In this document: piece after piece, positions 1 to 64,000 of the stretch
Numbering within the stretch: the first letter of the stretch is position 1
Layout: every line of letters starts with the position of its first letter
From: Effrenium voratum
Lineage: Eukaryota > Sar > Dinophyceae > Suessiales > Symbiodiniaceae
Direction: 5' to 3'
DNA length: 64,000 nt
Assembly: GCA_963377175.1 (NCBI GenBank)
Contig: CAUJNA010002791.1
Location: 62,001-126,000 of the forward strand
Notes under the pieces: generated by a model
The model's database searches: none
What the model was told of the DNA's origin: nothing
What the model saw: the letters and a program-made list of their open reading frames with translations, nothing else
Position numbers and translations under genes: made by a program

Positions 1-174
1 TTGCTTAGACTATGTTTCTGGTGCTTCCCAGTCTGGCTTTGCCAGCCCTTCCTTGCCCCGCTTCCTGAATTGCAGCATTGCGTGGCATGTCTGGTTGATT
101 TGTTTGTTTTGCTCGCGCAGCTCTGGGTCCAAAACCTTTGGTAGCTAGGGCATAGCTCATTCGGTATTGTCCGG

Positions 175-720
175 ATGACGATTGTTTTTTCACGGCACAG
201 TTTTGTTGTTCGATGGCGTCTACTGACGCTATGCTTGTTGCTTGTGGCACTTGTGCTCACTGCGGGCTGGATGTTTAAATTCGACTCTGCGTGGCCTTGC
301 AACAAGTTCGACTGTGCAGGTCATTCGACAAGGCTGAGAGAACAGGTTCGTGTCATTGCACTGGACGGAGGCATTTTGCACGGTCCACCAAACACTATCC
401 TGGCTTCCTCCCGAGCCTTGCGCCAGGGTGCCCATGAATTGAATGTTGACTTGGTGTGGAACCGGCTGAGTGGGCAGCTAGTGTGCACTCACAATTCCAC
501 ACACTGGATCCCCATTCCGGGCTTCCCCACTTTGTCACAGAGTTTCACCCAAAGTGGCAATGCCACTTCCGAGCACTCGCCCCCGTGCCAGCACTTCCGG
601 CACCAGCTGCTGCTCAGCGGGTTCTCCGCCTCCGACTTGCAGGGCTTAGGCCCGTGCCCACCGCAGCCCTTGACATCGGCCGCGGACTTCTTGGAGGCTT
701 TTCCGGAGGTGGGGAGTTGT
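175..720 (+). CDS. GDPD-like membrane protein, first exon (partial)
   Basis: Open frame from ATG at 175. Residues 12-34 form one hydrophobic segment after an Arg-rich start, so a signal anchor or signal peptide is likely. Residues 60-107 follow the order of glycerophosphodiester phosphodiesterases: a DGG where the family has HRGG, then PPNTILASSRAL (family PENTL.AF..AL), GAHELNVDL (family GA..IE.DV) and QLVCTHN (family LVV.HD). The catalytic His of HRG and the Glu of E-x-D are replaced (Leu-Asp and Asn), so activity is doubtful. A later LTSAADFLEAF stretch (about 165-176) resembles the 'pTl.e.L..f' segment. After about 720 the frame runs into T-rich DNA, so the exon probably ends near there. 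The 3' exons are not identified. The GDPD call is an inference from motif order. Confidence 0.45.
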
Positions 721-829
721 CCCACACCAAAAATCCGTTGGCTTCCCCAGGCACCGCGAAGAGTTTCTTCTTTTGTGTTTGTGAATGTGCTTCAGACGTG
801 GCCGTTTTTGCCCGTTTGGAGTGGAGGGC

Positions 830-1090
830 CATTTTTTCTTCGTTTTTTTTTAAAGGTTGTTTTTTGTTTTTCAGGGTGGGTGGCTTTTCGGCTTTTTGGC
901 TTTTGTGGCTTTTACGTGGGTTTTTGTGGCTTTTGTGGCTTCTCATTTCGCATCCTCTGCATTCACAGTTCCTGTCTGTTTGTCTTTTCGAATCCTCTGC
1001 ATTGCCAGTTCCGCTGCGGCAGGTGGCTTTTTGGCTTTGTGGTTTTTGGCGGCTTTCTGGCTTTGGCTTTTCGCATCCAGCATCGCAAGT
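830..1090. repeat. T/G-rich low-complexity DNA (TTTTGGC-type)
   Basis: Imperfect reiteration of TTTTTGGCTTTTGTGGC-like blocks. Long Phe/Gly/Leu-rich frames stay open here only because of the repeat, so I treat it as intron or intergenic. Confidence 0.6.
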
Positions 1091-1140
1091 TCATCTCTCC
1101 AGTGCCCCCCGCCACCCCCCTTTCGATTAGAATGCACGCC

Positions 1141-1464
1141 TAATTGAATCATCACGTTTTCAATCATCATGCGACAGTTACTTTGTAGATTCTTTGCCTC
1201 TAATTGAATCATCACTTTTTCGATCATCATGGGGGGCGGCAGCCGCCCCCCCCAACCCCCCCGCTACTTTTTAGATTTTTTGCCCCTGACATGGGTATAT
1301 TTGTTTGGCCCTAATTGAATCATCACTTTTTCGATCATCATGGGGGGGGCTGCCGCCCCCTCCCAACCCCCCCGCGCCTTTAATTGAATCATCACTTTTC
1401 AGCCCCCCCCCCAACCCCCCCGCTGCTTTTAGGATTTTTTGCCCCTAATTGAATTATCACATTG
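1141..1464. repeat. Interspersed array of TTGAATCATCA units with G/C runs
   Basis: Units begin TAATTGAATCATCAC at 1141, 1201, 1312, 1381 and (TTGAATTATCAC) 1446. They are spaced 60, 111, 69 and 65 bp apart. Several units continue with a second ATCATCAT and a run of 6-8 G followed by CCGCCCCC and CCCAACCCCCCC, which can form a G/C hairpin or G-quadruplex. A further unit is at about 14384, just beyond the LTR element, so the retrotransposon apparently inserted into this array. Confidence 0.7.
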
Positions 1465-1722
1465 AGACCATTGATCTCCCGCAACATTTGGCTCAAGGCC
1501 CCTTTTGCATAATCACGACCATCCGAGCGTGAGGACAAAAGAGCCATTGCAGGCCGCTTACAGGATTATCCATCAGACAATCCACCAGGGACAATCCATC
1601 CTCCAATCATCCATTACTGGCATATTGGACTCTCTCCGGAATAGATCGGGACCAACAACGACCTCAACTACCACAGGGTTCCAGTTCCCTCCGGGGATAG
1701 GCACCTGGGGCAGTGGGCCTCA
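1465..1722 (+). repeat. 5' LTR
   Basis: Starts AGACCATTGATCTCC and ends GGGCAGTGGGCCTCA, matched by 14046-14303. It ends in CA. A TG lies 7 bp inside the left edge, so the true left border could be 1465 or about 1472. Bases 1479-1497 resemble the dinoflagellate spliced leader. Confidence 0.92.
1479..1497 (+). other. DinoSL-like segment in 5' LTR
   Basis: CCG followed by CATTTGGCTCAAG. The known DinoSL 3' end is CATTTTGGCTCAAG, so the match is one T short, with a short mismatched spacer after CCG. It may be a degenerate spliced-leader relic; chance cannot be excluded. Confidence 0.45.
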
Positions 1723-1727
1723 ATTTG

Positions 1728-1747
1728 TGGTAGCGGAGCGGGTTTTC
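1728..1747 (+). promoter_or_regulatory. Primer binding site (initiator tRNA-Met type)
   Basis: TGGTAGCGGAGCGGGTTTTC starts five bases after the LTR ends. It is complementary to the 3' end expected of eukaryotic initiator tRNA-Met (ending ..GCTACCA), the usual minus-strand primer of Ty1/copia elements. Confidence 0.8.
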
Positions 1748-1766
1748 CGCAGAGATCCAAGGGAAG

Positions 1767-2996
1767 ATGTCATCAGATGGAGAAGGCTTCATGGAAGCCT
1801 ATACAAGTTTGGCAAAGCCGAGCTACACGGAGGAAACACCCAATTCATCGATGACCGCCAAGCAGCCGCCATCGTATGACGGAAAAGTCAGCTGGTTCAG
1901 GTATGAAGAACTCGTGGACGACTGGGTGACAATCACCACAGTAGAAGCAGCCCAGCGAGGTCCATTGCTTAAGAGCAGACTCACTGGAGATGCTTACATG
2001 TACAAGGCCGTCCTCCAAAATGACCTCTTGCAAGATCTTGATGAAGGAGTCAACTATTTCAAGAACACGCTGAAGAAGTACTTTTTGAAAGGTGCGACCA
2101 ACGTGTATCTGTACAGACTCCTCAGTTTCTTCAACCACAGAAGGCAGAACCAAGAGTTCCTCATTTTTACCTCAAAATTCGAAATCCTTCGCATGAGATT
2201 GAAGGCAGCGTGGATGGACCTGATGCCAATCTTTACGGCACAGTCTCCATCATTTCGACAGTCCGTACAGGACGCAAATGCAAGAACAATTGCTCGACAT
2301 CAGCAAGCAGCCGGTGCTCGAGCACCGCCTCCAGCCCTGCTAAATGAGGACGATCCTACAGTCCTCAGACAATATATCCAAGGAATGCAGGACAGACAGC
2401 GGGACGCATTTCCCTTCGGGGATAATCTCATTGCACAGTTTTTCATTCTACAAAGTGAGTTGTCAGATCAACAAAGAGAACGACTCACAAGTGCAATGTC
2501 ATTGAGGAACATCTCACTCGAGAATTATTGCTATGAGATGCTGAAGACACACTACCATGAACTCTTCATCACAGCGAGGACATCGATCCAAGATCCATCC
2601 ATCCGACCTCAAGGAGGCAGCCGAAGCAACACATTCTTCATCATCGAACAAGGTGAATATGAAGGAGAAGAAGGCTTCTGGGTTGAGGATGAAGAAGGGC
2701 TTGAAGGATTCATGTCAAACAACGATGAAGATACGTTCTGGGTCCTCGAGGAGAACGATGCGTTCATAGCAAGAAAAGTGTCGGGGCGGAACTTCAAGTT
2801 CAAGAAAAGAAAAGGGAAAGGGAAATCAGGAAACAAGAAGGGCAGTCCCCAACGAGGTGGCTTCAAACCCTTCAGAAAAAGCGGTTCTGGCGGAAAGGCC
2901 AATATGGCCAACGAAAACTATGATCCCTACGACCAGGCATATTTGGGAAAAGGCAAAGGAAAGAAGGGAAAGAAAGGAAAATCAAAATTCCAATAA
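1767..2996 (+). CDS. gag: Gag-like protein of copia element
   Basis: 409 codons from ATG 1767, the first ATG after the primer site. Residues 34-50 (PPSYDGKVSWFRYEELV) and the following DDW, LKSRLTGDAY and YF segments resemble the capsid-type Gag of copia elements. The middle is helical. The C-terminal third is acidic and then strongly basic (KGKGKKGKKGKSKFQ at the end), a likely nucleic-acid binding tail. I see no CCHC zinc knuckle. The frame stops at 2996, but a Lys-rich and then acidic/Trp-rich continuation runs in other frames to 3247, so a frameshift near 3000-3075 has separated Gag from the protease region. Confidence 0.8.
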   Translation: MSSDGEGFMEAYTSLAKPSYTEETPNSSMTAKQPPSYDGKVSWFRYEELVDDWVTITTVEAAQRGPLLKSRLTGDAYMYKAVLQNDLLQDLDEGVNYFKNTLKKYFLKGATNVYLYRLLSFFNHRRQNQEFLIFTSKFEILRMRLKAAWMDLMPIFTAQSPSFRQSVQDANARTIARHQQAAGARAPPPALLNEDDPTVLRQYIQGMQDRQRDAFPFGDNLIAQFFILQSELSDQQRERLTSAMSLRNISLENYCYEMLKTHYHELFITARTSIQDPSIRPQGGSRSNTFFIIEQGEYEGEEGFWVEDEEGLEGFMSNNDEDTFWVLEENDAFIARKVSGRNFKFKKRKGKGKSGNKKGSPQRGGFKPFRKSGSGGKANMANENYDPYDQAYLGKGKGKKGKKGKSKFQ

Positions 2997-3075
2997 CCCT
3001 ATGATGGAAACAAAGGTTATCCATCCTATGAGAGTGGCAAAGGAAAGAGCGGACAGGAAAAGGAAAATCCAAGAC

Positions 3076-3955
3076 GTTCGCAGCCACCGCAGAAAAGACG
3101 GAGGAGCAGCCCGCCATCCAGCAGACTGCACCATCCATAGAGCCTATTTATGCCGTTTGGACAGACCAAGACTGGGATCAATCATGGACATGGAACGAAC
3201 ATGGCTGGTACTCATCCCATGAGACATCCAGCACAGGACAAGCGTTAATGGCATTCCATGATGCATATGAGTATCCTGGGAAAAAGGCCATCCACGAGAA
3301 GCTGATCCAATCAGATACAGTTTCAGAACACAATCTGTCCGTCACAACAAATCACAGCCTTTTGGCAACAAAGCTGATGGCGCCTGTCATCAACCCTCAG
3401 CACAACCCGACCTATGCGATTCTGGACAATGGATGTACCAGATCTATGGGCAGCTGGCATGCAATCCAGCGTTTTACCCAGGCAATCGAACCAATGAAGG
3501 ACATCATCTCCTACGAGTACATCCCGGCCGAGACCAAGTTCACTTTTGCAAACGGAGAGACCGCCAGGGTAAATTGGACCCTGCATCTTCGATATCACAC
3601 AACTCCTCCATGCAGTACGAACATCGACATCCTTGAACAAGGAACTGTACCGATCCTTCTCAACATCAGCCAGATGCGGAACCTCTACATGACCATCGAG
3701 CACACACCTCAATGTGACAAGATCACATGCAAGGTCTTTGGCGTGAACCGTCAAGCAGTTCCAGTATCCGGTGCAGGACATGCACTCGTCGATCTCGCTG
3801 GAGTTGCAAGAGTGAAGGCGCATGGAGAAATTGCTCACAAGGGCCTCACCAACTATGTCTATGACGATGATAACAGCATCAATTTTCCTCCGGGGATCTC
3901 ACCAGGAGCGAAACTGGTTGTGCAGCAAAATCATCCGAGACAAAGGAGCACCTAG
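3076..3955 (+). CDS. Copia aspartic protease region
   Basis: The frame open from about 3076 to 3955 contains an ATG at 3248. Its YAILDNGCTRSMGS (about residues 58-71 from that ATG) matches the retropepsin active-site segment of copia elements (family vlDtGcs.smg). The Thr/Ser after the catalytic Asp reads Asn, so activity of this copy is uncertain. A second hydrophobic block (QGTVPILLNISQM, about 137-149) fits the C-terminal retropepsin strand. Upstream in the same frame is an acidic, Trp-rich linker. It lies between Gag and integrase as expected. Confidence 0.7.
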
Positions 3956-4029
3956 CAGCTCCTAAGATCATTGGATCTCAAAAGCAGGACCATTGGATCC
4001 TTGACAAGAAGAACAAGCATCTCATCCGT

Positions 4030-4620
4030 GTGCGTATCACGCCCCGAAAGGCGCTGTTCACACCAAATGGAGCCAAGGAATGTCCAACCAATCCTGATCA
4101 CATCAGCCGAGAACGTGCCACGGAGATCATTGATGCATCCACAGGTGGAGATCCAGATATCTTGGAAGACAATTGGAGACTTACATCCCAGGCAAATAAA
4201 CCGATGATTAACCTGTGGATAGGTAAGACCATTTTCACCTTCTCAGACAATTCGCTGAAGGACGTAGAAGCAGGTCCAGGATCGGCAGCAGACAGGATCA
4301 TCGACAAGAGGGGCCAGTTGACTATTGAGCCAGACCCTTTCGCACCATCCTCAGAAGAACCAACATCGCTTCCGCTTGCCCTAGGCAGAATCCACAAGCG
4401 ATTGTCGAATCCAGAAGAATTGAAGAAACTCCACCTGCAGCATCATCACATGACGACAGATCAATTTCGATTTAGAACCCGAGCACTTCATTTGCCGAAA
4501 TCAACATTCGATCTATTCGACAAGATCCGAAGTGAGTGCGAAGTTTGCCAAGTGGCGAAACATGCACCATCACGAAGCAAGACAAGCGGACTTCGACATC
4601 ATTGTTTTTGTCATCCTGGG
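4030..4620 (+). pseudogene. Integrase N-terminal zinc domain (GAG-pre-integrase)
   Basis: The frame contains H-x-H and C-x2-C ligands: KLHLQHHHMTTDQFRF, then about 35 residues later SECEVCQVAKHAPSR. This is the HHCC zinc-binding domain that precedes the copia integrase core. The 5' edge is simply where the frame opens (a GTG, not a credible start). The frame is lost at about 4590-4610, before the catalytic core, so the integrase is interrupted. Confidence 0.75.
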
Positions 4621-5288
4621 ATGGAGCAACAACATTGCTCACTGCAGAGGCAGTGACAACTACGCAAGAAGTCGAGAACATCACTGTCCTCAGGAACTAT
4701 TTTGACCAGTACCACTTGCAGCCCAAATCAGTTGTCGCAGATCAAGCCTTCATGACAGACACATGGGAACATGTCTATCAGTCCCTTGACATCACTCCGA
4801 TATCTCTGGGACCAAATACACCATGGCCAAATCGAGCTGAAGCAGCAGTTCGACTCCTGAAGGCACAACTCAAGATCATGCTGAGTTCCATCAAAGCAGG
4901 CACTGCACGTGCAACACTGAAGAAAGTGACCTATAGGCAACTGGTGAAGGCCGCTGCAACTGTCAGGAATCAAACCGTCACCTACCAGGGAGTAACTCCA
5001 TTGGAGCTCGCATTCGGAAGACGACCAGCAGATCTCATCCAACTCGATGTCGCAACTCCAACTCAGTTGACGATTGACAGGAATGAAGAAGAGATGACAG
5101 CCATCCAGATCAAGCAGCTGTCAAAGCAAGCTTTCCAAGAAGCACGTCAATCCGAGGACATCCGACGAGACCTTGCTCAAAATCTCCGAATGAGTTCAAA
5201 GCCTCTTCAAGTAAGGACAAGGTATTTTACTGGCAGGAAGACAAATCCAAGATTCGTTCCGATGGAAGCAAGGGAGGAATATGGCTAA
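4590..5288 (+). pseudogene. Integrase catalytic core (rve), frameshifted
   Basis: After the frame change, DGATTLLTAEAV supplies the first catalytic Asp region. VVADQAFMT has the second Asp, and NRAEAAVRLLKAQ has the DDE Glu in the usual copia spacing (family 'D..g.pE......n..iE'). Later RPADLIQLD and the basic tail match the integrase C-terminus. Retroviral-type DDE integrases insert the cDNA into host DNA. The frame stops at 5288, then reopens as the methyltransferase-like segment. Confidence 0.75.
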
Positions 5289-5372
5289 AGGGAAAAGTCA
5301 TTTCCATTGAAGGAGCAATGGTAGGACTTGATCTTGGGACTCGACTCATCAAGGTTAACATGACGAAGCTCA

Positions 5373-6455
5373 GTGCCATTACGTATCGCGGGAAAAACAA
5401 CTCCAAAACCTGCAGTACCTCATCCAGCAGAGAACATGTTCGTTGAGGACCTAACATCCATTCCTGAACAAGCACATTGGAATTGTGTACGTAAGGGAAA
5501 GATCCACGTTCTCGAGATCTTTGCAGGAAGTGCCAGATTCAGTCAATGCTGCGCACTGTCAGGTCTTAAGGTTGGGACTCCCGTGGACATCCGCACAGGA
5601 TTCGATGTAATGACCAAGGGACGACACATGGTCATGGAGATCATCAGGGAACAAGCACCTGATGTCATCCTTATGGCACCAGTCTGTGGACCATGGTCAA
5701 ATATGCAGAACATCCAGCAAGACCAGCAAAAGGTGGGGGAAAAGCGGAGACGCTACCTTCCCAAGGTTGAATTTGTGGCATCCATTGCGCGTTATCAGTT
5801 GAAGCACAGAAGATACTTCATTATCGAAAATCCTCAGACATCCAGGATATGGTATCTGAAATGCATGCAGCAATTGTTTTCAGACCCATCCGTGACCTGG
5901 GGAGATTTCCATTTCTGTGCATACGGACTAAAAGATCCTGAATCCGGACCCAGAAGTCTCAAGCCCACGAGCTTGATGCACTGTTTACCTTCCGAGGTTA
6001 TGAGACCGATCTTCAGAAGGTGTAAAAACTTTTCCAGCTCAGTAAAGCATGAACACCAACCCCTAGAGGGAAACGCTGGTTCCTTCGGAAGCAAAACCAA
6101 ACTGGCACAGGTGTATCCTTACCAGTTCTGTCAGGATCTTGCGCACATCATCTTACGACACTTGCAGGTGAAACCGCTTGACAACGAGGTGTACCTCTTG
6201 GAGGACCTTTTTGAACCATTCACCATCAAGCAGGTTGATATCCTGAGAAAGGAGATGGAAGCCATTGACAAGGAGTTCAACATGACCAGCACCAGTCTTG
6301 CAGTCAGAATCCAAGACCTGCTGTTCAACGAGGACGTTCAACCATTAGTCATTCAAGATCCGCTAGTTCAGAAATTCCAGAAGACGACGAAGCAGTACCC
6401 ACCTGGGACTGAAATTGATATCTTCAAGCAAGATCCTAATGACTGGCGATGTTAG
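5373..6455 (+). CDS. Cytosine-C5-methyltransferase-like domain inside copia Pol
   Basis: A 360-codon frame between integrase and RT. In order: VLEIFAGSARFSQ (residues 46-58) fits MTase motif I, a SAM-binding loop with F-G. DIRTGFD (72-78) fits the acidic motif II region. APVCGPWSN (102-110) fits motif IV with the catalytic Cys at 105, although the preceding Pro is Val. IIENPQTS (150-157) fits motif VI (ENV in most C5-MTases). KPTSLMHC (197-204) fits the motif VIII area. A C-terminal tail of about 120 residues is unassigned. C5-MTases transfer methyl groups from SAM to DNA cytosine; the ENP instead of ENV makes activity uncertain. The start is a GTG at the frame edge, so it is probably part of the polyprotein. 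Acquisition of C5-MTase domains by eukaryotic retrotransposons has been reported. Confidence 0.75.
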   Translation: MPLRIAGKTTPKPAVPHPAENMFVEDLTSIPEQAHWNCVRKGKIHVLEIFAGSARFSQCCALSGLKVGTPVDIRTGFDVMTKGRHMVMEIIREQAPDVILMAPVCGPWSNMQNIQQDQQKVGEKRRRYLPKVEFVASIARYQLKHRRYFIIENPQTSRIWYLKCMQQLFSDPSVTWGDFHFCAYGLKDPESGPRSLKPTSLMHCLPSEVMRPIFRRCKNFSSSVKHEHQPLEGNAGSFGSKTKLAQVYPYQFCQDLAHIILRHLQVKPLDNEVYLLEDLFEPFTIKQVDILRKEMEAIDKEFNMTSTSLAVRIQDLLFNEDVQPLVIQDPLVQKFQKTTKQYPPGTEIDIFKQDPNDWRC

Positions 6456-6479
6456 AACACGTGGAACGGCTGCAAGAAG

Positions 6480-7440
6480 TTGAGACAACTGTGCATCTCA
6501 TCCACTCAGTATGATGCATGCACTGCATACGTCCACACCATTGGCATCAATATGCCTATTGCGTCACCTCCGGACGATGCAATCATATCCTTCTGGCAGC
6601 CTGATCAGCTGAATAGAATTTGGGTCTTGCCTGCATCAAAATGCAATTGGGAGAAGTATGATCCGAAGACGTGGCATGCTGTGATGTTTTCATCCGTTCA
6701 TGAGTCGTTCATCGCCGGCCATCAAGCCGATGCCCATCGAGACGGATCCATTGGATCCCACGGATGCACCTCAGCAACCTGACACACAGCAACCACCTGA
6801 TCAACCGGACCATCCCATGCCTGATCCAAGACCTCCAACACCTCCGGACGAGAGCATGTCAGATCCTCCTCCGGATCCCCCACATCAGCCTGATCATCCC
6901 ATGCCGCCAGCACCACGCAGTGTGTTGCCAGACAGTCCAGTGGATCCTCCACTGCCGCCACACGACAAGCCTGGCGGAGGAGACGCAGCGCTTAAACGGC
7001 AAACACAGTCCATTTCATCCTCAAGTGGGCTCAATCGACTGGGGGGTGATGTCTCTTTGCCGTCACAGTCGCAATCATCTCAGCCAATTCTTCCGACTGT
7101 CGTGGTACCTTCACCACCTGCGATTCTTACAAATCCCGAAGCAGAGGAATAAGATGAAGATCTTGAACCGCCGACACTTGTGCAAGAGGAAACAACCGGC
7201 AGTCCGTCAAAGAAGCAGAAGACTGGGAAGAAGAAGAAGAAGAAGAAGAAGAAGAAGCCAGATGACAATGATGAGTCACCTGGGCATTCTCCCAGACATG
7301 ACTGCATCTTCATCCAATTCTAATCCGAACAATCCAGCAAATTTGCCGGTTCAATATGAAAGTGAGGAAGAGCTGATTCCTCATGTTCCAACCTCATCCG
7401 GCACTGGAAGTTAAAGAACCATGAGATACACTGACCAGGA
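6480..7440 (+). other. Pol linker: Pro/Asp-rich and Lys-rich, frameshifted
   Basis: The 6480-6782 frame has a compact Trp-containing segment (AIISFWQPDQLNRIWVLP). It continues after a frame change near 6715 as a Pro/Asp/Gln-rich stretch (6715-7152), then an acidic to Lys-rich region encoded by (AAG)n at 7227-7258. A Lys tract of this kind could serve as a nuclear localisation signal. This is spacer between the MTase-like and RT domains, with no catalytic motifs. Confidence 0.55.
7227..7258. repeat. (AAG)n microsatellite
   Basis: About ten AAG units, coding for poly-Lys on the + strand. Confidence 0.85.
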
Positions 7441-7506
7441 AGATGGAGATTCAGAAGACTCTCAGAGGACCAGATCCTAGTTCTAGATGAAGCGCACTGG
7501 TCACTC

Positions 7507-8877
7507 ATGACAGCCGAACAGAAGATCTGTGCGAATACCGGATCCTTTAAGGTTCCGAGAGATATCGAAGGCAACCCTGTCCTACTTGGACGTGTGAAAG
7601 GGACCTTCAGTCCATCGCCCCGATGCGGATTCTCTCATCAGAAACACACAGATCAGAATCATGTTGACCAGCTATGCAAGAACATGACCGACGATGACCG
7701 TGCACTCCTAGTTCTGTATTCATCCAAGCAAGAATCCTTGAAGGCTTCATCCACATCCGCACTCATTGGCAAGAAGCGGAAGGAAGCTACAGCCACGGAA
7801 ATCAGAGCTTATCAGAAGCAATTCCTTGAAGCTAAGCAGCTTGAGTGCAAATCATGGCTTGAGAATGAAGTGTCCGACTTAGTCGATACACGCAAGATTC
7901 AGGTCAGGAACTGGGTCACCGGTCGATGGGTCCTAACCCTGAAGCGAGACAAGGATGGTAACTTCTTGAAGAGCAAGGCTCGCTGGGTCCTCCGAGGCTT
8001 CCAAGACAAGCAGAAGAATGATCAGCAGACAGACAGTCCTGCTGCATCCAGGAGTGGTTTCCGCCTTGCAATCCAAGCAGCCTCAAATAAAGGCTGGAAT
8101 ATATTCCACATGGATTTGAAGACAGCGTTTCTCCAAGGCGAAGCATATGACCAGTCTCGTGACATCATTTGTCAGATACCTCCTGAAATGGGATATCCAC
8201 CCCACATTGGAGCGCGCATGAAGAAGCCTGCATACGGGCTGAATGACGCACCACGTCGATGGTGGAACATCCTTGATTCGGCACTCCGTTCGTACGGACT
8301 AGTGCCAACCCGGGCAGACCGTTGTACATACGTGTACTACGGCAAGCAGCTTCCGAAGCCCGCATTGGTGAGTGAAAAGAAATCATCCACAGCTTTCGAT
8401 CTAGAAGGAGCAGTTGATTACCTAATGGATCCTGTTTCTGGTAACAATGCTAAGAATCGACAAGTTCATGGAGTCCTATCTCTTCATGTAGATGATCTTC
8501 TTATGACGGGGGATGACGTGTTCGAGAAGGACATCATGGGACGACTTCGGCAAGATTTTCAGGTTGGTTCCGAGGACAAACATGGTTGCGTAGGACAGCG
8601 CGTCCAATGGAAGCAAGATGACAAGCATGGTTGGTGCATCAATGTTCATCAGAACGTTGCCATCGACGAATTGCAGGAGATCACTTTTGACAAACACCTG
8701 AAGGACGACACTCCTCTTACTCCACAGATCAACTGGTTACAGTCGCGAACGCAATTCCACATTGGTTATCAATTCTCAAGGCGTGCATCCAAGGCATCAT
8801 CACCAACCATTGAGGACGTTCGCGCCATTAACAAGACAGCCAGGTCAGAACCCTCAAAAGCATCCCGCTTAGCGTGA
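7507..8877 (+). CDS. Copia reverse transcriptase (RVT_2)
   Basis: 456 codons from ATG 7507. The copia RT signature runs NWVTGRWVLTLKRD, KARWVLRGF, IFHMDLKTAFLQGE (first catalytic Asp, residue 203), MKKPAYGLNDAPRRWW, RADRCTYVYY and LSLHVDDLL (the YVDD box as HVDD, Asp 329-330). RT makes cDNA from the genomic RNA. There are no stops within the domain. After about residue 400 the frame carries the connection region and ends at 8877, where RNase H continues in another frame, so there is at least one frameshift at the RT/RNase H border. Confidence 0.92.
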   Translation: MTAEQKICANTGSFKVPRDIEGNPVLLGRVKGTFSPSPRCGFSHQKHTDQNHVDQLCKNMTDDDRALLVLYSSKQESLKASSTSALIGKKRKEATATEIRAYQKQFLEAKQLECKSWLENEVSDLVDTRKIQVRNWVTGRWVLTLKRDKDGNFLKSKARWVLRGFQDKQKNDQQTDSPAASRSGFRLAIQAASNKGWNIFHMDLKTAFLQGEAYDQSRDIICQIPPEMGYPPHIGARMKKPAYGLNDAPRRWWNILDSALRSYGLVPTRADRCTYVYYGKQLPKPALVSEKKSSTAFDLEGAVDYLMDPVSGNNAKNRQVHGVLSLHVDDLLMTGDDVFEKDIMGRLRQDFQVGSEDKHGCVGQRVQWKQDDKHGWCINVHQNVAIDELQEITFDKHLKDDTPLTPQINWLQSRTQFHIGYQFSRRASKASSPTIEDVRAINKTARSEPSKASRLA

Positions 8878-9659
8878 GATTCTGGCCCCTTTGTGGCAAG
8901 ACACGCAAAGTTGGCTATCCAGACGCATCCTATCGCAACAACGAGGATAAGTCATCCCAGCGTGCGCATGTTATTTTTCTTGCAGAACAAAGAGATCTTC
9001 GCCAGGGCTCATCGAATTCGAGAGGCTCATTGGTCGACTATGAGACGCACAAGATCACCGCCACAACCATGTCCACTACTGTTGCAGAGTTGCACGGACT
9101 AATGCGTTGTTACGGTTCAGCATTATTTCTTCGCGGTCTTTGGTCAGACATAACGGGCGAAATTGCAGATGTGCACATCCGCACTGATGCGAACAATCTT
9201 GTCACCACAGCATCCACAACACATCAACCGGAACAGAAAGAAACAATGCATTTGATCCAGATGTTGAGAAAGGAAAGCAACAGCGGACAGATGCACGACC
9301 TTGCACATGTACGAAGTGAAGATTGTCTGGCAGATTCGCTGACCAAGCATTCAGCTAAAGCAGACGAGCTCATCAAGGCCGTCCTCACCGGCAATCTCTT
9401 GAATGTAGATGCACATCCACCCTTCCGTACCATGTTGCAGAACAAGGCATTCTTGGTTGAGTGGCTAGCGCACAACACGAAGCACGGACCCGACATCATT
9501 GCCTTTGCAGGAGTCGGTGTAGCAGAATCCATGTTTGCTTATTGGGGAACCTGGGCATGGTCCGCATGTCCACGAATTCTGATGCATGAGTTTTTCAGTT
9601 TTGCATATTTTCACTTCCTCAATTCCGTGATGCGCGTGTTTGCACTTGACCCATTTTGA
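8874..9659 (+). CDS. Copia RNase H domain
   Basis: The frame overlaps the RT stop and starts without an ATG, so it is a frameshifted continuation. GYPDASY (Asp 17), TVAELHGL (Glu 72) and IRTDANNL (Asp 105) give the D-E-D of copia RNase H, and LADSLTKH is the family's 'aD.lTK' hallmark. RNase H degrades the RNA strand of the RNA:DNA hybrid. An unassigned hydrophobic/aromatic tail follows (AYWGTWAWSACPRILM..). Confidence 0.88.
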   Translation: MRFWPLCGKTRKVGYPDASYRNNEDKSSQRAHVIFLAEQRDLRQGSSNSRGSLVDYETHKITATTMSTTVAELHGLMRCYGSALFLRGLWSDITGEIADVHIRTDANNLVTTASTTHQPEQKETMHLIQMLRKESNSGQMHDLAHVRSEDCLADSLTKHSAKADELIKAVLTGNLLNVDAHPPFRTMLQNKAFLVEWLAHNTKHGPDIIAFAGVGVAESMFAYWGTWAWSACPRILMHEFFSFAYFHFLNSVMRVFALDPF

Positions 9660-10300
9660 ATCTCAAGAAATATGTGTCTGCCTCCGCAGCCACTTTCGGT
9701 TTACAACCAATCCGACCTTTGCAATCTTGTATGCTCGATCATCTCGTTGACATGCCCATCCTCAACCTGATGTTTGGACGATCCGGCGATGCGGCACCTG
9801 TGCCAAAGCCGATGATCAAGAGACGGGCGTCACCATTGAAGGAATCCCCTGCTCGTGATGAGGAAGATGAGACATCCGATTGCCCCATGGAGCAAGTCGC
9901 TGATGAGAATCCATCCGCCTCTCAACAACCCGAGAATGTCAACATGGAGCAGGTTGATTATGATCCAGATTCCGACGATGATGATTCAGATGAAGAAGGG
10001 CATCCTCTCGAAGGAAGGCCTTTGTCAAAGGCGATGCCACATCCGAAACTTGTTCCAAAGTCACCGCCACCGACATTGAGGCTTGTCTCCAAGGTCAAGC
10101 CAGCACCAAAGAACACCCTGGATGACGAGACGGAATCCGACAATCATCCTGGTGATCGACCTGCACTTCCAAGGCGACCAGTGATGCGGCCTGTTCTCAC
10201 ATCCAACGATCGGTGGTTTGTAACATATGGATCGGATACGAACATCAGCCTCCAGAAGGAATCCGTGCACCCAGAACCATTCGGAAACTCAAATTCCTGA
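9656..10300 (+). CDS. Acidic Pro-rich linker ORF after RNase H
   Basis: The frame opens at the RNase H stop (TTG edge, no clear start). It is low in complexity, with Glu/Asp clusters (DYDPDSDDDDSDEEGH) alternating with Pro/Lys segments. The last 30 codons overlap the next frame (10213), which carries the Tpt1-like domain. It is probably a disordered spacer of a long polyprotein. I do not recognise a domain. Confidence 0.5.
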   Translation: MNLKKYVSASAATFGLQPIRPLQSCMLDHLVDMPILNLMFGRSGDAAPVPKPMIKRRASPLKESPARDEEDETSDCPMEQVADENPSASQQPENVNMEQVDYDPDSDDDDSDEEGHPLEGRPLSKAMPHPKLVPKSPPPTLRLVSKVKPAPKNTLDDETESDNHPGDRPALPRRPVMRPVLTSNDRWFVTYGSDTNISLQKESVHPEPFGNSNS

Positions 10301-12405
10301 CGTTTGTGCACGAATACTACAAGGAATGCTCAACCATCCTTGATGTCAATCCGGACTTCCACTTCGTTCCTGAACACGAGAGACCGCATGGAGTTAAGGT
10401 ATTCTGGTTGAAGGCAAGATTCAACGATTACTGGCATCCGACACTCCAAGGTGAAGGACCTCATGCAGAAAAGCAATACATGGACTTCATCAAGAAGGTC
10501 TACAGCATCTGCTGCTACAGCAATGCTCAATCCGAAGTTTACGGAACCGACATCATCCCGATGGTATGCCACAACGGCAACATTGATCTCGATAAGACCG
10601 TCCAGAATGTCGAACAGGTTTGCAAATATTTCCGCATGGAAACATCCAAGGCGAAACAGATCACAGATCTCATCCTCTGGCGAATTGAGAGAATGAGCAG
10701 ATCGTTTTCCGGATGTCTTCGACATGATCCAAGGCATGGAATCCATAAGGAATGCAAACGGCAGGTGGAAATGGGTCCTGATGGATCCGTCGAGCTCTAT
10801 GACGCATTGACCTGCATCACACATGCCAGGAACTTCATTGGAAACAAGCCAGGACTTCTCTTGATGGCTATGTTCCCGAGCTATGGAAAATCACGTTTCG
10901 AAATTGCTTTCGTATTTCCATCCGTGGACGGGACATATAATGAGCGCAAGGCACGGGGAGAAATTGTTCCAAGGAATCGATGGATCGACAAGCTCAACAC
11001 CAGATCCGCACAAAGTGCACTCAGGCCCGATGGCAAGGACTTCTATGTTGATCCTGAGATGGAGTTCTATGTGAGATGCAACAGCGGACACACACGACAA
11101 GTCGATATCCAATCCTTTGGACGACCCCTGTTCTCTGAGCAGAAAGAGCCTCATTACGACGAACCGGACTATGATTTGCCAACGGAATCCATTCCGCCAA
11201 GTCCGCATCCGTCAAGATCCGAGGCGCCTCATGGAGATGAAAGCACAGCTCAGCCCAAGTACAGAATGCGAAGGCCGGCACCACCATCCGTTGAAGAAGA
11301 GAGAAAGATCAAGCCGTTCTCGAAGAAGCCCATCACATTCATGTTCCATGCAACCTATGGAAGTCAGCTCTACAGCATCATGGAGCACGGGCTCAAATCT
11401 GGGAAGTCCCAGTCAAACCCTTCGGGGAGAATGCACGTTCACATGGCATGCATCGATGACGTCATCCTCGAAGACGATGAGTCAGAAACCGCATTGACCC
11501 ATGTGCCAGCAGGAAGAGATGCGTTGCTGATCCTTGCATTTCTCAAGGACCAAGACTATGGCATCCGCCTTTCCGAAGAGAGAACAGCGTTGACAGACAA
11601 AACCATCGAGGCAAGAAACATTGTTGCAGCATTCGAACCTGATGGCAGCCTCATGGCGAGCAACAAGTGGATCATGAAGAAGTATCTCGATCATGAAGAT
11701 TACGAGATGTACGACACCAAGATCCGCGAATTCGCCGATGCCTTCTTCACGTATGTGAATTCCACCAAGCACAACAAGGAAAAAGATACCTCCTCAGAGA
11801 CCAAGAAGAGACGGCATTCCACCGATCAGGACTCCACCGAAGGAGAAATGATGGAACCCTCCGGGGAAAGATCCGTCAAGCCCAAGGTCATCGTGGAATA
11901 TCACAATTCAGTGAACCTAGAAGAGTTCATCCAAGAACTCAAGGGAATCTATCTCGAAATAGATATGAACAAAAAGGACGCAGAGGAAGAGCTCGCGGGG
12001 ATCAAGGAAGAACTCAAACGCTTCATGAACCAGTTCAACAAAGATCTGAAAGGAGCTCATCCCAAGTTGACAGAGCGCGAGAGAGCCTCATTGGCACATG
12101 TCGATCCTGATGTCAATCTCGGTGAAGAAGAATTCTACTTCCCTCATCGAGGAGAATGTCCCACCATTGACGAGTACAAGCAAGCTCAACCAGGATCCGG
12201 ATATCCGATCAAGCTGCCGCTTGGACTGAAGAAGCTCAGGTCACAAGATGACCCGAAAATCATCCGAGCCTATGCCGATATCCTGGGATCGCTGATGCAG
12301 CCGACTGACCGTCCTTCCGTGGACTATCTCAACATGCATGAGTTCACCTCATCCATAGGGATCAACATCCTTACCCTGAACCATGGAAACCTAACATGCC
12401 GATGA
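10213..12405 (+). CDS. KptA/Tpt1-like RNA 2'-phosphotransferase domain protein (retroelement cargo)
   Basis: 730 codons. Residues 161-200 (MSRSFSGCLRHDPRHG.. then DGSVELYDAL) match the N-lobe of KptA/Tpt1, family 'iSk.LSyiLRHdp..g...d..G.v.v.dLL', with Arg170-His171. SRFEIAF (227-233) fits the 'qRFel' strand. After a disordered insertion, FMFHATYGSQLYSIMEHGL (377-395) fits 'lyHGT.....I...GL', and GRMHVHMA (405-412) fits the NAD-binding 'R.HVHLa' segment. DALLILAF (about 430-437) fits the next strand. Tpt1 enzymes remove the 2'-phosphate left by tRNA ligation using NAD+. The insertion between the lobes is unusually long, and a coiled-coil/Glu-rich tail follows. The ORF ends at a likely frameshift into the EEP domain (INILTLNHGN just before the stop). 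Confidence 0.7.
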   Translation: MVCNIWIGYEHQPPEGIRAPRTIRKLKFLTFVHEYYKECSTILDVNPDFHFVPEHERPHGVKVFWLKARFNDYWHPTLQGEGPHAEKQYMDFIKKVYSICCYSNAQSEVYGTDIIPMVCHNGNIDLDKTVQNVEQVCKYFRMETSKAKQITDLILWRIERMSRSFSGCLRHDPRHGIHKECKRQVEMGPDGSVELYDALTCITHARNFIGNKPGLLLMAMFPSYGKSRFEIAFVFPSVDGTYNERKARGEIVPRNRWIDKLNTRSAQSALRPDGKDFYVDPEMEFYVRCNSGHTRQVDIQSFGRPLFSEQKEPHYDEPDYDLPTESIPPSPHPSRSEAPHGDESTAQPKYRMRRPAPPSVEEERKIKPFSKKPITFMFHATYGSQLYSIMEHGLKSGKSQSNPSGRMHVHMACIDDVILEDDESETALTHVPAGRDALLILAFLKDQDYGIRLSEERTALTDKTIEARNIVAAFEPDGSLMASNKWIMKKYLDHEDYEMYDTKIREFADAFFTYVNSTKHNKEKDTSSETKKRRHSTDQDSTEGEMMEPSGERSVKPKVIVEYHNSVNLEEFIQELKGIYLEIDMNKKDAEEELAGIKEELKRFMNQFNKDLKGAHPKLTERERASLAHVDPDVNLGEEEFYFPHRGECPTIDEYKQAQPGSGYPIKLPLGLKKLRSQDDPKIIRAYADILGSLMQPTDRPSVDYLNMHEFTSSIGINILTLNHGNLTCR

Positions 12406-13384
12406 AGGATCGACCGATCGTCAAGATGATGATGCAGAACAGTGCACACATCTTATGCCTGAATGAGGCAGACGCATTCTTCAGTCCGAATGATGAGAAA
12501 TCCAGGGAGCTCATCAAGACGTTCATCCGATACGGTTACAAGGGCATTGTGATCAAGCAATGGTCATCCAGACCGATCGCATGCTTTGTCCGCGGCGGAC
12601 CCTCTGCACGAGTGGAACTTCTGGCAAGACACATTTCTACCAGGAGCCAGAATTGGGGAACCACATTCGGAATGTTCAGATGTTTTTTTTCGGAACCAAA
12701 GGAGATGGCACTGATCCCGAATACGAAATTCCGACCTCGGATTGCTTGGCAACCACAGGAACATCCATGTTTACCGAACCCAAGAAGTACATTGGATCGA
12801 GATTGCCAGCACGCACCATTGTCCAAGGACATGGCCGAGACAAGGAGATCGTCGTTCTCCACATCGAGCAGAGTGATGAGTTTCGTGGCATGATCCCGAA
12901 ATCATCCGACAAGTCATACTACGAGTATGACGACCGCCACATAACGAGGGCAGATCTACCATTCGCAACCATTGGAGTCTTCCACATCCATCCTTCACTT
13001 AGCCATGGAGCAGCAAAGGAAGATCTTCAGAATGAAATCATGCCGCTCGTGACCTTGTACCGATGCGATGCGATCACCGGAGACGCCAACAAATCGGCGA
13101 ACACCTACAGCAAACTCCAGCATGTCTACAATCCAACCAACGGTCTCGTGAACATCCTCATGAGAGCATATCAGAGACTGTGGAATGCGACGAAGAATTT
13201 GTCACTCGTGGACAGAATGGAGTATACAGTGGAGACTTCGTGCACCCTGAAATCCATTGTCCGTCATCACCTGTACATGAAATGCGGATCAGGTTTTGAT
13301 CGAACATTTCCAGATGTGATGATGACTATCGTATTTGGATGGGGCAAAACGAACATCCAGCAGGACTATGAACAGTATGGATGA
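12355..13384 (+). pseudogene. DNase I-like (endonuclease/exonuclease/phosphatase) domain, two frameshifts
   Basis: Read across two frame changes, the order is that of the EEP fold: INILTLNHGN (first metal-site Asn, end of the previous ORF), ILCLNEAD (catalytic Glu at 12465-12467), then after the shift RDKEIVVLHIEQ, ATIGVFHIHPS (the central His strand) and CDAITGDANKSANTY (family GD.N, Asp at 13082). Frame breaks are at about 12395 and at a run of eight T (about 12681-12688), a classic indel site. I do not see the C-terminal SDH motif clearly. EEP proteins cleave phosphodiester bonds; LINE elements use one as their endonuclease, but copia elements normally have none. Assignment rests on motif order only. 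Confidence 0.6.
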
Positions 13385-13487
13385 TGAACAACTGGAATTC
13401 ATGCGGAACCATCCAGACAAGGCCATTTTCGATTACCAGGTCTCATCCGCAGAGCGCTACAAGCACGTGAACAATGAAATGTCATGA
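13377..13487 (+). CDS. 36-codon ORF overlapping neighbours
   Basis: ATG 13377 overlaps the upstream stop (ATGGATGA), and its own stop overlaps the next ATG (ATGA at 13484). It encodes a charged peptide (MDDEQLEFMRNHPDKA..). It may be a translated small ORF or a fragment of the retroelement polyprotein. Confidence 0.3.
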   Translation: MDDEQLEFMRNHPDKAIFDYQVSSAERYKHVNNEMS

Positions 13488-13702
13488 ACGGCTCGCAGGA
13501 CTCCGACTCCCACAGTCCTCTCAAACGCAGCTCTGAGAGATACCAGGATTACGTCAAGAAGAGACAATCCTGGACCATGCAGGAGTACAAGGACTACAAC
13601 AAGCAGTGGGGATATCAGAAGCAGTGGAAGGACTATAGCAGTTCGACCTGGAATGATTATGGAGACCATGGCAGTCAATCCAACAGCAGCCGCCGATGGT
13701 AG
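13484..13702 (+). CDS. 72-codon Tyr/Lys/Trp-rich ORF
   Basis: Starts at ATG 13484. It is rich in Tyr, Lys, Gln and Trp (YQDYVKKRQSWTMQEYKDY), predicted basic and probably disordered. No family recognised. It is the last frame before the non-coding 3' end and LTR. Confidence 0.3.
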   Translation: MNGSQDSDSHSPLKRSSERYQDYVKKRQSWTMQEYKDYNKQWGYQKQWKDYSSSTWNDYGDHGSQSNSSRRW

Positions 13703-14045
13703 CGTCGATCCGACTGACCATGAAGATACGTTCAGCACCACGAGCAATCCAGATGATTGATCCTCCTCTTCTACAAGACTATACCATGAGTGAGTGACAA
13801 CTGTTCCGCGTGTACATAGTACATCACCCTCTGATACAATTAGGTATCCAAAAAGAAGCGTACATAGTGTTTCCCATTTCGAAGGCCAAGACATTTCATC
13901 CAGCAGAAAAAGGATGAATCCGGCACTTTTAATCACATGGCTACGGCACACATTAAGGCTACGGTCAAAGGCCATGAAGCCAACAGTGTTTCATACTTTG
14001 TGCTGGAGATCAAAAGAAATTTGTCTGTTTTCTGTTCTGTTTTTC
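13703..14045 (+). other. 3' untranslated interior of copia element
   Basis: No coding signal. It ends in a T-rich stretch directly before the 3' LTR. An A/G tract (about 14008-14018) lies 27 bp upstream of the LTR, but there is no polypurine tract abutting it. Confidence 0.5.
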
Positions 14046-14303
14046 AGACCATTGATCTCCCGCAACATTTGGCTCAAGGCCCCTTTTGCATAATGACGAC
14101 CATCCGAGCGTGAGGACAAAAGAGCCATTGCAGGCCGCTTACAGGACTAGCCATCAGACAATCCACCAGGGACAATCCATCCTCCAATCATCCATTACTG
14201 GCATATTGGACTCTCCCCGGAATAGATCCAGGGACCAACAACGACCTCAACTACCACAGGGTTCCAGTTCTCCGGGGATAGGCGCCTGGGGCAGTGGGCC
14301 TCA
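14046..14303 (+). repeat. 3' LTR
   Basis: Second copy of 1465-1722, with about three small indels and five substitutions by eye. It contains the DinoSL-like segment at 14060-14078. Immediately downstream is a long C run. Confidence 0.92.
14060..14078 (+). other. DinoSL-like segment in 3' LTR
   Basis: Same sequence as 1479-1497, unchanged between the two LTRs. Confidence 0.45.
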
Positions 14304-14465
14304 CCCCCCCCCCCCCCAAACCCCCCCGCTACTTTGGGGCCCCCTCCAAACCCCCCCCTTATGCTTTTTGATATTTTTGCCCCTACTTGAATCATCATTT
14401 TTAATCAGCATGGGGGGGGGGTTGCCGCCTCCCCCAACCCCCCCCCCCCTTCGTTTTATGGATTA
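14304..14465. repeat. C-run/G-run DNA with a TTGAATCATCA unit
   Basis: A run of about 15 C, two further CCCCCCC runs, a unit TACTTGAATCATCA at 14384, then ten G and eleven C. This looks like the continuation of the 1141-1464 array on the far side of the retrotransposon. It has i-motif/G-quadruplex potential. Confidence 0.65.
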
Positions 14466-14507
14466 GTTTGGGAGTAAGAAAAACGCACGCCGCCGCAGCG
14501 AGAGCGC

Positions 14508-15510
14508 TTCGACACGCAGAGGGTTCGCCCGCGTGCCGCAAAAATGAAAAAAACCTCGAGCTTTTGCACCTCGGCCGCGCCGATCCCTGCAGAGGGTCGC
14601 GCGGGCACGCCGATCGCCGCAGAGGGTCGCGCGGGCAGATCAGAAATCGCAAAAACCTTGAGTTTTTTGCACCTCGACCACGCCGATCCCCGCAGAGGGT
14701 TCATCCGCGCACCGCAAAAACGCAACAAATCCTCGAGTTTTTGCACCTCGACCACGCCGATCCCCGCAGAGGGTCACGCGCACCGCAAAAACGCAAAAAT
14801 CCACGAGTTTTTGCACCTCGACCACGCCGATCCCCGCCGAGGGTTCATCCGCGCGCCGCAAAAACGCCCCAAAAAAAACCAAAAAACAACAAGAAAACCA
14901 ACCTCGAGTTTTTGCACGCCGATCCCCGCAGAGGGTCGCGCGGGCGGATCAGAAATCGCAACAAAACCTCGAGTTTTTGCACCTCGACCGCGCCGATCCC
15001 TGCAGAGGGTCGCGCGGGCACGCCGATCGCCGCAGAGGGTCGCGCGGGCAGATCAGAAATCGCAAAAACCTTGAGTTTTTTGCACCTCGACCACGCCGAT
15101 CCCCGCAGAGGGTTCATCCGCGCACCGCAAAAACGCAACAAATCCTCGAGTTTTTGCACCTCGACCACGCCGATCCCCGCAGAGGGTTCATCCGCGCACC
15201 GCAAAAACGCAACAAATCCTCGAGTTTTTGCACCTCGACCACGCCGATCCCCGCAGAGGGTCACGCGCACCGCAAAAACGCAAAAAAATCCACGAGTTTT
15301 TGCACCTTGACCACGCCGATCCCCGCCGAGGGTTCATCCGCGCGCCGCAAAAACGCCAAAAAAAAACCAAAAAACAACAAGAAAACCAACCTCGAGTTTT
15401 TGCACGCCGATCCCCGCAGAGGGTCGCGCGGGCGGATCAGAAATCGCAAAAAAACCTCGAGTTTTTGCACCTCGACCACGCCGATCCCCACACAGGGTCG
15501 CAAACCCGAT
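14508..15510. repeat. CpG-rich satellite with higher-order repeat
   Basis: Subunits of about 74-100 bp carry CTCGAGTTTTTGCACCTCGA, then CACGCCGATCCCCGCAGAGG, then either a GCGCGGGC/GATCAGAAATCGCA or a TTCATCCGCG/CACCGCAAAAACGC linker. The block from 14566 recurs from 14979 (offset 413). The block around 14903 recurs at 15391 (offset 488), the difference being one extra subunit. Frames on both strands stay open (Arg/Pro/Ser-rich), but this is a property of the repeat. Confidence 0.85.
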
Positions 15511-15561
15511 CGACGATCACAGTCCTCCCTAGAAACCTAAACTTAACTTACATGCTAACGC

Positions 15562-15965
15562 CGAGCTATGCACTTGGCTCTATGCACTCGGCTCTGTGCA
15601 CTCGGCTCTATGCACTTGGCTCTACGCACTCGGCTCTATGCACTTGGCTCTACGCACTTGGCTCTTTGCACTTGGCTCTATGCACTTGGCTCTACGCACT
15701 TGGCTCTATGCACTTGGCTCTACGCACTCGGCTCTATGCACTTGGCTCTACGCACTTGGCTCTCTGCACTTGGCTCTATGCACTTGGCTCTACGCACTTG
15801 GCTCTATGCACGGCTCTATGCACTTGGCCCCACGCACTTAGCTCTGTGCACTCGGCTCTATGCACTCGGGTCTTTGCACTTGGCTCTATGCACTTGGCTC
15901 TATGCACTTGGCTCTATGCACTTGGCTCCATGCACCGGCTCTATGTGTTTGACTCTGCGCCAGTG
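15562..15965. repeat. 14-bp tandem minisatellite
   Basis: About 28 units of (A/C/G)TGCACTTGGCTCT type, with variable first bases (ATGCAC, ACGCAC, CTGCAC, TTGCAC) and CTTGG/CTCGG alternation. All three + frames are open because 14 bp gives a 14-residue period in every frame (LYALGSMHLALCTW-like). Unlikely to be coding. Confidence 0.9.
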
Positions 15966-16049
15966 ACTCTATGCAAGTTGGTCCGAGAGCTCCGCGCGGA
16001 AGAACCCTTCGCGATGCTTTCGGGAACAAAAATAATGCACAAAATAAAT

Positions 16050-16274
16050 AAACATACTCCCAAATTAAATCTCGACCCGCTTGGAGTCTCGGAGCGCGAG
16101 GTGGCCATCACCTTCGACCTGAAGGGACCCTGCGGGGAGCAGCTGCTGGCGGAGGCGGCTTTGAAAGAGCTGCTGCTGAGGTTCCCGCGGCGCATGGCGC
16201 AGCCAGAGCTCACCACGCTGCGTTTCTTCTGCCCGGCCAAGGAGCGGGACACATGGGCCACCTGTTCAGGCTGA
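16050..16274 (+). CDS. Exon-like segment upstream of beta-lactamase-like gene
   Basis: The frame ending at 16274 becomes GC3-rich and protein-like from about 16075 (LGVSEREVAITFDLKGPCGEQLL.., AALKELLLRF, TTLRFFCPAKERD). It is probably a 5' exon of the following gene or the end of another. No family recognised. The upstream part of the same frame is minisatellite. Confidence 0.4.
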   Translation, partial: KHTPKLNLDPLGVSEREVAITFDLKGPCGEQLLAEAALKELLLRFPRRMAQPELTTLRFFCPAKERDTWATCSG

Positions 16275-16313
16275 GCCTGTATAAGCACGGATGAAGTTCA
16301 AATCATTGCTTGA

Positions 16314-18045
16314 GTGACCTTGCATTTTGAGGCAGGGAGTTGTCCAAACCAACTTTGCCAGGAGACGGCAGAGATCCTGCGGCTGCAGCAGCCAGTGGCC
16401 TATGGCTATGCGATTGGCATCCCCAACGGCCAAGGAACAGACGGGTTGGAGCTCCTGCAGCTGCTGGAGCCCAGACTGGTTTCGAAGCTCGCAGGCATTT
16501 ATGTGAGCCCCTCGCAGCTTGATGAAGCTGTGCGTTGGGCTGGCAGTGTGCCACTGGTTTGCGACATCGGGAATGAGGAGATCTTGCTGCTCCTGAAAGA
16601 CCTGAACGAAGTGTTGCCCCGGTGCTTGCAGGCAAATGTTAGAGCCATACACACTGGCAGGGTCGCCGCAGCGCTCCAGATCTTGGGGTCACCGGCGACG
16701 ACTGTCACAGAAGAGGTCCACGCGGAGTCTGTGGAAGGAACAGCCACGTCAATGTGGGTTCTCAGCCAAGCAAATGCAACCAGCCCAGTTCAAGTGTTCT
16801 CCACGGTGCCTGCTCTTCATGAGAGCAATGCATGGACTCGGTGTGCTGGAAAATTAGCAACAGCTTTGCTTGTGATGCGCTTAGTCGAGCTCAAGATCCT
16901 GCCGGGCCTTGACCAGCCCATGATAGGTATTCTGGATTTGAGCGGGCAATGGTTCCCGAACTGGAAGCAGCACCCGGTCATGAAGAACTTGACGTTGCGG
17001 CATGTCATGGCCGGTGTAGGGGGCCTTCCAATGTGGCGCTGGCTACCTGAGTGGGTGACGAAGGAAGTGCGGTCTCCTTTGGAGCTGGCAGAGCGAGCTT
17101 TGAGCCATGTAGAGGAGGCGACCATTCCTGGCAGTACCTTTGTGTACTCGAACATGCAGTGGGCGGTGGTGGAACTTGCCATTGAACGAAGGACCAGAAT
17201 GGACTTCCCCACTGCGGCTCGTCGATTCCTTTTCGATCCTTTGGGCATCTCCGAACAGACCTACTACCGGTCTGAGGACAGATCTAGCTGCGCTCAGAGT
17301 CCCGAAACCAGCGTCTTCGAGCGGAATCTGCGTGCAGGCATTGGCCTGTGTGCCACAGCCTACGACCTCTTCCTGCTGGGGGCGACGCTGCGGCAATCGT
17401 GCAAGGCCTGCCTTCTCTCCCCTCATAGCTTTCGCGAGGCAGGCTGCAGTCAAAATCGTAGCATTTGTTGACGTTTTGAGACTTGTTGCGGCACCCAGTT
17501 GTTTTGCACGGAAACCAAGAACAAAAACACCATTTGGGTCCCCCCTATTGAGATCCACCCAAATGAGAAGCTGACGATATCATCCATAGTTTCTGATGAA
17601 TTGTGAGGGGATGGGGCCCACCGCATTTCTCATGGGGATTCAATCGCATTTCGGAACGAGTTTCGGAGGTGGTCACCGACCAGCTGGCAGTGCACTTCCC
17701 CTCTGCCGTGCCCAGCTTCCAGACCAATGCCCCGGCCACAGACTTTGCGCAGCAGGGCCTGCGCTTCACCGGCCGCGGCTTCGCCGGTTACCACCTCGGG
17801 CCATGGCTGTTGGCGCACGGGGGCCTGGAAGGCCGGGCCCGAATTTTCTTTCCACAAGGTCCTTCCTGGTGTTTTGTTCACATGTCTTTTTTGGCTTGGT
17901 TTTTGCCTGGACGACTTTTGGTGCAGTGGCTTCGTGGCAGGCTTCCTGGGACAGAACGTGCTGATGCATGTCGCGGAGGTGTCAGAGGTGAGCGATGTGA
18001 TGGTGACCTGGATCTCCGGGATGACAGGGGGCCAAATCATTGACA
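16314..18045 (+). CDS. Serine-beta-lactamase-like protein (LACTB/class C fold), multi-exon
   Basis: Exon 1 lies in the 16314-17471 frame (frame edge GTG, start not known), exon 2 at about 17640-17855, exon 3 at about 17930-18045. Exon 1 residues 177-199 (CAGKLATALLVMRLVE..) fit the SxxK helix of penicillin-binding/beta-lactamase-like proteins, but the serine position reads Cys (177). NLTLRHVMAGVGGLP fits 'TlrhLLtHtSGLP', and FVYSNMQW (YSN at 278-280) fits the YxN motif. Exon 2 has GFAGYHLGPWLLAHGGLEG, family 'yGlGw...HgG..G', the third active-site strand. Exon 3 (FLGQNVLMHV) fits a closing strand. These are hydrolases or peptidases on peptide or ester bonds; with Ser replaced the activity is open. 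The N-terminal 160 residues are unassigned. Exon borders are estimated. Confidence 0.6.
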
Positions 18046-18088
18046 TACCGATGCAACTGTTTTTTGTTTACACATCTGTTGAAAAACA

Positions 18089-19417
18089 GTGACCAGATGC
18101 TGGCACTCTCTGTCCAGGAATGATGCAAGCGGGCTGCTTCAGGCGTTTGCCAAGGAGCTCATGCAGTCCTTCCTTCGTGCGCCGGGATCCTTGGATGCCA
18201 AAGCCATGTTTGACAGCCTGATCACCACTGTCCAGACAACCACCACCACCACGACAACCGCCGGCCCCACGCGGGCGTTTTCTGGGCTGCCGCCGTGTGG
18301 GTCAGGCGCGACTGTGGTGGTGGCGGACGCCAGGAGCTGCACCTTGCCCTTTAAGAGGCAGGACACACCTCAGACGATGGGCTTGTCAGCTGAAGCCAGG
18401 TTCAATTGCGTTCTTGGGAGGCGCCGGTGGGCTGGTGATATCGACAGGCCAGTCAGGCAAAGCATCAAGTGTCCAATAGAGTCAGGATTCTGGAAGCTCG
18501 ACTCCCTCCTCAATGCTTGTCCGGCCAATGCTTCGGGTATCTCAGACTCTGCTCGATTGGCCAGCATGACTGCAAAGTGCTTTAAGCGTCCCTCTGCAAG
18601 TCGACCAGCAAGGGTTTGCAGGTCGATGAGCGCCTGCGCATCTGCGTGGAATGCAATCAACGAGAATCAATGGCATCGGAGAGTGGACGAGCTGCCCCGG
18701 ATCGTGCTGGCGCAGCACAAGCTGATGCAGATCTACACAACTCCCATTCGCGACGCCCCGCAGTGCTCGCGCTTCCCACTGCCCCCTTGTGGAGGCATGA
18801 AGCCGCACTGGGACCTTGTTGACAAGCTGGAGCCGCTTTTTCCAGACCTGCGGAATCTGTGGTACCATGCTCATGCCACCCTCATTGACTTTACGCCCTA
18901 CTTGCCGCTTCCTGCGCTTGCAAACTTCTCAAATGCGAAGCGAAGGATTCTCATTGTTGTTGGCGCAAACCGCTTCTGTCGTGCGCCCAAGTACTTGATG
19001 GACATGTACAGCCCATATTTTGACTTCGATCAGATTCATTTGGTTGATGCTCATGCGCTTGACGTGCCTTCCGCGTTTTTGAGTCGCAATATCACAACGC
19101 GGCAGATGACTGCTCAGGTGGCAACACGAGATGATGCAGATATTTTTGCAGCGATTCCTTCCTGGGTCACGGAGGATGACTTTGTCGCTCTCATGTGGGA
19201 CACAGATTTTGAGGGACAAGATGCAACACTTGAGTGGGGCATACTGGCGGACTTGTTGTCAATGCACTGGAAACTGGTAGATGAGCTGTTCATCGAGACG
19301 CACTTCACTCAGAAGGCGATTGGTTGGACTCACACTTTCCATGGACGACAAGAGGCCTATGAGCTGCTCTATCAGTTGCGCCATCACTGTGGATTTGCAA
19401 TTCATGCTTGGCCGTAG
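18089..19417 (+). CDS. FkbM-like methyltransferase domain with Thr-rich linker
   Basis: A 442-codon frame with no ATG at its edge. Residues 10-48 are helical and could be the C-terminal exon of the lactamase-like gene. A run of eight Thr follows (about 51-58), a low-complexity linker. The C-terminal 200 residues contain RRILIVVGAN (285-294), like the SAM-binding 'vlDvGAn.G' start of FkbM methyltransferases, then KYLMDMYSPYF, IHLVDAH (acidic strand end) and LMWDTDFEGQDATLEWGIL, resembling the FkbM 'iDvEG.E...l'. The protein ends FAIHAWP, then a TAG. FkbM enzymes O-methylate sugars or polyketides. The Asp of 'DvGAN' is Val here. A fusion with the lactamase-like protein across the Thr linker is possible but unproven. 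Confidence 0.5.
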   Translation: MTRCWHSLSRNDASGLLQAFAKELMQSFLRAPGSLDAKAMFDSLITTVQTTTTTTTTAGPTRAFSGLPPCGSGATVVVADARSCTLPFKRQDTPQTMGLSAEARFNCVLGRRRWAGDIDRPVRQSIKCPIESGFWKLDSLLNACPANASGISDSARLASMTAKCFKRPSASRPARVCRSMSACASAWNAINENQWHRRVDELPRIVLAQHKLMQIYTTPIRDAPQCSRFPLPPCGGMKPHWDLVDKLEPLFPDLRNLWYHAHATLIDFTPYLPLPALANFSNAKRRILIVVGANRFCRAPKYLMDMYSPYFDFDQIHLVDAHALDVPSAFLSRNITTRQMTAQVATRDDADIFAAIPSWVTEDDFVALMWDTDFEGQDATLEWGILADLLSMHWKLVDELFIETHFTQKAIGWTHTFHGRQEAYELLYQLRHHCGFAIHAWP

Positions 19418-21340
19418 ATCCAGGCACATCAGACTTAGCACAGGTGACTTGCATATTTATTTACATGCATTTCATGATCTCACTTGAGGATGTGATTGCC
19501 AATCGAAACAAACTTGTCAAATCCAGCTGAGGCAAAGATGCAGCTGACTTGCATTAGCATAAATCTCGGAGAATGTCTGGCAAAGCCAGCAGTTGGAAAA
19601 GGTTGGAGTGCAGAATCGGCGATCTGCTTGCAACGGCCCGACAACCCGACAACCCAGTCGTAAAATTAAGGGGATGCATTCCCGGAGGGGGAACAGCGAT
19701 GCCCCATGCGTCAAGAGGGATTGGGGACTTTCTCAGGATTCACCTGAACACCGCTTCGGTGTCCAACTGCTTCTTTCGAGTGCCGGGGCGTCTCGCAGAA
19801 TGCTAGGTGCAGGCGGTGAAGCCGCTCTTCACTTTGTCGGTGCGGCACCGCGTGGTGACGGCCGCGGCCTGGAGATCGAACGGCGAGGTTTCTCTTTTGA
19901 TGCACAGGAAATGGACGTGGGCAGATTGGCTTGGTCACATGCTCCAACTGATCGCTTTCTTCGCACGGTTTATTTCCGTCTATAAACAAACAAGCACGGA
20001 GTTTGCCCACTTTGAGTAGTATCCACATCGGTGAGGAGCCGAAGAACATGCGAGCACGAACAGGCCGCCTTTCATTTTTTTCAGTAGGGGCTGTTTGCAT
20101 AGGACACACCATGCCATTTGACACTGACGCATAGCACGCTCGAGGCCAGTGTTTTGCACTTGCAGAAGCTGCCGGAGTTGATGCTCCGTGACTATGCAGC
20201 TCTGGGCCCAGTTCTGGCACGAACACTTGGAGAGCGGAAGCCACTTGAGTACTTGAGATGAGAAGCGTGATGGAGCTGGGCCAGCGTGGAGGAAATTGGT
20301 GCAGTTTCCTTGAGATGCCTGTCAGGCATACAGGGTTGGGTTGATGCGTAGGGACACAGCTGGGCTACATTGAGAGCTTGTTGACCTCTGTTCACGCTGA
20401 GGTTTGGGAGAGCAGTCCAGGCTTTTCTGACCAAGGCACGCTTCAGATTTTTAAGTTGACGCATGCTAGGCGCCGCATGGAATTGGAGATTGGTGGAGAC
20501 CAGTGTGATTTAAGCTCTAGGCCAGGGCGTTCTTTCCAAGCATTCAGGTAGCAGCTTCCTGAAAGCTACTGCTTGGTGACTAGGGTTGGGTCAATTGTTT
20601 GATCATGTTTAAAGATCTACAGCTGCAGCTGAGGTCTTGCTGTCTGTTGGTGAAGCATTTGTACAGAAGCTCGAGCAGACGCTGCGAAGGCCACATGATC
20701 GGGAGAATCATGGCAGTGAAGCAGGATGAAGAAGGCACGGGCACGTCAGCAGCACTTGAAGTGGTTTGGCGCATCCAGAAGACTTTCTCACACATCCAGA
20801 ATAACGTTGTTGATGACGAGGAACAGTCAGACTGAGTTGGAATCCCTCTCTCTCTCTCTCTCCCTGCCTTTCTTTTTCTGACCACTCTCAGATCCCACTC
20901 CTTGCAGGTTGGCTGTTCACCGTGCAGCCCTACCTGATGGCCGGCGCGGACCGCGGGATGAAACATTAGGCAGCAGACTGAAGGCTAAATGGATCAGAAG
21001 GGCAGCTTATCGAAGTAGACGCGCAGCTTAGAGTTGGTGATGAGGGCTTGATAGGTTTTTGCAATTTGCATCACAGTGTGTCACACAAGTTGGGGGAGTT
21101 GTGTGACCGACAGGGCCCATTCGATTGATGGCATTTCAGCATATCATGAAGGGTCCCTTCTGCTTTGAGTGTGAGAGCTCAAGGGGATAATTAATTCGAT
21201 CCAGGGATTGTTGATAGCTGAGATCTGATCACGTAGCCAAGCTGCAATCTTGGCAGCATGCCCTACCTTGGGTTGCAGCATTGCCAGCCATTGTTTTTTG
21301 AATGATTTGCGCTGGATGTGGTGAGAGTAAACTTATGATG
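19418..21340 (+). other. Sparse region with short exon-like islands
   Basis: Mostly no coding signal. Possible + strand islands are 19809-19905 (AVKPLFTLSVRHRVVTAAAW), 20160-20235 (LQKLPELMLRDYAALGPVLA), 20342-20550 (GTQLGYIESLLTSVHAEVW.. to FQAFR stop) and 20617-20700 (AAAEVLLSVGEAFVQKLEQ). None matches a family I know. A (CT)n tract lies at 20847-20862. The islands are short and unconnected, so treat them as candidates only. Confidence 0.3.
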
Positions 21341-21359
21341 CAGTTTGTTCGCTCCTTTA

Positions 21360-21890
21360 CTTGAATTGAATGGACACGCAGACCCACACGTGTTTACACA
21401 CCCACATGTTGCATGTCACCACACAGTTTCATGCGTACTTGCCAAAATGCCGACCTACATACACAGTTATTGGCATACTTATTCACACACACATATTATA
21501 CTCACCAACCTACATGCACATGCACATGCTTCAAACGTTTACATTTCTTTTCGTTGGTGCATTGCATTGCGTTGCACTGCATTGCATGACATTACCTTGC
21601 ATTGCATTAAGACATTGCATTACACTACATTACATTACATCACATTACATAACATCGCATGCATGGCACCGCATTACTTTCATCACATCATCATTTCATG
21701 CAATCACAGCACATTACGCACATACATGAATGCACCCACACACGCAAACATACACATGGCAAACATAGAAACACGCACACCCACCCACCCACCTGCCCGC
21801 CCGCCCGCCCGCCCGCCCACACGCACACACACACACAAGCACACACACAGATAGAATACACGCACAGACACAGACACATATGCGCCAAGT
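21360..21890. repeat. CA/CATTA-rich low-complexity DNA
   Basis: Runs of CACATACA-type and (CATTA)n-type repeats (about 21560-21720), CCCACCCACC and CCGCCCGCCCGC, then (CACA)n to about 21880. Open frames rich in His/Thr/Pro here are repeat artefacts. Confidence 0.85.
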
Positions 21891-22291
21891 AATGCCGGAA
21901 TCGGCGTTCGTTCGTTTTTTGCCTTCTGTACCCGCTGCAGGAATATGGCCCTCCGCCGGCACGACCGTGGTGTGCGGATGGTCCCTACTGCGAACGGCGG
22001 CTGGGCGCGAGCAGACTAAGGCAACTGGTTTGGAACCTGTGCGAATCAGTGCTTTGGCAGTCCTTTCGAGGTCCACTAAATAAAGATGGTTTGGAGAAAA
22101 AGCAACAGCCGCGAAGGGGGGGTTTCTGCCCCAAGCTTGCGCCTTGTGACGGTTTGCCTCGCAGGGTTGAGCTCGACCACGACATGTGCGCTCCGGGCTG
22201 CGAATGTTGATGCATGTGGCTATGCCAATCACTGAACACATGCATATGATTCAGACCATTCAGACCCGATCCCCGAGGACGGATCAAAGCG

Positions 22292-22393
22292 ATGCGACCT
22301 TTGTTCAACGCATTGCGAAGGTACCTGCGGGACTTAAGCTTTCAGGACATCCAGGCCTTGGGGCTCGCCGAAGACCTTGGCCTGGTGCACAAG
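22292..22393 (+). CDS. Probable exon, unknown protein
   Basis: From ATG 22292: FNALRRYLRDLSFQDIQALG.. to LVHK, followed by AAG then GTCAGG, a plausible GT donor. Strong helix propensity and protein-like codon use contrast with the T-rich DNA that follows (22435-22480). Family not recognised. Confidence 0.4.
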
Positions 22394-24230
22394 GTCAGGA
22401 TTTGGGGAAGTTCCTTGGGCTCGACGCGTCGCGTTTTTTTTTCTTTTTGTTTTTTTTTTTTCCGCTTCCTAAAGTCGTTGTGAGCGCTTGTGGCTTGCGG
22501 AGCCGACGCAGTGTCTTGGGCCTGCCAGGCATCGTGAGCCCTCTGATCGGAATTGCATTGAGCCCAGGCATGCACAGCTCTGGAACTTTCTCATGTACGA
22601 CTCTTGGTGTCAAGACGTTTGGAATGTCAGAGGATACAGCCCCAGACTTTGCGCCATCCCCCAAATGTTTTCCAAGATCGAGCCAGCCCTTCTCGGGCTC
22701 AATTAGAGCAGCTGGATCTCCAAAAGATCTTCGCTGCATCGTTCCCCAACACGCGGTGCTGACGGCAAACGCCGCTGTACCCTGCGTGGGTTTCAGCAAA
22801 GTCTGACCAGCCCGGCCATGGAGCGATACCCCCAGCGCCAAGCTTCTCTTTGGTCGCTGCATTGAGGGCCGAGCTGAAATGCAGCAGGAAGGCAACCGAG
22901 AGAGAAGAGCTGCTTGAGTGCAGTCAGGGAATGAAAAGGGAGGGCATTCGCGAATGTTGCATGTTGTGTGCAAGATTGTCTTAGTGCTTGTGCCACATAG
23001 CAAAGCAAAATGATGTTTGCGCTGTTTGTAGAAGGAACACCGCAGTGCTTGATTGCCGGTGTTGCTTGACATTGGCTTCGCCAGCCGTAGTAGCATGCAG
23101 AATTAGAACTGAAGCCCTTCGCACTTTGTCCAATTTTTCGCCCGACGGGTGGGCGCCCATTCTGCTTCTCACGTCTCTATCAGCTTGATGCATACATGAC
23201 CAAGGTTCTTGCTCGAGGCTTGATCCCTTGGAATGCCCATGGATCGATCATTGGCTTCTCTTGAAGTTGAATAGCCGGCTGCAACCTGCAGTCTGTAGTG
23301 ATTGATCCAGCGGTCAACGGAAGCGGCGAGTTGCCCGACAGGTCGCGGAGGCACGGCATGCCACTGACACCGCCACGGACGCCATGCTCAACGCCTTGAG
23401 GCGAGGACGTGAGCAGCACCATACTCACATCATCTAAGTATAATTTTCAATACCGTAGGCATCCCTCGCAAGCGTCGGCATTGCTGGCATCACCGCCTTG
23501 CTAGTATCGCTGGTATATCCAGCCAAGCCATCATTTCTATTCTCCGCAGCAACGCCAGCATCAACTCGTTTTCTTCAACGAAGATTGTTTACATCGGCAA
23601 CATCGACAGCACCGATCTCACCAGCATTTGTGTCACCAACCCCCACACCCACATCAGCAGGCAGGACAGCGGCCATCCTTGTCATCTCTACAGAATATGC
23701 TGAAAAAAACAAGCCCTCAGCTTGAGACAGGCGTGGGGTGGAAGAGCTCAACGTGAGGTGTGGCACCAGCCAAGAGGGTGAGGAGACGACGTGGTTGTTG
23801 CTGTGTCTCAGACTCGTTTGTGCTTGGCTGGCAAGGGCTAGTGACTTGGCGGACGTTCCAAAGTGAAGGCAAAGCCGCAAGAAAGAGCTATTTAGATGTT
23901 GATCCGTGTGCTGCTCGCTTCTTTTTGTTTCTTACTGGATCAGGCAGCAGCACATAACTTCAGTATTTGATGATGGGTTTAGCAGTGGCCGTCTGGCCAC
24001 TTGTATTCGCCTCTGCAACCTGCTGCAGTTGAAACCCAGCGCCTGGGTCAACAGTTCTCGTTCCTCTTGAGAGGGGAAGCCCGTCAGAAGTTTCAATCGC
24101 TAGAAGGACACAGCCTTCTTTGGCAATAGGCCAGCAGCGCTGGACTCTGCCTGGTGGATGTTGTGAATGGCAACGCGAGTCAATTGCCTAATGAACCGCT
24201 CCTTGTTTTTGTTTGGAGTTCTCGATAGCG
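22394..24230. other. Intergenic/intronic, no supported gene
   Basis: A T-rich tract at 22434-22462 and otherwise unremarkable mixed-composition DNA. I see no motif or convincing exon in either strand. Confidence 0.4.
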
Positions 24231-24377
24231 ATGCATCGCAAGGAGAGCTTGGCGGGCAGCCTTGCCTCGCAGCAGAAGTCCTTGAAGCAGTTGCAACAGC
24301 AGGTGAAGCAGATGGAGGTGCAAGCTGCACGGATCGACCAAACGGTTGGTAGTGATTTGCTTGTGGCACGCTGTTGA
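24231..24377 (+). CDS. Coiled-coil exon (Gln-rich)
   Basis: ATG 24231 to TGA 24375. The middle reads SLKQLQQQVKQMEVQAARID with heptad-spaced Leu/Val/Met, a coiled coil. The exon probably ends before the stop. It may belong to one long + strand gene with the islands at 25697, 25923, 26836, 29478, 31270, 32436 and 33864. Confidence 0.4.
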   Translation: MHRKESLAGSLASQQKSLKQLQQQVKQMEVQAARIDQTVGSDLLVARC

Positions 24378-25696
24378 AAGGGGTCCGGGCCCAATATTGT
24401 TGGCATTTCTGCCAAAAGCACTCTTCCGATATTGGTGGAGAGACGCCACACCTTGGTGTAGCTTCATCTTTTTGGATCTCAGCTTGCAGCGTCGGCTTTG
24501 TCTTGATTCTGCTTGGTCTGGAAATGGTGCAATGCCCCATGCTGCGCAGGCCAGTCTTGATTCATGTTGATTCATTCAGACTGAGGGTTGGGGATGTCTG
24601 CCTTGGATTATTGAAGAGCCCTTTGAAATCGCCACGATTCATTTGGGTGGGACATGGGGGACTCACTAAAATTTCCCACAAAAGCCAGGTGAGTGCAAAC
24701 GAGGGCCAGGATGCGGGGTGTGGATGCTAACCCCCAAGATCTACCTGTTTTAGTTTTGGTACAGCTCCGTTTTTACCAATCGACCGCATGCGAATTGACA
24801 CGCCGGCTGAACTATATTGGCCGCGTGCCACGACCTGAACAAAAAACTGCCACATGATTCAGGAGGACACCAAGCCACCGGCAGAACACTGGACAAGAAA
24901 GCTGTCATATGTCTTGAATCCTACCCCATGTTCAGTTTCAGAAATTGCAGGGGATGTAAAGACTGGCAAGCACCCTGGTTCTGGATCCATGCTTTTTGCC
25001 GGGAGCGCGTGGCAATCTTCAATATTGATCGAAGTATTGTACTTGCCGAAGCGCAGGTTTCACCATATCAATCGCTGGACATGTCTATGATGTCGAGCTT
25101 GCACCAAATCGATTATCAGCATGCTTCAAACAGTATCCCAGAGGAAGGCTTGCATTGCGGGCGAGTTACATGCTCGACAAGCGTTGGGTTGGGACAACGT
25201 GTGCCCGCGGTGGTTATCGGCTTTGATTGGGTGCGCCGTGCGAGGCTTCAGCCAGGGAGCAGGAGCCAGCTGTGGGGGATGTGCCTACGAGTATCTGCGC
25301 AAGGTAGAACAAGTTCTGGGATAGATCGGCAATGCTTGCTTCCCATTTCCTGTTCAAGGGGCGTGGATTAATTCCGCGGTTGCTTGATCATTGATCCGCA
25401 GGTTGTGCCATGCACTCTTTAGCCAACCAGGTATGCTGAAGCACGGGCCATATTGGCATGCTGGTTCACAAACGATCTGAGCTGACGTCAATCCAAGGGT
25501 TGACTGCCCTTTAAGGGAGGTGTCGAAGAAGCGAGCTTTCTTTTGAACAAAGCGCTCCGACATATGCAAAGCCATTGAATCATTACTCGTCTCGGTGAAG
25601 CGCTCGGCAGTCAACTCCATTCAAACCGAGAGGCCGAATTTTTTCAGATGTTGGCGATAAATAAAAAGCACTTCGAAGATGCCTCGCTTAGTGCAA

Positions 25697-25799
25697 GACC
25701 TCCGATGTGATTGAAGCCCTGAAGCCAGTGATCCGGGCCACCGGGTTTGAAGTGACCCATGGCATTGCCGAGCAGAACTTACGGCTTGTAGCACTGTAG
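25697..25799 (+). CDS. Exon-like segment (VIEALKPVIRATGFEV)
   Basis: Open from about 25704 to the stop at 25797: DVIEALKPVIRATGFEVTHG then IAEQNLRLVAL. The composition is protein-like; family unknown. It lies 120 bp upstream of a coiled-coil exon. Confidence 0.35.
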
Positions 25800-25922
25800 C
25801 ACTGCTGCCGACCTTCGTATTTCTTCGAATGTCAGAGGTCGGATTTGACTAGAATGACGAGAATGACTCAACATGGGCGAACAAGAAAAAAAACCAACCG
25901 GCACGGCAAGCGGTGTCTCGGA

Positions 25923-26009
25923 GCCGAGGAGCTGGAGCAGTCCGTGCGACAGCTGCAGGGCCAGCTGCAGGCTCTGCAGGAGGAGAAGCGCCAGGCAAGC
26001 ACCGCCTAG
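25923..26009 (+). CDS. Coiled-coil exon, copy 1
   Basis: AEELEQSVRQLQGQLQALQE followed by EKRQASTA and a stop at 26007. A clear heptad pattern. It is very similar to 29487-29556 (LEELERSVSALQGQQQELKA): about 14 of 20 positions agree, suggesting exon duplication. Confidence 0.5.
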   Translation, partial: AEELEQSVRQLQGQLQALQEEKRQASTA

Positions 26010-26835
26010 CCGAGTGCTCCACGCGTTTGAGGGACGACTCTGTGAGACCTGGTTTGGTGGGATCTTGGCTGAAGGGCAGGAGAAGTTGGGCCATGCAGGC
26101 GTGATGAGTTCAATGTGTCTTGTTTTGTCGGACCACCTTTTTCTTAGGCAAGCATGCGGATTCCGCCGCCTCTGAAATCTGATAGCCAACTGCAGGAAAG
26201 AGCAATGCGTTTTTGAAACAGTGTTTCCTGACCTTAGTGCCTATGAAGTTGCATTGGTCGTCTAACGTTGGGCACGAGCCCTCCAACTTGTGTTGGTGAC
26301 CCTGCCCAACTTCGCCCAACATGGGGCAGGGCATTTTTAGGGTGGACAAGAAGGGTTGGCAAAAGGTTGAAACGTAGTTTTGAAACGGTTCCTGTCAAGA
26401 ACCATTCCAACCATTTCCCCCAAACATCGTGTCTACACTAATCGGTTCTCACGTAAGAAGTTCTTACGGTAAATGTAAAGGCCGGGCGTCGTTTCAGGTA
26501 GCGGATCCAGCTCATGAGATTGGACGGGATGTTTATGTCCTGATGGAAAGCCTTGCTGCAGGGTCGCTTTGGCAAATATTACCCGGCCACGTGGTGGGTG
26601 ATTGTCAATGAAACCGCAAGCATGCCCTGTGACATGCCTTGGCTTTCCGCCATGCCTTGACGGTCGCGGCGAAACTTTGTTTCTGCATCTTCGGGTGAAG
26701 TCTGCTAAAGTCAAGCAATCCAAAAGCTTTCAACGGATTTCTGGTTCAGGCCTTGGGCCTTCAGCGTTGCAAAAATACACGTTCTTCTTCCTTGCGGGCT
26801 AAGCGACTGGTGGACCATCTGCCACCCGAGCGAAG

Positions 26836-26943
26836 GTGGCAGAGGCTCTGGGCGCCATGGCGCAGCAGCAGCAGGTCCTGGAGCAAATGCAGACGCAGCT
26901 GCTGGCCGGCGGGGCTTCCGAAAGGGGCCCTCCGGAGCACGGC
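26836..26943 (+). CDS. Coiled-coil exon (Gln-rich)
   Basis: VAEALGAMAQQQQVLEQMQT followed by QLLAGGASERG. AAG precedes GTGGCAG at the left edge, consistent with an AG|G acceptor. GC-rich codons contrast with the T-rich flank. Confidence 0.45.
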
Positions 26944-27055
26944 TGCTGTTTTTGTTCTTTCTTTTTTCTTTTTTCAAGTGTTAGTTGTTAACAGGGTTTT
27001 CATTTACTGTGGTTGTTGTTTTGTTTTGTTTGACAGTTCGTTTGCCTGTGTTTTT

Positions 27056-27100
27056 TTGTTTGTTTGTTTGTTTGTTTGTTTGTTTGTTTGTTTGTTTCAC
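27056..27100. repeat. (GTTT)n microsatellite
   Basis: About ten consecutive GTTT units. Confidence 0.9.
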
Positions 27101-27606
27101 ACATGGAGCTGGACCCTTTGGTGGACATCATTTTTCGCAATTGCATAGTTGGTTTTGTGCGACCACTCACCCATTTTTGAGGGTAGACCGTGCGAAAGTG
27201 CAGAGCCATTCGCGTGTGGCTGTTCTTTGAGTTGGCGCTGAACTTCAACGTGCATGACTTGTGCCAAATTTGGCTCTTTTCTAACTGATGGAACCCTGAA
27301 GTGGGATTCGGCAACGGCGAAAGCCTTTTGCCCAGAAGTTGTTGGTACACTCGTGGTGTGTTTGTGACAATGTGAAGAAAGGGTTCCTCAGCCTGCTCCC
27401 TACTGGTTCATTCGTTCAACATTTGAAGCACTCGGTAGTCGAGGCGGGAAGGGCACGGAGACTGGCGCCAGGAACTCATAGCGTCGTTTGCAGAGTCGGT
27501 TGCCACGGCCGAAGTTGATGGCTGGTTGAGAGATGCGTGTTTGGTGCAGTTTGGCTGCAGCTTTTCCCCGTTACACCGCCTGCACACGCTCTTTGCTTCT
27601 ATCGCG

Positions 27607-28929
27607 ATGGGCAACGCGTGCACGTCCGTCCAGACCGAGATGAGCCTCCCGGTCCAGGCAGGCCTCCTGGCGCAAAAACGGGCAGGCAGTCCATCAGTGG
27701 CCATCATTTACTACTCTACCTACGGCCACATCAGGGCGCTGGCTGAGCAGATCAAGACAGGCGTTGAATCCACTGGTGTGAATGTAGACCTGTTCCAGGT
27801 CCCCGAAACACTTTCACCAGAGGTCCTGAAGGCAATGTCTGCTCCGGAGAAGCCAGCGGACGTGATGCTGTTGGATCGAAGTTTCTTACAGCAACTCCCT
27901 GAGTATGACGGCCTGATGTTTGGCATGCCCACGCGCTTCGGCATGATGCCGGCGCAGATGAAGGCCTTCTTTGATGGGACTGGCTCGCTTTGGCAGTCAG
28001 GTGGGCTGGTGGGTAAGTTGGCCGGCACCTTTGTGAGCACTGGCACCCAGCAGGGTGGACAGGAGACTACGCACTTCACCACCCTCACTCAGCTGGTACA
28101 TCATGGTATGGCCTACGTGCCGCTGGGATACCAGGCGGGCACGGATGGTCAGTTTGACCTGTCCGAGATCCACGGCGCATCGCCCTGGGGCGCCTCGACC
28201 TTGGCCGGAGCTGATGGCAGCAGGCAGCCCAGCCAGTTGGAGCTCAAGGTGGCGGGCAAACACGGCGAGGTCTTCGGCAATGCCGTGAAGCGCTCGGTGG
28301 CGCCGGCTTCCAGCCGCAAGTTCAAGGTGGCGGTGGTCTACTACAGCATGTATGGGCATGTGAAGAAGCTTGCTGATGAACTGGCCGCCGCCATGAAAGA
28401 AGAAGGACTGACCGTGGACCTGTTCCAGGCGCCCGAACTTCTGGCAGCGGACGTGCTGAAGAAGATGGGAGCACCAGCAAAGCCGCAGGACGAAGTCATG
28501 GACCATGTGAAGGTGGCCAAGTTGGCGGACTACGATGGCCTGGTCTTCGGTATTCCTACACGCTTTGGCTCTGCAGCAGCGCAAATGAAGGCCCTGTTCG
28601 ACAGCACGGGCTCTCTGTGGCAATCCGGCGCTTTGGCAGGGAAGCTTTGCGCCACTTTTACCAGCACCGGCACCCTCAATGGTGGACAGGAGAGCACGCA
28701 CATGACGACCATCACTAACATGGTGCACCATGGCATGATCTACGTTCCATTGGGTTACCAAGCAGGCGCTGATGCCTTCGACATGACCGAGCTCCATGGC
28801 GGCTCCCCCTGGGGTGCAAGCACTTTTGCAGGTCCTGATGGCAGCCGGCAGCCCAGCGCGATCGAGTTGAGGATTGCCAAGAAGCAGGGCAAGGTCTTTG
28901 CCGCGAAGGTGAAGCAGATGTGCAAGTAA
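27607..28929 (+). CDS. Tandem-duplicated WrbA-type NAD(P)H:quinone oxidoreductase
   Basis: 440 codons without an intron. ATG 27607 is chosen because the protein then begins MGNACTS, a good N-myristoylation signal (Gly2, Thr6) with a palmitoylatable Cys5; 27 further in-frame codons lie upstream. Two flavodoxin-fold copies follow: residues about 30-228 and 238-440. Each has the FMN phosphate loop (YYSTYGHIRA; YYSMYGHVKK), the PTRFG..QMKAFFD/LFD..GSLW segment, the GGQE.TH loop and the VHHGM.YVPLGYQ block typical of WrbA/FQR1. Normal family members have one such domain of about 200 residues and use two-electron reduction of quinones with FMN, protecting against oxidative stress. The two halves are about two-thirds identical by eye. 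Lipid anchoring would place the enzyme at a membrane where quinones reside (inference). Confidence 0.93.
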   Translation: MGNACTSVQTEMSLPVQAGLLAQKRAGSPSVAIIYYSTYGHIRALAEQIKTGVESTGVNVDLFQVPETLSPEVLKAMSAPEKPADVMLLDRSFLQQLPEYDGLMFGMPTRFGMMPAQMKAFFDGTGSLWQSGGLVGKLAGTFVSTGTQQGGQETTHFTTLTQLVHHGMAYVPLGYQAGTDGQFDLSEIHGASPWGASTLAGADGSRQPSQLELKVAGKHGEVFGNAVKRSVAPASSRKFKVAVVYYSMYGHVKKLADELAAAMKEEGLTVDLFQAPELLAADVLKKMGAPAKPQDEVMDHVKVAKLADYDGLVFGIPTRFGSAAAQMKALFDSTGSLWQSGALAGKLCATFTSTGTLNGGQESTHMTTITNMVHHGMIYVPLGYQAGADAFDMTELHGGSPWGASTFAGPDGSRQPSAIELRIAKKQGKVFAAKVKQMCK

Positions 28930-29477
28930 GGTAAGTCGGGGTTGATTCCGAAGCCAACGATTTTGGACCGGAGCTGTGGCCGAGTGTTTGTGAGACATTG
29001 CAATGTGTAGATTGTTGCTTCAACTCGCCAACAGCGCAGCCCAAGATTCAGTTGCGATATGGAGATGTTCCTGGAAACATTTATGGGCTTTCCATTGCGC
29101 CAACTGGAGCCTTAAATTTTTGCTTGCAGATTGCAAGCAGTTGATGTGCAAGTGTGAAGCCTGGAGAAATGATGGCTTCTGCTGGCCCTTAAAGGGACTG
29201 ATTGCGGCCGTGTGACCGCGTGTGTGCAGTGAAGGCAGAAAGATGGCTTCTTGCAGCCACCGCTCGATCCTTCTCCAAGACTGGACAAGCAAAATACGTG
29301 CGCACAGGGGAACCGAAGGGGCACACCTCCCATTTCCGGATGTTCCATGAGACGAACCGGCTTGCCCCAATGTCTGACTCGCAACTGGGGGGACTAGCTG
29401 ACTAGCTTGAGGCTGGATTGAAATTTTGCCGTTTGTCCCACCTTCGGCTTTCGGCTGGTGGACCGTCACTCGCACCT
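28930..29477. other. 3' flank of quinone reductase gene
   Basis: No coding signal on the + strand. Probably 3' UTR and intergenic or intron DNA. Confidence 0.4.
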
Positions 29478-29575
29478 TCCGAGGCTCGGCTGGAGGAGCT
29501 GGAGCGCTCGGTGAGTGCGCTGCAGGGCCAGCAGCAGGAGCTCAAGGCCTCTGTGCAGGACGCCGCACGGGCCTT
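29478..29575 (+). CDS. Coiled-coil exon, copy 2
   Basis: EARLEELERSVSALQGQQQE followed by LKASVQDAARAF. Heptads are clear. It resembles the exon at 25923. A GC-rich island in AT-richer DNA. Confidence 0.5.
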
Positions 29576-29639
29576 TGTCATTTGGAAGCCGGGAGTCTGC
29601 AGAGTTTGCGGGTTGATCTTTTTGCAGTCTTTTGGATTC

Positions 29640-29805
29640 CAGTTGCTCGAAACAAATACGGGCATACACAGCTCTTGCACAGCTGCTCTTGCACAGCTTG
29701 GCTTGCACAGATGCTTTTGCACAGCTCTGCTTGCTAATCTCTGCTTTGCACAGCGGCTCTTGCAAATCCTTCCTTGCAGGTCTGCTTGCACAGCTCTGCG
29801 GTCCC
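29640..29805. repeat. Imperfect TTGCACAGCTCT repeats
   Basis: CTTGCACAGCT-like motifs recur about every 15-25 bp. Confidence 0.6.
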
Positions 29806-29809
29806 ACAC

Positions 29810-31265
29810 AAGGTCACAACTTTTTGACTTCTCCGATGAACCCTTTCCAATGAGCAAAACACTACCGCACAAAATGTGACTTTCAAACTTCGGCAAGTAA
29901 CCCCACACATTGCTCTCACTTCAATCTACACTTCGCACGCGGAGTGAAACTTGTGCCAAGGTTGATGTCTTCATTCTTGCAGATACGTCAAAGGTATGCT
30001 GATGCAACTCCGTGCTTGTCTTGATACTTTCAAAGGTAGCTGCTCCACGGCAGCGCAGACAGAGGGAGTCGCATGTCTGGCCGCGGATCCACGTGTGTTT
30101 CATTCTGTTGGGATATTCGGCATCTAGTTTCATTGCTCCGCGTGATCAAGAGTTTTCCAGTATTTGTCGGTTACATCGGTTGCAGTCTATCCAAGTATGA
30201 TTTTGAAAGGCTAGCAAGCCCATGTCTGGTTTGTGGCAGCAATTGAAATTCCAACTGGCGCAAAGCCACGAGGCATGTCTTTGTCGTTCTCCAACAAACG
30301 TCCAGAGTACATTTGTGGAGCTAGCAGCCCACTTTGCAAAGGGAATCAATTAAACAGAACCGACTTGCAGAATACTTGCAAATTCTGCCAAGGGCACATA
30401 CGCAAATCCACAACTTCTTGTCGACTTGCGCAGTTGGTTCATTACGTCAGTGGACTGCAGTCAGCAGCAATAGTTGATGAGCAGTAAGCGAAATCAAGGT
30501 GATGATGCTCTGGGCAACGGAGACAGGTAGTCTCTTGTGCGTTGCGGCGGCCCACCTAACCTAGCTTCTAGATCAAGGCCAATCTTGCCCAACGTATTGA
30601 AACTTCTGGCGTTGTCAGAATGCGTTGTTTCTTCCGTACACGTTTCCGTGGGACAGGACGTGCTGAAGATGTACCAGGCGCTGGCGGATGATTTGCCTTG
30701 CTTTCAGCAGTGTTGTTTGGGCGCAGTGTTCTCACTTCGTGATTTTGCTGCTAGGCTTGCCCAGAGCATGTGGCAGGAACCTGAGCTTTTAACAATGATG
30801 AGCAGCATGAGAGAAGAAGTGAATGTCTCGCCACTTCGCTCCTGCACAAGACTCTCCGGTTATCTATTGATTCTAGAAGGGTTTTCATCCACATTTTCTA
30901 GCTTCAGCTAAGTAGTTCTCATAGCGACACCTTTCGCTCCCATGCGAAGAGATCCTCCAATCTCTCGCTTTATCCACTATTTGTCATCTTTAGAAGCCTA
31001 GCTGTGGGCCCATCTCTTGGTTATCCATGTCCCATGAAATCCGTTCCTGAGCCGTGACATGAGCTCAGGGATCCATGGACAAAGTGGTCAGCGCCTTACG
31101 AATGTGCAGTTTGTGAACGGCTTAATTGACCATCCACTTGCCCTGTTGTCTGACTTGTGATGCATTTTCAAGCCAAGCTGCCCGCCGCAGTGTTGAAAGA
31201 CCAGCGTGCTACATGAACTTACCAGACCAGTGATTGTAAAATCATCAAGTTGTTTCATCCATTTT
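29810..31265 (+). other. Mostly non-coding; one possible exon 30655-30911
   Basis: The + strand frame 30655-30911 contains GQDVLKMYQALADDLPCFQQ and a Leu-rich helix-like stretch. It may be an exon. The remainder shows nothing I can support. Confidence 0.3.
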
Positions 31266-31269
31266 TTCA

Positions 31270-31335
31270 GCCCCAAGGCCGTGGCCGCCATGCTGCAGCC
31301 CGTCCAGCAGCGTCAGCAACAGCAGGAGTGCGGAG
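31270..31335 (+). CDS. Gln-rich exon-like segment
   Basis: PKAVAAMLQPVQQRQQQQE, preceded by TTTTTTCAG, a good pyrimidine-tract acceptor. Similar in style to the other coiled-coil islands. Confidence 0.4.
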
Positions 31336-31569
31336 TTCCTTCCCGCAGCTGCGAAGCAAGAATGACGGCAGAAGATTGGACCACCAGTTGCTCTTGGCTC
31401 TTTCCAGCCCTGGAAATGTTTGGAGGAAGGTCGCGCTCAAGCTTATTCGCAGGGTAGAGCGATTCCACGCTGCGTCAACTGCTGTTTGCGGCATGCCTGC
31501 CCTGCAGGTCTTCTTTTTCAATCTTGCTGCACATCCATGAGCCGCATAACAGTCTTCCTTCGCCCAATG

Positions 31570-32090
31570 AGCTACACGGAAGGACACGGACGGACGCACG
31601 CACAGACAGACGAACTGACAGAGAGGCACAGACGGACAGACGGAGACGGACAGAGACAGGCAGAGACAGGCAGAGACAGACATAGACAGACATAGATAGA
31701 CAAACACGGACAGAGACAGACAGAGGCGAACAGAGACAGACATAGACAAACATAGATAGACAAAGGACAGAGACAGACAGAGGCGGACAGAGACAGATAG
31801 AGACAGACAGACACAGACAGAGCCAGACAGACACGGACAAAGACAGACAGAGACGGACAGAGAAAGACAGAGACGGACAGAGACGGATAGAGACAGACTA
31901 AGGCAGAGGCAGACAGAGACGGAGACGGACAGAGACGGACAGAGACAGACGGTGACGGACAGAGACAGACAGGGACGGACAGACGGACAGAGAAAGACAG
32001 AGACAGACAGAGACGGACAGAGACAGACAGAGACAGACGCATACAAACAGGCACAAAGGCAGACAGAGACGGTCAGACAGAAGGACAATG
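31570..32090. repeat. Long imperfect (GACAGA)n array
   Basis: About 520 bp of GACAGA/GACGGA/CATAGA hexamer variants. Long Ser/Val/Cys/Leu frames on the minus strand are produced by the hexamer and are not genes. Confidence 0.92.
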
Positions 32091-32435
32091 CTTGCTTGAT
32101 CACGCCGGCATCCATTCCAAGCAATCAACGCACTCTGCAGCTCCAGTTGAATCCTCGAATGTCTACAATGTGTGCAGTGGAGCTGGAGATCGGCAGAGAA
32201 GGCAGCGCTCAATGTCCCATCAGGCATCATCTCACCAAGTTCCCTGGCCAGCGTCCCTTCCATTCGGCCCTCAGCGGCCGCCAATCGTCTCAACCTTTGG
32301 GGACCCCGGAGTGGGTTTTCGGTTTCCTTTTTAAGTTTCCTTTTGGTTTCCCATCGGTTTCCCTTCGGTTTGCCCATGAAGGGTGCCCCCCCCAAAAAGG
32401 AGCAAGGCCTTAAAAGGTGGGCTGCCGTGCCAGTC

Positions 32436-32560
32436 GCTGGCCAGGAGAGGGAGCTACAAGAGCTGAGAGCCCAGGGCACCCCAGGCGGCTGCCAGGAGGC
32501 AACGCTGACCCGCGGAGCTGTGGGGTTGGCGGGAGTAAGAGGCGAAATGGATGTGGGGCG
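32436..32560 (+). CDS. Exon-like segment (QERELQELRAQ)
   Basis: VAGQERELQELRAQGTPGG and on to about 32510, GC-rich, helix-forming. Candidate exon of the coiled-coil gene. Confidence 0.3.
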
Positions 32561-32569
32561 CCACTAGTT

Positions 32570-33650
32570 TTGCCTCGGGTCCAAAAAGGATCATAAATTT
32601 GACAACTTGCACGTTTGAGAGAAGCTTCTTTCTTGGGGTGTTGGCATTAACTAGTCACTTACCTGAAGTCATGTCCTTCTCGTGCGCGTTTTGAGCTGTT
32701 TGAATCGATGGTTTGGCTTCCCACTATATTCGCTTCTGTTGATGGGCAACATGCTGCCGGTCCCTTTGCAGGGGCCCAAAGTTGAACCTCTGTCAGGATT
32801 AGCGGGATCAGAAGTCGCTTAGCGATCCCACTACAGTATTTGTCATGCGACGCTCTGTGAGTTTCCTTGTCCTGCCGGAAGTCTAATCAGCGAGGTGACG
32901 TTCTGCGGCTTCAGAAACATGAGTTGTTTGTTAAAAGGCGCACTTGGTCGAGGCGATATGGGCCCAGTGCAGATCGAGATGGGAACTCTCAAGGTTTGAG
33001 TGTAATTGAACGTTGCAAAGCTAGATCAGGCAATGCTGATTGAAACAGCAACTATTTTAGACATTGGATGGCCATTTGCTGGCGCTTTTGATCCCGTACG
33101 TCGTTGCACGTCGAGGGCTTTGAACGCAGGTCAGCACTGTCCGCAAAGAGGTGGCCACCGTTGCGGATGCCCTGAGCATGTCGCTGAACTGAATGGCAGC
33201 ATGAGAGGCATGACCCCAAGGCATAGTAAGGCTGCCGTTCTGCATCTTGCAAGCGTCAAACTGTTTGGACAACCACGCAGGCGTCAAGATGGCTTTTGTT
33301 GAGGTCACCGCTTCGTTGCGGACTAGTTGTCAATATCTTGGAACGAGAGCTGACTGAGTCACATGCCACCCAGTACCTTGGATTCGCTTGAAAAGCACGC
33401 CAGGCTCGAGGGAGTCGCTAGACCTGCTGAGGCTTTGTACGAAGGTCGAAGAGCTTGCCGGCACAAACTCCAATGACCGCCTCAGCTGTGAACTAGGCGG
33501 GGATTGCAATGGAACTGAGAGTGGCCATGGCATTTGCGCCAGTAGGCCGGGAAAAATCAATTCAAAGTTCAAACTCTGCTACTGTACGAGGTCCCTGCAA
33601 GTGGCTCCCATTCGGTTTCATGTCACAAACCATCAAACGTCAAGGATGCC
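32570..33650. other. No supported gene
   Basis: Unremarkable DNA in both strands; short frames only. Confidence 0.4.
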
Positions 33651-33665
33651 AACAATTTCGGCGAC

Positions 33666-33940
33666 ATGTCAGCTATTCAGGCCCAAGTGGTGGCCACTTT
33701 GGCCCATTTGGGCAAGCTTTTTGGGGGACCCGAGGTTTGTTTTTGTTTGGGGACTCCATCTTTCTTGGTTCCCTTTTGTTTTATTGGGATGTTGTTTGGG
33801 GGACGCGAATGTTTTGGGGGGCGCGGAGTCCGCCGGGCAATCCGCTGCTGGGGCGACTGCCAGGCACCGTGGCAAAGGCTGTGGCGGGCCTCACTGAGCG
33901 GCTGGAGCTGCTGGAGGGAAGGTCCACGGAGGCGCGGTTT
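33666..33940 (+). CDS. Two exon-like segments (coiled-coil gene candidates)
   Basis: 33666-33722 reads SAIQAQVVATLAHLGKLFG. 33850-33935 reads PGTVAKAVAGLTERLELLEG followed by RSTEA. T/G-rich intron-like DNA lies between (33723-33845). Same strand and style as the upstream coiled-coil islands. Confidence 0.4.
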
Positions 33941-33949
33941 GGGGGAGGG

Positions 33950-33981
33950 GGGTCGTTTTTTGTTTTTTGTTTTTTGTTTTT

Positions 33982-34021
<40 letters not shown>

Positions 34022-34036
34022 TTTTATTTCAATAAT
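33950..34036. repeat. T-rich tract with (ATT)n microsatellite
   Basis: GTTTTTT repeats, then about 13 ATT units. Confidence 0.9.
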
Positions 34037-34289
34037 AATTCTGTGCGTGTGTTTTGCAGAAAGGGAATTCTGTGAAGTACTTCTGGGTGGTTTTCTTTTC
34101 TAGGGGGAACTGAAGATGGATTTGGTGAGATTTGAGGACTCTTGTGAGTGCTTCGAGACTGAAGGACAAGGGATGTAGAAGTGGAAGCAAGAAACAGGGG
34201 CACATCAGGTCGCCTTGTTTGGGGCGCGGGCAAGTGGAATTTTTGCCAATCCGTGAACACAATCCGACGCCAATGGTTGAAGACGTGGC

Positions 34290-34470
34290 TCTTTGCGCTA
34301 GGCCCTGCCCACGCCCACCAACTCCTCCTCCACCACCCGGGAGCGGCCTTTGACTTTGGAGCGCCCAGAGCGGCGCTCCGCACCCAGCCCCCGGCGGTGG
34401 CTGCAGGAGGGGGAAAGCGGAGCGCACGTTGGAAGTTCTTCCGGGCTTTCGGCGTGGTGCTTTCTTTAGT
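34290..34470 (+). CDS. Exon-like segment, unknown
   Basis: LFALGPAHAHQLLLHHPGAA, then FDFGAPRAALRTQPP.. on the + strand. GC-rich island flanked by AT-richer DNA. The opposite strand is also open, so strand is uncertain. Confidence 0.3.
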
Positions 34471-34724
34471 GAAATGCAGATGAGGGATGACAAGCAGAAT
34501 AGAAAGCCGATCATTTGCAAGGGAACCGGCGAAGCTTCTCAGACAGCTCTTGGCCAACGAGCTTGCGCTCTTTACCGGCCTGGCTTTTTAGATGTTTTCC
34601 TATAGTGTGGCGTGGTTTAAAAGTTCAGGCTGATGTTTGACTGCGCTTGATGTTGATAGAGGGGCGCTGAAACCTCACCTGAAAGCTGTTTGCATGATCC
34701 TGCAACCAGGAGCCCCTCTCGGTG

Positions 34725-34869
34725 TCAGTGGGCCGGAGATCTGAGGTGCCTGGCCACTTGGCAGGTGAGTGCGGCACAGTTGTGGAAACTGCTCAGGTCA
34801 TTAGGAAAAGCACGCCACTCGTAAGGAGAGGGGAGCGTTGTGCCAGTTCTGCATAGGCCACAAGCTGAA
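34725..34869 (-). pseudogene. 3' part of a host ORF split by the DIRS-like element
   Basis: The minus-strand frame reading SACGLCRTGTTLPSPYEWRA and ending at TGA (34725-34727). Joined across the 9.5-kb insertion to 44414-44730, the codon formed at the junction (AT+T, Ile) keeps the frame open, giving about 150 residues. Product unknown; it has several Cys/His. Confidence 0.5.
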
Positions 34870-34988
34870 TTTGTTAATGTTGAAACGCATGTGGAAACAT
34901 GAACTGTGTGTGGAATGCTTGACCATAATGGCATGTGCCATTTTGGCTCAAGCTTTGCTCTGGGTTCCTGGAACCCAAGCTGATTGAA
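34870..34988 (+). repeat. Split direct repeat A1
   Basis: 119 bp matching A2 (39334-39452) essentially base for base. Contains DinoSL sequence at 34937-34952 and a GGTTCCTGGAACC hairpin downstream of it. Confidence 0.93.
34937..34952 (+). other. DinoSL relic in A1
   Basis: GCCATTTTGGCTCAAG equals the last 16 bases of the dinoflagellate spliced leader. The AG end is the trans-splice junction side. Confidence 0.8.
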
Positions 34989-35032
34989 CAACTTTGATCT
35001 TTTGCATTTTCGAACTTAACCCCGACCAAGCA

Positions 35033-36262
35033 ATGGCTTCCTCGGCAACCTCGGCAACTTCCTTTGAGTTGATTGAGGACCAGACACTCACCGTGGAGGA
35101 GGTTGAAATGGCCAGCCAGGAGGCCCAGGACATTCGCACACGGGAGGCGGCAGTGGCGGCCGGCTTGGTTTTGGACGAGCCCGAGGCCCCCCCGTCAGCT
35201 TCGGCGACCGATGTGATGAATGACCTCTCCAGTGCACTGGAGCGTCTCCAAGTGGCATTTGCCACACCGACTCCCGGCTTGGGTGCCCCTGGCCCCGCCG
35301 AGGAGGGCGACAGGGACATGGGGGATGCGGACGGCACGGAGCGGGCCACACCACCGGAGGAGGCGCAGACGCCACCCACGAAGAGACTGAAGGGCTTTGT
35401 GGCGGCTTCTCAGAAGGCTACGTCTCAGGCCAACAAACCTGTCACCTTGGTGCCGGTGGACGGAAAACCTGGGTACTTCAAGCTGGTGGACCTCCCGGAC
35501 TTGTTTCCAGTCCTTCCAGCGTCGGCGGCCACCTTGCTGAGAGACATCACGGTGGAGGAGGCGGTCTCCCTGTTTTACAAGTTTGTTGGGAAGAACCTCA
35601 CGGAGGACCTGGTGATCCGCATCTTGGAGGCGTACGTCCCGATGAAGATCCAGCTCCGCCAGGAGGAGGTCTGGGCTTCGCAGTTCCAGAGGAACAAGGC
35701 GTGTATTGGCACCCAGCGCATGTACAGGCTCGACGCAGGTCATTCCGACTACAAGTTCATGTGCAAGGCATGCGGAATGGGGTGGGCAGAGGCTTGGCTG
35801 CCCAAGCAGTGCTGGGTCTGCCCCGGCACCTATGAGGCGGACGGCATCACCTACAACCTGCTCATCTTGGAGGGCAAGCCAATCTGGATCCAGCAGCGGG
35901 AATGGGGACCTGGGTGCCGTTCGCCCCGGTGGTACCCTGGCACAGGCCGACCGCAACTTGGTGGATGGCACGGTCTTGGAAAAACCCCTCCAAAAACGGA
36001 CTCGGCTGATGAGATCACCATGGCAGATGCGGTCCCGCTTAACATGCGGGTGGACATCCGGCAGGAGATCCTGTCCATGGAGGCGGATGACGAGGCGATG
36101 AAGGTCCGGGAAAGCCAGGAGATCCGGGTCAAAGTGCAGCGGTCCTTGAAAGAGGCGGAGGCTCAGAGCTTCGAGCTCTACCATCCCCAGGTGGACCAGG
36201 CGATCAGGAAGGGCCTTGCGGGACGGGAGCCGACGGCGGCTGCACAAGGAGTTGGTCACTGA
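35033..36262 (+). CDS. DIRS element ORF1, zinc-ribbon protein
   Basis: ATG 35033 (MASSATS..) follows A1 by 45 bp. The N-terminal 130 residues are acidic and disordered. A helical segment (FPVLPASAATLLRDITVEEA) follows. Then comes a C-x2-C...C-x2-C zinc ribbon: CKACGMGWAEAW, LPKQCWVCPG (about residues 246-267). After about 36240 the same protein continues in other frames (EEMLDNEMAILAPLQEG, later PWHQEALLEEMPE), so it is frameshifted. The role is unknown; the position suggests a Gag-like or DNA-binding protein of the element. Confidence 0.55.
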   Translation: MASSATSATSFELIEDQTLTVEEVEMASQEAQDIRTREAAVAAGLVLDEPEAPPSASATDVMNDLSSALERLQVAFATPTPGLGAPGPAEEGDRDMGDADGTERATPPEEAQTPPTKRLKGFVAASQKATSQANKPVTLVPVDGKPGYFKLVDLPDLFPVLPASAATLLRDITVEEAVSLFYKFVGKNLTEDLVIRILEAYVPMKIQLRQEEVWASQFQRNKACIGTQRMYRLDAGHSDYKFMCKACGMGWAEAWLPKQCWVCPGTYEADGITYNLLILEGKPIWIQQREWGPGCRSPRWYPGTGRPQLGGWHGLGKTPPKTDSADEITMADAVPLNMRVDIRQEILSMEADDEAMKVRESQEIRVKVQRSLKEAEAQSFELYHPQVDQAIRKGLAGREPTAAAQGVGH

Positions 36263-37340
36263 GGAGATGCTGGACAACGAGATGGCGATCCTGGCGCCCC
36301 TCCAGGAGGGCATGCAGGCCCTGCCGTCAGATGAGGTGGCCAACGAAGGAGCCCGTGCCCTCAGGAAGGTCAACCTGGAGCGTTTCAAGGCCAGGCTGAG
36401 AGACCAGTACTTGGAGGGGAAGGGCGTTGACGCCAGCCAGGCATTCAGGCGGCCCAGGCGGCAAACAAGCGAATCCAGGACACCAACCAGGCATGGCATG
36501 GATGCTCAACCACACTCTCAAGCCCTTGCAAGTGTCGGCGTGGCCGGATGATCTCAGGAAGGCCCTGGAGAGGGGCCTATTCTGCCCCCTAGAGCTGGAG
36601 GACCCCGACGACACATCCCCGGTGGGGGACATCAAGGAGAAGTATGTCCCCTACATCAAGATGCTCAGAGCGTCGCAGAACCCGTGGCACCAGGAGGCAC
36701 TGCTGGAGGAGATGCCCGAGCTGGAGGCACCGGCCCCCGCCAAGTGCCACCGGCCCCGTGCGGGGGACCAGCCCATGTCCCAGCAGGACCTGAACTCTGA
36801 GGACGGCAAGCTGTCCCTTATCCTCTGAGCAATGAAGCGGCACCAGGGAGAGCTCCGGATGTTTGGGGGGGTTTGGAGGAAGCACGCAAGCGGTGAGATC
36901 CCCCGGGGCGCTGACCAGCAGTTTAAGCTTGCGCCGGAGGAGCTCCTGGCCCTTGAGCGCAGGACTCACCCATGCACGTGCGAGCAGAACCACATCGACC
37001 CAGTCATCTACACGGCCTTGGAGATCCGGGCTCAGGTGAACCGGGGTGAGCGCCCGGCGCCTGAGCAGGTGGTTGGTATCTTCTGGGCGAGGGGTTTTGG
37101 GCCAGACAGACGAGAACGTGGGACCTGCCGAGCCTGACGGGAGTGTACGCCCACAGGTTCACATTTAAGTATATCTACTCGGCCTGGACCACCTTGCCGT
37201 TGATTGTGAAGACGCAACGCCGGGGCCGCAATGCGGAGGGAGCGAGGACTTTTCCCGGTGGAGAATGAATGGGACCGCCAGGACCAATTGAGGTGATTCT
37301 CACGAGATGACCCACCCCCACTCCAACAACCGGAGCTTCT
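36250..37340 (+). pseudogene. Frameshifted continuation of DIRS ORF1
   Basis: Successive frames (36216-36480, 36427-36828, 36832-37137) encode Glu/Leu-rich helical protein and a Cys/His cluster (PCTCEQNH). Together they look like one protein broken by indels. No known domain. Confidence 0.45.
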
Positions 37341-37343
37341 GAA

Positions 37344-39241
37344 GTGGAGGCACTGGCGCCCGGGCAAAATAAGGGAAATGGAGCCCACGACCCAGCGAGC
37401 GCTGGAACTCCATATGCGCGGGAAATGGGCGGAACGGCTCCTCGCCCACTTTGCCCCGTTTGCGGAGCACATCACGTACATGCAGGACATCCTGGGGGAG
37501 GACTTCCGCAAGGAGGCATTGGACCTCCTGGGGCAGGTTCCGGACACTCAGGCAGCATTGGTTGGTCAGGCTTCACGGTGATTCCCTGGCAGGAACGACA
37601 TGTCCGCTCTCTCCTCAACCAGCTCGCCGAAGAGGAGGTCACCCCGTACAAGCTACGGCAGGTGTGGAACACCCTCAAATGGTATCCCAAGACCTTCGGT
37701 ATGCTGAAGATAGACGAGCTCCATCGCCTCAAGTCCAAGAAGAGCTCGTTGGAAGAGGCGCTCACGGACACGGTCACCCGGCCGCAGCGCAAGGCGGTGG
37801 TCCCCAGCAAAGAGGTCATATGGGCTCTGGAGGAAGGGGCTGGCTACGATCACCTGGTACGCAGGCGGTGGGGAGGAGCAGACACGAGGTACTGGACGCA
37901 TTCATCCTGGGTTTTGCCCGGTTCCAAGTAGGGTGCAGCGCTCGTTTCAATGACCTCCAGCATGTTCACCCTAAGGACCTGATCCACACCAGTAACACCG
38001 TGGAGCTGAAGGCCTGGCAGACCAAGACGGTCTCAGCAGCACGAATCAACCGCAACCCGGTCCCCTTGATTGCGCCGAAGTACAGCTTCACGGGGATCCC
38101 CTGGTGGACTACCTGGGTGGCCACGGTCCGGCGACTGGTATCCGAGAAGGCATTCCAGGACATGGACTACTTGCTCCCGACAGTGAGCAAAGACTTCGCC
38201 GGGCTGATCCCGAGACCTTCCGCACCAGAAAGAGCTCTGAGATGGCTCAAGGATGCTCTTCTCCGTCGGGGACTGACCCTGGGGTTGGTGAAGCCGCTGA
38301 CGTGGCACTCATTCCGAGTGTTCATCCCGGACTGCGCTTTCCAGATGGGGCTCCCCCGGGAGCGCCGCATGTACTTAGGCAACTGGCTCACAGAGAGCGC
38401 AGCAGACGTCTATGTGCGGGAGAAGCGCAATGTCGTTGTGGAGATTTGGGGCCAGGTAGCGCAGAAGGTCCCCAACCTGAACCTCGGGCCAGGCAGGGAA
38501 CGCAGGGAGGACTTGAACCACCCGGACTGGGCGGACCCGCTCCCGCCGCCAGCAGTGGAAATCACGGATGCGGGACCGGACGGCCACAAGGACCAAACTG
38601 AAGGGGAAGGGGAGGCGTCCCCCACGGTACCCTCAGGGAGCGCACCATCGACTCGCTCATGGTCATTGGTGGAACAGGGACCCGAGGACACACCAGTGAA
38701 GGTCAAGGACCTGTTTCCCACCACCCCGAACTTCCCCCTTCGTGTTGTTGCGGCAGTCAAACGCACAGGCAACGCCGGCCAGGCCAGAATCCACCTGCTG
38801 AATGACGAAGGCACGGCTGTGGGGTGTGGGTGGCGACCGGCGGCCTCCAAGATCCAGGAGCTCTCCGTGCTGGACTACATGTCGGAGCCAGAGGCCTATG
38901 GCAAGTGCGAACGCTGCTTCAAGAGGTACGGCTTCCCGGCGGACTGGGTACTGGAGCCTGCGGAGGTCCCCGCACTGCAGGAGGACTTGGACTCTCGGCG
39001 GACTCGGGCTCTGAAACGGATGACTCGGTGGACACCCAGTCGGAGACCGAGGTGGTGGCCCTACCTTTGGAAGCCTAGGTGCCCCCGGCCCTGCCCTCAG
39101 CACAGACTGGCATCCTTCGGAAATGGCGGGTGTGCCAGACTGTCCTTCGGAAATGGCGCTATCAGTCTGCACACCCGTTCTTCAGTTTTTGAGAGTTTGT
39201 GGTGGGTGGCCCATGGGGCCCACCCAGCCGTAGACATCTGA
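37344..39241 (+). pseudogene. Tyrosine recombinase (DIRS type), frameshifted
   Basis: The N-terminal SAM-like part is in one frame to about 37880 (HVRSLLNQLAEEEVTPYKL..). The catalytic part is in the frame of 37451-39241. Catalytic residues, numbered from 37451: Arg165 in CSARFNDLQH, His286 and Arg289 in WHSFRVF, Trp312 in YLGNW, Tyr321 in AADVYVREKR. This is the R..HxxR..W..Y set of DIRS-like tyrosine recombinases, which integrate circular cDNA without target duplication. The C-terminal 250 residues are acidic, then Cys-containing (KCERCFKRYG). Frames after 39080 run into B1. Confidence 0.85.
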
Positions 39242-39333
39242 CAGGGGAAGATGAGTCCCTGGCACCAACACATTGCTTGGATAAAAGAGTTATCGCTTGC
39301 TTGTGTGGTGCCGTTTGGTTAGCTTACATACAC
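39155..39333 (+). repeat. Split direct repeat B1
   Basis: 179 bp, the same as B2 (44239-44413) apart from a 4-bp indel in GTGGTGGGTGGCCC. Ends ..TTACATACAC exactly where A2 begins. Confidence 0.92.
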
Positions 39334-39452
39334 TTTGTTAATGTTGAAACGCATGTGGAAACATGAACTGTGTGTGGAATGCTTGACCATAATGGCATGT
39401 GCCATTTTGGCTCAAGCTTTGCTCTGGGTTCCTGGAACCCAAGCTGATTGAA
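39334..39452 (+). repeat. Split direct repeat A2
   Basis: 119-bp copy of A1, immediately after B1. The B1A2 junction is the circle junction used in DIRS/PAT replication. Confidence 0.93.
39401..39416 (+). other. DinoSL relic in A2
   Basis: Same 16-base DinoSL 3' end as in A1. Confidence 0.8.
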
Positions 39453-39483
39453 AACCCACCCACCCACACCAAGGTAAGAGGTC

Positions 39484-40657
39484 ATGGCTGCGGCGCCCGC
39501 CAAACCACTGGAGGAGGTCCCAGCCGCGATCAAGGAAGACGTGGCGAAGTTGCAGAAGCCACTGGCGGCCATCTTGGTGGGCAAGGAAATCCCCTGGGTC
39601 ATCCAAGCGGCACTGGGGGCTGCGGCCAGGGAAAATGGTCCCCGGGACCTGGGATTCCAGGATGGAGAGAATGGATTCAACGCCCAGACCTCGGCCTTCA
39701 CGGCAATGCGCCTCCTTCAGGCAGTACGGGTGGCAGCAAACTTGGTCAGGGGGGGCAACCAGGGTGACCACCCGGCGCGCCATGCGGGCCCGATAAAGGC
39801 TCCCTTAGAAGTCCTGTGTGACAGGCGCCAGCTGGAAGATGCTTACGTGGCCACGCATGGGGCCCCGAAGCCGAGGTTGGAATTCCAGGGTAGTGATGGC
39901 TACCTCAAGAAGCAATGGCGCATGATTGCCAAGGGCGAATTGGGCTACATCCCGGCAAAACACATCGTGAGCGCGCTCCCGGAAGAAGGGGAACGCCCTT
40001 CATCCACCCACAAGAAGATCACGGTGGACGGCTGGGACAGGGAGGATGAAGAAGAGGTGAGGAGCCACCCTACATCTCGGCGCCAGCTGGAACGATTGCA
40101 CGCTCCTGATGTGCACGGCAGCACTGCCGCAATTTGGCAACCTGAGGGTCACCAAGGAGGAGTTGGATGACTGGTATGCCTGGTTTTATGGGGAGGACAT
40201 AGCCGGCAGGAAACCTCCCCCGAGCGACACCACCTTGCTGTTTGCAGAGCGCAATGCATGGCGCAAGATTCACGAGATGGTGCACCAGGGCACCACTCTC
40301 TCCGAAGCCCTCAAGAACATCAGGGGCGACTTCCTCTTCTGGCAACGGGAGGTCTATGAGCACCTCAACAGGGCGCCGACGAAGGGGAAGAGCAAGAGCA
40401 AGGCACCCAAGGTGTGGCAGACTCAGTGGGAGAAGCCCAAGAAGGGGGGAAAAGGATCTTGGTCCTCGCTGCCTACCCATTCCAAGCCCCAACACCTCCT
40501 CGACCCCATGGCCAGACCACTGGGCTTTCAAGAATCCCAAAGGGGTGGCGTACTGCAGGGATCATCACCTTCACAACAAATGCCCTGGATCATGCGGTTG
40601 ATGGTCAGGAAGGATGGGGTGTGTGATGCCCCCCCAGCGAAGCATGTGCCCAAGTGA
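39484..40657 (+). pseudogene. Gag-like ORF of DIRS element, frameshifted
   Basis: ATG 39484 opens 31 bp after A2. Ala/Lys-rich helices (EDVAKLQKPLAAILVGKEIP) are followed by a basic middle. The frame breaks at about 40120 and continues as TKEELDDWYAWFYGEDIAG and EALKNIRGDFLFWQREVYEH. In a third frame (40242-40601) comes a Cys/His cluster (YCRDHHLHNKCPGSCG) that could be a zinc knuckle. This suits a Gag/nucleocapsid role. The assignment is from position and composition. Confidence 0.5.
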
Positions 40658-40678
40658 CAGGAGGCCACTCAGGGTGCC

Positions 40679-42044
40679 ATGGGCCCCGTGGCTGCCTGGT
40701 CTCCGAAGGGAGGAGAGCCAATCCCAGCCACAGCGGAAGGCAGACAGAGTTGGGGAGGCCAGGACGGCCGCAGGTGGGAGGGGACCTCTCCAGGGTGCCA
40801 CCGGCCCCGGAAGCCCCTCCACCGAAGAAAGGGAGTGGATCCAGCCAGGGCACTCCAGAAGGGCGGAAGCACCCTTTTCCCCCGCACCCAGCGAGGCAGT
40901 GGGAAGAACCCCCAGAGAGACCCAGAGGTGGGGATCCGCCCAGCAAGGGGCGTTCCAAGGCGGGCAGAACCGTCAGGGCAAGCAGCAAGCCCAGGGCCAG
41001 ACGACCAGTGGGTCGGACAAAGGACACACGGAAACCCCAGCAAGGGACAAGCCCCACCTTCCCCTGGAGACACCCCGGAAAGACTGAGGTCCAGACTAAG
41101 GTGGACGCCACGACCGGTGCCGGAGTCGTCGAAGCCGACCCTCATGCTGTACGCTGGGAAGGACGACGCGGGGGCCCTGGATGCCAACCTCCATGCCTAC
41201 AACCCGGCCTTCTCGGAGTACATTTGGGCAGTGGACATTAGGCGAAAGGGTGGCGATCTTGGACATGACATGCTGGGAGACAAGCCATACTCTACAATGT
41301 GCTCCATGGCCATGGCGGGCAAGGTCGCCTTTGTGGGGGGCGGCCCCAACTGCAGAACGTGGAGCATTCTCAGATGGTTCCCCAAACCGGGAGGCCCGCC
41401 GCCGGTGAGGGGCAGGGCGGAGCAGACCCTGTGGGGCTTGGAGGACCTGGAGCCCCGGGTAAGGGAGGACACGGACAACGACAGCGTGCTCATGCTCCGA
41501 CAGATGTACCTGACCTCGCTGGCCTACCAAGGACTAGGTCAACGAACGGTCCCGCAGGTGGGCTCCTCCTTCCTGGAGCACCCGATGGACCCAATGGAGT
41601 GCAGCAAGAGCCCGAGCGCAGCAAGGTGCTCATCGATCTGGGTCACACGGGCCTATATTCAATGGGCGAACGCACTCCACCACTCCCTCATCAAGTTTGA
41701 CGAGTGCCGCCTGGGCCAGGTGGTAGTGAAGTCCACGACATTGTCAACGGACCTTCCCCTTCACCATTGGCATGATCTGCGATGCAACCACGGAGCTCAC
41801 CCCAGGGGGGGAAAAGCTCAACTCCAGTGAGTTTAGCCGGTGCCCAGAGCAGATGATGCAGGGTCTCGCAGCGGCCATCCTCTGCAGAGCGGGACCCAAC
41901 GACCCCCCCGAGGCGGTAGAGGGAACCATCTCCCCACACGCCGGGGGACAACAAGCGCCAGTCCCTGAGGCTGAAGGCCGGCCAACAAGCGTTGGCGGGA
42001 CTAACCTTGGGCTCACGTCCGGTCTCGGCCTCAGACAATCCTGA
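40679..42044 (+). pseudogene. Cytosine-methyltransferase-like domain of DIRS element
   Basis: From ATG 40679 the first 150 residues are Pro/Gly/Arg-rich linker. Then LMLYAGKDDAG and YIWAVDIRRK resemble MTase motif I/II. VGGGPNCRTWSILRW (about residues 217-231) resembles motif IV, with the Cys kept and the Pro before it replaced by Asn. SSFLEHPMDP (about 295-304) sits where ENV/EHP-type motif VI is expected. The frame shifts near 41755 and continues as GMICDATTELTPGG. This order is similar to the domain in the copia element at 5373. Catalysis is uncertain. Classical DIRS1 elements carry a different (adenine-type) methyltransferase after RNase H, so the position here is unusual. Confidence 0.6.
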
Positions 42045-42543
42045 GGTCCGGACACCAACACAGCCGGCGGGCAGGGAGGTCGAACTACGGGGTGAAACTC
42101 TTCCCCTTCAGCCATGGGCACGCCATTGCATGGAGATCTCGGATCGGCCCACCACCCTGCCGATCACGCACGACCCAAATCTCTCCGACAAGGTTATGTA
42201 CCTCCAGATGGCCTTCAAACAGCGCCCCTCAGGGGACGGGGGTGGGAAGCCCTCACTTGGACGGCTGCCCCGCTGGGGGTCAAGATCTGTGTCCTCACGT
42301 TCGTTGGGGGACGGGTCACACCCCTTCCCGGAGGACCTGCTGGAAGATATCAGGGAGATCCTGGCGCCAAGCCGACCAGCGGAAGGCTTCCTGGACATCT
42401 TGCCGACCACCAGTTTCCTCGGGATCTGGAACAAGGGGTCACGGACCCACCCCTAGTCTCGCCGGGCATCTGGCCACTCAAGAAGGAGCTAAAAGGGGAG
42501 GAGCCGGAGTTCCAGAAACTCCCTCATCCCACACGGGCCGGGG

Positions 42544-43480
42544 TAACTACCCCTCAGCGGATCACTTCACTGAGCTCATCCGTAGCGCGTTCCTGGAGGA
42601 GGTCCCCATGGGCATGGTAGATGGCCCTCTCACCAAGGTAGAGGCAGCAGCGCGCTGTGGCTGCAATATGGAGGATCTTTGCCCAGGCCCCCTAGCGGGC
42701 ATCGACGAAGGGGACAAGATCCGCACCATCTACGATGGCTCGGCGGGCGGGGCCAATGACACCATCAGAAACCAGACGGTGGAAAGGACGACGGCTCCGC
42801 GGTGCTGGATGGGGTACAAGCTCTTCATTGGCTACATGCGGCAGCTGAGGAGGGACCTCCCTCTCAGGGTGCCCCCGGCCCCGAGAGGGAGGTCGCTAAA
42901 CCTCCACCCGAGGGCTGGCAATGGCCGGAGCCGGGCACCAGGTGGGTGCTGCTCAAGGCGGACGTCACCAAGGCCCACCGGAGAGTGAAGGTCCTCAGGA
43001 AGGACTGGCGGTTCCAGGTGGCCTCACTGAGGAAGAATGGTGGGTGAACAAGGTAGGCACATACGGCATGGCCAGTGCCCAATCCTACTGGGGACGCCTG
43101 GCAGCCCTTCTACTCAGGGTCCTCTACGCACTTTTCCCTCAAGTGGATTGGAACTTCGTCTTTGTGGATGACTTCCTGTCGCTGCTTCGCAGCAAGGGGG
43201 CAGTGAACTTGGCGGTGGCGCTGTTGGCAACACTCCTGGCCTTGGGCACCCCGCTTAGCTGGAAGAAGACACATTTGGCGGAGGTCAACACGTGGCTGGG
43301 CTTCGTGGTCCACCCGAACATCCCGCAGGTTCTCATGGCCGCCAACAAACACATCCTGGTGATGGAGGTCTTGCAGATCATGGTGGAAGGGCAGGCGATG
43401 CATCGAGAAGGCGGGGGCCCTGGGCCGCATCCCATGGGCAACCGAAGTCGATGCTTCAGCCACTGTGGGCCTGGAAAATG
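42544..43480 (+). pseudogene. DIRS-type reverse transcriptase, frameshifted
   Basis: Pieces in three frames: EEVPMGMVDGPLTKVEAAAR and KIRTIYDGSAGGANDTIRNQ (42595-42790), then WVLLKADVTKAHRRVKV (42946-42996, first catalytic Asp), then WVNKVGTYGMASAQSYWGRL (43031-43100) and WNFVFVDDFLSLL (43150-43188, the FVDD box). SWKKTHLAEVNTWLGF fits the RT thumb. This is the DIRS/Ngaro RT style (AHRR, GT.G..SA..YW.R). Breaks near 42880 and 43040 disable this copy. Confidence 0.88.
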
Positions 43481-43509
43481 GCCACCACCAGGGTGGGGAA
43501 ACCCCCTAA

Positions 43510-44158
43510 GGTGGTCAGGATGCTGGCGTTCATGCTGCGGTTCCTCTTCAACACGCCCTTCGTCCAGTACTCCCCTTACTTGTCGAAGTCCTCTTGGTGG
43601 GGTTGCAGCGATGCTAGCGCCTCGGATGAAGGACTGGCATTTGTGGGAGGCTGGTGCTCCAACAAAGTGGAGCCGGAGAAGAAGGAGGTGTACTGGTTCC
43701 ACGAGCAGATCCACGTGGAGGAGTACCTGTGGGCATTCAAGAATGGGGATCCCAAGCGGAGGATTGCGGCTCTGGAAATGCTGGGCACGCTCTTCCTCTG
43801 TAACATGATCCTCACGCACCAAGGCCCTCTGTCCTCCCGGGTCCGACTCCCGGTGGGCAGTGACAATCAGGGCAACGTCATGGCGATGCTCAACCTTGGA
43901 TCCAAGAAGCCCTACACCGCGGCTATCCTGATGGAGCTGGTCTTCCTGCTCCACACCCATGGCTGCTCGCTGGCGGCCAACCACGTGCCCCGGGAATTCA
44001 ACCAGTGGGCCGATGAGCTGACGCACCCAGATTTCTCGGGGTTCGACCCTTTGCACAGAGTTCCTAAACAGGAACTCTGCGAGGAGTTCATTTTTCTCCC
44101 GCGTCTCCTGAATGGAGATGCATTTGATCTTAGCGTGGGCCCACCCATGCTCCCGTGA
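43510..44158 (+). CDS. RNase H domain of DIRS element
   Basis: The frame ends at TGA 44156-44158. WWGCSDASASDEG gives the first Asp, AALEMLGTLFL the Glu, LPVGSDNQGNVMAM the second Asp, and FNQWADELTHPDFSG the C-terminal Asp typical of DIRS RNase H ('aD.LS' variant). It degrades RNA of the RNA:DNA hybrid. The frame is intact through the domain; the 5' edge is set by a frame change near 43290-43500. Confidence 0.85.
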
Positions 44159-44238
44159 CCGGAGCCGGTGGGTGACTCACTTCCCCTGGTGGCAGACCCC
44201 CCTGTGGCCTGGGTGCCCCTGGCCCCGGCCCAGGGGCG

Positions 44239-44413
44239 GGCGCTATCAGTCTGCACACCCGTTCTTCAGTTTTTGAGAGTTTGTGGTGGCCCATGGGGCC
44301 CACCCAGCCGTAGACATCTGACAGGGGAAGATGAGTCCCTGGCACCAACACATTGCTTGGATAAAAGAGTTATCGCTTGCTTGTGTGGTGCCGTTTGGTT
44401 AGCTTACATACAC
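44239..44413 (+). repeat. Split direct repeat B2
   Basis: 175 bp, 3' end of the element, copy of B1. Right flank resumes ATCCAGTTGACATGATGG. Confidence 0.92.
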
Positions 44414-44730
44414 ATCCAGTTGACATGATGGACAAGACGGGCCATGAAGGAGCGAATGTGCATGCGGGTGAGACGAAATGCCCGTATAAATGGGGCCATC
44501 AGCTCAGGCATTCTGAGCAACAATGACTTGCTGTCACGCTCTTCACACACTGCGCGATGAGAGCGAAGGCCGGACACGGTAGGCGCTTGCCAGTGTTCTG
44601 GCGTCATTGTTGCGACCGTGGCATAAAGCGACTGATCCAAGATAGAGGGACCTTCATTGCTTGCATGCTGGCAAGCCATGGGCTTCCCATTTGCCAAGAC
44701 AATCCTCTTTGCACGGTCTGATTCCAACAA
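44414..44730 (-). pseudogene. 5' part of the host ORF split by the DIRS-like element
   Basis: Minus-strand frame, about 105 residues (..LANGKPMACQHASNEGPSIL.., ..RMHIRSFMARLVHHVNW). The left edge is the B2/flank border. It continues in frame into 34869-34725. No ATG at the 5' edge (TTG after a stop), so it may be an internal exon. No family recognised. Confidence 0.5.
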
Positions 44731-45009
44731 TTATTTTCAAGCACTTTCATGCTTGAATGGTTTGCCAATGTTGCTCGTCACGACATGGCCCGGCAAAATC
44801 CCACAAGCAAGAAAGAAAGGAGGCTGTCACGCCTCGCTATGCGGACGTCCAGTGGGCCATGGCATGCCAAGTCGATGCGCCGCCGGATTTCTCGGCGGAG
44901 ACGGCGACTCAGCAGACTCAGATCGATTCCGTCGCCCGCCCCTTGGATTGATGTTCGCTTTGTGTCTACCGTTTCGCCATCTTTTCGTCTGCACCACGCA
45001 TAGCCGAAG

Positions 45010-48000
45010 TCGCTTAGGCGCCTTGGTGCGCAGCGTGTCCTTGGCAGCGCTGGGTGCGTGGCTGGCGGCCGAGCGGAGCGACGTGGAGAAGGCGCTGCGC
45101 CGGGCCATGCGCGACAGGCGGGAGGGGGGGGTGGGGCCAGGGCGTTGCGGGGGAGGGGGGGAGGACTCGGGATGGCCGGAAAAGTCAGGAGCTGACACGT
45201 TTGTGAGAACCATGGCCCTGAGGAGGAAGATTTGCTCGGGGTGTCTTCTTTTCCAGGCTCGGTGTGCCAGGAACGCAGATTTATGTGGGCGCAGCGCTTC
45301 AGCTTTGCCTATCAACATGAACGAGTTATTGTATTTTGCTCAGCGGAGGCTTAAATGGCTCTGCGCAATGGTTGGTGAACGAGCTTGGCAAGCTTGTTTG
45401 CCCATCGGCAAATCTGGTTCCTTGTTCGGAGACTTGACCTGGGTCATGAGCCAAGGGGTAGCTTCATGCTTCCCCAGAAGGTCACCGTATTTAGGGAGGC
45501 AAGCAACAGGGTAAATCTGTTCCGGGTATGTTGGCTTTCCAGAGCTATGCCACAGGCTTTGCTCGGAATGAACGGACGTCCTGTCCGAGCTGACAAGTCG
45601 GGGAACCCTGTGGTTTGTCCGTGGATATCAAACCCCAATTATTTCCGGTGAGTTCAGTATTCGGCGTGTCATTGATATTGTTACAGTTCACAAAACCATG
45701 GAAAGCGACAGGGGACACTCAAACAAAACGATACCCCTGGAAAATGATGGAAACGCTGGAGAAATGATAGGGGACTCTCAAACTAAGTAGCGAAAAGGCC
45801 GCAAGTAAGAAATTTCGACCGTGCCTCATATGTGAAAGGCCCTTTGCATGAGCTTGTCCACGTTGCCCTTCAATTTGAGTGCAAAGGCGGGATTTGCCCA
45901 AAAGGGGGTGCTTCCTACAATCGCCCCGAAAAGTTGGTGAGTGAAACCCTTTTAGTTTCTCCTAAGGGCATCCCCAATGCGCGAGTACTGTTCGTTTCGA
46001 TCAAAGTGTCCTTTGATCCTTCGCGCGCACGGTACGTTGCCCCAGGCACCGCGAGCTGTGCCAAGCCACGCGTGCGCAGATCGCGAAGCGGGTGCTGGGG
46101 GTGGCGGTGCTCCGAAAGCGCCTGGCGCACCTCCTGCAGCTCGGACAATTTGGATGACCTTTATTAACGGGAGTTTGTTTTTGAGTTTGCATGTTTTTTG
46201 GGGCTTGTTTAGGGGTTTTGTTTTGGTGCTTTTTGCTTTGGATGGCACCTATTTTAGGGGTTTGCTTTGGGGGATGAGGTTTGTTTGTTAAACCAATTCA
46301 TTGATACCAGAGAGCCGTTACTGTGAATACAGAATTTTGAGAATCAGTACTTCACTTCCCCCCATTTCGCCTTGAACAATGCACGAGGGTTTCGGATGCT
46401 TGGCTTATTTTTTGTCGAATCGCCTGGTGTTACGAGTCATGAGAAGTCTCGTTGTGGAGAAAAATGTGAAATCCCACAACCATGGACGCATGATGCGTTG
46501 ACACGTCATTTGACAGGCAAGTTTCCTTGTCCCTGTGAGCGCCCCACCGGCGCAAGAGCAATTTTTGCCGGGGGGGTGGGGGCGCTTGGGAGCAACTCTC
46601 CATGAGCAATTCCTTCTGCGAAAAGTCGATTCGGGGGGTTCGGGGGTTTGGGGTGCGCTCGCCAGGCAGCGGGCGCAGCTTCCGGAGAGCGCGGAGCTGT
46701 TGCTGGCGCTCTTCGAGCGCCGCGAGCTGAAGGTCGCGTCGGAGCTCGACTTGCGGGGAGCGGCAGAGGCGCCGTGCCTCGGAAAGAGAAGGAGCCCGAG
46801 GCTGGTGGGAAGCGACACATTGATGTTCAGGCTTTTTGTTGTTTGTTGTTTGGCTGTTCAAGGATACATAAGACTCGCTTTTCAGTTTGACCAGCGCAAG
46901 GCATCAGGGCCTGCTCCCTTGGCCTTCAGACAGAAGAAAGCCAAGGAAAGAGAAGTCAAGAGGCGAAACTTTGCGCACTCTCCGATTTGTTTCCGCCATT
47001 CGACCGCTTCTTGCCACCCCCCTGGCCTCTTTGCATGCGCCAAGGCTCTTCGAGGAGCACGAGCGGCCCTCCGCCGCTGTGCGGCTTTCGGTGGCGTGGT
47101 CCCTGCCGACGTGGGTGGCGGAGGAGTGGGTGCGGCAGTTTGGCGCCCTCGAAGCCTTCCGTCTTGGACGCGCGATGAGCTCTCCTGCTCGGGTCACGCT
47201 GCGAGTGAACACGCCCCTTGGGAGAACTGGAGGGGAAGTGTGAGGAAGGTGGCATTTGACCCGGAGTTGCCCCAGCTTGGGCTTTGTGCAGCGCACTGGT
47301 CCGCCAGCTTGTCGACTTCGAGTTGAGCATTCAGTGTGTTGCGTTTTAAACTGAGGGCTGTAGATAAGTTTGTTTTGATCTGAATGTCTGAGGGCATTGG
47401 CCGTTCTCCTTGCCTGGGCATTGTTTTCACTTGTTTGTCAGGCTTCGTCTGGTCTGACCCTTCTCCACACACAAGTCAGCAGTGGCATCATATGAGTCTC
47501 AACGTGCCGTTGCCGTATCCAAGATTTGCTTTGTCGCCAAGAGGGCGCTTTGACCGCCAGCCTGTCAGGTTCAAGACAAGCCGCGCGGAGCTGATGGCCG
47601 TACTCGCCAAGCGCGGCGTGCGCAGCTGCCCCACCGCGCAGAGCTGCTCGGCCACGCCAATTTGGCTGCTGGTTGGGTGCCGAAGTCGGACATCCGAATC
47701 CTTTTGTTGGATTTGACCTGGGGATGTCCACCAAATGCTTCTTTCAGCGCTTGGTTTTGACAATATGAGTCATTGAGTCCGTTGGGCTTTCTGCCTGTCT
47801 CGGCACAAGCCGCTTTGGAGTTACTCTGGCCACATAATGAGGTTGTCCAGAATGGCACTGTTTGGCTGCATCTGGATGCGGTCTGGGTTGAATGAAGCAC
47901 CGCTGCTTGATGTTGCAGTTGCCGCCCATTCATTACTGCTGTCGTTCTTTCTGCGTGGGGTTGTTGCGTGTATCTGTGGCTGCTAAACGAGGGATCTTGG

Positions 48001-50002
48001 TGCAGCGTAGCATGACTGCGAACGTCAGTGATCGACTTCGAGGCGTCGCAAATGACCCTGAGAAGCGGGGGATTGTTGATCGCTTGAGGCCAATTGGGCC
48101 TGTGGTTGCCTGACGGGCGCCCGCCCGGCGGAGGCGTTTGGCAGCTGCCGGGCTACAAGGAGGGCCTCTTCGAGGTCCAGGACGAAGGATCGCAGCTGGT
48201 GGCCTTGGCCACGGAGGAGGGGGGGGAGGGGGGGGAGGGGATTGATCTGATTGTGCGTTTCCTTTTGAGCGAACCCCCTTTCGTGTTTCTGGGGCGTTGC
48301 ATCATGGCTTTTGGTTGTTCAGTCGCGGTTAGCCCCAATGCTTCTCATTGCTCCCCTCTTTCCTTCAGTGATTCAGGCCCGGGCTGGGGAGCGGGTGGTG
48401 GACTACTGCGCGGGCCGGGGCGGCAAGACCTGGGTCCTGGCGCAGCTGGTGGCGCCCGACGGCCTCGTCCGCGCCTGGGACGTGGAGGACTTCCTGCGGC
48501 AGCAGCTGGTGGGCGCCCGCCAGAGCCGCGCGCAGGCGCAGGGCCTGGTGGAGGTGCTCCACGCCAAACCCCAGGAGCTGGGGGAAGGGGGGGATGGCAG
48601 AAGGGCGGGGACTCCAAAGACTTGGACTGGGATTCCATTCGGAAGGCTGACAACCGATTCTTTGCGAGTTGCTCTCCCCAAAATGTGTGAGGGCGCCTTC
48701 TGTGGCGCTGGCAGTGTATGCTCGCTTTGCTGGAGCATCGACTTGTTTCGCACGTTCCTTGCTCGGCCAAAACATGTTTCAGCGATGGTGGTTGTGGCAG
48801 GCAGCTTGGCTCCGCTGAAAGCAGATACAATGTAGTCGGGCTGGGAACAGCTGGCAAAATGCATCCTTTCCAGAATGTTGAAGCCATGGCAAAACAAACC
48901 AATCAAACCGTTAGAGGCCACGTGGCTCTGACTCTCAATGGTCCTCAATTAAGACTCATATCTTCATGCCCATGTTCTTTTCTCCTAACTGGACAACTCT
49001 TCAGGAGCTCGCGGATGTGGTGCTGGTGGATGCGCCCTGCTCCTCCTCTGGGGTGCCTGGGCTGCTTTCTCAGCTCCCTTTCGCCGCCCAACCCTGAAAA
49101 GCCGGACAGTTTTGCCACTATGTTTTGAGTGAGGCTCTTAATGGAGTCCAGGATGAATAAACCCCTGCTTGACGTACTTGATCAAGAGCATGTCGTCTCG
49201 ATTCAGGAAGCCTTCACTTCGGGTCACATTCTCCCTTTGTTCAACTCCACCATTCTTTATTTTACACATCTCAAGTTTGTCATCCGGTTGTTTTATGTGT
49301 TGTTTTCAACATGTTTGTCTCATCCTACCTTGGCTGCCGTCCGGTGGGTGGAGGTGCTGCGGCGGCACCCATCCCAGCGCTGGGCGTTGGACGGATCCAT
49401 TGATCTGCCAGAGCTGCAGCTGGAGATTCTGAGCGAGGCATCGCGCCTGGTGCACAAGGGCGGGCGCCTGGTCTACGCCACCTGCTCTCTACTCGGCGAG
49501 GAGAACCAGGTGAGGGGTTGGGGGTGGATGTTGGGGTGGGGAAGTGTGGTTTTGGAGAGTTGGGCAGAGGAGGGGAGGAAGGCGTAAACCGAGTTTCACC
49601 TTTCCGCGTGCTTGGCGTTTTCGCCTTTTCGCAGGCGGTGGCGGAACGCTTTGAGGCCTCGACCGATGGCCTTGAGTTTCAGAGGTGGCCCTTTGCTGAT
49701 GGCAGGCGGGAAGGGTTGAGGTGCCAAAGCCTATTTGTGTATGCGAAGAGAGACTGGTGCACAAGGAGATCGCCCTCGCATAGCTGCGATTCCCCTGCAG
49801 GCATTGTCGCACACTGCTTCCACATGTTGATGGCACGGATGGCTTCTTCATAGCCCGCTGGGAGAAAAGAGCACTTGCGTTGTCCGCGATTGTTGAAAGC
49901 GGGCTGTTGTGGAGGCTGAGAGAATCGAGGTCTGCCCTTTTGGATTTGGAGTATGAGGCTCTTGCTTCTATAGGTTGGATTAACGGGCTTTTCTCAGTTT
50001 AA
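45010..50002 (+). CDS. RsmB/NOP-family RNA (cytosine-C5)-methyltransferase, about 11 exons
   Basis: Exon-like pieces in order: 45010-45118 and 46046-46148 (VLGVAVLRKRLAHLLQL, NusB-like N-domain), 46654-46770, 47034-47222 (SLPTWVAEEWVRQFG then VTLRVNTPLG, the RsmB 'lP.Wl...w....lRvN' start), 47569-47670 (SRAELMAVLAKRGV), 48133-48223 (PGYKEGLFEVQDEGSQLVAL), 48369-48585 (VVDYCAGRGGKTWVLAQLVA, SAM motif I), 49005-49056 (VVLVDAPCSSSGV, motif IV), 49345-49509 (RLVYATCSLLGEEN, motif VI), 49634-49732 and 49801-50002 (LLPHVDGTDGFFIARWEKRA, stop 50000). The two catalytic cysteines (PCS and TCS) are both present. RsmB methylates C967 of bacterial 16S rRNA; eukaryotic relatives (NOP2/NSUN) act on rRNA or tRNA. 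With a NusB-like N-domain it is closer to RsmB, perhaps organellar (inference). The 49509/49510 donor is canonical GT; acceptors show AG|G. Borders of the first three exons are weak. Confidence 0.85.
45120..45170. repeat. G-run tract (G-quadruplex potential)
   Basis: Several GGGGG+ runs within 50 bp, inside an intron of the RNA methyltransferase gene. A similar tract is at 48217-48240. Confidence 0.6.
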
Positions 50003-51062
50003 CGGTTTCTGCGTTCCTTGTCCTTCCTCAATGCATGTTTTTGACAGTCTTATTTTGTATGACAAGATTCAGACTTTTCATTCAACTTACTGCCAACAGT
50101 ACGGAGTTGCTTCTTGTCTTGAACACGCCAAGACGTGCAACCGGGTCCCTTGGGGTGGGCGCTTTGCATATTGGCACTACCCAAGACACAGATTGGCATG
50201 CTTACAGAGTTCGCTGGCAGAGCATCTCTGCTCTTCACCTTCTTTGAAGCAAAGCAATGGGGCTTCGTTCATGCTCTCTTCGTCTATCCAGCGGGCGAGC
50301 CTGTGGCGAGCCAGCTTTGTCTGCTTTGTTTGCCAGGTGGTGACTGCACGGAATTCGACGGGGCGGTAAAAGGCGCCCCTGCACGGAGCCAGAGCCATGG
50401 GCTCGGTGCTCATGTCAACCGCCAGTCGCCAGTGAAGGCAGGGCAAATCTTCTGGTTTATTCGGTGGTCGTCAACGTGAATCCAGATTTTGCCTGATGCA
50501 GTTGGAAGCAAACCGCAAAGGTGCTGCCACCATGGTGGAGCCAGGGTGAATTTCGCAGAACACTTGTCCCTTGCATTGGCGGGCTTGGTAGGGCTACGTA
50601 GGTAAGTCAGCTTCCACGCTGCAATTCAATGCAGATCCTCAGGCCAATCATTTGCCTGCCTTGAACGGATCAGAGATTCAGACACGCGCGGGCGTGGCTC
50701 AAAGAACGCATGGCTCATTTGCGTTTGATCCAGCTGGGGTTTTGCAGATTGGGCACGGCGTGAAGGATCGCGCTGCAGTGTTGACACGCCCGCACTTTGG
50801 CGATGTTTTCCTTGGGGCTTTTTTTGGTGCACATCTTCTCACATGCCATCTGCCGCCCTGCCCTTGGCTCGAGAATGGGAGAAGATGTTGGGGGGGACGA
50901 GCACGCTGCGGAGGAGTGGCAAGCATGGATGCTTTTGGGCCCAGCCTTGCGACACAATGACCTCTTGTCAATCCTCTCCAGTGAAAATTGTGAACTTGGT
51001 TTTGGTTTCGTTATGCTAGTGCTCACCAGCCACAGCCTTGCAAGCCGCACTCAGCCAGGAGC
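50003..51062 (+). other. Intergenic region between RNA MTase and CDK genes
   Basis: No convincing exon. It should hold the 3' UTR of the methyltransferase and the trans-splice acceptor of the kinase. An AG closely precedes the kinase ATG (CACTCAGCCAGGAGCATGG). Confidence 0.4.
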
Positions 51063-54000
51063 ATGGCGGACTTGGATGACAATCTGGATGAAGCAGAGAG
51101 GGCCTTTGAGAGTCAGCCGGAGGCTTAGTGATGAGCGTGCAAGCTGACAGCCTTGCAAAAACTTTCAGGTAGCACCACACAGGTGCGACTCTTTGTGGTT
51201 CGGTATAGAAGTTGAAGCAGATTTGTGGTGCTGGATCAAGAGGGCATGCTTCCGCTTGAAGCAGCCAGGTATGAGCGTGTGGAGCCTTCCCTTCTTGGTG
51301 AGGGAACCTATGGCAAGGCTTGCAGTGGTTCGCTTCAGAGGCATACTTCCAGGTTTGGCGACCCCCCGAAAAAGACAGAGATTAGGGTGGTGGCCAGACA
51401 CTAGTTGTCTTCTCCGATTTGTACCTTGACGTGACTCCCTCTGCATAGGCACGGGATCTCCCAGAGGGAGATCCAGCCATTTGCAAGAGCCAATGCAAAG
51501 GTGTACATGGGAGAAGCCGAGTAGTAGTTGATGCAGGATAGAGGCCAATGCGGCAAGGCTACCGTGTCAATATGAGGGGCTTGGGTCCACGACATGCAGC
51601 GCTAATCAATCCCTTTCACAGCCATCGGTTGTACTCCTGGTTAGTGTGAGACTTTGGATTGAAGGAAGGAAGCAGAAATGAGGAACGAAGACAGAATCTT
51701 GAAGCAGGACCAGCGGGCTGACACAGGATCCATTTCTTCAAATCGGACAAAAGGAGCAAAGACAGAAGAAGGATAAATGGGCAGACACAGGATCAGCAAC
51801 TGGAAGGAAGAAAACAACTGGACAGGCGGGCAGACGCAAGATACGAAGCACTTAGGAGCCCTCTTCGTTGAGGGTCTTCTTCGGAGCTGGTTTGGCGCGA
51901 TGTAGATTCCGGGAAAGTCTAGCTAGACCCCATGATGTGTCCTGCAGACCACGGCTGTATTCTTGGTCATGCATTTTCAGAATTGGCAAGGCAAAGCTGC
52001 TTGTATATTTTCTTAGATGTTCTTATATATGTTGTAGATGTTGTTAGTTTGTGTTTGTTTTTGTTTGCTTTTCTTCTTCTTAGATTCCGTTAGATTTTCC
52101 GTTAGATGTTTTTAGATGTTCCTAGATTTTCTAGATTCTAGATGTTTCTAGATGTTCTTAGAGTTGCCAGGCTGTTTGGCAGTACTTTTTTTGCATGCCG
52201 TGAGTGACCGCCAGACTGCCAATGACAAGCAAGTACGCCCACGAGTGGAACACACACGGGTTCAAATGCTGCAGGGGGACAGGGTTCTAGTTAGATTCCT
52301 GGAGGCCTCGCTGAGCAACATTTCGCACTCGGAAGGTTCTAAGTATCTTCTTGGGGTTTTTCCAGGGCTTTGAGAAATCTAGCATGTGCCGGGCATGGCT
52401 GGGTTTCAGCAAAGAAGCCCCTAAACGAAGCGGCCCCTAAGTGGTTTCTATGAGAAGTGCAAGAGAAGTAAGATAATTGGGGAGATGTAGGATTAGCAAG
52501 AGGAACAAAGAAAGAAACTGATCAGGCGGGCAGACACAAGATACGCAGCGCAGGACAACTGGGCAGACATAGGACCAGCACCAGGAACAAAGAAAATTGG
52601 ACTGGCTGGCAGACACACGATACGAAGCGAAAGAGAAGCAGGGTATATAAATGGGCAGACACAGGGTGAGCTACAGGAACGAAAAAAGAAACTGGACAAA
52701 CGGGCAGACACGAGATACGTCAGGATAATTGGGCAGACAGCGGATTCGCAACAGGCACCAAGAAAGAACTGATCAGGGGGCAAACACAAGATACGCAGCG
52801 AAAGAGAAGTAGGACAATTGGGCAGACATAGGACCAGCAACGGGAGCAAAGGAGATTGGACTGGTGGGTAGACAGCTGGAACGAAGAAGAAACTGGACAG
52901 GCGAGCAGACACAAGATATGAAGCGAGCTTAAACACAAATAAGTGGGCAGACATAGGATCAGCATTAAGAACGAAGAAAGAAACTGAACTGGTGGGCAGA
53001 CGCAGATACGGAGCGAAAGAGAAGCCAGCGGATTCGCAACAGGAACAAAGAACATTGGACTGGCGGGAAGACACAAGATACGAAGCGGAAGAGAAGTAGG
53101 ATAAATGGGCAGACACACTATCAGCAACAGGAAGGAAGAAAGAAACTGGCCAGGCGGGCAGACACAAGATATCAAGCAACCGAGAAGTAGGATAATTCGG
53201 CAGACAGAGGATCAGCAACAGTATCGAAGAAGAAACTGGGCGGGCGGGCGGGCACACGCAAGATACGAAGCGAAAGAGAAGTGATCTTTGGGCTGACATA
53301 GGATCAGCAACAAGAGAAATAATCTGAAAGGGCGGGCAGACGCAAGATACGAAGCGAAAGAGAAGTAGGAGAATTGGGCAGACACGATCAGCAACAAGAT
53401 AATTAGGATAATTGGGCAGACATAGGATCGGCAGGCGGGCAGACACAAGAAAGACGAAGCGAATTTGTAGAAGGATAAGTGGCCAGACATAGGATCACAA
53501 CCAGGAACGAAGAACAAATCTGACAAGCGATAAGACACAAAATACGAAGCGAAAGAGAAGTAGGATAATCGGGGACAGGCGGACAGACAAAAGATACGAA
53601 GCGTGAGAGAAGTATGAGAGTTGGGCAGACATAGGATCAGCGACAGAAATGAAGAAGAACTGGACAGGCGGTCAAACACAAGATTTGAAGCGAAAGAGAA
53701 GTAGGACAATTGGGCAGACATAGGATCAGCAACAGGAGAGGAGAAGAAACCGGACATGCTGCCAAATACAAGACACGACAGGAACGAGGAAAGAGACTGG
53801 ACAGCTGGGCAGACACACTTGTGTGTGGCCATTTTGCAGGCAACTGGCGCAGAGCAACTTCCACAGAACACTCTCAGATAGTTTTGCAGACATGCCTAGA
53901 GCAACTTGCGCAGAGCACTTGCGCAGAGCAACTTGTGCAAGGCGCTTGCGCAGAGCAATTACGCAGATCAACTCGCAAACAATTTCTTGCGAGCAAAATT

Positions 54001-57000
54001 TGCGCGGGGCAACTGACTTGCATAAAGCATGAAGCAAGAGAGCTACTCGAAAAGAGCTACCTGCGCAAAGAAGTTGCGCAGAGCAACTACGCAGAGCAAT
54101 TTGTCCGTGGCAAGTTGTGGACAGAGCCAAGCCTGCAGATTCGTGGAATGCTCACATTTTTATTGGGGTTTGGTATCGTCTAAGTGGGAGGATCAGGGCA
54201 ATCGTCCTTTATTTGTGTTGTGGTTGAAGAAATGTAGCTTGAACCAGGGCAGGTCTAAGATGCATTTTGTTCAGGCCCCCTCCCCCAAAAACGGAGTAGA
54301 GACCACCTACGGGGCCCTTCAGGCCTTTAACGCGCAGTGCGGGAGATAGAAACAGGACAGAAGAGCTGAAAAAAGAAACAGAAAAGAGGGGGAAAAGCGA
54401 CTTGGGAAGTAGAACGCGACATGACAATGGGGCAGACGCTGGATCAGAAAGCAAGGGAGAAGTGAGGGAAGAAACCGGACTCAGCAGACATGGGGTGAGA
54501 AAAGAGAGGAGAACCAAGATAGAGGCAGGGCAGTTGGGCAGGCACAGTGCGCGATAAATAGGAATGAGCAACGACTGCAACAGAAAAACTGGCCAGACGG
54601 AGGAAACAACAAAGGGGGGCAAAGACAGCAGAAAGGAGGAGCGAAGACAGAAGCAGGATAGCCGAGCAGACGAAATGCCAACCTGTCACAGATGGCATGG
54701 ACTCGCAGAAAACAAGATGAACGCAGAGAGAAACAGGACGACTGGGCAGATGAGGGGTCAAACAATCAAGGAAAAGCAAAGAAAGTAATATGATAAGGCT
54801 AACATGGTCGATGCCAGCTGCATTCCCACCGGAGCTTTGGTCAAAAATTGGCGTGGAGTGCGGGCTATTTGTGTCCGTGTGCTCCACGTGCTCCTCTTCT
54901 CAGCTTGGTTCGGAGGTCCACAAGGCCCGAAACATCCGCAGCAACGAGCTGGTGGCCATGAAGCAGATGAAGATCGAGAGCTCGGCGCGGTCTGGGCTGA
55001 CTTGGAGTAGTTGCGAGTCAGGAGAAAGCCCCAATATGGCCAATATTGCCAATATTCAATTCAATCTTCCAATATTGTTCTTGAGCATGGAGCCCCCAAA
55101 GCTACCCTTAGAGGCATCTCCTTTAGGACCCCGCCCTATTCGGGTCCCATGTTGATTTGGGGAGAGGGGTTGATGGAAGAATTTGGATGTCTTTTCAGGA
55201 TTGTGCCAAAGCGAAGTCAAAGTGAACCGGTCAGAGTTTTGTGAGCTCCACTATTTGGAGACAAACCTATGTCTTCTTTTGCTGGGGGTTGAAGGGTAGA
55301 CCCGCAACGGATGTTTTCAGCGACGCCAGTGTCAGGAATTGGACATCCAACATGTGCGATTTTATGCGGCACTGTGATGGCATGTTAACGTACGGAAACG
55401 GCTTGCGCATCGTTTTATGCACAGTGACGGGCATGACGATCATGATCAGCACATTTCTGTCGGCTGGCAGAGCCATGATTCGATTACCTCATTTGATGTG
55501 TCAGGAGGATGGCATACCCAGCACTGCGCTGCGCGAGATCTCACTTTTGAAGGACGTGCTGCGGCAGCTGTAATAGCTTGCGAGGTGCCAGTCAAATACA
55601 GGTATCAAGAATGCCCCAGAGGCTGTCGGAGGAAGGCAAGCCTGGAAGGCCTTCCCACCTCCAGAGGGGAGTTCTTTTGCTGGATGTGCCAGGGTGCTCC
55701 GCCAGGAAACAAAAGACCATCCGAATATCGTGCGGCTTTTGAACATCTTCTACAAGCCCAACAAGTCCCTCGGCCAGCTGCAGACGGGGCCACTCCAAAG
55801 GGGCACTTGTGTATCAGGGTCCCTAGGATACACTCCAAAATCACCTGGTAGTGGCAGAAGCTCTTTGAGATAAAGGGTGGTTTTAATGTGACGCATCACA
55901 CATCCTTTAAGGCACCCCTCTTGTGAGTTCGGGTGCTGCATAAGGTTAGTGCTGGTTTTCGAGTACGTCGAGAACGATCTGAAGAAGTGCCCCCCTCCAT
56001 GGCCCACTGCAGGATGTGTTTGTCCTCGCATCGCCAAGACTTGGGCACCGACTTTCAACAAGAGCCAAAAGATCATCAGGGTCCCTGGTGCTGAGGCAAC
56101 ATCATTTTAGCAGGCGTGCTGGATGAGTCGGCTAGCAGTTGACTAGCAGTCTCACTCTCCCTTTCTTTTATTCTCTCTCTCTCTCTCTGTCTCAAACACA
56201 CACACACACACACCTTGTGCTGCAATCGCACTCTCCCAGACCTCGTGTTCAATGCTTGTTCTGGGATGGATTGCCACAGGCGCAGCTGTCGCAACCTCCT
56301 GCAACTCGTTTTTTTTCTGTTGCTGATGGTGATACTGTGACCTTGCTTGTCCGCGCCGCGCAGCGTTGGCACAGCGGAGAGGGTAGAGCCACAAGGAGCC
56401 GCAACTATGAGCTGAGCTTTTCAGCACGTGCCGGTACAGAATCTCAGCAGATTTGACCACCGGCACACAAACACGAACACCAATGTCATATCTTGTTCAA
56501 GGACCCCTGCTTGTGCCTCTGGCAGCATCGAGGAATCCAATCATTGGGCAAAAGTTCACAGCTGCACAGTTCCGGAAAGGCAGCAGGGCCGCCGTGAAAG
56601 CTTCGGCAATGCAATGGGCGGCACTGGCCTCCTTGTGTCCCTGGAGCCAGGATGGGGTTCAGGTAGGGTCAAAGCGAGTCCTCCAGGTTAGTGATTCCGG
56701 TGAAGTCTCCAATGGAGGTGTGGCTGTGTGTGGCAGAGTTCAGGACCCTTCAAGTGGGCATCCTTTTGACCCTAACTATTGAAAAGTCGCTTCCGATGTT
56801 TGAGACACCGCATCAGAAAGACACGGCTTGGTCTGGGGCAAAGCTATTTTTGGTCCCGGGGCCCATGGTGCGATAGAGGAGACCTGGACTTTGAGAAAGC
56901 TTTGCCGCTGGAGTCTGGCCGACCCTTTGCCCTGCGCCTGGCGCCCAGCAAGTCTGCTTGGGCCGCCGCGGAGCTGTTCCCGGGCTGGAGGCAGGGAAAA

Positions 57001-59113
57001 TGGACTCCAGCTCCGATGTCAAGGTTGGAGCATTTGCCTGAGAAGGGGGAGATGATGGGGCTCGATGGGCGCTCACACACGCAATCGCACTCACATGTCT
57101 GAAGCTCCAGTTGATGTCAGGCATCGAAGTCCAAAGCGTCCGCTGGAGCCGGTGATTTGTGTGGATCTGGAGCTGGATGAGCCAGATGAGCCAACTGAGG
57201 GCTCGTTGCCAGCGGCGGCGCCCTCCCTGAGGGAGGCCGTGGCATCGGCAGAGCTGCAGATTGTGGCGGATGACGGAGACGTCGACGAGGAGCGCGACAG
57301 AGACTTCGCCCTGGTGTCCTTTGGACCCCAGGCACGGGCCGGCTTCAAGGCACCTCGGAGAGCTGATGCGCACAGTCGGGAGATGCAGGCAGAGGAGAGG
57401 GCAAGGTTGAGCTCAGTGCAATTGCACGGGCCAAGTATCGTCCAAAGATGGGCCTTGCCTTTCTAAAAGCAAGACGAGTCTCTTGGAAAGGGGTCCAACA
57501 ACTTCCAAGCGGGGCAACTCCCCGGTGAGGAGTGCCTCCTGGGGCCGGGCGCGCGGCACCAGTTCAAGCGCCCCCGCGCCTTGGCCACGCCGGCCAGGGC
57601 CGAGGGATTCCAAGGGAGGGCCAGCACTGCAGGCTGGACCTGGTGTGGCCCGTGCGGCATGAGCTCAATTTCCTTTACATTATTTGGCCAGATATGAGCA
57701 ACAGCGTCTAGTCCGTTTCTCTGTCAAACACAGTTTTGGGAACATCCAGAAGGCATGCGGCGATTTAGCCGCGTGAGTTTTCTCCAACACCACAGTGTCG
57801 GAAGCATTGATGATGCCGTAGATTTTCCACTGAAGCCTTCTGCCATGAATGCGCAGAGCCAACCCTCCCCCCCACCCCTGATCAGGCCTCATTTGCTCTG
57901 CTGCGGACCTGCTGCGGGCACAGCGGCCAGAGTGAGGGCGAATTAGCCACGCAGAATGCCAACATAGGCAAGTCTGGCTTGAATCAACGTTATGCAGTTT
58001 TCATGGCTCGCGTGTCTTGCTTGAAAGCATGAATAGCTGAGCAGAGATGGGTGCTTATATCCCATTGTAACAGAGTTGAACATCCGCTCCTATGGCGCGT
58101 TCTTTGGGAAGAGACGTGTTTGTGTTGCGTTTTGCTATCTTATGGGAGCCATGTTTGGGAGCTCACGGCTGCTTGGGGCTGGCAGCTGCGGGCTGTCCGT
58201 TCAGCGGCCTGCAACTCGAGCTCCGCAGCATGTCCAGATCGGTCCGAGTTCGGGAGAAGCCGAAGAGCGGAGCTTCAACAAAGTTGATGGTTGACAGGCT
58301 TCCACTTTTTCCACTTCAGACTCAGCCTGCTGGTTGGGCCAGTGTTACCCCGAGGCTCTTTGATTTGTGATGGGATGCTGCGGGGTTGGCACCGCCACCT
58401 GGGACGTGGAAGAGTTGCTTGGGGGTCAAAGGCCACGCAGCCACGCTGCGCTCACCCCGCGGGCAAAAGCAGGGCCACGCGAAACAGGCGTGCGTTGGGC
58501 TCCTTTGTCTTTCATAGACAATTGGCTCGGATTCATTGTGCCTCAGATATCTACCCACTGATTCCTCAGATTCCTCAAAGGTGCCTTCTTCCCCCTTTGA
58601 TGCCTTTCGATGTGTATGTCTGAGCTGGTGAGGTACATGCGATCCCAGGACATGAAGCTGTCATCTGCGACAGTCAAGAACTTCTCGTGCCCTGCTCGTC
58701 GTCCTTGTTTGTTTGTTTGTCAAGAGTGCATACAAGCGGCGTGGACTGCGCAGCCCCAGCATCTCTTTACCTTTTTATTACATCGCTCGGGAAAGTTCTC
58801 TTGGTGGTAGGGTTTCTATGCAAGCATCGGGCACAAAGGCAGTTTTGGGAAAAATCGTCTGACCATCGAGGTTTGAGCAGTGCCAAGGCACCAGCTCTTC
58901 CAAGGGGTGCAGTTCTGCCATTCCATGCGCATCCTTCATCGAGACCTGAAGCCGCAGGCACTGCCAAGGGTTCATGAAGCCGTTGGCTCATGCCTTGATA
59001 GCTTCATGATGAGTTCATGTTGGCTTGATTTTGGCTCCGCTGCGCTGTCTCTGCAGAACCTCCTCATCAACCAGCGTTTGCGGCTGAAGATTGCGGACTT
59101 CGGCCTGGCCCAG
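51063..59113 (+). CDS. Cyclin-dependent kinase (PSTALRE), N-lobe and catalytic loop exons
   Basis: Candidate exon 1 is 51063-51125 (MADLDDNLDEAERAFESQPE). Exon 2 is 51221-51317 (RYERVEPSLLGEGTYGK, Gly-loop with the Thr-Tyr pair that Wee1-type kinases phosphorylate in CDK1). Exon 3 is 54916-54990 (VHKARN.. and LVAMKQMKIE, catalytic Lys). Exon 4 is 55505-55570 (EDGIPSTALREISLLKDVLR, cyclin-binding helix). A further exon is 58622-58678 (ELVRYMRSQDMKLSSATVK), then about 58886-58957 (HQLFQGVQFCHSMRI, LHRDLKPQ) and 59057-59113 (NLLINQRLRLKIADFGLAQ, DFG). Joining 51317 to 54916 gives GEGTYGKVHKARN, and joining 58957 to 59057 gives HRDLKPQNLLI; both introns start GC and end AG. The exon with the 'hpNIV.L' strand and all of the C-lobe after DFG were not found, so the model is partial or the gene runs on past unrecognised exons. 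PSTALRE differs from PSTAIRE by one residue. CDKs drive cell-cycle transitions with cyclins. Confidence 0.88.
51660..53835. repeat. Purine-rich satellite, about 85-90 bp unit
   Basis: A unit with GGGCAGACATAGGATCAGCA, then GAACGAAGAAAGAAACTGGA, then CAGGCGGGCAGACACAAGAT and ACGAAGCGAAAGAGAAGTAGGA. Starts recur near 52560, 52649, 52729, 52818, 53105, 53197 and 53289 (80-92 bp apart), with some units merged or truncated. An early diverged block is 51660-51860, and 51900-52440 is largely free of it. Long minus-strand frames (Ser/Leu/Phe/Cys-rich) arise from the repeat. Confidence 0.85.
52005..52170. repeat. TTAGATGTT-type short repeats
   Basis: Variants of TTAGATGTT/TTAGATTTTC/CTAGATGTTC repeated about a dozen times. 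Confidence 0.75.
53840..54115. repeat. GCGCAGAGCAACTT short tandem repeats
   Basis: GCAGAGCAACT(T/A) GCGCAGAG motifs repeat irregularly every 14-20 bp. Confidence 0.75.
54345..54790. repeat. Diverged purine-rich satellite block
   Basis: GGACAGAAGAG, GGGCAGACG and AGAAGCAGGATAG motifs like those of 51660-53835, more diverged. It ends about 125 bp before CDK exon 3. Confidence 0.6.
55575..56880 (+). other. CDK intron DNA; one exon-like frame 55580-55851
   Basis: The + frame to 55851 has a Cys cluster (YQECPRGCRRK, FFCWMCQGAPP) but the minus strand is also open, so I do not call it. (CT)n and (CA)n tracts lie at 56165-56215. Confidence 0.3.
56165..56215. repeat. (CT)n/(CA)n microsatellites
   Basis: TCTCTCTCTCTCTCTGTC then (CA)9. 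Confidence 0.9.
56883..57060 (+). CDS. Exon-like segment in CDK intron
   Basis: DLDFEKALPLESGRPFALRL followed by APSKSAWAAAELFPGW on the + strand, GC-rich. Unknown family. It may belong to a nested gene with 57095-57466. Confidence 0.35.
57095..57466 (+). CDS. Acidic ORF, possible nested gene
   Basis: From ATG 57095: MSEAPVDVRHRSPKRPLEPV, then an acidic stretch (DLELDEPDEPTEGS), LREAVASAELQIVADDGDVD and a basic helix (HSREMQAEERARL). No stop until 57466. No known domain. It lies within the apparent CDK gene on the same strand, so it is either an exon of another transcript or a CDK-specific insert. Confidence 0.35.
   Translation: MSEAPVDVRHRSPKRPLEPVICVDLELDEPDEPTEGSLPAAAPSLREAVASAELQIVADDGDVDEERDRDFALVSFGPQARAGFKAPRRADAHSREMQAEERARLSSVQLHGPSIVQRWALPF
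57467..58621. other. CDK intron DNA, no supported exon
   Basis: Only short frames. The expected 'hpNIV.L.dv' exon should lie between 55570 and 58622 but I could not find it. Confidence 0.35.
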
Positions 59114-60430
59114 ACCTCATGGAAAGCTAGCTTTCGCATTCTGCCAACCACACTCCGCAGTGCACTCTTCCGTGTATAGGGCTTGGGCTTGATGTGTTTT
59201 CACCGGACAAAATGTTTCCATTTGAGCTGTGAGGCGCGTCCTTTCAACGTGCCGCTTGGGGAGTGCGCCCACCGCTTGAGGGGCAAAGGGGCGGGCGGAG
59301 GAGTCTGTCTGGACTCTGGGCTGGGGCGTTCGGCATGTTTTGGCCGCATTTTTGGCTCAAGTTTGACGGGGTTTGCAATGCTTGGCGGGGTTGGCATGCT
59401 TGGCTTGCCTACCCTTCTTCGATCTATTGTAAAGCGCCAGGACGGGAATCGCGACGCCATGTGGAAAGGGGGCGGGCCCCAATACAGCCAGCCGCTCGTT
59501 TGCAACATGCAGCCGGTCTATGCCAAAGGCAGGGCTGGAGGGGTGGATTGGTGGCAAGAGGCAGCATCAAAGCAAAGCAAGACAGGTTTGTCTCTGAAAG
59601 TTGAACCTTGAACCTGACTTTTGCTAGCGTCTAAGTATACTTTGATATTGCTGAAGAGCTGCGAGGAATCAACACAAGCAGCTAGTTTCTAACATGTCAA
59701 TCGTTTATGTGCTGGCGGTAGGAAGAGGCCCTCAATGTTTGGGAAAGCGAGCAAGAGGTGATTGAGGTGTCTTACCTGGGCTATCCACATGCGCGTGAAT
59801 ATTCTTGGAGTCTCCGTACTCTTTGTGCTATTTATGATGCCAAAAAAGCAAACCACACCATTTGGGGGTTCCATATCGCATTTGGAGACAAACCCACATC
59901 GCTATTGAGGCCCCGTAGCAATGCAACAGCTTCTGTTTCCAAAATCCAGCCTACTTGACTATGGAGGTGAGCTGGCACGTTCTTGGGAGTATATTGCACA
60001 ATGAGCTCCAAGTTTTGTTTGTGAAAGTGATGATCACATGTACCTGCTCCGTGTTGGCAGGCCGGCCTGTTTGGGCACCGGTGCAGTCCTCGCCTTCATC
60101 GGCCAAAGTCGGGGTGCCCAACACGATATATCAGCCTTTCGTTGTCGTGCTCGCTGTGACTTGTTTGGATGTCGGACTGTGACCTAAAGATACGAGGGGC
60201 TGCCCAGCTCCGGCACCTGCACTCAGTGAGATTCATTGGGTACAGCCATGAGTACACAAGAACATGTCCTTTTCTCCGTTTATGCCGTTTGGCATTTCCA
60301 TTTTTTCGGCGGCGGAGCGATGCCACAATGGTGCTCGCATACTGAGACTGTCAACGGGGCGTAAGAGCTCGGCAAAGCACTTGTAACTAAGTTGAGCGTG
60401 AATTGTGACAAGCAATGGGCAAGGATGCCT
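59114..60430. other. Downstream of CDK DFG exon, no supported exon
   Basis: The kinase frame runs open to 59179 but without C-lobe motifs (no APE, no DVWS). The rest shows nothing I can assign. Confidence 0.35.
59344..59361 (+). other. Possible DinoSL-like relic
   Basis: CCGCATTTTTGGCTCAAG: the DinoSL 3' end with one extra T and a shortened 5' part. Single occurrence, weak. Confidence 0.3.
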
Positions 60431-60439
60431 TCAAGGAGC

Positions 60440-61640
60440 ACATGTGGGGTGAAATGACGACGAAGGGTTTGGACAGCGGTGGAATTGAGCCCATTGAGAA
60501 TTTGTGCATGTGTGAAGTTCATCGATGGGAGGCAAAAGTGAGCTTAGTTTTTGGTGAGCTGGGAATAAAGTGCAAGTGAAACCGCCGGAGATGCAATTGA
60601 ACGCGGTGCGGAGGTGTGCATTCGTAGCGTATTTGAGCTTGCTGCTGCTTGGGAGTCGGGCATGCAGTCTGGCTAGAAAGGCAGCAGAAGTACAATTAAT
60701 CCCGCTAGGAATTCCTTCCCGGGAAATTGTTTGCAGAGCAAGAGGTCTAAATAAACCTGTTGCGGGTTTGTGCATTCGTAGAGTTTGTCAGTGGGAGGCG
60801 ACCATGTAATGCGATGCGTTGGACAGTTGGGTAATCGTAGTGGCTGGAAAAGAGGGGAAGAGTAATCAAAGCTGGGGATTCGTTGACACGAAAGAGTTTG
60901 AAGAGAGGAAGGTGTGATTGAATTCGTCGTGGTTTTTGCATTCAACAAAGTTTATTAGCAAGGGGCGAAGGTGGGCGTGTGCTATGGCTAGAGGCGAGGG
61001 GAAGTTTGATTAAGATTAACCCCGCCAAAGATCGATTCGCAAAGTTTATAAGTAGGATAGGAAGGTGCCTTGCACGCTTTGGGGCACGGGGTATGAGTTC
61101 TGGCTGCGGTTCTGGCTGCCAGGGTATTAAGCCCGCTGAGATTTGGTTCACACCCAAGAGTTTGAAGAGAGGAAGCTGTGATTGAACTCGTTGTTGCTTG
61201 GCGTGCGTTCGAGCTCGTCAAGGAATCGAACAATGCGTTATGGTGAGCCCGTTGCGGATTTGTGAATTCGGAAGTTACAAGCAGGAGGTAAAGTGTAATC
61301 GACCTCATGGGGGAATAGGGAGTGCGTTCTGAGAAGCAGAAAAGGCGCAAGTGGAATTGCGCCTGCCAGGTATTGTGGAATTGGAACTTAATGCAAACAC
61401 TTGGGAGAAAATAAGGGAGGAAGAGCATTGGATCTTGTTGGGGAATCGTGAGGATGATATGATTCAACACGTCGGGAAATCAATCATGCATAATCTTTAA
61501 GAAGAGGAGAGGAAGATGTATGTGACCCTGTCGGGGAGTCGAGCGTGTGTCTGGATTACAAGAAAGGACAGTGTAGTTGAAACCGCAGGATTGTGTCCGT
61601 GGGGGCGTTGGAAGAAAGGAAGATGCAAAGTCAAGAGTCC
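60440..61640. repeat. Degenerate dispersed repeat, GA-rich
   Basis: Motifs such as AGTTTGAAGAGAGGAAG followed by (G/C)TGTGATTGAA at 60896 and 61159, GGAGAGGAAGATGTATGTGA at 61505 and TTGTGCATTCGTAGAG at 60769 recur with strong divergence, about 90-260 bp apart. The minus-strand frames are repeat-driven. Confidence 0.45.
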
Positions 61641-61964
61641 TGTCTCATAGAGGAAGATGTATTTGAGCCAGGGCAGCACTGCTAGCGTCGCCGTGTCGCC
61701 TTTTTCACGAAGACGGAGTATACAGTGCCCAAACAGCTCCCAAGCCAACATCGCATCAAGGATTTGCATGATAATGACAAACAGAAGAGCAGCAAAAACG
61801 GGAAGCACCCGCAGCATCACCATGGTTAGTTGGTTGCCTGGTGCCAAATGCCCGCAGTTTGCTAGCATCATGTACTTTGGAGGCGCGACTTAAGATCATA
61901 TTGACTCATCGAGTGAGCTGATATCAAGCCACGCTTTAATCGGGGCAACAGCACAACAGACCTG

Positions 61965-62160
61965 GGCCAGTCAAGCTGCCACAGCTTGTGCCGAGGAGGA
62001 GGGCCACAGGGAGCCTCATGTGGTCCACAACCACCAGCAGGGGCATCAAGGGGAACGGGCGCACCCACACCCGGGAGAGCGCCGCCTGAGCGGCGCTTCT
62101 GTGCAGGCTGGGGATGGGTGCAATTCATCGGGAGCCGGCTTGCAGTGTTGCGGCAGGGAC
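61965..62160 (+). CDS. Exon-like segment, His/Gln/Glu-rich
   Basis: The + frame reads AATACAEEEGHREPHVVHNH then QQGHQGERAHPHPGERRLSG. The minus strand is also open, so confidence is low. No family recognised. Confidence 0.25.
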
Positions 62161-62769
62161 CTAGGAGCTGTAATATTGTTTGCTTGGAGATCATGCTTCA
62201 GGGGCAAGCCCACAGCGGACCTTGGCAGACTTTTTTGGCAAGAGTCGTTCGCACTCTCCACTTGTTGCACTTTCCCGAGCGCTCGACATTCCTTGGCTCT
62301 TGTGGGCAGGATGGCAAAGCCAGCAACTCTTTGCAAGCTTGGTACAACCACCCCCACGATGATGGCAACTTCTTCATCGGCGCCATGGCGCGAATATCGT
62401 GTCGTCACATGACATGTCTCAGAATTTCTTCCTGATGGAACAATCTGCACGAGCTTCTATCTATCCTGTGGAGCTCTCTTTAGCCTGACAGCAGACTGGA
62501 GTGTTTGAAGCAGACTGCATTCATAACCGCTGATTTGATGGTCAGAGGTCTACGACGCATAGAGTAGACTCAGAGTATTTCCAGCATCGCGGCCCGCCAT
62601 AGGGCGAGCATCCTCTCATTTGTTTGGACCGTTTTTTCCGTGTTAAGCTGAAGCCAGATGCAAGGCAACGCACCCAAGTTCACTGGTGCTGGGCAGGTGT
62701 TTTGGATGGTCGGCACAAATGCTTCGACAAGTATGGAATGCCTGTAATTGCAAGCCACATGTCTGCTGG

Positions 62770-62870
62770 ATTGCAGTATGTCTCAAACTCAGGAGATCAC
62801 GAGGATGACCACCAGCGCACCACCGTGGACCTGAGCGTGGCTGTCCGAGGCGCCTCTAAAAAAGTTCTCT
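62770..62870 (+). CDS. Exon-like segment (TTVDLSVAVRGA)
   Basis: The + strand frame 62624-63040 becomes protein-like at GDHEDDHQRTTVDLSVAVRG and then enters T/G-rich DNA. Candidate exon of a gene ending at 63847. Confidence 0.3.
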
Positions 62871-63252
62871 TTGGTTTAGTCCACTTTCTGGCAGATTTGG
62901 GGTTTATTATTCGTGGGACTCAGGCAAATCTGGCAATGTGTTCTGGGAGTTGGGAGGCATGTGGCCAGTTGGCGGGGCTGGGGAGATGGCAATCGGTTGG
63001 TGGTCAACTTTGTGGGGTATCTCTAGCGGTGTCGGGATGAAACATAAACCACCGACGTGGGTGCAAAGCGGGTTTTGTCAACCACAGTATGACATGGCCA
63101 TTGATGATGAGTCCATTTGAAAGACAGATCCCAACAATGATGGACCAATTCACACCAGCTGCCGGCGCCTTTGGCGCTGGGGTTTCCAACTCCACGAGTT
63201 TGGATGGCCCTCTGATTTTTCTGGCTGGTTTGCTTGAGCTCGAGCTATGGCT

Positions 63253-63297
63253 TTGAGTTTTGAGTTTTGAGTTTTGAGTTTTGAGTTTTGAGTCAGG
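63253..63297. repeat. (TTTTGAG)n heptamer array
   Basis: About six perfect heptamers, ending 10 bp upstream of a probable acceptor (GAGTCAG|GTCTCTGC). Confidence 0.9.
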
Positions 63298-63440
63298 TCT
63301 CTGCATGGAGTACTTCGAGCACCACGTCTCGCCCCTGATCCGATCCCTGCAGAGCACCACGGAGCTCCAGCAGCAGAAGCTGCAGGACCCGAGCGAGCGA
63401 GCCGCACGGGGCCCCGACCCGCCCACAAGCGCCTCCTCTT
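63297..63440 (+). CDS. Probable exon, helical Gln-rich
   Basis: After the AG|G acceptor: MEYFEHHVSPLIRSLQSTTE followed by LQQQKLQDPSERAARG. Coiled-coil style like the 24-34 kb islands. Unknown protein. Confidence 0.45.
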
Positions 63441-63781
63441 GGTCCGGTTCGAAGGACCAAAACCAGTTAGGGGCTGGACATGGTGGAAAGTCTCGGGTTT
63501 GTTGCAAACACATACCCGTTATTTCTGGATGGTTTCAATTAACCGCCCTTCTCTGAAGAGGGGTTTGTGCACATGCATACTTGCATGTTTGGTTTCGAGA
63601 GTGTGAAGGGTGGGTGCAGCCACATGTGTAGAAAATTGGTATTTGGCTCCTTTTGCTTGGGAGCACCCCTGCGCTCCCTGTCCGAAAGTCCAAGCCGTGG
63701 ACAAGCCAGGTCTCAAATGTGTTGGCTCAAGCCTTCGGACACGCGGGATGTCTATTCTATTTGTTTGGAAACTTCTCGCAG

Positions 63782-63847
63782 GAGCTTCAAGTGATGATCA
63801 ATCAGGACCTGGCGGCAATCGCTTGGGACGGGGAGGGCCTTGTTTGA
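63782..63847 (+). CDS. Probable terminal exon
   Basis: TTCTCGCAG precedes GAG at 63782. The exon reads ELQVMINQDLAAIAWDGEGL then V and TGA (63845-63847). Possibly the last exon of the gene containing 63297-63440. Confidence 0.45.
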   Translation, partial: ELQVMINQDLAAIAWDGEGLV

Positions 63848-64000
63848 GCCTTGGGGTTGCACGCCGCTGTGCGGACCACGCAGCACCCTCAAGAGATTGT
63901 CGAACCCAACACACACCGCACACTCTTGACCCAGTTGAACAGCCAAGGACCCAGAAAGAGTTGGACCGTATTGCAAGAGCTTCAGATTTTTATGGAGTGA

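Follow-up and report, generated by a model that had tools for sequence, protein, structure and literature searches.

A divergent Tpt1/KptA-like domain in the third open reading frame of a copia retrotransposon family of Effrenium voratum

A copia LTR retrotransposon family in the genome of Effrenium voratum carries, in a third ORF placed after pol, a domain shown by sequence comparison to belong, as a divergent member, to the Tpt1/KptA family; its four signature residues are conserved in almost every copy examined. Both lobes of this domain are under purifying selection in the multi-copy element family. As the best overall explanation, to which we assign a probability of about one half, the encoded protein would act as an NAD+-dependent RNA 2'-phosphotransferase on the RNA of the element or on its tRNA primer. 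The known function of Tpt1 is in tRNA splicing; retroelements keeping it under selection would constitute a direct test of the use of this enzyme for RNA that is copied into DNA, and they bear on the question of Tpt1 function where splicing does not require it.

Anatomy of the copia element

The element, of 12.8 kb, is located in the window, i.e., the whole stretch of 64,000 nucleotides of contig CAUJNA010002791.1 that was analysed, and displays the following features:

1462..1722, + strand: 5' LTR, 253 of 263 columns identical to 14043-14303
1734..2996, + strand: gag-like ORF, a 420-aa open frame with undefined start, assigned by position only
3874..5288, + strand: integrase region, in broken overlapping frames (ORFs 3874-4656 and 4536-5288)
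7435..8877, + strand: copia reverse transcriptase (Pfam RVT_2, 69 bits, E 6e-19)
8832..9659, + strand: end of pol, RNase H region, by ORF frame, position and recurrence upstream of the Tpt1 frame (29 of 30 loci)
9650..10300, + strand: N-terminal part of the third ORF, acidic and proline-rich, by frame; the same part opens the relatives P0064 and P0065
10657..11148, + strand: Tpt1 N-lobe, frame residues 149-312, with Arg170-His171 and Arg288
11149..11328, + strand: inter-lobe linker, an alignment gap; canonical KptA has no such linker
11329..11643, + strand: Tpt1 C-lobe, with FHATY and GRMHVHMA (Arg406)
12342..13678, + strand: conserved C-terminal domain of the third ORF in relatives, with frames broken here, located by tblastn of P0064 and P0026
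14043..14303, + strand: 3' LTR, paired with 1462-1722 (253 of 263 columns identical)

The two LTRs enclose the Tpt1 region, which therefore lies inside one element, between the copia RNase H and the 3' LTR as the initial annotation had placed it, and the reverse transcriptase match identifies the carrier as copia, also in agreement with that annotation. The region belongs, almost certainly, to a copia LTR retrotransposon family whose third ORF follows pol at an env-like position; some LTR elements have an env-like gene after pol. Inspection of the element flanks by eye revealed no target site duplication.

Within the integrase region, positions 4536-5285 weakly matched an IS481 transposase (E 0.002; 17.7 bits, the cut-off being 224) 5' of the reverse transcriptase, in the order expected for copia, and positions 3874-4653 matched the pol of a second copia-like lineage (tblastn, E 2e-6); the Pfam scan of the window copy found no match to rve. 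The RNase H label given to 8832..9659 is an assignment by motif and position, and the Pfam scan of this region returned no match. A methyltransferase considered in pol at 5364-6455 on motifs only was rejected; neither Pfam nor NCBIfam gave a relevant match, and PDB gave no meaningful one.

The 730-residue frame described in the initial annotation does hold the Tpt1 motifs, but it is not a complete ORF, the window copy being broken into pieces in several frames (9650-10300, 10156-12405, 12342-12893 and 12497-13384). Two relatives contain the whole third ORF in a single open frame, of 1330 and 1407 aa, with an extra N-terminal part and an extra C-terminal domain, and share 47% and 50% identity with the window copy over the Tpt1 domain. 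In the C-terminal domain, the motif order NHG, LNE, HxH and GDxN is presumably EEP-like; the reading as an EEP nuclease/phosphatase was not supported, given that hhalign against three E. coli EEP proteins scored 17.1 and 40 shuffles reached up to 21.1. Pfam EEP had no match in this domain, and its structural model was of low confidence (pLDDT 40.6), with no match in the fold search at E up to 0.001. As the profile comparison gave no support, the idea of an EEP and Tpt1 end-healing pair in a copia element was abandoned.

Assignment of the domain to the Tpt1/KptA family

Positions 10213-12405 of the window encode both lobes of a divergent Tpt1/KptA domain. The motifs on which it had been proposed (LRHDP with Arg170-His171, SRFEIAF, FHATYG...IMEHGL and GRMHVHMA) are all present, together with a further one, YVRCNSGH, at residues 286-293 of the frame. 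Profile comparisons gave significant matches above those of shuffled controls. Against the whole frame, PF01885 matched in two stretches with E 2e-5 and 25.2 bits, just missing the curated cut-off of 26, and without the inter-lobe linker the score was 34.8 bits (E 2.1e-8, model positions 4-146 of 177). All six members of alignment A4 matched PF01885 (E up to 10); the more divergent relatives P0063, P0064, P0025 and P0017, scanned whole, gave no PF01885 match at E up to 10. Using hhalign against eight canonical KptA proteins, the score was 69.0 (96.6%) with the linker removed and 50.8 (probability 83.5%) with the linker kept, and the controls reached at most 24.3 in 40 column shuffles and 15.0 for the reversed sequence. 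The structural models of this domain and of the C-terminal domain are given no weight here: the AlphaFold2 model of the Tpt1 domain was of low confidence (mean pLDDT 46.8) and Foldseek returned 0 matches for it at E up to 0.001. PDB sequence and profile searches (P0001, A2, A4 and P0065) found no Tpt1 chain.

Similar to Tpt1/KptA proteins such as E. coli KptA, the window domain presents its lobes in order and the LRH motif, with YVRxxxGH for IRAxxGHS, FHATY for LYHGT and GRxHVHxA for RxxVHLS, and it shares with E. coli KptA a conserved GRDALLIL block. Unlike canonical KptA, with which it is 24% identical over aligned columns, it has about 45 extra residues ahead of YVR and an inter-lobe linker of about 60, and it sits within a retroelement ORF that reaches 1330-1407 aa in relatives. 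We take the Arg-His of LRH and the Arg of YVR to correspond to Arg18, His19 and Arg66 of CthTpt1, and the role of the last Arg, that of GRxHVH, is likewise assumed. The three CthTpt1 residues are those reported for that enzyme (PMC6333775). Among 30 copies, Arg170 was found in 29, His171 in 29, Arg288 in 30 and Arg406 in 28; in P0064, which has the longest open frame, Gly replaces the Arg of GRxHVH.

Copies, selection and Tpt1 domains in other repeats

The genome contains 65 stretches matching the domain, 58 of which (own copy included) cover at least 580 of the 730 residues. RNase H immediately precedes the Tpt1 frame in 29 of the 30 loci examined in this genome; of eight other copies, six had the 3' LTR where expected and three had both LTRs. 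These data bear on a trivial origin, namely an ordinary host Tpt1 gene hit by the element, or chance motifs, with which a whole-frame Pfam score slightly below the curated cut-off would be compatible. Conversely, a separate host-like Tpt1 locus (L059, 174 bits, much more canonical) exists in the genome, and the shuffle controls of the profile matches, the copy number, the RNase H context and the LTR placement refute such an artefact, to which we attribute a negligible probability. Neither of the two outcomes named in the initial annotation as refuting it, namely the absence of a significant profile match and a single host gene hit by the element, was observed.

A 4239-aa open frame of copy L022 was considered as a fused polyprotein and discarded, its two reverse transcriptase pieces lying in different frames (hand-derived from tblastn coordinates). 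Two scans of viral contigs found no relative. In the window, the spliced-leader end occurs 6 times with up to 3 mismatches, which is no excess over shuffles (mean 3.55, with 6 reached in 16 of 100), and its two exact matches are copies of one repeat.

Median dN/dS in the window family was 0.30 for the N-lobe and 0.21 for the C-lobe, the RNase H region at these loci giving 0.28. The adjoining parts of the third ORF are similarly constrained (0.25 upstream, 0.37 downstream), which, along with the inserted linker and the strong divergence from KptA, would suit a module that binds RNA or NAD without catalysis, maintained in a structural ORF3 protein for the assembly of particles or RNPs. The retention of catalytic residues in 28 to 30 of 30 copies argues against a mere binding role, which we judge improbable, and intact members of the family are predicted, with somewhat better than even confidence, to be enzymatically active.

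Further Tpt1 carriers in the same genome are a LINE, a second copia-like lineage and a helicase-like ORF. The LINE has its Tpt1 ORF at L077 and, downstream, an ORF (L083) with matches to RVT_1 (48.2 bits) and Exo_endo_phos (27.3 bits); the reverse transcriptase part of this ORF2 was also present in both further copies looked at. Its Tpt1 domain is the most canonical among those of the elements, with a dN/dS of 0.05 and all four catalytic residues conserved at every one of the 19 loci. In the second copia-like lineage, the His of LRH is lost and the second Arg is changed to Lys in both copies read, and thus not every such domain can act canonically.

In a tree of 24 Tpt1 domains, where the rows of the window family were entered with the linker removed, each element family constituted one well-supported group, and the groups stood on long branches with no definite order among them. 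Separate captures of Tpt1 by several retroelement classes (the copia family, the second copia-like lineage, the LINE and perhaps a helicase-carrying element), driven by a host that cuts or marks retroelement RNA and so generates 2'-phosphates, may be proposed tentatively; alternatively, a single capture may have been followed by transfer between element families. If the former were true, dinoflagellate retrotransposition would generally require the removal of 2'-phosphates, which would be the trace of an RNA-based defence not yet described.

Possible roles and relation to known systems

For a 2'-phosphotransferase acting on element RNA, the following course can be envisaged. Host nucleases would cut the element RNA and a fungal/plant-type ligase would rejoin it, leaving at the junction a 2'-phosphate that would expose the RNA to further cleavage or decay and hinder reverse transcription; the Tpt1 of the element, using NAD+, would then remove this 2'-phosphate from the element RNA or the tRNA primer. 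An internal 2'-phosphate is expected to hinder reverse transcription. Regarding decay, in yeast with a tpt1 deletion, HAC1 mRNA bearing the leftover 2'-phosphate is reported to be cleaved and degraded (PMC6456296). The presence of Tpt1 also in the LINE and the second copia-like lineage points to a need common to RNA-copying elements. This recurrence suggests that reverse transcription in these cells is genuinely impeded by 2'-phosphorylated RNA, and hints at a host defence acting on RNA; that repair of element RNA is the selected role of the domain is a possibility we place a little short of even odds.

Two other activities were weighed against repair. The domain could ADP-ribosylate, either capping with ADP-ribose the phosphate ends of element RNA or cDNA, or marking host RNA or protein, and in this manner evade decay or sensing; the second copia-like lineage, devoid of the LRH His and with Lys for the second Arg, would fit a loss of the second step. 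However, the two arginines assigned to that step (PMC6333775) are conserved in 29 and 30 of the 30 window-family copies, and at all 19 LINE loci; therefore, a complete 2'-phosphotransferase fits better than an enzyme limited to ADP-ribosylation, and the latter is rather unlikely. Still less probable, in our estimation, is a counter-defence exerted on host RNA, by which the protein would reverse 2'-phosphate marks or help to mend tRNA cut by a host RNase triggered by transposition. Some jumbo phages carry KptA, thought to restore tRNAs (PMC9503650), and the most canonical element domain belongs to the LINE, which needs no tRNA primer, both in line with this role; against it, the Pfam-scanned parts of these elements yielded neither an RNA ligase nor an RNA kinase, so that just one step of tRNA repair would be supplied.

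Retroelements with other captured nucleic-acid enzymes are already known, and what is new here is Tpt1 as the captured enzyme, which adds a new class to the few nucleic-acid modifiers that retroelements are known to have captured; among the literature matches listed, none describes Tpt1 within a retroelement. Viral KptA is reported from jumbo phages, Bodo saltans mimivirus, a picorna-like virus and a nidovirus, and in a few positive-strand RNA viruses it lies inside polyproteins, which resembles our case of a mobile element with a KptA domain; the main text of that survey has no word starting with transposon, retrotransposon or retroelement (PMC9503650). In Symbiodinium, SymbioLINE-Dnmt and SymbioDIRS-Dnmt3 are likewise dinoflagellate elements, of LINE and DIRS type, that have gained a nucleic-acid enzyme and conserve its key residues, but there the enzyme is a cytosine methyltransferase, of other chemistry; copia elements of Symbiodinium are reported as abundant and without any DNMT domain, and the words Tpt1 and phosphotransferase are absent from the main text of that report (PMC5890265). 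Orchid Ty3/Gypsy elements with an ORF for an AlkB-type m6A RNA demethylase are also LTR elements with an extra RNA-acting enzyme whose cofactor residues are kept; in contrast to that Gypsy demethylase, reported as active in vitro, the domain described here is of the phosphotransferase family, belongs to copia and is known from sequence alone (PMC9289625).

The Tpt1/KptA domain and its copia element

The 730-residue frame at 10213-12405 of the window is present, and the Tpt1/KptA motifs that the initial annotation had read in it, between a copia RNase H and the 3' LTR, lie where they were placed. Its best Pfam match is PF01885, the Tpt1/KptA family, in two stretches (25.2 bits, E 2e-5), slightly below the curated cut-off of 26 bits; the two lobes are separated by a linker of about 60 residues, and with this linker left out the window sequence scored 34.8 bits (E 2.1e-8, model positions 4-146 of 177). 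Whole-protein scans of related proteins gave values near the cut-off of 26 for P0002 (24.8 bits) and P0065 (25.9 bits, for which PF01885 is also the precomputed annotation), an E of 0.12 for P0026, which holds only part of the domain, and nothing up to E 10 for P0063, P0064, P0025 and P0017; using the trimmed alignment, PF01885 matches at E up to 10 were obtained in 6/6 members (the individual E being known for the first). Eight canonical KptA sequences, one from E. coli and seven from phage records, were aligned and compared with the domain by hhalign, which gave 96.6% with the linker removed (score 69.0, 167 columns) and 83.5% with the linker kept (score 50.8), while the controls for the linker-removed comparison gave at most 24.3 in 40 column shuffles, 15.0 for the reversed profile and 14.8 against E. 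coli proteins of the EEP nuclease/phosphatase family. Neither structure prediction (pLDDT 46.8) nor PDB sequence searches lent further support, and it is because of the profile evidence and its controls that we assign the domain to the Tpt1 family.

Features of the element (window positions)
1462-1722: 5' LTR, about 260 bp
7435-8874: copia-type reverse transcriptase (RVT_2, E 6e-19)
10213-12405: frame with the two-lobed Tpt1/KptA domain
14043-14303: 3' LTR, about 260 bp, identical to the 5' LTR in 253/263 columns

When the genome (1.156 Gb, 3,699 contigs) was searched with this frame, at least 65 matching stretches were recovered, at least 58 of them, counting the one in the window, spanning 580 or more of the 730 residues. 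The RNase H region sits directly upstream of the frame in 29 of 30 loci (window included), the exception being L036. Among eight other copies whose end pieces were compared, six have the 3' LTR at its predicted position and three show both LTRs; neither LTR was found in the end pieces of the copies on contigs C3208 and C969. Given the RNase H 5' of the frame, the LTRs and the copy number, the Tpt1 domain therefore travels with the copia element.

The Tpt1-bearing ORF is split over several frames in the window, and two relatives have it as single open frames of 1330 and 1407 aa, in each of which an acidic N-terminal part precedes Tpt1 and another conserved domain follows it; the longer one begins with the part that comes after pol in the window. 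The motif order of the conserved C-terminal domain is reminiscent of an EEP nuclease/phosphatase, but profile comparison gives this candidate no support.

Several further observations concern the element and its surroundings. Locus L022 (contig C969, 68614-70683) was listed in an open frame of 4239 aa, with no LTR at the expected places and reverse transcriptase pieces not all in the same frame. Inside pol, window 5364-6455 carries the motifs EIFAGSARF and APVCGPWS, which resemble those of a methyltransferase; this stretch gave no profile match. Soon after the element, 14547-15977 holds repeats spaced by about 70-74 bases (one family at 14651-15374) and then a 14-base tandem array at 15519-15977.

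Active site and selection

Signature residues were compared across the 30 loci, window included: the Arg and the His of LRH are each kept in 29/30, the Arg of YVRC in 30/30 and that of GRMHVH in 28/30, and P0064 has Gly at this last place. We take these motifs to correspond to residues of CthTpt1; what the fourth residue, the Arg of GRMHVH, does is likewise assumed. Roles of the first three are based on Arg18, His19 and Arg66 of CthTpt1, as described in the available text of PMC6333775.

Selection was assessed as median pairwise dN/dS among the same 30 loci, which are the best-scoring ones and hence biased towards intact copies, and whose pairs are not independent. The N-lobe had a median of 0.30 over 410 pairs, all below 1; the C-lobe had 0.21 over 385 pairs, of which 2 reached at least 1; and the linker had 0.37 over 364 pairs, 14 of them at 1 or above. 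The flanking ORF parts gave 0.25 upstream and 0.37 downstream of Tpt1, and the RNase H region 0.28 in 28/30 loci, a rough value as the frame used has a stop in 27 of these 28. Constraint on the Tpt1 lobes is about that on the end of pol; on the linker it is only slightly weaker.

Other Tpt1 carriers in the genome

A PF01885 search of the genome, with 150 of 558 candidates scored, yielded at least 150 matches, all above the cut-off; the window family is absent from the 150 listed, its scores being below the lowest of them.

Two further retroelement families with Tpt1
LINE family: L060-L078, L083, L091, L092; first ORF with hydrophobic segments, OTU-like motif and canonical Tpt1, then an EEP and reverse transcriptase ORF
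Second copia-like lineage: L079, L080, L085, L086 (contigs C221, C3222); CCCH zinc fingers in gag, 1114-aa Tpt1 ORF

Loci L060-L078 belong to a LINE in which Tpt1 lies in the ORF preceding the reverse transcriptase ORF. Tpt1 is canonical in all 19, the four places being occupied by R, H, R and R, and in 12 of them it shares one open frame with the motif GR(G/S)NCFWYA, which resembles a motif of OTU proteases and had no Pfam match; among the PF01885 matches listed, these first-ORF frames range from 235 to 2062 aa. Downstream of L077, the ORF after the Tpt1 ORF (L083) matches Exo_endo_phos (27.3 bits) and RVT_1 (48.2 bits), and its reverse transcriptase part was present in both further copies examined. 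With a median dN/dS of 0.05 (163 pairs), the LINE Tpt1 is under very strong purifying selection.

Frames of exactly 1114 aa account for 43 of the 150 matches listed, two of which were read (L079, with 57.3 bits, and L080); both lack the His of LRH and have Lys for the second Arg. This frame comes after a pol with CCCH fingers, with a weak RVT_2 match in L086 (19.4 bits, E 9e-4, cut-off 31.6), none to Pfam in L085, which is the other copy's pol piece, and an RNase H that we take to be of copia type from its motif, L080 1-1740 having no Pfam match. Comparison of its pieces revealed no LTR, hence the name copia-like for this lineage. A stretch after its RNase H is weakly similar to window 5364-6455 (tblastn E 0.003).

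A third class (L081, L082, L090), also repeated, has Tpt1 in a 1632-aa frame (64.6 bits in L082), preceded in L081 and L082 by a stretch that resembles an SF1 helicase and has no Pfam match. L088 and L089 form a further Tpt1 class, in which Lys replaces the second Arg (VKAVAGH or IKAVAGH) and a tail rich in proline and in arginine/serine comes next. L059, with a 277-aa frame and a Tpt1 score of about 173 bits, appears to be the host's own gene. When 24 Tpt1 domains were placed in a tree, every family came out as a single group with good support (window family 100/100, LINE 96/98), the order between groups not being resolved.

Possible role, precedents and spliced-leader traces

A 2'-phosphate would be expected to stop reverse transcriptases, and removal of such marks by Tpt1 would benefit an element copied from RNA. 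Since LINEs use no tRNA primer, repair of template RNA would explain the LINE and copia carriers better than primer repair alone, and we infer the former as a possible role of Tpt1. In the available text of two reports, Tpt1 converts the 2'-phosphate left by fungal tRNA ligase to ADP-ribose cyclic phosphate (PMC6333775), and in yeast without Tpt1 ligated HAC1 mRNA that still has its 2'-phosphate undergoes cleavage and decay (PMC6456296).

Close precedents, as far as described in the texts available, are Symbiodinium LINE and DIRS elements carrying methyltransferases (PMC5890265), orchid Gypsy elements with an RNA demethylase (PMC9289625) and some viruses with KptA (PMC9503650). Literature searches covered Tpt1, KptA or phosphotransferase with retrotransposons, dinoflagellate copia elements, and dinoflagellates with Tpt1; no report of Tpt1 or KptA in a retroelement was found among open-access titles and beginnings of abstracts (partial listings, with most subscription journals and preprints outside them), which hints weakly at novelty.

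Both LTRs hold CATTTGGCTCAAG near their start (1485-1497 and 14066-14078). By eye this sequence resembles the final part of the dinoflagellate spliced leader but lacks one T, and it might be the mark of a leader once copied into the LTR by reverse transcription. Matches to the leader (sequence from the available text of PMC6050394) with up to 3 mismatches were no more numerous in the window than in shuffles. Its last 15 bases occur in two exact copies (34938-34952 and 39402-39416), both within copies of one repeat, and together with the element types and the genome size these support a dinoflagellate host.
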